From Megalodesulfovibrio gigas DSM 1382 = ATCC 19364 (lineage in GTDB: Bacteria > Desulfobacterota > Desulfovibrionia > Desulfovibrionales > Desulfovibrionaceae): a stretch of 32,059 nucleotides of DNA. Both the position numbers and the translations under genes were made by a program. Positions 1 through 32,059 of the stretch are shown piece after piece. Under the pieces are notes generated by a model. That model saw nothing but the letters and a program-made list of their open reading frames with translations. It had not been told where the DNA came from and did no database searches. The first letter of the stretch is position 1. The number at the start of each line of letters is the position of its first letter. Where the stretch lies: assembly GCF_000468495.1 (NCBI RefSeq), contig NC_022444.1, positions 2,944,800-2,976,858 of the forward strand, read 5' to 3'.

Positions 1-33
1 GGTTTCCCCTCTCGCAACGTCCTTTTTCAACAT
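1..33 (-). repeat. Half of an intergenic palindromic repeat (copy 1)
   Basis: Matches 10510-10543 in about 27 of 34 aligned columns, including the shared core CTCGCAACG and the ending TTCAACAT. In that copy it is the arm of a hairpin covering the proS stop. Here only one arm is in the window, and it is still read as the C-terminus of the glycosyltransferase. The rest of the hairpin, if present, lies outside. Confidence 0.6.
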
Positions 34-823
34 TAAAATGCGCCAGGTCAGGGAGGGAGCAGTCATCCACATCCGCAAAGCGGGCGGAAAGTTGGCGGAC
101 CACCACCTTCCAGTCCGGCCCCAGGCGGGCGCGGAGGTAGGCGTCTTCGTGGTCTGCAGCCTGGGACAAGAAATCGGGCGTCTGGCGGGCGGCGGTGTGG
201 TGTTCGTGGCGGATGGGGATCTGATGATCCACCACCAGCGGCCAGCCGGCCTTGTGCAATCGCCAGGAAAGCCAGAGATCCACGCCGTAGCCGCGGGGGT
301 TGTCCTGCCAATCAAGGCCCTGTCCACCCGGCAACGCCGTCACGGCCTCCAGTCGCAGCAGGGGGGCCACGCCATCCAGGAGCAGCACGCGGCGGAACTG
401 CCGGGCAGGATCCTGCACCATCTGCCGATGGTACGGATGCCGGACCACGGCCGGGGAATACGCGCCAATGGCCTGGCCGCTGCGTGTCTCCAGGGCGTGC
501 AGGCGCTGCCAGGCCTGATCCAGGACCATGCCGGCGGCGGCAAACCAGAGGTCGTTGTTCAGAAACCACACGTGCGTGCGGCCCTGGGCCTGCATGGCGT
601 CCAGGGTCCAGGCCAGGGCCCCGGCCCAGTAGCGGTTCTCGGGCAGGCGGGTCCAGGCGTTGGGCCAGGGCTGGGGGGAGGCGTTGTCCAGGACGAACAG
701 CCGGTCCCGCCAGCGCTCGCCCTGCCCGCTCAACTGGCGGTGCAGCCGGGCGGTGACGGCCGGATCCCCATAATGCAGGATGACCACCGCCGGGTCGGCC
801 TGTTTGAAAAAGCCGTCCGCCAT
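1..823 (-). CDS. Glycosyltransferase, GT2-like, 3' end beyond window
   Basis: Partial: the frame stays open from the ATG at 823 to the window edge (274 codons). The N-terminus has the GT2 pattern, with a beta strand (VVILHYGDP) near residue 13, then VLDNASPQPW near 44, and WFLNNDLWF near 85, where the family has its nucleotide-sugar and metal-binding acidic residues. RWRDR, DNPRGYGVDLWLSWRL and a late H-x-H segment fit a rhamnosyl- or related sugar transferase of cell-surface polysaccharide synthesis. No membrane segment is visible, so it is probably cytosolic or peripheral. The ATG directly abuts the TAG of the upstream K+ channel gene (no spacer), and an AGGAAA inside that gene can act as ribosome binding site, so translation is probably coupled. 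The last codons run into a repeat shared with the proS 3' end. The family is fairly sure; the sugar substrate is unknown. Confidence 0.75.
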   Translation of the reverse strand, partial: MADGFFKQADPAVVILHYGDPAVTARLHRQLSGQGERWRDRLFVLDNASPQPWPNAWTRLPENRYWAGALAWTLDAMQAQGRTHVWFLNNDLWFAAAGMVLDQAWQRLHALETRSGQAIGAYSPAVVRHPYHRQMVQDPARQFRRVLLLDGVAPLLRLEAVTALPGGQGLDWQDNPRGYGVDLWLSWRLHKAGWPLVVDHQIPIRHEHHTAARQTPDFLSQAADHEDAYLRARLGPDWKVVVRQLSARFADVDDCSLPDLAHFNVEKGRCERGN

Positions 824-1864
824 CTATAAAATTTCCTGGATTTGCAAGAAGTTCTCCGGCTTGCCGATGCACAGCAATCGGTCTCCAACATTGATGACGG
901 CATCTGGCGCGGGGTTGAAGCGCATTTCCTCGTCGGCGTGCTTGATGCCGATGATGATGAGGTTGAAGCGCGGGCGGATCTGGCTTTCGATGAGGTTCTT
1001 GCCAATGAGGGATGAGTGCGGGCCGATGCGCAGCTCTTCCATCTGCAGATCCAGGCCGCCCTGCACGGCCATGTCGATGAAGTTGACCACCGAGGGCTTG
1101 AGCACGCTCTGGGCCATGCGCAGGCCGCCGATGGTGTGCGGCAGGACCACGCGGTCCGCCCCGGCGCGCTCCAGGCGGGAGATGTGGGACTCCTGATCCG
1201 CCCGGGAGACGATGACGATATCCGGGTTGAGCTGGCGGGCCGTGAGCACCACATACACGTTGGCCGCTTCCTGGGTCAGCGCGGTGATGAGGCTGCGCGC
1301 CCGGGTCAGGCCCGCGGCGAGGAGCAGCTCGTCCGAGGTGGCATCCCCGGCTAGGTGCAGCACGTTGTCCAGCTCCAGACGCCTGATGATGTCCGGATCC
1401 TGCTCGATGACCACCAGCGGGTGGCCTTCGCGCATGATCTCCCGGGCCACGATGGAGCCGATGCGGCCGTAGCCGCAGATGATGAAATGATTTTCCAGCC
1501 TGTCGATGGCCTTTTGCACGCGACGTCTCCCCAAAAGCTGATTGATGCGGCCCTCCACCAGCAACTGCGCGGCGGAGCCGGCCAGAAACGCAAAGCTGCC
1601 CACCCCGCCGAAAATCAGGAACGAGGTGAAGATGCGCGCCTCCTGCGAAAGCGGCCGCACCTCCTGGAACCCCACCGAGGACAGGGTGATGACCGTCATG
1701 TAAAAGCTGTCCCAGAAGTCCCACTCCTCAAAGGACATGTAGAACGATACGGATGTGGCGAAGATGATGGCCAGGGCCGCAGAGCCGGCGACAATGGGCC
1801 AGAACTCGCCCAGACGGGCGTGCAGCCTGCTGTAGCGCAGGTCCGGAGGAGTGATGGATTTCAT
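824..1864 (-). CDS. Two-TM potassium channel with RCK (TrkA-N/TrkA-C) domain
   Basis: 346 residues. A first membrane helix lies at about 22-44, a pore helix at 50-62 and a second membrane helix at 78-103. A cytosolic RCK domain begins near 125 with the Rossmann motif GYGRIG at 131-136, and a TrkA-C-like domain fills roughly 260-346. This is the MthK/Kch-type layout of a ligand-gated K+ channel in the inner membrane. The selectivity filter reads SVGFQ (63-67) instead of TVGYG, so conductance or selectivity may differ, though filter variants are not rare in such NAD-binding channels. The start overlaps the uvrB stop as ATGA, and the stop abuts the glycosyltransferase ATG, so the three genes are probably one transcript. 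Nothing seen ties the channel to DNA repair. Confidence 0.88.
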
Positions 1865-3963
1865 GGAACGTCCGAGAACTCGGCGACGGTCAGAAGTTCA
1901 CGCAGCCGCTTGATGCGGTCGCGCAGTTGGGCGGCGCGTTCGAATTCCAGCTCCTTGGCGGCCTCGCGCATCTGGCGTTCCAGGATCTTGATTTCCTTGG
2001 CGGCGCGTTTGGGGTCTGCGCCGTAGAGGGCGGCTTCTTCCGCCGCCAGGGGGGCCGGGGCTGCCTGGGCCGCTTCCGGCTGGCCGGGCTGGCCGGGCTG
2101 GCCCTTGCCGCGGCCGCGGCGGGACTTGCCGCCGTCCTGCTCACGCTGACGGGCCTGGGCGTGGATGGCGTCCAGGACATTTTCCGCCTCCTTGCGCACG
2201 GACTGCGGCACAATGCCATGGGCCTGATTGTGGGCAACCTGCCGGGCGCGGCGGCGTTCGGTCTCGTCCATGGCCACCTGCATGGAGGGGGTGATCCTGT
2301 CGGCATATAGCACCACCAGCCCGGCCACATTGCGCGCGGCGCGGCCAAAGGTCTGGATGAGGGACCGTGCGGAACGCAAAAAGCCTTCCTTGTCCGCATC
2401 CAGAATGGCCACCAGGGAGACTTCCGGCAGATCCAGCCCTTCGCGCAGCAGGTTGATGCCCACCAGCACATCGAATTCGCCCTTGCGCAGGGCCTGGAGG
2501 ATGGCCACGCGCTCCAGGGTATCCACATCAGAGTGCAGGTAGCGGGCGGCCACACCCATCTTGGTGAAATATGCCGTCAAATCCTCGGCCATGCGCTTGG
2601 TCAGGGTGGTCACCAGCACGCGTTCGTCCCGGGCAATGCGCTCCTTGCAGCGGCCCAGCAGGTCATCCACCTGTCCCTTGACCGGCCGGACAAGCAGTTC
2701 CGGGTCCACCAAGCCTGTGGGACGGATGATCTGCTCCGCCACCACGCCCTGGCTCTGGCGCAGCTCGTAGTCTCCGGGCGTGGCCGAGACGTAGATGGTC
2801 TGCCCGATGCGCGCCTGGAACTCCTCAAAACTCAAGGGCCGGTTGTCCAGGGCCGAGGGCAGGCGGAAGCCGAAGTCCACCAGGGTGGACTTGCGGGAGC
2901 GGTCCCCGTTGAACATGCCGGCCACCTGGGACACGGCGATGTGGGATTCGTCGATGAACAGAATGAAGTCTTCGGGGAAATAATCCAGCAGCGTGGACGG
3001 CGGCGTGCCCGGGGCGCGGGCGTCCAGGTGGCGGGAATAGTTCTCGATGCCGTTGCAGTAGCCCATTTCCTCGATCATTTCCAGATCGAGCATGGTACGC
3101 TGCTCCAGGCGCTGGGCTTCCACCAGCTTGTTCTGGCGCTGGAACTCGGCCAGCCGTTCCTGCAGCTCCACGCGAATATCCCCCACGGCGCGGGCGAGGT
3201 TGTCGCGGTCCGACACGTAATGGCTGGCAGGATAGACCACGGTTTTGCGCAGCCGGCCCAGGATCTCGCCGGTCAGGGGATCCACCTCGCTCAGGGTCTC
3301 CAGCTCATCGCCAAAAAATTCCAGGCGCAGGGCGCGTTCGTGGTGGTAGGCAGGGATGATTTCCAGCACATCCCCACGCACGCGGAAGGTACCGCGATGA
3401 AAGTCGATGTCGTTGCGCTCGTACTGCACTTCCACCAGGCGGGCCATGAGGTCATCCATGCGCAGGCGCTGGCCTTCCTCCAGGGGAATGAGCATGCGGG
3501 CGTAGTATTCCGGAGAGCCCAGGCCGTAAATGCAGGAGACCGACGCCACGATGAGCACATCGCGCCGGGTGAGCAAGGCATGGGTGGCGGCGTGGCGGAG
3601 CTTGTCGATCTCGTCATTGATGGACGAGTCCTTCTCGATGTACGTATCGGACTGCGGGATGTAGGCTTCCGGCTGGTAGTAATCGTAATAACTGACGAAA
3701 TACTCCACCGCATTGTCTGGGAACAGGGAGCGGAACTCGTTGTACAGCTGGGCGGCCAGGGTCTTGTTGGGGGCCAGCACCAGGGCCGGCCGGTTCACGC
3801 GGGCCACGGTCTGGGCCATGGTGAAGGTCTTGCCCGAGCCGGTGACGCCCAGAAGCACCTGATCCTTGACACCAGCCTGCAGGTTGGCCACCAGCTGGGC
3901 GATGGCCTCGGGCTGGTCTCCCTGGGGCGAAAAGACGCTGGATATGACGAAGGGCTGCTCCAT
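1861..3963 (-). CDS. uvrB: Excinuclease ABC subunit B (UvrB)
   Basis: 700 residues. UvrB takes damaged DNA from UvrA, verifies the lesion with its helicase fold and beta-hairpin, and recruits UvrC in nucleotide excision repair. Visible are the Walker A motif GVTGSGKT (39-46), the tyrosine-rich hairpin region ([13 protein letters not shown], 91-103), the Walker B/DEAD-type DESH (338-341), helicase motifs in [12 protein letters not shown] (393-404) and QTFGRAARN (537-545), and the UvrC-binding UVR domain (about 655-690). Between the helicase core and the UVR domain is a low-complexity linker (about 609-642), with GQPGQPGQP followed by an Ala/Pro stretch, longer than in many homologues. The start at 3963 gives the usual N-terminus. 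It is the first gene of a minus-strand group with the K+ channel and glycosyltransferase. A GATATA-like box lies very close upstream, but I cannot support a promoter. Confidence 0.98.
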
Positions 3964-4069
3964 GCCGGGCCTATATCACGAGGCATCCCCGTCCGCTACT
4001 CTTCCCAGGCGGCGGCAAATCACGTACAGCACCTGAAACCAAACGCCCAGACCAAAGGAAGCATCCATC

Positions 4070-4558
4070 ATGGAAATCAACATCTACGATCCGCCCATCC
4101 CGCCGCGCATTCCGCGCTGCTACGTCATGACCGCCGTCATCAAAAGCTTCAAGGGCCGCCGCGATGTGGACGTGCATCTCTTCAAGCCCGAACTCGACGA
4201 GGCCGAGCGCGACAGCTACGAATGGGATGACGTGGTGGGCGACCCCATGCATCCCGACGTCTATTCCGATCCCGAACGCACCAAGCTGGTGGTGATGGAA
4301 GCCTTTACCCGGGACGAGGTGGACGCCATCATCCAATACTTTAAGGATCGCTACGCCGACCGCATGGCCAGCGTGAACGCCAGCCCCATGAACTTCCCCG
4401 TGCCCCAGGGCATGCCGCCCCTTTCCGCCATGCCGGAAGGCAAATCCATCGGCTTCATCCGCTTCAACCAGGTGCCGCAGTATCCCCTGTCCTTTGCCAT
4501 GCATGGCATGTACGACCTGGAAGAACATCAGCCCCTGGCGCCGGAATCCCTGGCCTAG
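4070..4558 (+). CDS. Conserved-looking hypothetical protein, function unknown
   Basis: 162 residues; I do not recognise a family. The protein is soluble, with no signal peptide or membrane helix, and is rich in Asp, Glu, Pro and Met (MEINIYDPPIPPRIPR at the start, VVGDPMHPDVYSDPER near 57-72). The C-terminal half has FTRDEVDAIIQYFKDRYADRM, which looks like an amphipathic helix, followed by a Pro/Met-rich loop and a possible strand (KSIGFIRFNQVPQYPLSFAM). Coding potential is good: a GGAAG Shine-Dalgarno site lies 8 bases before the ATG, and codon use resembles the neighbours. It is divergent from uvrB across a 106-base gap and lies 25 bases upstream of the acyltransferase, so the two plus-strand genes may be co-transcribed. 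Confidence 0.75.
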   Translation: MEINIYDPPIPPRIPRCYVMTAVIKSFKGRRDVDVHLFKPELDEAERDSYEWDDVVGDPMHPDVYSDPERTKLVVMEAFTRDEVDAIIQYFKDRYADRMASVNASPMNFPVPQGMPPLSAMPEGKSIGFIRFNQVPQYPLSFAMHGMYDLEEHQPLAPESLA

Positions 4559-4583
4559 TACGGGACGCCACGAGTACGACGCA

Positions 4584-5717
4584 ATGACGAGTAGTGCCGT
4601 CCTGTCTTCTCCTCCTGCCCAGGCTGCCGCTGCCCCGGGCCGTCAGCTCGGGCTGGACGTGCTGCGGTGCCTGAGCATTTACTTTGCCGTCATCGCCCAT
4701 GCGGCTGCCGTGCTGCTGAACTATCCGGACATGCCCGTGCGCTGGTTCACGGCCACCACCATCACGGCCATCGCGTTTTTGAACATCCCGTCCCTGCTGA
4801 TGATCACCGGGGCGCTGATGCTTTCGCCCCGGGCGGCAGCCAAGGAGCCAAACCCCGGCGAATTCTATCGCAAACGGCTGCCTAAGCTGGTGATTCCCCT
4901 GGTTGCGTGGTCCTTTATCTATTATGTGCGCAACCACTTCACCATGGATACCACCATCTTCCTGCCCACGTTCTTCAAGCGCATGGCCACCATCACCATG
5001 GAAGGACACATGTGGTACATGTACATGCTGCTTGGCGTGTACATCACGCTGCCGTTCCTGCGCGCCCTGGACATTCCCCGGCAGCGCAGCCTGGGCTGGT
5101 GGCTGGTGGGGGTGGTCTTTGGCCTGCATGTGCTCAACTTCGCCTGTCTGGCGGCGTGGGGCATGCCGCTGTACCACAAGTTCTCGGACGAGTTCATCTC
5201 CGTGTATGTGGGGTATGTGGTGCTGGGCTGGCTGCTGTATTCCGGCCCCGTGCCCTCGCGCCGCTGGACGCCGCTGCTGGCGCTCATCCTGGCGGCCGGG
5301 GTGGCCGGCACGGTGTGGCTGCAGTACCTCCACTCCTTCGTGGCCCTGCGCGAGGATAACGTGTACTTCCAGCACTTCTCGCCGTTCCACATCGCGTCGG
5401 GGGTGGCCTGCTTCCTGCTGTTCCGGCAGGCTCCATGGCGGTTCTCGCCTGTCGGGACCAGGTGGCTGCTGTCCCTTTCCGCCTGTTCCTACGGCATTTA
5501 CCTGGTGCACATTCTGGTGCTGCAGTTCTTCACGGGCGTCATCGGGCACGTGTTCGACGGCAGCATCCTGCCCTCCCTGGCCGTGCCGGATCTGGCGGCC
5601 ATGGGCATTCCGGAATGGCTCGGGGTGGTGCTGCTCTCCGTCTTCATCTATCTGGTCTGCTGGGTGATCACGGCCGGGATCCGCAAGATTCCGTACCTGC
5701 GGGAGATCATGCCGTAG
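4584..5717 (+). CDS. Acyltransferase 3 family integral membrane protein
   Basis: 377 residues from the ATG at 4584. About ten hydrophobic helices are visible. The N-terminal motif LDVLRCLSIYFAVIAHA has the family's key Arg (28) and the presumed catalytic His (39), and EGHMWYMYMLLGVYITLPFL resembles the conserved MWF/Y segment. SCSYGIYLVHILVLQFF near the C-terminus is also typical. Relatives (OafA, YrhL, WecH) transfer acetyl or other acyl groups to surface sugars in the inner membrane; no SGNH domain is fused here. An upstream in-frame ATG at 4494 would overlap the previous gene with an untypical sequence, so 4584 is preferred, although its ribosome binding site is weak. The product may decorate surface polysaccharide, and a glycosyltransferase gene is 4 kb away on the other strand. 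The substrate is unknown. Confidence 0.88.
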   Translation: MTSSAVLSSPPAQAAAAPGRQLGLDVLRCLSIYFAVIAHAAAVLLNYPDMPVRWFTATTITAIAFLNIPSLLMITGALMLSPRAAAKEPNPGEFYRKRLPKLVIPLVAWSFIYYVRNHFTMDTTIFLPTFFKRMATITMEGHMWYMYMLLGVYITLPFLRALDIPRQRSLGWWLVGVVFGLHVLNFACLAAWGMPLYHKFSDEFISVYVGYVVLGWLLYSGPVPSRRWTPLLALILAAGVAGTVWLQYLHSFVALREDNVYFQHFSPFHIASGVACFLLFRQAPWRFSPVGTRWLLSLSACSYGIYLVHILVLQFFTGVIGHVFDGSILPSLAVPDLAAMGIPEWLGVVLLSVFIYLVCWVITAGIRKIPYLREIMP

Positions 5718-5745
5718 GGCAAGTCATCTTTGATGCACGCGCGCT

Positions 5746-5783
5746 GCGAGAGGGAACCCTTTTCCAACAGGGTTCCCTCTCGC
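5746..5783 (+). repeat. Perfect 15-bp inverted repeat, terminator-like element A
   Basis: The arms GCGAGAGGGAACCCT (5746-5760) and AGGGTTCCCTCTCGC (5769-5783) pair perfectly around an 8-base loop, 28 bases after the acyltransferase stop. A pyrimidine-rich tail and an AATTTTATAG segment follow to about 5810. The hairpin is related in layout to the element at the proS 3' end (GCGAG, G-run, AA, loop, complement). It is probably a transcription terminator or 3' stabilising structure built from a dispersed repeat. Confidence 0.7.
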
Positions 5784-5848
5784 GCTCTCCCCTGCCAAGA
5801 ATTTTATAGTATCCTGTAATCCTAGCAAAAGTCTTTGGGAGAGGGGTT

Positions 5849-5885
5849 CGGGGAGAACCCCTTTCTACAGAAAGGGTTCTCCCCG
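5849..5885 (-). repeat. Near-perfect inverted repeat, terminator-like element B
   Basis: The left arm CGGGGAGAACCCCTTTCT (5849-5866) pairs with AGAAAGGGTTCTCCCCG (5869-5885), with one extra C and a short loop. On the minus strand it follows the dxs stop by about 33 bases and is succeeded by CCCCTCTCCCAAAGACTTTT, which mirrors the tail of element A. It is probably the 3' end structure of the dxs transcript. Confidence 0.65.
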
Positions 5886-5918
5886 AGAGCGCTGTTCAAA
5901 CGTGCGTATTTTGGACAC

Positions 5919-7856
5919 TCAGGAGGCGGCAGGGGGCTCGTCTGCGTCCTGCACCAGGGCGCGCACGGCCGCGGCGATGCCGGCCTTGTCCAGGCCCAGG
6001 TGTTGCCGCAGGGCCTTCTGAGGGCCATGCTCGACAAAGCGATCCGGCAGGCCCAGGCGCTTGATGCGGGGTGAGCCGGCCCGGCAGAGCACGCCGCGAT
6101 CCGCCAGACATTCCAGCACGGCCGAGGAGAAGCCGCCCAGGCGGGTGCCCTCCTCCACGATGAGCAGCCGGGGCCAGCGCGCGGCGGCCTCCACCAGCAT
6201 GGCTTCGGGCAGGGGCTTGACGAAGCGCGGGTTCAGCACCGCGCAGCCAATGCCTTCCTGCGCCAGCAGCTGGGCTGCTTCCAGGGCAGGATACACACGG
6301 CTGCCCAGGGCGATGATGCAGCAGTCGGCGCAATCATCCCCGTCGCGCAGGAACTCGCCCTGCCCCAGGGGGATGGGGGGAATGGGCCGGGAATCGTCAA
6401 ACACGGGCGCGCCGGGGCCCACGCCGCGAGGATAACGGATGGCGGCCGGACCGCTCAGCTCCAGGGCCGTGGCCAGCATGCGCTGCAGCTCGGGCTCATC
6501 CTTGGGGGCCATGAGCACCAGATTGGGGATGTGGCGCAGATAGGCCAGATCAAACGCGCCGTGGTGCGTGGGGCCGTCCTCGCCCACCAGCCCGCCACGA
6601 TCCAGGCAGAACAGCACCGGCAGATTCTGCAGGCAGACGTCGTGCACCACCTGATCGTAGGACCGCTGGAGGAAGGTGGAATAGATGGCCACCACCGGCC
6701 GGTATCCCTGGGTGGCCAGGCCCGCGGCAAAAGTGACGGCGTGCTGCTCGCAAATCCCCACATCCACGAAGCGATCCGGATATTGTTTGGCGAAGCAGGC
6801 CAGCCCCGTGCCTTCGGGCATGGCCGCGGTGATGGCCACGATGCTCGAATTGCGCCGGGCCAGCCGACACAGGGTGTCGCCGAAGACCTCGGTGTACGTG
6901 GGCAGCAGGCAGCCGCCATGCTTGAGGGCCTCGCCGGTTTCCGGCTCAAAGCAGCCCACGCCGTGAAAATACGTGGGGTTCTGCTCCGCCGGCACGTAGC
7001 CCTTGCCCTTTTTGGTGAGCACATGGACCAGGATGGGGCCTTCCAGCTCCTTGACCTGCTCCAGCACATCCACCATGGCCGCAAGATCGTGCCCATCAAT
7101 GGGGCCGAGATACTCGAAATGCAGGGCCTCGAAGAGCATGCCCGGGGTGACGAAGCTGCGGAAGGACGACTCGCTGCGGCGCAGGTATTCCACGATGTCC
7201 TGGCTGAAATCAGGCATCATCTGCCGCAGGATCTGCTCCGTGGACTTTTTGAACTGCTGCATGAAGCGCGAGCTCATCTTGCGGGACAAAAAGGCCGAGA
7301 GCGCGCCCACATTGGGGGAGATGCTCATCTCGTTGTCATTGAGGATGACGATGAGATCACGATCCATGTGGCCGGCCTGGTTCAGGCCCTCGAAAGCCAG
7401 CCCGGCAGTCATGGAACCGTCCCCGATGACGGCCACCACCTTGTTGTTCCGGCCGGCCAAGTCCCTGGCCATGGCCATGCCCAATCCGGCAGAAATGGAG
7501 GTGGAGGAATGGCCTACGGCAAAATGATCGTAGGGACTTTCGCAAGGTTTTGGAAAGCCAGAAAGCCCGCCCATGGTGCGCAAGGTTTTGAATTCCTTGA
7601 GCCGGCCCGTGAGCAGCTTGTAGGCATAGGCCTGATGCCCCACGTCCCAGATGAGCTTGTCCTTGGAAAAATCAAAGACCTTGCACAGGGCGATACTCAA
7701 TTCCACCACGCCCAGGGAGGGGGCCAGGTGGCCGCCATTCCTGGAGACCGTGTCGATGATCACCTGCCGGAGTTCGGCGGCAAGGGCGGTCAGGGCGGAG
7801 AGGTCGAGGGGGGCGAGGTCGGCGGGCTTGGTGATGGCGGGCAACAATGGTTTCAT
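5919..7856 (-). CDS. dxs: 1-deoxy-D-xylulose-5-phosphate synthase
   Basis: 645 residues from the ATG at 7856. Dxs is a thiamine diphosphate enzyme that condenses pyruvate with glyceraldehyde 3-phosphate, the first step of the MEP isoprenoid pathway, and also feeds thiamine and pyridoxal synthesis. Visible are [16 protein letters not shown] with the proton-relay His (43), [22 protein letters not shown] (115-120), the ThDP signature [15 protein letters not shown] (145-159) ending in NDNEMSIS (173-180), and the catalytic-Glu region [13 protein letters not shown]. The C-terminal transketolase domain has [16 protein letters not shown]. Longer starts (TTG at 7889, ATG at 7883) add residues not typical of the family; 7856 gives the usual start and has AGGGG upstream. 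It is the last gene of the ispG-to-dxs group, but a terminator-like hairpin separates it from ispA. Confidence 0.96.
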
Positions 7857-7894
7857 GCGCGGGTTGGCCCCTGGTCGGATCATAGTCAACTGAC

Positions 7895-7940
7895 AAAAAA
7901 CAGCGGCGCGGCAGGCTCCTGCCTACGCGCTTTCCGCCGC
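7895..7940 (-). terminator. Terminator-like hairpin between ispA and dxs
   Basis: On the minus strand GCGGCGG pairs with CGCCGC around an inner GGCAG/CTGCC hairpin, followed two bases later by TTTTTT (7895-7900). It lies after the ispA stop and 39 bases before the dxs ATG. It could end ispA transcription partly or fully, which would require a separate dxs promoter, or act as an attenuator. The stem is imperfect, so confidence is moderate. Confidence 0.5.
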
Positions 7941-7966
7941 GACGTAAAACAAAAAATCAATGGGCC

Positions 7967-8887
7967 TCAGCAGGCCCGGTCCACCACATAGCGGCACAGG
8001 GCGGTCAGGAAGGCGGCATCCCGACCCTGCCAGGAGTGCAGCTGCGCGGCGGCTTCGTCCGCGGCCTGACAGGCCAGTTCGCGGCTTTTTTCCAGCCCCA
8101 CCAGGGAGACGTAGGTGGTCTTGCCCCGTTCGCGGTCGCTGCCGGCGGCCTTGCCCATCACGGCGGTGTCTCCCACTTCGTCCAGGATGTCGTCGGCAAT
8201 CTGAAACGCCACGCCCAGGGCCGCGCCATAGCCGGCCAGGCGGGCCTGGTCCGCCTCGTCCGCCCCGGCCAGCAGGGCGCCGCACAGGCAGGAAGCCTGG
8301 ATGAGCGCGCCCGTCTTGCGGGCGTGCATGTCCCGCAGCATGGGCAGGGTGATGTCCGTGCGCTTTTCGTAGCCCATGTCCAGGGCCTGACCGCCCACCA
8401 TGCCCGCAGCCCCGGCGGCGGCAGCCATGGCGGCCACGGCCTGGAGCACGCGCCCGGGCGCCACTCCCTGCACACCGGCCATGCGCCGGAAGGCCTCGGT
8501 CAGCAGGCCGTCGCCCGCCAGGATGGCCATGGCCTCGCCGAAGACCTTGTGATTGGTCGGCTTGCCGCGGCGCAGGTCGTCGTTGTCCATGGCCGGGAGA
8601 TCGTCATGGATGAGGGAATAGGTGTGGATGCATTCGATGCCGCAGGCAAAGGGCATGACGACGGCAGCATCCAGCCCGAACAGGGACGCCGCCGTGAGAC
8701 ACAGCACCGGCCGCAGCCGCTTGCCGCCGGCATGCAGGCTGTATTCCATTGCCTGCAGCAGGGGGGCGGGGATGTCCGCATCGTGCAGGCAGGTGCGCAG
8801 GGCAGTCTCCACCAGGGCGGCGCGCTCGGCCAGCAACTGCTTCATGGCCTCGGCCGACATGGGATCACACGTGGTCGCTTCGCTCAT
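7967..8887 (-). CDS. ispA: Polyprenyl (farnesyl/geranyl) diphosphate synthase IspA
   Basis: 306 residues. It joins isopentenyl diphosphate to dimethylallyl and geranyl diphosphate, giving the C15 precursor of quinones, undecaprenyl phosphate and other isoprenoids. The first Asp-rich motif is DDLPAMDNDD (95-104), with the four-residue spacer of bacterial short-chain synthases; Tyr90 lies five residues before it, where a bulky residue limits chain length. GKRLRP (55-60) binds pyrophosphate, KTGALI (191-196) and the second Asp-rich motif DDILDEVGD (232-240) follow. Length and motifs match bacterial FPP synthases. The ATG overlaps the xseB stop by 4 bases, so translation is probably coupled, an arrangement common among proteobacteria. 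Product chain length is inferred from motif context only. Confidence 0.95.
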   Translation of the reverse strand: MSEATTCDPMSAEAMKQLLAERAALVETALRTCLHDADIPAPLLQAMEYSLHAGGKRLRPVLCLTAASLFGLDAAVVMPFACGIECIHTYSLIHDDLPAMDNDDLRRGKPTNHKVFGEAMAILAGDGLLTEAFRRMAGVQGVAPGRVLQAVAAMAAAAGAAGMVGGQALDMGYEKRTDITLPMLRDMHARKTGALIQASCLCGALLAGADEADQARLAGYGAALGVAFQIADDILDEVGDTAVMGKAAGSDRERGKTTYVSLVGLEKSRELACQAADEAAAQLHSWQGRDAAFLTALCRYVVDRAC

Positions 8888-9102
8888 TGCGCCGCCTCCG
8901 GCTGGCCCTCGCGGGTCAGCAATTCCACCTCGTGCCGGGCCTGCTCCAGACGCTGGCGGCAGTCCCGGGCCAGGGTCAGGCCTTCCTTGTACAGGGCCAC
9001 GGCCTCTTCCAGGGGGACATCCGGCTTTTCCAGGGCAGCCACCACCTCTTTAAGGCGGGTGGCCCGGGCTTCAAATGTGTCGCGAGGGGTTGCCTGGGTC
9101 AT
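8884..9102 (-). CDS. xseB: Exodeoxyribonuclease VII small subunit
   Basis: 72 residues, the usual length. It has the XseB pattern TFEARATRLKEVVAALEKPDVPLEEAVALYKEGLTLARDCRQRL split over residues 9-51: a short helical hairpin with the conserved L-E-(x)n-EG segment. Several copies bind each XseA large subunit to form the exonuclease that degrades single-stranded DNA to acid-soluble oligonucleotides. It overlaps both neighbours by 4 bases (xseA stop upstream, ispA start downstream), so the three proteins are probably made from one message by coupled translation. Confidence 0.93.
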   Translation of the reverse strand: MTQATPRDTFEARATRLKEVVAALEKPDVPLEEAVALYKEGLTLARDCRQRLEQARHEVELLTREGQPEAAQ

Positions 9103-10451
9103 GACGACGCTCCTTGTGCCGATTCCGCCGATTTCACGGGATCCACCGTTTCCACAATCGCCTGCACCGTGCCGTCGGCCACCAGCACGGTGAGGGCATC
9201 GCCGGGCTGCACGTCCCCGATGCTGCGCAGGAAGCGGCCCGTGCGCCCCACCGTGGCCAGGCTGTAGCCGCGGGCCAGGGGGGCATGGGGATCCAGATGT
9301 CCCAGGGCCTGTTCCAGCCGGACCAGAGTCTGTTCCTGCCGGGTGAAGACGCCCTCCCCGGCCCGGCCCAGGCGCTCGGCTCCGGTGTTCACGGCAAGTC
9401 CAGCCGCCTCCAGCCGACGCAGCACGGCCGGTTCCAGGCGGGCGGCCAGGGCCTCCAGATCCTGTTCCCGGCTCCGCAGCCGCTGCACGGGCGACAGCAA
9501 AGACAACTGCTTTTCCAGCGCGCCGAACTCCCGCGCCGCATGGTCCAGCATTCTGGCCATGGCCCGCTGCAGGGCGACGTCCAGCAGATCCACCCCCTGC
9601 GCGAGGTCCCGGCGCTCCGGCCAGAGCAGCTGGGCTGCATGGCTGGGCGTGGCGGCGCGCACATCGGCAATCATATCCGCCAGGGTGGTATCCACCTCAT
9701 GCCCGATGCCAGCCAGCACCGGCACCGCGCTCTGGAACACGGCCTCGGCCACGGCCTCCGTATTGAAGGCCCACAAATCTTCCAGGGATCCGCCGCCACG
9801 AATGAGCACGACCACCTGCGCCCAGCCGTCGGCATTGGCGTCTTTGATGGCCTGGGCAATCTGTCCGGCGGCCTGGTCCCCCTGCACCAGCACGGGATGC
9901 ACGCGAAGATGCGCGCCCGTGCCGCGCGTCTGGGCCAGACGCAAAAAATCCTGCAGGGCCGCGCCCGAGGGCGAGGTGATCACCGCCACCCGGGCTGGAT
10001 CCGTAGGCAGGGTGCGCTTGCGCTCCTGGGCGAACCAGCCCAGCCCGGCAAAGCGGCGCTTGAGGGCCTCGAATTCCAGATGCAGCCGGCCCAGGCCCAC
10101 ATCCTCCACAAATTCCGCCACCAGCTGATACTGCCCGCGGGGACCGTAAATGGTCAGCCCGCCGCCGCAGATCACCTCCATGCCGGCTTCCAGGATACGG
10201 GCAAGATCCTGCCCCGAGGCTTCCTTCCACTCGCCGGTCAGGGGGTCCACCCCACCCTCGTTGCGGCGCTGGGCGTGCTTGAACCAGACCACGCTGAGGG
10301 CCGCTTCCTCGTCCTTGAGGGAGAAATACACATGCCCCGAGGACGGCCGGGACAGGTTCGTCACCTGCCCGCGCACCCAGCAGAACGGAAACTCCCGCTC
10401 CAACAGGACGGTCAGCGAGGTGGTCAGCTCCCGGACGGAAAAGACTTTCAT
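9099..10451 (-). CDS. xseA: Exodeoxyribonuclease VII large subunit
   Basis: 450 residues. The N-terminal OB-fold binds single-stranded DNA (SVRELTTSLTVLLEREFPF at 5-23, then SGHVYFSLKDEEAALSVVW). The catalytic domain shows VAVITSPSGAALQDFLR, IRGGGSLEDLWAFNTE and the signature GIGHEVDTTLADMIADVRAATPSHAA, followed by a long coiled-coil and a C-terminal segment with the family's LxRGYSLA motif. Between the OB-fold and the catalytic domain there is a modest insertion (about RRNEGGVDPLTGEWKEASG) not seen in enterobacterial homologues as I know them. Its stop overlaps the xseB start as ATGA. Eighty-five bases with a palindromic repeat separate it from proS upstream, so the promoter for xseA-xseB-ispA could lie there or further upstream. 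Confidence 0.95.
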   Translation of the reverse strand: MKVFSVRELTTSLTVLLEREFPFCWVRGQVTNLSRPSSGHVYFSLKDEEAALSVVWFKHAQRRNEGGVDPLTGEWKEASGQDLARILEAGMEVICGGGLTIYGPRGQYQLVAEFVEDVGLGRLHLEFEALKRRFAGLGWFAQERKRTLPTDPARVAVITSPSGAALQDFLRLAQTRGTGAHLRVHPVLVQGDQAAGQIAQAIKDANADGWAQVVVLIRGGGSLEDLWAFNTEAVAEAVFQSAVPVLAGIGHEVDTTLADMIADVRAATPSHAAQLLWPERRDLAQGVDLLDVALQRAMARMLDHAAREFGALEKQLSLLSPVQRLRSREQDLEALAARLEPAVLRRLEAAGLAVNTGAERLGRAGEGVFTRQEQTLVRLEQALGHLDPHAPLARGYSLATVGRTGRFLRSIGDVQPGDALTVLVADGTVQAIVETVDPVKSAESAQGASS

Positions 10452-10482
10452 GGAAGGAGCACCTGCCCGGGACGGGAGACGC

Positions 10483-10543
10483 GCGAGGGGGAAGCGCCGT
10501 TTTCAAAAAGGCTTCCCCCCCTCGCAACGCCTTGGTTCAACAT
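10483..10543 (-). repeat. Palindromic repeat covering the proS stop codon (copy 2)
   Basis: The arms GCGAGGGGGAAGC (10483-10495) and GCTTCCCCCCCTCGC (10511-10525) form a hairpin with two unpaired C bases and a loop containing TTTTCAAAA. The flanking CAACGCC-TTGG-TTCAACAT continues the similarity with positions 1-33. On the minus strand the repeat begins inside the proS coding end (ATGTTGA supplies the TGA at 10539-10537). It could terminate proS transcription or stabilise its 3' end; there is no clean U-run right after the stem. Confidence 0.65.
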
Positions 10544-12300
10544 GCGGACGCAGGCCCTGGCACGCCCTGGCACACCCAGGCGTCCAGCACGCCCTGCCGC
10601 CAGACGGAGAAGGCATGCAGGAAGTTGTCCACGGGCAACTCGCCCTTTTCGCCGGTGCGGCGGTTCTTGACTTCCACCACGCCGCGGGCCAGGGCCTTGC
10701 CGCCCACCACAATCTGCAGGGGAGTGCCGATCAGGTCCGCATCCTTGAACTTCACGCCGGGGCGCTCGGCCCGGTCGTCCAGCAAGGCATCGATGCGATT
10801 GTTGCACAGCATAGTGTACAGCTCCTGCGCCTTGGCGGCCACGGTCTCGTCGTTGCCGGCCAGGGAGAGCACGGCGACTTCAAAGGGCGAGACCGGCGGC
10901 GGGAAGACGATGCCGTCGGCGTCGTGATTCTGCTCGATGCAGGCGGCCAGGATGCGCGACACGCCGATGCCGTAGCAGCCCATGATCATGTGCCGCTCCT
11001 TGCCCTGCTCGTCCAGGAATTTGGCGTCCATGGCCTGGGAATACTTGAGGCCGAGCTTGAAGACGTGGCCCACCTCAATGCCCTTGGCCAGGCGCACCGC
11101 ACCGCCGCAGGCTGGGCAGGGGTCCTCGGCGGTGATCATGCGCAAATCCGCATACGCCACCGTGGCCGAATCCAGATCCCGGGCCAGATCCACATGGAGC
11201 AGGTGGGCGTCGGCCTGGTTGGCCCCCACGATGCAGCCCGTGGCGCCCTGCAGTTCCTGATCGATGACGATTCTGGCCACCTTGAGCCCCACGGGGCCGG
11301 CAAAGCCCACGGGCGCGCCGGTGACCGTGGCCACCACCTCGGGCAGGGCCAGGGACAGGGCCGTGGCGTCCAGATGATTCTTGAGCTTGATTTCATTGAG
11401 TTCCCGATCACCACGGACCAGGGCGGCGACGATCTCGCCATCGGCATCAAACAGCAGCGTCTTGACGATGGCCGTGGGCGACACCTTCAGGAACGCGGCC
11501 ACTTCCTCCACGGTGTGCGCGCCGGGGGTGGCGACGACTTCCGCAGGGGCAGCGTCCTTGTCTCCGGCAGCAGCAGCGGCGGGCTTCACCTGGGCTTTTT
11601 CCAGGTTGGCGGCCCACTCGCAGGCGTCGCAGAAGGCAATGGTGTCTTCCCCTGTGTCGGCCAGCACCATGAATTCATGAGAGAAGTTGCCGCCGATGGA
11701 GCCGGTGTCCGCCTCCACGGCCCGGAACTTCAGGCCCAGGCGGGAGAAGATGCGGGTATAGGCCCCGTGCATGGCCCAGTAGCTCTTGTCTGCGCCTTCT
11801 TCATTCGTGTCGAAGGAATAGGCATCCTTCATGATGAATTCCCGGCCGCGCATGAGGCCAAAGCGGGGGCGAATCTCGTCGCGGAATTTGGTCTGAATCT
11901 GGAACAGATTCAGCGGCAGTTGGCGATAGCTTTTGACCTCGCCGCGCACCAGATCGGTCACCACTTCCTCGTGGGTGGGTCCCAGGCAGTAATCCCGGTC
12001 GTGGCGGTCCTTGAAGCGCAGCAGCTCCTTGCCGTAAAACTCCCAGCGGCCGGTTTCCTTCCAGAGGTCCCCGGGCTGAACCATGGGCATGAGGATTTCC
12101 TGCGCGCCGGCACGGGTCATCTCCTCGCGGACAACGGCGCTGATCTTGTTCAGGGCGCGCCAGGCCATGGGCAGGTAGACGTAAATCCCCGAGGTGAGCT
12201 TACGGATGAAGCCCGCCCGGACCAGCAGCTTGTGGCTGACGACTTCGGCGTCGCCGGGGGCTTCCTTGAGGGTGGGGACATACAGGGCGGTCATTTTCAT
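10537..12300 (-). CDS. proS: Prolyl-tRNA synthetase, bacterial type with editing domain
   Basis: 587 residues, class II synthetase that charges tRNA-Pro. Motif 2 lies in [18 protein letters not shown] (138-155). An INS (YbaK-like) editing domain occupies about residues 224-407; it hydrolyses Ala-tRNA-Pro. It contains the Ala-rich linker [17 protein letters not shown] and the conserved [17 protein letters not shown] and [11 protein letters not shown] segments. Motif 3 appears as [16 protein letters not shown], and the anticodon-binding domain follows. GGAAG lies 8 bases before the ATG. The C-terminus, after about [12 protein letters not shown], carries roughly 25 extra residues ending ASAC; its stop lies within a dispersed repeat, so the tail may have been gained when the repeat arrived. 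ispG ends 21 bases upstream. Confidence 0.97.
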
Positions 12301-12321
12301 GATGCACTTCCAAGACGCTGG

Positions 12322-13428
12322 TTAAAGGGTGCGCTGCCGTTCTTCGAGCAGGGCGTCCAGTTCTTCCAGAAACGCAGGCAGGAGGTTGTCGCCACCGCGC
12401 ACGGCGCGCACCACCTTGCCTTTGCGGAAGATCACGCCCTTGTCCCGCCCGCCGGCCAGACCGATATCCGCCTCCCGGGCCTCGCCGGGACCATTCACCA
12501 CGCAGCCCATCACGGCCACGGTGATGGGGGCTTCCACCTCGCGCAGGCGGGCCTCCACGGCCTCGGCCAGGGCGATGAGTTCGATTTCCGTGCGCCCGCA
12601 GGTGGGGCAGCTGACCAGTTCCGGCCCGCGCGCACCCAGGCCCAGGGCCCGCAGGATCTCCCAGGCCACCCCGGGCTCGGCCACGGGATCGTGCGTCAGG
12701 GAAACGCGCAGGGTATCCCCGATGCCGTGCCACAGCAAAACCCCCAGGCCCACGGAGGACTTGACCGAGCCGCGCACCAGGGTGCCGGCCTCGGTGACGC
12801 CGATGTGCAACGGATAGTCGCACTGTCCGGCCAGGAGCATGTAGGCCTCGATGGTATGCTGCACGCTGGAGGACTTGAGGGAAATTTTCGTCTCGTAAAA
12901 TCCGCGCTCCTCCAGCATCCGCACGTGGCCCAGGGCGCTTTCCACCATGGCCGCGGGCGATGGGCCGCCGTGCCTGGCCAGGAGTTCCTTTTCCACGGAG
13001 CCGGAATTCACGCCCACCCGAATCACCGCGCCGTGGGCCTTGGCGGCGTCCACCACGCGATCCACCTTGTCCCGGCCGCCGATGTTTCCGGGATTGATGC
13101 GCAGCCCTTCCAGCCCGCTTTCCAGGGCCCTGATGGCCAGGCGATGGTCAAAATGAATGTCCGCAATGAGCGGCACCGGGCTTTGCGACCGGATGTCCGC
13201 CAGGGCCGCAGCGGCGGCTTCGTCCAGCACGGCCAGGCGCACCAGACTGCAGCCGGCAGCGGCCAGGGCCTGGATCTGCGCCACCGTGGCCGCCACGTTG
13301 CGGGTGTCGGTATTGGTCATGGACTGGACAACCACCGGGGCAGTGCCGCCGATGCGCACGCCGCCCAGCTGCAGTTGCCGCGTGGGCCGGCGAGGGGGGC
13401 GGAAGGAGGAATTCACGGGCAGTTGCAT
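12322..13428 (-). CDS. ispG: 4-hydroxy-3-methylbut-2-enyl-diphosphate synthase IspG (GcpE)
   Basis: 368 residues from the ATG at 13428. IspG converts methylerythritol cyclodiphosphate to HMBPP, the second-to-last MEP step, with a 4Fe-4S cluster. The cluster ligands are seen as Cys274, Cys277 and Cys309 with Glu316 (CPTCGRTEIEL and VMGCVVNGPGE), matching Cys270/273/305 and Glu312 of the E. coli enzyme. The TIM-barrel start is clear (PVVVQSMTNTDTRN, IADIHFDHRLA, GLRINPGNIGG). The open frame reaches back to 13635, but that extension is unlike IspG, overlaps the region upstream of a divergent gene, and has no family counterpart. The ribosome binding site of the chosen ATG is weak, so the start is less certain than the gene. 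It leads a group running through proS, xseAB and ispA to dxs. Confidence 0.95.
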   Translation of the reverse strand: MQLPVNSSFRPPRRPTRQLQLGGVRIGGTAPVVVQSMTNTDTRNVAATVAQIQALAAAGCSLVRLAVLDEAAAAALADIRSQSPVPLIADIHFDHRLAIRALESGLEGLRINPGNIGGRDKVDRVVDAAKAHGAVIRVGVNSGSVEKELLARHGGPSPAAMVESALGHVRMLEERGFYETKISLKSSSVQHTIEAYMLLAGQCDYPLHIGVTEAGTLVRGSVKSSVGLGVLLWHGIGDTLRVSLTHDPVAEPGVAWEILRALGLGARGPELVSCPTCGRTEIELIALAEAVEARLREVEAPITVAVMGCVVNGPGEAREADIGLAGGRDKGVIFRKGKVVRAVRGGDNLLPAFLEELDALLEERQRTL

Positions 13429-13470
13429 GAAGAACGGGCCTGTTGCGGGAAGATGAGGTGCACGCGCCAA

Positions 13471-13500
13471 TTCATACCCATACGTGAAAAGCCTCGACAA
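13471..13500 (-). promoter_or_regulatory. Possible sigma-70 promoter for ispG
   Basis: On the minus strand TTGTCG (13500-13495) and TATGAA (13476-13471) are separated by 18 bases, each matching four of six consensus positions. Transcription would start near 13464, about 36 bases before the chosen ATG. It is a weak match in a 218-base divergent gap, offered as a candidate only. Confidence 0.3.
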
Positions 13501-13646
13501 GGGAAGAAGCGAACCCTGCGCCTCGCGGGCCGCAAAGGCTAAAGTGCTGGCGCGGATTGTCGATAACATCACCAGAGGCGGCACGGATGCCGTCCCGGAT
13601 CGCGTTTCTTCCGCGACATCATCGCGCCTCAACAAGGATGTGCCCC

Positions 13647-14636
13647 ATGCGCGCGTATACGAATCTCCGCCTGCTGATGCTGATCCCGCTGCTCTGGCTG
13701 CTGCTGGGACTGGCCGCGGCCCTGGCCCAGCCCGGCATGTCCCGTGACCGGAACTGCCCGCCGGGGTCGGACCGGCCGGACTGCCGCTCCCCGCGTTTGG
13801 CCGAAGGCTCGGCCGACGAACACAACACGTTTCCCCTCACGTTTTCTGCCGACGGGAGCACCATGACGGGCGGCGCCTCCGGCAAGCCGGAGATGCAGGA
13901 CCCGCGCACCTGGCAGCCGGATCCCGGCGCCGTGGTCACGCTGGGCTCATATCAGCCCACCATGGTCAACGGCGTGGAGGTGCCCATGCAGCCCGTGCAG
14001 GACGTCCACACCGGCATGTACCTGCCAGACGGCCAGGGCGGCTACCTGTGGGTGGGCGAGCCAAACGCCATCCCCACCCCCAACCCCAACAACGAGGCGG
14101 CCATTGAGATTCGGCTCAAGGTCAAGGAGCTGGCGGACCAACTCCTTGGCGGCGGCATGGCCTTTGGGCAGGTGGTGATGCCCTCCAGCTTCGTGCATCA
14201 GGATCGCTACGACGTCTCCTCCTCCTTCGGCCGATACGCGGCCGAGCAGTTGATCCATGAATTCACCCGCCGTGGCGTGCGGGTGCGGGAGTATCATCTG
14301 CAAAAGGGCATCGACATGCGTCCTGGTCAGGGGGATTTCGCCATGAACCGTCGCGGTCCGAACGCTTCCGTGGCCAACCGCCATGTGGCCGTGCTCACGG
14401 GCACGTACTATTGGGACAAGGAAAACGTCTTCGTCAACGCGCGGCTGGTGCGCGGCGGCGACGGCGAAGTGCTGGCCACGGGCAGTCTGGTGTTCGCCCA
14501 GACCCTGGTGAGCAAAAAAATGCTGGCCACCACCGGCATGATGCTGGGCGAGACTTACGTGGGCGTGCGGGATTTCGATCTCATGACCAAAGGCCCCGGC
14601 CTGACGGACATCGACAGAGGCTTTGACATCAAATGA
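13647..14636 (+). CDS. Exported FlgO-domain protein
   Basis: 329 residues from the ATG at 13647, which has AAGGA 8 bases upstream; the frame opens earlier but those starts lack a site. A signal peptide (MRAYTNLRLLMLIPLLWLLL, cleavage likely after ALA at 25-27) sends it to the periplasm or outer membrane. A Pro/Gly-rich low-complexity region follows (about 30-150). The C-terminal half (about 155-315) resembles the FlgO domain: VKELADQLL, then RYDVSSSFGRYAAEQLIHEF and a segment with RGVRVREYHL, VLTGTYYWDKENVFVNARL and a final strand. FlgO is known in Vibrio as an outer-membrane protein needed for flagellar stability, but no flagellar genes are seen here. Two Cys residues (37, 46) lie in the mature N-terminus. 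Its stop overlaps a possible start of the next frame. Confidence 0.75.
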   Translation: MRAYTNLRLLMLIPLLWLLLGLAAALAQPGMSRDRNCPPGSDRPDCRSPRLAEGSADEHNTFPLTFSADGSTMTGGASGKPEMQDPRTWQPDPGAVVTLGSYQPTMVNGVEVPMQPVQDVHTGMYLPDGQGGYLWVGEPNAIPTPNPNNEAAIEIRLKVKELADQLLGGGMAFGQVVMPSSFVHQDRYDVSSSFGRYAAEQLIHEFTRRGVRVREYHLQKGIDMRPGQGDFAMNRRGPNASVANRHVAVLTGTYYWDKENVFVNARLVRGGDGEVLATGSLVFAQTLVSKKMLATTGMMLGETYVGVRDFDLMTKGPGLTDIDRGFDIK

Positions 14637-14674
14637 TCCGGTGCCGTCAACGCATGACAAAGGCGGGTGCGTCC

Positions 14675-14974
14675 ATGCCGAAGAGAACTGCCCTGCTGCT
14701 GCTGTCGCTGCTGTGTCTGCTGGCCGGCAGCTTCCTTTCCTGCCGCACCCGGCCGCCCCGCGGCTGGCACGAGCAGGAGGTGGTCTCCATTCCGTACAAC
14801 GAACACAGCCTGGTGAACTATCGTCTGGCCAAGCAATACATTGCCCAGGGCCGCTACGAACTGGCCCGCTACCGGCTGCAGCAGGCGCACAACGCCGCCC
14901 GCACCCGGCCGGAGCAGCAGATGATCCAGCGCGAACTTGAAAACTGCGATCGCCTGATCCAGGCGAATCGGTAA
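14675..14974 (+). CDS. Small putative lipoprotein, TPR-like
   Basis: 99 residues from the ATG at 14675. A strongly hydrophobic N-terminus (MPKRTALLLLSLLCLLAG) ends in SFLSC, a possible though imperfect lipobox, so it may be an outer- or inner-membrane lipoprotein. The mature part has NYRLAKQYIAQGRYELARYRLQQAHNAA, split into two helices with the TPR-like spacing of Ala, Tyr and Gly. Other in-frame starts exist at 14633 (overlapping the previous stop as ATGA) and 14654; 14675 is chosen because the hydrophobic segment then starts as a normal signal peptide. It sits between two FlgO-like genes and is likely co-transcribed with them. No precise family was recognised. Confidence 0.65.
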   Translation: MPKRTALLLLSLLCLLAGSFLSCRTRPPRGWHEQEVVSIPYNEHSLVNYRLAKQYIAQGRYELARYRLQQAHNAARTRPEQQMIQRELENCDRLIQANR

Positions 14975-14988
14975 AAAAGGGGGACGGC

Positions 14989-15594
14989 ATGAAGCCTCTC
15001 ACCATCGTGGCCATGGCAGCGCTGGCGGCCCTGCTCTGCGCCGCCCCGGCCCGGGCCGGCACCCTCCCCGCCCTGGCCCAGGCCCTGGCGGACGACCTGC
15101 ACTTTCAGGTGGGCGAACAGATCGGCCTTTCCGGCGAGGTGGGCCAGGGCTACCGGCTCATCGTCACCACGCCCGTCAACCTGAATTCCCTGGAGATCGC
15201 CTCGCCCCTGGCCCGGCAACTGGCCGAGGAGCTGGCCACCAACTTCAGCAAGGCCGGCTACGTCATCCAGGAAATCCGGCGCGGCAACACCATCCTCTTC
15301 CGACCGGACCAGGGCGAACTGCTGCTGACCCGGCGCGTGGGGCTGGTGAACGACCGCAACATCCGCGGCGCGCTCATCCTGGCCGGCACGTATGTGGCCA
15401 CCTCGCGCCACGTGCGCTTCACCATCAAGCTCATGGACGCCGGCTCCAACGATGTGCTGGCCATGAGCTCGCTCTCCCTGCCCGTGGACCCCGAAGCCAT
15501 GGAGCTGATGGACGACGGCAGCGGCTCGCCGGATCTGAGCGTCGCCCCGTCGGTGCGTACCACCTTCAATCCGGGGTCGTGGACGTTGCGCTGA
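14989..15594 (+). CDS. Exported FlgO-like protein
   Basis: 201 residues. A signal peptide (MKPLTIVAMAALAALLCAAP, cleavage after ARA near 23) precedes LPALAQALADDL. A FlgO-like part follows (about 64-170): LNSLEIASPLARQLAEELATNFSKAG, VIQEIRRGNTILF, then GALILAGTYVATSRHVRFTIKLMDAGSNDVLA read as adjacent strands. It has the same order of helix, second helix and strands as the protein at 13647 and is probably a diverged paralogue, with no low-complexity region. GGGGGA lies 5 bases before the ATG, and the gap to the previous gene is 14 bases. It ends the plus-strand group. Its role is inferred only from the family. Confidence 0.7.
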   Translation: MKPLTIVAMAALAALLCAAPARAGTLPALAQALADDLHFQVGEQIGLSGEVGQGYRLIVTTPVNLNSLEIASPLARQLAEELATNFSKAGYVIQEIRRGNTILFRPDQGELLLTRRVGLVNDRNIRGALILAGTYVATSRHVRFTIKLMDAGSNDVLAMSSLSLPVDPEAMELMDDGSGSPDLSVAPSVRTTFNPGSWTLR

Positions 15595-15620
15595 GCCGGA
15601 AAGGGAGCTGACGTGGCGGT

Positions 15621-15660
15621 GGGGAATCCTGCAGCAAATGATGAGGGGGCGGGATTCCCC
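15621..15660 (+). terminator. Possible bidirectional hairpin between convergent genes
   Basis: GGGGAATCC (15621-15629) and GGATTCCCC (15652-15660) are perfectly complementary over 9 bases, with a 22-base loop. It lies between the FlgO-like stop and the selD stop, and its last base is the first base of the selD TAG read on the plus strand. No T-run follows, so termination is uncertain. Confidence 0.35.
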
Positions 15661-16715
15661 TACACCAGCCGCAACAACGGCCCATCTCCCGACGGGCTGA
15701 CATCCCCGGCCTCGCCGATGATTGCAGCCAGCTCGCCACGGTCTTCCAGCATGCGCACGGCCTGTTTCACCAGCGGCCCCGGCACGCCCAGCACCAGACC
15801 ACCGGAGGTCTGGGCATCGAACACCAGATCAGACCGCACCGGGTCCAGCCCTGCTGCCACGGCCACAGCCGAGGCGCAAAAGCGGCGGTTGGCATGGCTG
15901 CCCTCGGGCAACAGTCCCATGCCGGCCAGTTCCACGGCTTCTTCGATAAAGGGAATATCCTGAAGGGACAAGGTGATGGAGACGCCGGACGCCCGGGCCA
16001 TCTCCAGCAGATGCCCGCCCAGGCCAAACCCCGTCACATCCGTGGCCGCCGCCAGCCCCAGGGCGCGGATGACCTCCCCGCCCGCGGCATTGAGCCGCCC
16101 CGCCCAGCGGTAGAGCAGATCTTCCAGACGGTCCTTGTCTTCCCAGTCCGCCTTCACGGCCGTGGCCAGCACGCCGGTGCCCAGAGGTTTGGTGAGCACC
16201 AGGACATCGCCGGGCTTCAGCCCTGCATTGCGGGCGATGCGCCCCGGCTCCACCACCCCGGACACGGCCAGGCCGAACTTGATTTCCCGATCCTCCACCG
16301 AATGCCCGCCAGCCAGCACGGCACCGGCTTCCAGCACCTTTTCCAGCCCGCCCTGCAGCATGGCCTGCAGCACGGCGAGATCCATTTCCTTGGCCGGAAA
16401 GCAGACGATGTTCATGGCCGACCACGGCTCCCCGCCCATGGCGTACACGTCGGACAGGGCATTGGCTGCGGCAATCTGCCCGAAGCGCCAGGGGTCGTCC
16501 ACGATGGGCGTGAAAAAATCCACCGTCTGGACAAGGGCCTTGCCCGGCGGAAACGTCAGCACCACGGCATCCTCGTTGCCGGCGGTGCCGGCAAGCACGC
16601 GAGGATCGGCCGGCACATGCAGCCCGGCGAGCACCACCTCCAGGTCCCCCGGAGGAATCTTGGCGGCTCAACCGGCAGCGGATGCGGTCTGGGTCAGTCG
16701 TTTGGAAGCAGTCAT
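15660..16715 (-). CDS. selD: Selenophosphate synthetase SelD, itself a selenoprotein
   Basis: 351 residues counting selenocysteine. SelD makes selenophosphate from selenide and ATP, the donor for Sec-tRNA and other selenium uses. The open frame seems to begin at 16637, but the family N-terminus continues upstream. From the ATG at 16715 it reads MTASKRLTQTASAAG, then TGA at 16670-16668, then AAKIPPGDLEVVLAGL. The TGA falls exactly where SelD has Cys or Sec, three residues before the catalytic Lys (UAAK versus CGCK in E. coli), so it is read as Sec16. Other motifs are DFFTPIVDDPWRFGQIAAANALSD, GGHSVEDREI, TKPLGTGVLATA, TDVTGFGLGGHLLEMA and DAQTSGGLVLGVP. The gene begins 6 bases after the LysR regulator stop. 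It implies that selA, selB and selC exist elsewhere in the genome. Confidence 0.97.
16637..16670 (-). promoter_or_regulatory. Sec codon of selD and candidate SECIS hairpin
   Basis: The UGA is at 16670-16668. Bacterial SECIS elements lie just 3' of the UGA inside the coding region. Here CCTCC (16655-16651) pairs with GGAGG (16641-16637); an inner GG/CC pair leaves a GGGA tetraloop and one bulged U. The hairpin begins 15 bases after the U of the UGA, within the normal range. The fold was done by eye, and SelB-binding loop bases cannot be confirmed. Confidence 0.55.
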
Positions 16716-16721
16716 CCGGAA

Positions 16722-17648
16722 TCATAATCCTTTGGATTGAGGGGCAACGCAGCCGTCGCGGCTGCACCGGGTCACAAGAAATTCGTGGCAGGTCCGGGCC
16801 GCCGGAAAGAGCACCCGCTGGGCATGGGCAATGCACCAAAATTCGCGTTCCATACGCAGGGCCGGCAGGGCCACTTCCACCAGTTCGCCGCGGGTCAGCA
16901 ACTGCTGGGCGGCCAGTCGGGAGGTGACAGCCAGCCCCATGCCCGCCGCGGCGCAGGCCAACAGCGCCTGGGTGGAGGCCACCTCGATGGCCTGGCGCAG
17001 CTCGCGCACATCCTTGCCCGCCCGGGACAAGGCCTGCTCCATGGCCTGACGCGTGCCGGAGCCGGGCTCGCGCATGATCCAGGGCTGGGCCAGACGATCC
17101 TCAAGGGGCAGCACCGTGGCGGCAGTGGAAAAAGCCGGCGCGGCGACGCATACCAGCTCGTCGTTGCACAGAAAGGTGGCCGTCAGCTCCGCATGGTCCG
17201 GCCTGGCGCCCACCACGCCCAGCATGCATTCCCCCTGGCTCACGGCCTGGGTGATGGCGGCGGAATCCCCGGTCTGCATGCGGATAGACACATCGGGATA
17301 GGCCTTGAGGAAGGCCGCCAGCAGCCCGGGCAGCAGGGAACCGGCGGGGATGGTGGACGCGCCGAGGATCACCTCGCCCGTCACACGATGCATCAGGCCG
17401 TGAACCTCGGCCTTGGCCAGATCCACCAGCCGGAAGATGTCCGTAGCCCGTGCGTAGAGGGCCTTGCCAGCCGGTGTGGGCAGTACGGTGCGGCCCATGC
17501 GGTCGAAGAGGCGCGCGCCCAATTCCTTTTCCAGGGTCTGGATATGGGCGCTGATGGTGGGCTGGGAGAGGAACAGATCATCCCCGGCCCTGGAAAAGCT
17601 CAGCCGCTCATAGACCTTGCAAAAGGCTTCCAATCTGCGGAAGTCCAT
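16722..17648 (-). CDS. LysR-family regulator, selenium-metabolism-associated type
   Basis: 308 residues from the ATG at 17648, with GGGAGG 8 bases upstream; the longer frame to 17894 crosses the rplQ terminator and is not plausible. The N-terminal winged helix-turn-helix (about 2-60) shows RRLEAFCKVYERLSFSRAGD, LSQPTISAHIQTLEKELGARLF and DRMGRTVLPTPAGKAL. The rest is a type-2 periplasmic-binding-like effector domain (about 90-300), with VILGASTIPAGSLLPGLLA, FLKAYPDVSIRMQTGDS and MREPGSGTRQAMEQAL. Its stop is 6 bases from the selD start, so the two are almost surely one operon. LysR proteins of this type are known to occur beside selenium genes in Desulfovibrio and relatives; the ligand and target promoters are unknown. 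Confidence 0.9.
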   Translation of the reverse strand: MDFRRLEAFCKVYERLSFSRAGDDLFLSQPTISAHIQTLEKELGARLFDRMGRTVLPTPAGKALYARATDIFRLVDLAKAEVHGLMHRVTGEVILGASTIPAGSLLPGLLAAFLKAYPDVSIRMQTGDSAAITQAVSQGECMLGVVGARPDHAELTATFLCNDELVCVAAPAFSTAATVLPLEDRLAQPWIMREPGSGTRQAMEQALSRAGKDVRELRQAIEVASTQALLACAAAGMGLAVTSRLAAQQLLTRGELVEVALPALRMEREFWCIAHAQRVLFPAARTCHEFLVTRCSRDGCVAPQSKGL

Positions 17649-17688
17649 GTCACGATCCTCCCTATCGAAAAATTCAATACCAACGCCC

Positions 17689-17726
17689 AAAAAAAAGCAA
17701 GCCCCGAGGGTTCCCGGGGCTTGCTT
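17689..17726 (-). terminator. Rho-independent terminator of the ribosomal protein supercluster
   Basis: On the minus strand AAGCAAGCCCCG (17726-17715) pairs perfectly with CGGGGCTTGCTT (17706-17695) around an 8-base loop and runs into a stretch of T bases (17696-17689). It follows the rplQ stop (17746) by about 20 bases and precedes the lysR ATG by about 40. It is a textbook intrinsic terminator for the S10-spc-alpha transcript. Confidence 0.93.
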
Positions 17727-17745
17727 GAGGATGGGCGAGGATCTG

Positions 17746-18210
17746 CTAGGCCTCGGCGGCAGCTTCGGCAGCTGCGGGTGCAGCAGCCGGGGCCGGAGCC
17801 GGTGCAGCGGCCGGGGCTTCCTTTTTGGCTTTGGGGGCGGCAATGTCGCCCTCATAGCGGGTGAATTCAATGATGGCCATGGGCGCACAGTCACCGGTGC
17901 GGGGCTGGCTCATGCGCACCACGCGGGTGTAGCCGCCACCGCCGGCAGCGAACCGGGGGCCGATTTCGTCAAACAGTGTCTTGACGAGACCATGGTTGCC
18001 CAGCACCTTGTACGCCAGACGGCGGGAGTGCAGGTCGTTGCGCAGGGCCAGGGTCACCAGCTTGTCGGCCACGGGACGGAGCTCCTTGGCCTTGGCTTCG
18101 GTGGTCTGGATGCGGCCATGGATGATCAGGGCCTTGGCCATGTTACGCAGCAGCGCCTTGCGGTGTTCCCAAGTTCTGCCGAGTTTGCGTCCGCGTTTGT
18201 TATGCCTCAT
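17746..18210 (-). CDS. rplQ: 50S ribosomal protein L17
   Basis: 154 residues. The core (about 1-122) starts [21 protein letters not shown] and contains [27 protein letters not shown], the usual L17 pattern around the 23S domain near the peptide exit tunnel. After [12 protein letters not shown] there is an Ala/Pro/Glu-rich tail of about 30 residues not present in the short E. coli protein (127 residues) but seen as extensions in other bacteria. The ATG overlaps the end of rpoA by 11 bases, with GAGGAAAGAG in the last rpoA codons as ribosome binding site. It is the last gene before the terminator. Confidence 0.97.
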
Positions 18211-19243
18211 GTTGCTCTTTCCTCTTGAGCCATTCCTGGTAGCGCTGCTCGAAGTTGTCCACTTTCAGGCCAAATTCCAGGCCCATGTCCTGCAGGACGC
18301 GACGAATCTCGTCCAGGGACTTGCGGCCGAAGTTTTTGGTCTTGAGCATATCGTTCTCGGTCCGCTGCACCAGTTCGCCCACCAACGAGATGTTGGCGCT
18401 TTTCAGGCAGTTGGTAGCGCGGACAGAGAGTTCCAGCTCATCGATGGACTTGAAGAGATTCTCGTTCAGGTCGGACGACAGGGAGGAGCCGATGCCGTCT
18501 TCCTGGGAGACCTCTTCATCGAAGTTGATGAAGACCGTCAGCTGATCCTTAAGGATCTTGGCCGAGTAGGCGATAGCGTCTTCAGGGGAGACGCTGCCGT
18601 CAGTCCAGACTTCCAGAATGAGCTTGTCGTAGTTGGTCATCTGGCCCACGCGAGCCTGCTCCACGGTGTACGCCACGCGGCGCACGGGGGAGAAGCTGGC
18701 GTCGAGCTTGATCAGGCCGATTTCATCGGAAAGGCCCTCGTGCATTTCCGCCGGCACATAGCCCTTGCCCATGCGAAGTTCCAGCTCCATATGCAGGGGA
18801 ACGTCTTCGGTGAGGGTGGCGATGTGCTGTTCGGGGTTGAGCACGGCGACATTGTGCGTCTCTCTGACGGCGGCGGCCGTAACCACACCGCGCTGATCCG
18901 CCTGCAGGTGGATGCGCTGCGGGTCGTCGGAGCTCATGGCGAAACGCACTTGCTTGATGTTGAGGACAATATCCGTCACGTCCTCCATCACCCCGGGGAT
19001 GGTGGTGAATTCGTGCTGCACCCCGTCGACGCGCATGGCCACCGGTGCGGCGCCCTGCAGCGCGGACAAGAGGACCCGCCGCAGCGCATTGCCGATGGTG
19101 GTGCCGAAGCCGCGCTCCAGGGGTTCGCAGACGAACCTGCCATACAGCACGTCGGACTTGCCGTCGCGCACGATCTGCTCGGGCCTGACGAGTTCCTGCC
19201 AGTTCCGGGTGTTGATGAGCCGTTCGCCCTGTCTGATGAGCAT
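18200..19243 (-). CDS. rpoA: DNA-directed RNA polymerase subunit alpha
   Basis: 347 residues. The N-terminal domain (about 1-230) dimerises and nucleates the polymerase; it shows [20 protein letters not shown] and the [14 protein letters not shown] segment. A linker and a C-terminal domain (about 250-330) follow, with [35 protein letters not shown] and [12 protein letters not shown], the fold that contacts UP elements and activators. It lies between rpsD, 15 bases away upstream, and rplQ, which it overlaps by 11 bases, so polymerase and ribosome synthesis share one message as in most bacteria. The end (KRKEQHEA) is slightly extended relative to E. coli. Confidence 0.98.
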
Positions 19244-19258
19244 GGTCCGCGGCCTTCC

Positions 19259-19885
19259 TTACTTGGAATAGAGTTCGACGATGAGGTGTTCGGCGATGGG
19301 GAACGTGATGTCCTCGCGCTGAGGCAGGGCCTTCACGGTGCCCTTGAAGTTCGCGCCGTCCACTTCGAGCCAGGCGGGGCAGCCGCGGCGGGCGATGACG
19401 TCCTGCGCTTCCAGAATCACTGGAATTTTGCGGGAGCCCTCGGCCACCACCACCACATCGCCGGGTTTGCAGCTGTAGGAAGGAATGTCCACGCGACGTC
19501 CGTTGATCTGGAAGATGCCATGCCGCACCAGCTGGCGGGCCTGGTCGCGGGAGTTGGCAAAGCCCATGCGGTAGATCACATTGTCCAGGCGGCGTTCAAT
19601 GAGGGACAGCAGATTGGTGCCGGTGACACCTTTCATCATGTCGGCCTTCTTGAAGTAGGCGCGGAACTGATCTTCCAGGATGCCGTACATGCGGCGCACC
19701 TTCTGCTTTTCGCGCAGCTGGACGGCATAGTCGCTCATTTTGCGACGCAGCCGGCCGGCCTGGCCTGGTGCGTACGGACGGCGCTCGTAAGCGCATTTGT
19801 CGGTGTAGCAACGGTCGCCCTTGAGGAAGAGCTTGGCGCCTTCGCGGCGGCAAAGGCGGCATTTGGCGTCAATATAGCGGGCCAT
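19259..19885 (-). CDS. rpsD: 30S ribosomal protein S4, zinc-binding form
   Basis: 208 residues. The N-terminus carries four Cys (9, 12, 26 and 31: CRLC and CYTDKC) that can hold a zinc ion, the C+ form of S4 that E. coli lacks. The S4 RNA-binding domain (about 97-160) shows [26 protein letters not shown]4 starts assembly of the 16S 5' domain and in some bacteria represses its own alpha operon; no pseudoknot leader was identified here. rpsK lies 27 bases upstream and rpoA 15 bases downstream. Confidence 0.98.
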
Positions 19886-19912
19886 GTATCTCTCTCCTAT
19901 TCCTCAAATCCC

Positions 19913-20302
19913 TTAGACACGGCGCCGTTTGGGAGGACGGCAGCCATTGTGGGGGATGGGCGTGATATCGCGAATGAACGTCACCTTGAAACCGGCATTA
20001 TTGATGGCGCGCATGGCGGATTCGCGGCCGGAGCCGGGACCCTTGACGTACACGCCCACGGTGCGCATGCCATTGTCCTGGGCCTTGCGGGCTGCAGTTT
20101 CAGCAGCAATCTGCGCGGCAAAGGGCGTGGACTTGCGCGAGCCCTTGAAACCGGAACCGCCGGCCGAGGCCCAGCTGATCACGTTGCCCTTGACGTCGGT
20201 AAAGGTGATGATGGTGTTGTTGAACGTCGCGCGGATGTGGGCATGCCCAACCGGGACGTTTTTCTTCTCTTTCTTCTTAGCAGTACGCTTTGGCTTGGCC
20301 AT
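19913..20302 (-). CDS. rpsK: 30S ribosomal protein S11
   Basis: 129 residues. S11 sits on the 30S platform near the 690 loop and helps form the mRNA exit region. Visible features are the basic start ([15 protein letters not shown]), [40 protein letters not shown], and the C-terminal [20 protein letters not shown], all standard. An isoaspartyl-forming Asn-Gly (NG in HNGC) is present. It is separated from rpsM by 58 bases, one of the larger gaps of the cluster. Confidence 0.98.
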
Positions 20303-20360
20303 AATGCTCTCTACCTGTATGCTCGATCATCGGGTTGCACAAGTGGTTGCGGCCGGGGGG

Positions 20361-20732
20361 CTATTTCTTCTTCTTGGCCACAGCGCCACGACGCGGCCCC
20401 TTGCGGGTGCGAGCGTTGGTGTGGCTGCGCTGACCACGAACCGGCAAGCCGCGGCGGTGCCGCAAGCCACGGTAGCAACCGATATCCATCAATCGCTTGA
20501 TATTGGCAGTGATCTCACGGCGGAGATCGCCTTCCACTTTGTGGTTGGATTCGATTTCCTTGCGGATCTCGTTCACTTCTTCAGGGGTCAGATCATCGGA
20601 ACGCTTGGTCCAATCCACACCGGTGGCGTCGAGGATCTGCAACGCCGTATGCCGACCAATACCGAAAATGTAGGTCAGCGCAACGTCCATCCGCTTGGAG
20701 CGGGGCAAATCAACGCCTGCAATGCGCGCCAT
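20361..20732 (-). CDS. rpsM: 30S ribosomal protein S13
   Basis: 123 residues. S13 lies at the head of the 30S subunit and contacts the 50S subunit and the P-site tRNA. It begins [26 protein letters not shown] and contains the helix-two-turn-helix segments, [22 protein letters not shown], and a Lys/Arg-rich tail ([16 protein letters not shown]) that reaches tRNA. rpmJ lies 12 bases upstream. Its ribosome binding site (AGGAGA) follows the rpmJ stop. Confidence 0.98.
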
Positions 20733-20744
20733 CGTACTATCTCC

Positions 20745-20858
20745 TTAGCCTTGCCGTTGTTTGTGGCGAGGGTTTTCGCAGATGATGCGCAGCACGCCCT
20801 TGCGCCGGATGACCTTGCATTTGGGACAAATTTTCTTCACCGAAGGCCGCACCTTCAT
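20745..20858 (-). CDS. rpmJ: 50S ribosomal protein L36, zinc-binding form
   Basis: 37 residues, too short for most ORF scans. The translation is [20 protein letters not shown] followed by [17 protein letters not shown] and a TAA at 20747-20745. The zinc ligands Cys11, Cys14, Cys27 and His32 are all kept, so this is the classic zinc-containing L36, not the zinc-free paralogue. AAGGAG lies 8 bases before the ATG. In many bacteria infA precedes it; here map comes first, with an 85-base gap that holds a small GGCGCC-CTG-GGCGCC hairpin. Confidence 0.97.
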
Positions 20859-20898
20859 GGCCTTGCTCCTTTTGCTGCGTCTCGTTGTAAACATTCGC

Positions 20899-20913
20899 GG
20901 CGCCCAGGGCGCC
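20899..20913 (-). other. Small palindromic hairpin between map and rpmJ
   Basis: GGCGCC, a 3-base loop and GGCGCC lie in the 85-base gap between the map stop and the rpmJ ATG. No T-run follows, so it is unlikely to terminate; it may slow or protect the message. The site is where infA lies in many other bacteria, but no trace of infA was seen. Confidence 0.35.
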
Positions 20914-20943
20914 TCGTTGGCTTCCTGTCGCCCTCGCGCATTC

Positions 20944-21708
20944 TTATCGAACGCTCAAAATGCAGGGCCCGTCTTCGGTCACCGCCACCGAGTGCTCGAA
21001 ATGCGCTGCAAGGCTGCGGTCTTTTGTGACCGCTGTCCAATTGTCATCGAGGATTTCCACCTCGCTCGATCCCATGGTGACCATGGGTTCGATGGCCAGC
21101 ACCATGCCGACCTTGAGTGGCACGCCTGGCATGCCTTTGGGCACGAAATTCGGGATTTCCGGCTTTTCATGCAGCCGGCACCCGATGCCGTGCCCGACGA
21201 AGCGGCGGACCACGTCAAATCCCGCCTGGCGAACGTGCTCATGGATGGCAGCAGACACATCATACAACTGGTTGCCTGGGTGCACCATGTCGATGCCGCG
21301 CATGAGAGATTCTTCCGTCACCTGCAGCAGCCGCGTTGCAGATGCCGAAATGGCTCCCACCGGGAAGGTCCGGGCGGAATCGCCATAAAAGCCCTCATGG
21401 ATCACACCCATATCCAGGCTGACGATGTCGCCTTCCTTGAGTACGCGCGAGGAAGGAAACCCGTGTACCACTTCTTCGTTCACAGAACAACATAAAGCAT
21501 AGGGGAATCCGTGGTAACCCTTGAACGCGGGTTGCACATCGAACTCCTTGCACATGGCGACGGCAATGTCCTCCAGCGCCATGGTTTCCATGCCCGGCCG
21601 CACAGCCTGCCCCAACGCATCCAGGATGGTGCAGACCATGCGGTTTGCTTCCCGAAGAATGCGAATTTCTTGCTCATTCTTCAGAAAGATGCCGCGAAAC
21701 TTCTTCAC
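20944..21708 (-). CDS. map: Type I methionine aminopeptidase
   Basis: 254 residues. It removes the initiator Met from nascent proteins with small second residues. All five metal ligands are present: Asp99, Asp110, His173, Glu207 and Glu238, in [32 protein letters not shown] and HFEHSVAV. His66 and His82 lie in YHGFPY and VVHGFP, near the active site. There is no N-terminal extension or zinc finger. The ATG overlaps the secY stop by 4 bases, and rpmJ follows after 85 bases. adk, which separates secY and map in many bacteria, is missing. Confidence 0.97.
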
Positions 21709-23021
21709 TGCCGTCTGCCCCGGACGCGGCCTTTCTGCATCAACCCCTCGTACTGGCGGGAGATGAGATACGATTCAATCTGTCCCATGAAGTCCATGGC
21801 CACCCCCACCACGATGAGCAGGCTGGTGCCGCCAAAATAAAACGGGACGCTGAACTGCTGGATCAGCAGCATGGGCAGTACGCAGATGGCTGAGATGTAT
21901 ATCGCGCCCCACAGGGTGATGCGGGTGAGCACGCGATCGATATATTCCTGCGTCTTGGAGCCGGGGCGAATGCCCGGCACAAAGCCGCCCTGGTTTTTCA
22001 GGTTCTCGGCAATATCCTTGGGATCAAAGATAATCGCCGTGTAAAAAAAGCAGAAAAAGACGATCATGGCCACAAACAGGACATTGTACAGCACGGTGTT
22101 GGGGGCAAAATAGGCCGCCATCTGCTGCAATGGCTCCCAGGTGGAGAACTGGCCGATGGTTGCCGGGAACATGAGCACGCTGGAGGCGAAAATGGGGGGA
22201 ATGACGCCCGCCGTATTCACCCGCAACGGCAAATGGGTGGACTGTCCGCCCATCATGCGCCGCCCCACCATGCGTTTGGCATACTGAATGGGGATTCGCC
22301 GCTGGGCACGCTCCATAAACACAATGAAGCCCAGCACCGCCACCATCATGGCCAAAATCAACAGCAACACCAGCACATTCAGCTCCCCGGTGCGGATGAG
22401 CTGAAAGGTGTTGATGATGGCCCGGGGGAACCCGGCAACAATCCCTGAGAAAATAATCAGGGAAATACCGTTGCCAAGCCCTTTTTCCGTAATCTGCTCG
22501 CCGAGCCACATCACGAAAATGGTGCCGGCCGTCATGGTCAGCACTGTGATCAGGCGAAATGTCCAGCCAGGCTCAAGCACCACCGGGGCGCCGCCTGGGG
22601 AGGCCATGCTTTCCAGCCCCACGGCAATGCCGAAGCCCTGAAACAGGGTGATCAGCACTGTGCCGTAGCGGGTGTATTGGGTGATCTTCTTACGCCCGGC
22701 TGCGCCTTCTTCTTTTTGCAGGCGCTTGAGCTCAGGCACGGCCACCGTCAGCAACTGCATGATGATGGAGGCCGAGATATACGGCATGATCCCGAGGGCC
22801 AGGATGGACAGGTTGGAGAGTCCGCCGCCGGAAAACATGTCGAACAACCCGAACAGGGTGTTCTTCATGCTGGCGAAAAAATCCTGAAGCGCCGAGGCAT
22901 CCACGCCCGGCACCGGCACGTGAATGCCGATGCGGTAGACGGCCAGCAGCCCGAAGGTCCAGAGCAGCTTCCGTTTCAGTTCAGGCAACCGGGCCAGATT
23001 CTCCACACCTGTCATAGCCAT
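21705..23021 (-). CDS. secY: Preprotein translocase subunit SecY
   Basis: 438 residues from the ATG at 23021 (MAMTGVENLARLPELKRKL). SecY is the ten-helix pore of the Sec translocon in the inner membrane. Visible are the first helix TFGLLAVYRIGIHVPVPGVD, the plug region (FGLFDMFSGGGLSNLSILALGIMPYISASI), later helices with LGNGISLIIFSGIVAGFP, and cytosolic loops with QRRIPIQYAKRMVGRRMMGG that bind ribosome and SecA. The open frame goes back to a TTG at 23072, but that extension overlaps rplO and is not family-like. AGG lies about 9 bases before the ATG, and a second ATG at 23015 is possible. The spacing to rplO is 10 bases and map overlaps by 4. Confidence 0.96.
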   Translation of the reverse strand: MAMTGVENLARLPELKRKLLWTFGLLAVYRIGIHVPVPGVDASALQDFFASMKNTLFGLFDMFSGGGLSNLSILALGIMPYISASIIMQLLTVAVPELKRLQKEEGAAGRKKITQYTRYGTVLITLFQGFGIAVGLESMASPGGAPVVLEPGWTFRLITVLTMTAGTIFVMWLGEQITEKGLGNGISLIIFSGIVAGFPRAIINTFQLIRTGELNVLVLLLILAMMVAVLGFIVFMERAQRRIPIQYAKRMVGRRMMGGQSTHLPLRVNTAGVIPPIFASSVLMFPATIGQFSTWEPLQQMAAYFAPNTVLYNVLFVAMIVFFCFFYTAIIFDPKDIAENLKNQGGFVPGIRPGSKTQEYIDRVLTRITLWGAIYISAICVLPMLLIQQFSVPFYFGGTSLLIVVGVAMDFMGQIESYLISRQYEGLMQKGRVRGRRQ

Positions 23022-23031
23022 ATGCGACAAC

Positions 23032-23481
23032 CTACCCTTCCAGCGCCTTGGCGCTGCCGCCGGCGGCTTCAATCTTGGCCTTGGCCTGGGCGCTGAACCG
23101 GTGCGCTTCGATGGTCACGGCGGCGGAGAGTTCGCCTTCGCCCAGAATTTTCACCGTGGCGCCGGCCTTGCACAGCCCGGCGGCGTAGATGTCATCCAGG
23201 GTGATTTCAGCCTGACCGGCAAACGTCTCGGCCACGCGCCCCAGGTTCAGGGGCACGCACACGGTCTTGAACAGGGCGTTCTTGAAGCCGCGCTTGGGCA
23301 GACGACGCGCCAGAGGCATCTGGCCGCCTTCAAAGCCGGGGCGCTTGGGGCCGCCCGCGCGGGCATTCTGGCCCTTGTTGCCTTTGCCGGCGGTGCAGCC
23401 CCAGCCGGAGCCGGAGCCGCGACCGATGCGCTTGCGTTCCTTGCGTTCCTCGGGGAAGGGATACAGATCGTTAAGACGCAT
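23032..23481 (-). CDS. rplO: 50S ribosomal protein L15
   Basis: 149 residues. L15 joins 23S domains II and V during late assembly. It begins [20 protein letters not shown] and has the Gly-rich [23 protein letters not shown] in its long N-terminal extension, then [13 protein letters not shown] and a C-terminal globular domain ending in [20 protein letters not shown]. It overlaps the rpmD end by 11 bases, one of the longest overlaps in the cluster, and is followed by secY after 10 bases. Confidence 0.97.
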
Positions 23482-23650
23482 GAGATTCCACCTCCACGAG
23501 ATGCACCACTCGATTGATCATGCCCCGGACGACCGGAGTGTCCTCATGGGCACGGGTATCATTGATCTTGCGAAGTCCCAGGGCCTTCAAGGTGGCGCGT
23601 TGCGCCGGCTTGCAGCCAATGGAGCTTTTTTTCAAGGTGATAGCGAGCAT
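23471..23650 (-). CDS. rpmD: 50S ribosomal protein L30
   Basis: 59 residues from the ATG at 23650, with AAGGA 7 bases upstream; the longer frame to 23674 adds eight residues not typical of L30. The body reads [20 protein letters not shown] then [19 protein letters not shown], the normal ferredoxin-like fold of L30 with its T-L-x-L-G-L and N-D-T patterns. It lies 39 bases after rpsE and overlaps rplO by 11 bases. Confidence 0.95.
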
Positions 23651-23689
23651 GACGGCGTCCTTGCTGTGCTTCAAATGGTTCTGGCCAAG

Positions 23690-24190
23690 CTACTTGCGGG
23701 GTGTTTCCAGGGACTTGCCGCGCAGCTTGCCCACAGTGTCCGCATCTCGCAGGGACGTAAGCCCGGCGAAAGTGGCCTTCAGGACGTTATGCGGGTTGTT
23801 GGTGCCGATAGCCTTGGTCAGGATGTCGGTGACGCCCGCTGCTTCCATCACCGCACGCACAGGGCCGCCTGCGATGATGCCCGTGCCCTTGGAGGCGGGC
23901 TTCAAAAGCACGCGTCCGGCCCCGAAGACGCCCGTGGTCTCATACGGCAGCGTCCCGTCGAGAAGAGGGATCGTCTTCATGGTCTTGCGGGCGCGTTCCG
24001 TCGCCTTACGGATGGCTTCGGGAACTTCCTGTGCCTTGCCCAAGCCGGCGCCGACCTTGCCGTTGCCGTCTCCCACCACCACCAGGGCGCTGAAGCTGAA
24101 GCGGCGGCCGCCTTTGACGACCTTGGCCACGCGGTTCAAGTAGACGATCTTCTCAATAAAACCGGATTCGTTGGTATCCTGTGCGCTCAC
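23690..24190 (-). CDS. rpsE: 30S ribosomal protein S5
   Basis: 166 residues. S5 shapes the mRNA entry channel and the decoding fidelity region with S4 and S12. It shows the double-stranded-RNA-binding-like N-domain ([52 protein letters not shown]) and the C-domain with [37 protein letters not shown]. The sequence positions where spectinomycin-resistance changes occur (VKGGRRFSF) look wild-type. rplR lies 24 bases upstream. Confidence 0.98.
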
Positions 24191-24214
24191 CGTTGTGCTC
24201 CTGAATTCGCGTGC

Positions 24215-24556
24215 CTAAAAAACGAGGCCCGCTTCTCGGGCGCCGTCGGCCAGGGCCTTGACCCGGCCATGGTACAGATAGCCATTGCGGTCGAAGACCA
24301 CATGTTCGATGCCCAGTTCTTTGGCCTTGCGAGCCACATCGCGACCCACTTCCGTCGCCACATCCTTGGTCAGGGTGGTGACTTTGATGGAAGAGGCAGC
24401 AGCGATGGTTTTGCCGGCAAGGTCGTCCACCAACTGGGCATAGATGCTTTTGTTGGAACGAAAGACAACCAGGCGGGGACGCTCGGGGGTGCCGTTGATT
24501 TTTTTGCGGATGCGCATCTTGCGCTTGAGCCGCATCTTGTTTTTGTCCATGCTCAT
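24215..24556 (-). CDS. rplR: 50S ribosomal protein L18
   Basis: 113 residues. L18 brings 5S rRNA into the large subunit with L5. It starts [20 protein letters not shown] and has the core [55 protein letters not shown] and [20 protein letters not shown], ending GLVF as usual. AGGTG lies 5 bases before the ATG; an inner ATG at 24550 would also serve. rplF ends 8 bases upstream. Confidence 0.97.
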
Positions 24557-24564
24557 GGCTGCAC

Positions 24565-25104
24565 CTATTTCTTGCCGCCGGATTTGCCGGCCTTGCGACG
24601 GATGATTTCACCCGAGTATTTGACGCCTTTGCCCTTGTAAGGCTCGGGCGGACGGATGCGGCGGATGGTGGCGGCAAATTCGCCCACCGCCTGCTTATCC
24701 ACGCCGGAGAGGGTCAGCTTGTTACCTTCGGCCTTGGCTTCAATGCCCTTGGGCAAATCCAGCAGCACAGGATGGGAGAATCCCAACGCGAGTTCCACAG
24801 CCTGGCCTTTCACGGCCACTTTGTAGCCCACGCCGATGACTTCCAGGGTCTTGGAAAACCCATCCTTGACGCCGAGAATGCAGTTGGCCAGCAGCGTGCG
24901 ACGCAGGCCATGCTGGGCGCGCGCCAGGCGCGAATCGTCCGTACGGGTGACCATCACATTGCCGCCATCCACGGTGTATGCCACCGCAGGATGCACGGGC
25001 GTGGAGATGGTTCCCTTGGGGCCCTTGACGTCCACCGTCTTGGAGCCCACCGTCACTTCCACCCCGCCAGGGATGGGAATGGGGAGTTTGCCGATGCGGG
25101 ACAT
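24565..25104 (-). CDS. rplF: 50S ribosomal protein L6
   Basis: 179 residues from the ATG at 25104, with AGGAGA 7 bases upstream; the open frame extends to 25251 but those 49 residues overlap rpsH and are not L6. The start [20 protein letters not shown] and the ends [20 protein letters not shown] and GKSGGKK are typical. It has the two repeated alpha-beta domains of L6, which lies next to the sarcin-ricin loop where elongation factors bind. rpsH ends 10 bases upstream. Confidence 0.98.
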
Positions 25105-25114
25105 GTGCGTTCTC

Positions 25115-25498
25115 CTACCAGACTTCGCAGAGCAGTTCGCCGCCCAGGTGCTGAGACCGTGCGACGTCGCCAGCGAGCAAGCCCTTGTTGGTGGACAGGA
25201 TGCAGATGCCGAGGCCGTTCTGCACACGGGGGATCTCGGCCGCAGCCACATACACGCGACGACCCGGCGTGGAGACGCGCTTGAGGCCCGCCACCACGGG
25301 CTTGCCGCGGTGATATTTGAGAGTCACCCGCAGGGCATTGCCCTCCACGGCGAACTCGTCGATGTAGCCCTCGTCCTTGAGGATGGCCGCCACGGCCACC
25401 TTGATCTTGGAGTGAGGGATGAGCACATCCTTATGCAAGGCCTTGAAGGCATTGCGGATGCGCGTCAGCATGTCGGAAATGGGATCAGAAATGTTCAT
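25115..25498 (-). CDS. rpsH: 30S ribosomal protein S8
   Basis: 127 residues. S8 binds the central domain of 16S rRNA and in E. coli represses the spc operon by binding near rplE. It reads MNISDPISDMLTRIRNAFKA, VLIPHSKIKVAVAAILKDEG, and the C-terminal domain with VSTPGRRVYVAAAEIPRVQN and GLGICILSTNKGLL, followed by AGDVARSQHLGGELLCEVW. No S8-like binding hairpin near rplE was identified. rpsN ends 24 bases upstream. Confidence 0.98.
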   Translation of the reverse strand: MNISDPISDMLTRIRNAFKALHKDVLIPHSKIKVAVAAILKDEGYIDEFAVEGNALRVTLKYHRGKPVVAGLKRVSTPGRRVYVAAAEIPRVQNGLGICILSTNKGLLAGDVARSQHLGGELLCEVW

Positions 25499-25522
25499 GG
25501 CGCGTTCCTTGCGAACACCAGG

Positions 25523-25708
25523 CTACCAGCTGGACTTGCGAACCCCGGGCAGCTCGCCAGCCAGGGCCATGTTGCGGAAGCAGATGCGGCAGATGCCGAA
25601 GCGGCGCAAAAACGCACGCGGGCGGCCGCAAATGGGGCAGCGGTTGTAGCCCCGGGACGAGAACTTGGGCTTGCGCCTGGCCTTGACTTCGAGTGACGTG
25701 CGAGACAC
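25523..25708 (-). CDS. rpsN: 30S ribosomal protein S14, zinc-binding short form (type Z)
   Basis: 61 residues, the short zinc form with Cys24, Cys27, Cys40 and Cys43 (CPIC and CRIC) and the segment [18 protein letters not shown]. The 101-residue zinc-free form of E. coli lacks these. It begins [20 protein letters not shown] and ends PGVRKSSW. S14 sits in the head of the 30S subunit. rplE ends 30 bases upstream and rpsH follows after 24. Confidence 0.98.
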
Positions 25709-25738
25709 GGGGAACTCTCCTTGCTTCTCTTGAGGGCC

Positions 25739-26284
25739 TTACTTCTTGAAGGGCATGCCCAAGAGGTCCAAAAGGACCTTGCCTTCCTTGTCGGAGGAGG
25801 CAGTGGTGACAATGGTGATGTTCATGCCTTTGACACCCTCCACCCGATCGATTTCGATTTCCGGGAAGATGGTGTGTTCTTTGATGCCCATGGTGAAGTT
25901 GCCGCGCCCATCGAAGCCACGGTCGTTCACGCCCCGGAAGTCGCGCACGCGCGGCAGGGCAAAATTCATGAGCTTGTCCAGAAAATCCCACATCCGGGCA
26001 CCGCGAAGGGTCACGCGGCAACCGATGGCCATGCCCTCACGCAGCTTGAAAGCAGCGATGGACTTTTTGGCCCGGGTGACCACAGCCTTCTGGCTGGCGA
26101 TGCGGGACAGCTCGGCGGCAGCATCGTCGATGAGTTTATGGTTCGAGGCGCCTTCGCCAAGGCCCATATTCACAGACACTTTCTCCAGCCGCGGGATCTG
26201 CATGGAAGAGGAGTAGCCGAACTCCTTGAGGAGTGCGGGAGCCACCTTTTCATGATACAGCTTTTCCAAATGACACTGGGCCAT
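25739..26284 (-). CDS. rplE: 50S ribosomal protein L5
   Basis: 181 residues. L5 binds 5S rRNA and the P-site tRNA elbow. It shows [59 protein letters not shown], and the C-terminal [20 protein letters not shown] with [19 protein letters not shown]. It is spaced 3 bases from rplX and 30 from rpsN. Length and order are normal for L5. Confidence 0.98.
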
Positions 26285-26287
26285 GAC

Positions 26288-26614
26288 CTACTCCATCACT
26301 TCGTTGCACTTCTTGCAGAAGCGCACCTTTTTGCCGTCTTCCATGAGCTTGTAGCCCACGCGCGTGGGTTTGGTGCACGCGGGGCACATCAGCTGCACGT
26401 TGGAGATGTCCAGGGGCGCTTCCTTTTCAAGGATCCCGCCGGCCTGCTGCCGGTAGGGGTTGCCCTTGGTGTGGCGGCGCACCATGTTCACCTTTTCCAC
26501 CAGCACGGCATCCTTTTTGCGGATGATACGCAAGATTTTGCCGATCTTGCCTTTGTCCTTGCCGGTGATGACCATCACCTTGTCTTCTTTTTTGATGCGG
26601 CACTTGGCGAGCAT
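26288..26614 (-). CDS. rplX: 50S ribosomal protein L24, with C-terminal zinc-ribbon Cys pairs
   Basis: 108 residues. The KOW domain (about 8-45) reads [20 protein letters not shown]. The C-terminal part holds Cys77, Cys80, Cys100 and Cys103 (CPAC and CKKC), forming a likely zinc ribbon seen in some bacterial L24 proteins but absent in the E. coli protein. L24 nucleates early 50S assembly near the tunnel exit. rplN lies 9 bases upstream and rplE 3 bases downstream. Confidence 0.97.
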
Positions 26615-26623
26615 GGCGGACTC

Positions 26624-26992
26624 CTACAGCACTTCCGGGGCCAAGGATACAATTTTCATGAAGTTCTTGGCCCTGAGCTCGCGCGCCACAGGCCCGAAGA
26701 TGCGGGTGCCCACGGGTTCGAGCTGGTTGTTCAAGAGCACCGCAGAGTTGGTGTCGAAACGGATGTAAGACCCGTCAGTGCGGCGCACTTCTTTCTTGGT
26801 GCGCACCACCACAGCCTTCATCACATCGCCTTTCTTCACCTTGGCATGCGGCATGGCGTCTTTGACCGATACGACAATGATGTCGCCCACGGAGGCGTAC
26901 CGACGTCCGGCCCCGCCCAGCACCTTGATGCAGGCCACGCGCTTGGCGCCGGAATTGTCGGCGACATCGAGATTGGATTGAATCTGGATCAT
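26624..26992 (-). CDS. rplN: 50S ribosomal protein L14
   Basis: 122 residues, the standard length. L14 lies at the subunit interface, touching 16S helix 14, and is the docking site of the silencing factor RsfS. It begins [20 protein letters not shown] and includes [40 protein letters not shown] and [20 protein letters not shown], ending [13 protein letters not shown]. rpsQ ends 10 bases upstream. Confidence 0.98.
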
Positions 26993-27002
26993 AGCGCGTT
27001 CC

Positions 27003-27278
27003 CTACACTGCCTTTTCGAGGACTTTCACCAGGCTCCAGCGTTTGCGCGCAGAGAGGGGACGTGATTCCACAATCTGCACCTTGTCGCCGATCTGGCATT
27101 CATTGTTGGCATCGTGCGCCATGAACTTCTTCCGGCGGCTGATGTACTTCTTGTACAAAGGATGCATCACCAGGGTGTTAACCTGCACAACAATGGTCTT
27201 GTCGCACTTGTCGCTCACCACATTGCCGACGAGCATCCGCTTGTTGCCTTGCTTCTCGGTCTGCGCCACGTCGCTCAT
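27003..27278 (-). CDS. rpsQ: 30S ribosomal protein S17
   Basis: 91 residues. S17 is an OB-fold protein of the 30S body needed early in assembly. The core is [40 protein letters not shown] and [20 protein letters not shown], after a short N-terminal lead ([15 protein letters not shown]). GGAG in the last codon of rpmC, with its TAA, sits 7 bases before the ATG, so translation is likely coupled to rpmC. Confidence 0.97.
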
Positions 27279-27282
27279 GGCC

Positions 27283-27474
27283 TTACTCCTTGCCCTTTTC
27301 CTTCAGCAGGGTGAAAATACGGGCGATAGTCTTTTTCACCTGGGGGAGGCGGGCGGTATTTTCCAACTGGGCCGTGGCATGCTGGAAGCGCAGATTGAAC
27401 AACTCTTCGCGAAAGCCAGCCAGCTTTCCTTGCAAATCCTCGACGGACAGACCGCGCAGTTCCTTGACATCCAT
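27283..27474 (-). CDS. rpmC: 50S ribosomal protein L29
   Basis: 63 residues from the ATG at 27474, with AGGAGG 6 bases upstream; the frame opens to 27543 but that part overlaps rplP. It has the two-helix L29 form: [20 protein letters not shown] then [20 protein letters not shown], the NLRFQ...L(E/D)N(T/P) signature. L29 lies at the tunnel exit and helps bind trigger factor and SRP. Confidence 0.97.
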
Positions 27475-27484
27475 GATCGTCCTC

Positions 27485-27901
27485 CTAGACCGCTTCTTCG
27501 CGGACGACGATGGTGGTCTTGATGGGCAGCTTGTGCGCTGCACGGGTCAGCGCCGCCTTGGCCAGCTCCAGATCCACACCCTTGATTTCATACAACACTT
27601 TGCCAGGCTTCACCGGCGCGCACCAGCCGACAGGCGCGCCTTTCCCGGAGCCTTGCCGGGTTTCCGCGGGCTTGGCCGTCACCGGCTTGTCCGGGAAGAC
27701 GCGGATCCAGACCTTGCCGCCGCGCTTGATGTGGCGCATCATGGCCACACGAGCTGCTTCGATCTGCTGGTTGGAGAGCTTCCCGTGCTCCAGGGCCTTC
27801 AGGCCGATGTCGCCGAACGCCACGGAATTGCCGCGAAGAGCCATGCCGCGCAGCCGGCCTTTCTGCATCTTGCGGAATTTGACGCGTTTTGGGGAAAGCA
27901 T
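27485..27901 (-). CDS. rplP: 50S ribosomal protein L16
   Basis: 138 residues. L16 supports the A-site and tRNA accommodation. It begins [20 protein letters not shown] and shows [40 protein letters not shown] and [20 protein letters not shown]. The conserved Arg of the family, a 3-hydroxylation target in E. coli, lies in MALRGN-type context here. The ATG shares one base with the rpsC stop (TAATG), so reinitiation is likely. Confidence 0.98.
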
Positions 27902-28542
27902 TACTGCACCGCCTCTTGGTCAAGGATCTCACCTTTGTAGATCCACACTTTCACACCGATGACGCCATACGTGGTGTTGGCGCGTGCCACGCCGAAATCC
28001 AGATCCGCACGCAGAGTGTGCAGGGGCACGCGACCTTCACGGTACCATTCGCGGCGGGCAATTTCCGCACCGGCCAGACGACCGGAACAGGCCACACGAA
28101 TGCCTTCGGCGCCAAACTTGCGAGCCAGGGACAGTGTCCGCTTCATGGCCCGGCGGAATGCCACACGGCGTTCCAGCTGCAGGGCAATGTTCTCGGCCAC
28201 CAGCTGGGCATCGATTTCAGGGCGACGGATTTCGTTCACCTCAATGGCGAACTCGTGCCCGAATTTCCGCTTCAGATCGCCGCGCAGCTTTTCAATTTCC
28301 ACACCCTTGCGGCCGATGACAATGCCGGGCCGGGCAGTATGGATGATGATGCGAATCTTCCCGCCTGCGCGTTCGATTTCAATCTTGGCCACTCCAGCAT
28401 GATAGAGCAGCTTTTTCACGAACTTGCGGATCTGATGATCCTCGTACACGAAGGCAGGGTATTCCTTCTTGCTATACCAGCGCGACAACCAGTTCTTGTT
28501 GTAGCCGAGCCGGAACCCGTATGGATGGACTTTCTGACCCAC
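27901..28542 (-). CDS. rpsC: 30S ribosomal protein S3
   Basis: 213 residues. S3 lines the mRNA entry channel and has helicase activity with S4 and S5. It begins [20 protein letters not shown]; the KH domain (about 38-107) shows [20 protein letters not shown] and [20 protein letters not shown]. The C-terminal domain has [20 protein letters not shown] and [20 protein letters not shown]. rplV ends 15 bases upstream and the stop shares a base with rplP. Confidence 0.98.
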
Positions 28543-28557
28543 GGCCGTCTCCTCGCC

Positions 28558-28893
28558 TTATTCCTGTTCCGCTACAATCACAGTGATGTGGCTGGAGCGC
28601 TTCAGAATTTTGTTCACGCGACCCATGGAGCGGGTGAGATGCCGCTTCCAGGAAGAACCTTGGTCCACGATAATTTGTTTCACCACCAGCGAGTCCACAT
28701 CCACCCCGGGAAGCTGCTCGGCGTTGGCCACGGCGGAAGAGACCACCTTGGTCAGCATTTCCGCTGCCTTCTTGGGGGTGAACTTAAGGATGTTCAACGC
28801 ATCCTCGACCGGTCGCCCCTGGATGTTGCGAGCCACCAGCCGCACCTTGCGGGGGCCGATGCGCATATGTTTTGCGGTCGCTTTGACTTCCAT
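28558..28893 (-). CDS. rplV: 50S ribosomal protein L22
   Basis: 111 residues. L22 reaches into the peptide exit tunnel with a long beta-hairpin and touches all 23S domains. It begins MEVKATAKHMRIGPRKVRLV and has RNIQGRPVEDALNILKFTPK, KAAEMLTKVVSSAVANAEQL and the hairpin WKRHLTRSMGRVNKILKRSS, ending HITVIVAEQE. The hairpin where macrolide-resistance deletions occur looks intact. rpsS ends 30 bases upstream. Confidence 0.97.
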   Translation of the reverse strand: MEVKATAKHMRIGPRKVRLVARNIQGRPVEDALNILKFTPKKAAEMLTKVVSSAVANAEQLPGVDVDSLVVKQIIVDQGSSWKRHLTRSMGRVNKILKRSSHITVIVAEQE

Positions 28894-28923
28894 GATCCCT
28901 GCTCCCAGGCGCCAGGCGCCCTG

Positions 28924-29208
28924 CTACTTCTTGCCGGCCTTGGCCTTTTTGTCGGAGGCGTGGCCGTGGTAGGTTCGCGTGGGGGAAAATTCGCCCAGCT
29001 TGTGCCCAACCATGTTCTCGGTCACAAAGACCGGGATGAATTTGCGGCCGTTGTGCACCGCAAACGTGAGCCCAACCATTTCAGGCACGATGGTGGAACG
29101 GCGCGACCAGGTCTTGATGACGCGGCGATCGCCGGATTCGTTGGCCCGATCCACCTTGGCGACCAGGTGGTTGTCCACAAAGGGACCTTTGCTCAGTGAC
29201 CGAGGCAT
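28924..29208 (-). CDS. rpsS: 30S ribosomal protein S19
   Basis: 94 residues from the ATG at 29208, preceded by GGAGG 5 bases upstream; the TTG at 29220 that opens the frame overlaps this site. It begins [20 protein letters not shown] and includes [40 protein letters not shown] and [21 protein letters not shown]19 forms a complex with S13 in the 30S head. rplB ends 33 bases upstream. Confidence 0.98.
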
Positions 29209-29241
29209 GCGCTCCTCCAATACCTTCTCGACTAAAAATGA

Positions 29242-30072
29242 TTACTTCGCGCGACGATGTTTGACGATGAGCTTGGAAGACGCCTTCTTCTTGTCGCGAG
29301 TCTTGTAGCCCTTGGTCGGCTTGCCCCATGGCGTGCAGGGGTGACGGCCGCCCGAGCTGCGACCTTCGCCGCCGCCCATGGGGTGGTCCACCGGGTTCAT
29401 GGCCACGCCGCGCACTTTGGGACGCTGCCCCAGCCAACGATTGCGGCCAGCCTTACCCAGGGAGATGTTCTCGTGGTCAAGATTGCCCACCTGCCCCACA
29501 GTGGCCAGGCCATGCGCAAGCACCTTGCGAACTTCGCCGGAGGGCAGCCGCAGCAGGGCGTACTTGCCTTCCTTGGCCACCAGCTGGGCATACGTACCAG
29601 CTGCGCGGCAGAACTGACCGCCCTTGCCAGGGTGCAGCTCCACGTTGTGGATGACGGTGCCCACAGGAATTTTCTGCATGGGCAAGGCGTTGCCGGGCTT
29701 GATGTCCGCGGTTTCGCCAGCCGTCACCGTGTCGCCCTGCTTGAGGCCCAACGGCGCGAGGATGTAACGCTTCTCGCCGTCGGCGTAGTGCAGCAGGGCA
29801 ATGCGGGCGCTGCGGTTAGGATCGTATTCGATGTGCGCCACCTTGGCGGGCACGTCGAACTTGGCGCGCTTGAAATCGACGATGCGGTACAAGCGTTTGT
29901 GGCCCCCACCGCGACGACGGGCAGTGATGCGACCATTGTTGTTACGGCCGGCTTTCTCAGTAAGCCCTTCCGTCAACGATTTCTCAGGACCCTGCCGGGT
30001 AATTTCGGCAAAGTCGGAAATCGTCTGGAAACGCCGGCCGGCGGAAGTGGGCTTCAAGGTACGGATAGCCAT
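29242..30072 (-). CDS. rplB: 50S ribosomal protein L2
   Basis: 276 residues. L2 supports the peptidyl transferase centre and subunit joining. It begins [20 protein letters not shown] and has the SH3-like barrel with [20 protein letters not shown] and [20 protein letters not shown] (no longer than the family norm). The C-terminal part holds [20 protein letters not shown], in which the conserved peptidyl-transferase-linked His (DHPMGGGEG) is kept, then [20 protein letters not shown]. rplW ends 2 bases upstream. Confidence 0.98.
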
Positions 30073-30074
30073 GA

Positions 30075-30368
30075 CTAGACCCCTTCAAACAGCTCGATTT
30101 TTTCGCCCTCGGCCAGGGTCACATAGGCCTTCTTGAAGCCGGACTCCTTGCCAACCGCGCGACCGAACTTGGTACGGAGACGGGGACGCTGGCGAATCAT
30201 GTTCACGGCCTCGACCTTGACTTTGAAGGCCTCTTCCACTGCCTTCCTGACCTCGATCTTGTTGGCCTTGGGATGGACAAAGAAGATCACCTGATTGGCG
30301 CTCTCCTTGGCCAGCGTGGCCTTTTCTGAGATCAAAGGCTTGAGCAGAATCTGCGTATAATTCATCAC
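30075..30368 (-). CDS. rplW: 50S ribosomal protein L23
   Basis: 97 residues. L23 is the main docking site for trigger factor and SRP at the tunnel exit. It begins [20 protein letters not shown] and shows [20 protein letters not shown] with [20 protein letters not shown], ending [18 protein letters not shown]. It is spaced 64 bases from rplD, where there is a GC-rich hairpin, and 2 bases from rplB. Confidence 0.98.
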
Positions 30369-30387
30369 AACGTCCCTCGTATTCCTG

Positions 30388-30412
30388 CGCGGCGGTCAGT
30401 ATCAGCGCCGCG
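30388..30412 (-). other. GC-rich hairpin between rplD and rplW
   Basis: CGCGGCG (30388-30394) and CGCCGCG (30406-30412) pair over 7 bases around an 11-base loop, in the 64-base gap between the rplD stop and the rplW ATG. This is the largest gap in the S10 part of the cluster. No U-run follows. It may be an RNA-processing or stability site; a role is not shown. Confidence 0.4.
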
Positions 30413-30432
30413 TTACGTTCTCCGAATCCAGG

Positions 30433-31071
30433 TTACTCGCCCTGCCCCTCAGCCAGGAATCGCGATTCCACCAGGGAAACTGCGTCCTGCAGCAGCACCA
30501 GCTGCGGATGGACAAGGATGTCGCGAACATTCAGCCGTTCCTGGGTCACCACAGTAACCCCTGGAATATTGCGTGCCGAAAGAGCGAGATTGTTATCTTC
30601 TTTGCCCAAAACAATCAAGCATTTTTTCAGTTCCAGGGTTCCCAGGATCTGAGAAAAGTTTTTGGTTCTGATTTCAGGCAGGTCGATGGTGTTCAGCACC
30701 AGCAGGCTTTCGTCCTTCAGGCGGGCGGACAAGGCCATGCGCATGGCCAGGCCGCGCACTTTCTTGTTCACCTTGAAGTCGTACTTGCGAGGCTGGGGGC
30801 CGTGCACCACCGCACCGTGCCGCCATACCGGGGACCGGTTGGAGCCGCAACGGGCCCGCCCGGTGCCCTTCTGCCGCCAGGGCTTCTTGCCACCGCCGGA
30901 AACAAAGCTCCGGGTCTTGGTGGCATGCGTGCCGGCACGCTTGGCAGCCATCTGTGCCCGCACCACGAGATGCAGGATCTCGGGGCGCACTTCCACTTCA
31001 AAGACCTCAGGTGCCAGCGTCACTTCGCCCACGGGCGCCTTGGTCTGATCGTACACTTTCACTACAGCCAT
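30433..31071 (-). CDS. rplD: 50S ribosomal protein L4
   Basis: 212 residues. L4 reaches into the exit tunnel and in E. coli also represses the S10 operon; the leader that would mediate this lies outside the window. It shows LVVRAQMAAKRAGTHATKTR, VSGGGKKPWRQKGTGRARCG and NRSPVWRHGAVVHGPQPRKY, the tunnel loop, then NKKVRGLAMRMALSARLKDE. The C-terminus is VHPQLVLLQDAVSLVESRFL plus a short tail. rplC ends 11 bases upstream. Confidence 0.98.
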   Translation of the reverse strand: MAVVKVYDQTKAPVGEVTLAPEVFEVEVRPEILHLVVRAQMAAKRAGTHATKTRSFVSGGGKKPWRQKGTGRARCGSNRSPVWRHGAVVHGPQPRKYDFKVNKKVRGLAMRMALSARLKDESLLVLNTIDLPEIRTKNFSQILGTLELKKCLIVLGKEDNNLALSARNIPGVTVVTQERLNVRDILVHPQLVLLQDAVSLVESRFLAEGQGE

Positions 31072-31082
31072 GACGCGCCTCC

Positions 31083-31709
31083 CTACTTGAGCTTGCGGAC
31101 CATGACGATCCCGTTGCGGGGACCGGGCACAGCGCCGCGGATGACGATGACATTGTCTTCAGGGCGCACGTCTACCACTTCAAGATGCATCATGGTTACC
31201 GTACGGTTGCCCATGTGGCCGGCCATCTTCTTGTTCTTGAAGATCTTGCCGGGACGGGTACGGTAGCCGATGGAGCCGCCGGAGCGGTGCACCTTTTCGT
31301 GACCGTGGGAGTCCGGCGCGCCGGCGAAGTTCCAGCGCTTCATCACGCCCTGGAAGCCCTTGCCTTTGCTGGTGCCGGTCACTTTTACTTTCTCGCCGGG
31401 GAAGAAAAGTTCCACGGTGAGGTCTTGCCCGAGTTCGTAGTCGCTCACATCGTCCACGCGCAGTTCACGCAGATGGCGGTACAGGCCCTTGTCGGCCTTG
31501 GCCAAGTGACCGCGCTCCGCCCTGGAGAGCTTGCGCTCCTCCACCGTGTCGAACCCGATCTGCAGGGCGGCGTAGCCGTCCTTGTCCTGGTTCTTGATCT
31601 GAGTGATCGGACACGGGCCTGCAGCCAGCACGGTGCAGGGCACAGCAGTGCCGTCGGAGTTGTAGATGCGGGTCATGCCGAGCTTGCGACCCAAAATGCC
31701 GATGGACAT
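31083..31709 (-). CDS. rplC: 50S ribosomal protein L3
   Basis: 208 residues from the ATG at 31709, with AGGAGA 7 bases upstream; the frame is open to 31922, but that stretch overlaps rpsJ and is not L3. It begins [20 protein letters not shown] and has [40 protein letters not shown] and [20 protein letters not shown], the loop that approaches the peptidyl transferase centre. rpsJ ends 10 bases upstream. Confidence 0.98.
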
Positions 31710-31719
31710 GGTCGTTCTC

Positions 31720-32037
31720 CTACAGCTTGATCTCGACGTCCACGCCTGCAGGCAAGGAGAGCTTGCCCAGGGCGTCCACGGTCTGCTGCGTGGGCTCCAT
31801 GATATCCAGGAGCCGTTTATGAATGCGCATTTCGAACTGCTCGCGGGACTTCTTATCCACGTGCACAGAGCGCTGGACCGTATATTTGTGGATGTTGGTC
31901 GGCAGGGGCACGGGACCGGCAATGCCGGCGCCCGTGTTGCGTGCCGTATCCACGATCTCGGCCACCGCTTTGTCCAAAATACGGTAGTCGTAGGCCTTCA
32001 ATTTGATGCGGATGCGATCGCTGGAAACAGTGGACAT
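31720..32037 (-). CDS. rpsJ: 30S ribosomal protein S10 (NusE)
   Basis: 105 residues. S10 is part of the 30S head and also binds NusB in antitermination and NusG in transcription-translation coupling. It reads [60 protein letters not shown] and [20 protein letters not shown], ending DVEIKL; the beginning and end match the Desulfovibrio form as I know it. GGAG in the last codons of the upstream gene is 9 bases before the ATG, which suggests read-through translation from that gene. Confidence 0.98.
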
Positions 32038-32043
32038 CTCTGG

Positions 32044-32059
32044 TTACTCCATGATCTCA
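32044..32059 (-). CDS. 3' end of an upstream gene, probably an elongation factor
   Basis: Five codons (the last four Glu-Ile-Met-Glu, then TAA at 32046-32044) end 6 bases before the rpsJ ATG. Its final GGAG serves as the rpsJ Shine-Dalgarno site. In related genomes the gene before rpsJ is usually fusA or tuf of the str operon; an acidic end such as EIME would suit EF-Tu. Too little is present to decide. Confidence 0.4.

Follow-up and report, generated by a model that had tools for sequence, protein, structure and literature searches.

The selD gene of Desulfovibrio gigas very probably encodes a selenocysteine-containing selenophosphate synthetase

Introduction

The stretch of DNA analysed here (the window, 32,059 nucleotides from Megalodesulfovibrio gigas, also Desulfovibrio gigas) raises the question of whether a TGA triplet inside the selD frame ends translation or specifies selenocysteine (Sec). 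A first-pass annotation had proposed that the frame, apparently starting at 16637, in truth continues upstream through the TGA to an ATG at 16715, and that the product is a selenoprotein. The gene is almost certainly the selD of Desulfovibrio gigas, encoding a Sec-containing selenophosphate synthetase; Sec insertion, the chemistry of the product and its self-dependence are what we infer from known biology.

Reading frame and gene product of selD

The selD gene (selenide, water dikinase or selenophosphate synthetase) occupies positions 15660–16715 of the minus strand, with the ATG (16715–16713), the TGA (16670–16668) and the stop codon (15662–15660) all lying in the same frame. Translation with TGA read as Sec gives a product of 351 residues with one recoded codon, the predicted Sec at residue 16 (U16), in the context AGUAAKIPPGDL. 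Under the standard code the open reading frame begins at GTG 16637 and comprises 325 residues lacking the active-site motif; a standard-code ORF caller starts selD 26 codons late and loses its active site. Against the curated model TIGR00476 (cut-off 125) the full-length product reaches 340 bits, covering model positions 1–306 of 311, and it contains both AIRS domains (PF00586 and PF02769). It is the sole match above the SelD cut-off in the M. gigas genome. With Cys written for Sec, residues 4–321 align to the solved SelD 3u0o, residue 16 falling on the GAGC Cys and Lys-19 (codon at 16659–16661, minus strand) on a Lys of 3u0o. SelD requires a Cys or Sec followed three residues on by Lys, and this arrangement is found as U16-A-A-K19; the placement of the TGA (16668–16670) at the Cys/Sec site three residues before the Lys, put forward in the first-pass annotation, is borne out by the alignment. 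Similarly, its upstream extension of the frame to ATG 16715 agrees with an N-terminus that is conserved in relatives. Comparison with the gene of a same-genus genome (G015) gave a dN of 0.050 and a dS of 0.461 (dN/dS about 0.11), a ratio indicating that selD is under purifying selection.

Conservation of the TGA codon in the family

A search of 149 family genomes recovered SelD over the cut-off in 130 and no SelD over the cut-off in 19. The Sec/Cys site was readable in all 130, that of G112 from a second contig fragment; locus L144, with the site outside the alignment, and the duplicate loci L069, L063, L067 and L141 were left out. The codon at the site is TGA in 128 genomes, the same-genus genome among them, TGC in one (G008) and TGT in one (G110), the genomes being related and the events therefore not independent. 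The relatives have thus retained TGA instead of a Cys codon, the outcome of an alignment with Sec and Cys forms that had been suggested as a check. A Lys follows three residues after the predicted Sec in all 128 TGA genes. An in-frame UGA where homologues carry Cys or Sec is the mark of a bacterial selenoprotein, and this is what the family displays (128 TGA, 2 Cys codons).

Of the two Cys genes, locus L042 (G110, C5:82339-83376) shares a contig with selA, selB and tRNA-Sec, which all lie no more than about 7 kb from it; it is a naturally occurring Cys form in a genome that has kept the Sec genes. Locus L041 (G008, C1:1158160-1159194) belongs to a genome in which selA had no match, no selB passed the cut-off, the best tRNA-Sec (E 2.3e-8) is not strong and selenouridine synthase had no match. 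The gene preceding L041 falls in a cluster with G069 that resembles YedF by eye, and the Cys-SelD of G008 may serve a third, cofactor-type use of selenium. At a further locus, L142 (G129, C23:14792-16057), selD is divided over two frames around model position 160; the genome is 66% complete, and the split probably comes from an error of assembly.

Selenium machinery and decoding of the UGA

The genome of M. gigas contains selA (616 bits), selB (328 bits) and tRNA-Sec (selC, 85.6 bits), so that the check on these three genes set by the first-pass annotation came out in favour of Sec. The tRNA-Sec gene is located outside the window, in which ARAGORN found no tRNA. Co-occurrence was counted in the 121 genomes of 90% completeness or more, a tRNA-Sec being taken as strong when its best E was no higher than 3.3e-15; the remaining genomes reach 2.7e-9 or worse, the level of other tRNAs. 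TGA-SelD is present in 107 of the 121, accompanied by selA, selB and a strong tRNA-Sec in 103 and by two of the three in 4. None of the four genes was found in 8 genomes, and G008, with its Cys-SelD, has none of selA, selB and selC. No SelD over the cut-off was found in five genomes of this set that carry at least two of the genes selA, selB and selC (G010, G014, G047, G062 and G145); in G014, part of a SelD is present where a contig ends. Among the less complete genomes, G022 (67%) has a TGA-SelD, with selA, selB and selC all missing. G047, an assembly of 4 contigs that is 99% complete, carries selA, selB and tRNA-Sec with no SelD found; its four AIRS-domain genes resemble ThiL, PurM, HypE and PurL by eye, a formate dehydrogenase of TIGR01553 was not found in it, and the case is either an assembly gap or a real oddity.

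Two formate dehydrogenase alpha genes of the M. gigas genome bear on the use of selenium, one reading through a single in-frame TGA and the second having no TGA. The TGA-containing gene product aligns with the solved chain 1h0h over 976 residues, with X, a non-standard residue, at the UGA site; we take 1h0h to come from D. gigas and its X to be Sec. Selenouridine synthase (TIGR03167), over its cut-off in 8 of the 149 genomes, gave no match at E 0.001 in M. gigas; thus, of the two uses of selenophosphate sought, only Sec synthesis was found in this organism.

One alternative to Sec is translation of the UGA mostly as another amino acid, such as Cys or Trp, by suppression. Nothing was found in its favour, and against it stand the presence of selA, selB and tRNA-Sec together, the conserved region of a SECIS-type hairpin in place behind the codon, and the non-standard residue in the solved chain that matches the UGA formate dehydrogenase. 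We give non-Sec readthrough very little probability and retain Sec as the predicted residue.

The stem-loop downstream of the UGA and the remaining alternatives

A putative bacterial SECIS-type stem-loop extends over positions 16637–16655 of the minus strand, from nucleotide +13 to +31 after the UGA, with an 8-bp stem and a GGA loop at +21. The 50 nucleotides from the UGA onward fold at -22.9 kcal/mol (z -0.89), a value equalled or bettered by 35 of 200 shuffled sequences and not significant alone, and an Rfam scan of the window gave no match at gathering thresholds. Across relatives, a hairpin qualified when it had a G within the first two loop positions and a stability of -4 kcal/mol or better. 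Such a stem-loop is present in 128 of 128 TGA genes, and at -6 or better in 90% of them; the criterion is loose, as 12 control windows along the same genes pass in 17–87% of cases at -4 kcal/mol and in 10–72% at -6. A strong stem that satisfies the criterion is present in one of the two Cys genes as well, that of G008. The stem pairs covary only modestly: several are almost invariant, and pair 13–31 is non-standard in 32 of the 128 genes.

The synonymous sites are stronger evidence for a SECIS element than the hairpin counts. Synonymous entropy was scored on codons with a residue conservation of 60% or more, with the 175 conserved codons beyond residue 32 as the reference for z. Codons 23–26 display the four lowest synonymous entropies among the conserved codons (z -2.8 to -3.5) and correspond to nucleotides +19 to +30 past the UGA, an interval that takes in the upper stem, the loop and the greater part of the 3' arm. 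A SECIS-type hairpin is thus recognised on comparative evidence across relatives.

The position of this hairpin bears on a second alternative, in which translation restarts at GTG 16637 and yields the 325-residue product without the active-site loop, for a function other than selenophosphate synthesis. A mechanical ORF finder does return the GTG 16637 frame. Against a restart, the first base of this GTG coincides with the final base of the hairpin, and relatives conserve, in the same frame, the family N-terminus that precedes the GTG; the shortened product would lack both the Sec site and the Lys, leaving the genome without a complete SelD. The chance that the restart product is the gene's real output is minute.

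Decay of the gene can be set aside with comparable firmness. A standard stop codon does interrupt the frame, as a nonsense mutation inactivating selD would, but the single TGA falls exactly at the Sec/Cys site and recurs in 128 genomes, and dN/dS against the same-genus gene is about 0.11. The UGA formate dehydrogenase, moreover, would need selenophosphate in a genome with one SelD only over the cut-off, which makes a pseudogene exceedingly improbable. A sequencing or assembly error hiding a true TGC or TGT, and with it a Cys-SelD, has a precedent in the Cys codons of 2 of the 130 family genomes, but its probability is equally negligible given TGA in all the others, including the same-genus genome, and the constraint on synonymous sites in the hairpin codons. 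Because TGA occupies the same site in 128 of 130 genomes, its origin by error or decay is very unlikely; the first-pass annotation had called both less likely. A Sec-containing SelD is the reading carried forward here.

The LysR-family neighbour

A LysR-family gene (about 17648–16722, minus strand; PF03466 and PF00126) lies between rplQ and selD and ends 6 bases from the selD ATG. A terminator-like hairpin of 14 pairs followed by a T run (17726–17695, minus strand) separates rplQ from lysR and suggests that lysR and selD form a unit separate from the ribosomal operon; 3 such sites were returned by the scan, against 1.8 expected. In 43 of the 130 genomes the gene immediately upstream of selD, and on its strand, is a relative of lysR; among the 125 genomes whose upstream DNA reaches 800 nucleotides or more, the count is 42. 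At E 1e-40 one lysR match per genome was obtained in 92 of 149 genomes and in none of the 13 lacking SelD, selA, selB and selC, a weak association as the 13 are related. Where lysR lies away from selD it is found beside rplQ in 30 and beside rpoA in 29 of 30 chosen genomes. Its place thus follows the ribosomal operon, and the link with selD may be only one of neighbourhood. A literature search on sulfate reducers for any paper linking LysR to SelD or to selenophosphate found nothing, and the evidence speaks neither for nor against a role of lysR as a selenium regulator.

Proposed mechanism and self-dependence

As PMC1794560 and PMC13188914 describe, Sec-tRNA is delivered to the UGA by SelB, and the selenophosphate that SelA uses is the product of SelD. 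By analogy with this known biology, SelB, bound to the hairpin just past the UGA, would insert Sec from Sec-tRNA-Sec at residue 16, placing Sec16 in the N-terminal loop three residues ahead of the conserved Lys. The full-length enzyme would then convert selenide and ATP into selenophosphate, from which SelA would make Sec-tRNA-Sec. SelD already in the cell would in this way help to produce further SelD; if selenium or SelB were missing, the chain would stop after 15 residues. Because its UGA would be read as selenocysteine, SelD would need selenium for its own synthesis; and because SelA uses SelD's selenophosphate for Sec-tRNA-Sec, we infer that SelD depends on its own product. The first-pass annotation had called this a built-in feedback loop. 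The dependence stands, as a deduction from the pathway; no evidence of regulation was found, and the term is thus to be read as dependence only. The M. gigas selD offers a clean, family-wide example of an enzyme needing its own product for its synthesis.

A bolder proposal would be that Sec is kept in the SelD of this family as a working selenium switch, SelD rising only with selenium and turning on the selenoprotein programme cooperatively. We regard this as improbable. A single base change suffices to turn TGA into a Cys codon, and if the switch were true, the rarity of Cys forms (2 of the 130 genomes with a readable site) would be a sign of selection acting on the switch as well as on faster chemistry.

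Comparison with known selenophosphate synthetases

Sec-containing SelD proteins have been described for years, and the first-pass annotation was right to call them known in some bacteria. Table 3 of PMC1794560 (2006) lists SelD among the D. vulgaris selenoproteins. According to PMC4561486, 19% of the SelD genes of a prokaryotic reference set encode Sec, and RNA structure prediction recovered bacterial SECIS elements in Sec-encoding SelD genes. The review PMC13188914 (2026) describes Sec-SelD with the motif UxxK, and SelD is treated as a known selenoprotein in PMC1242214 and PMC12013277. The D. gigas genome paper (PMC4287179) gives 9 selenocysteine-containing proteins, among which the SelD discussed here is very likely already counted.

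Of the solved proteins, 3u0o belongs to the same family, over the aligned residues 4–321, and differs in carrying Cys in the motif GCGCK where M. gigas SelD has Sec, as predicted, in GUAAK. The motif of the SelD of 2yye and 2zod, GCAAKVGPGDL, is very close to the GUAAKIPPGDL of M. gigas, the difference being Cys in the solved chain against predicted Sec; the native gene of 2yye and 2zod presumably carries Sec. The closest described system is the Sec-SelD of D. vulgaris (PMC1794560, Table 3), which shares the family, the host group, the UxxK Sec site and a SECIS-type hairpin in the coding region, a likeness drawn from description. Against Sec-SelD as a class (TIGR00476, UxxK) no difference was found in the M. 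gigas protein. Thus, the M. gigas case is ordinary for its family and of an already known kind.
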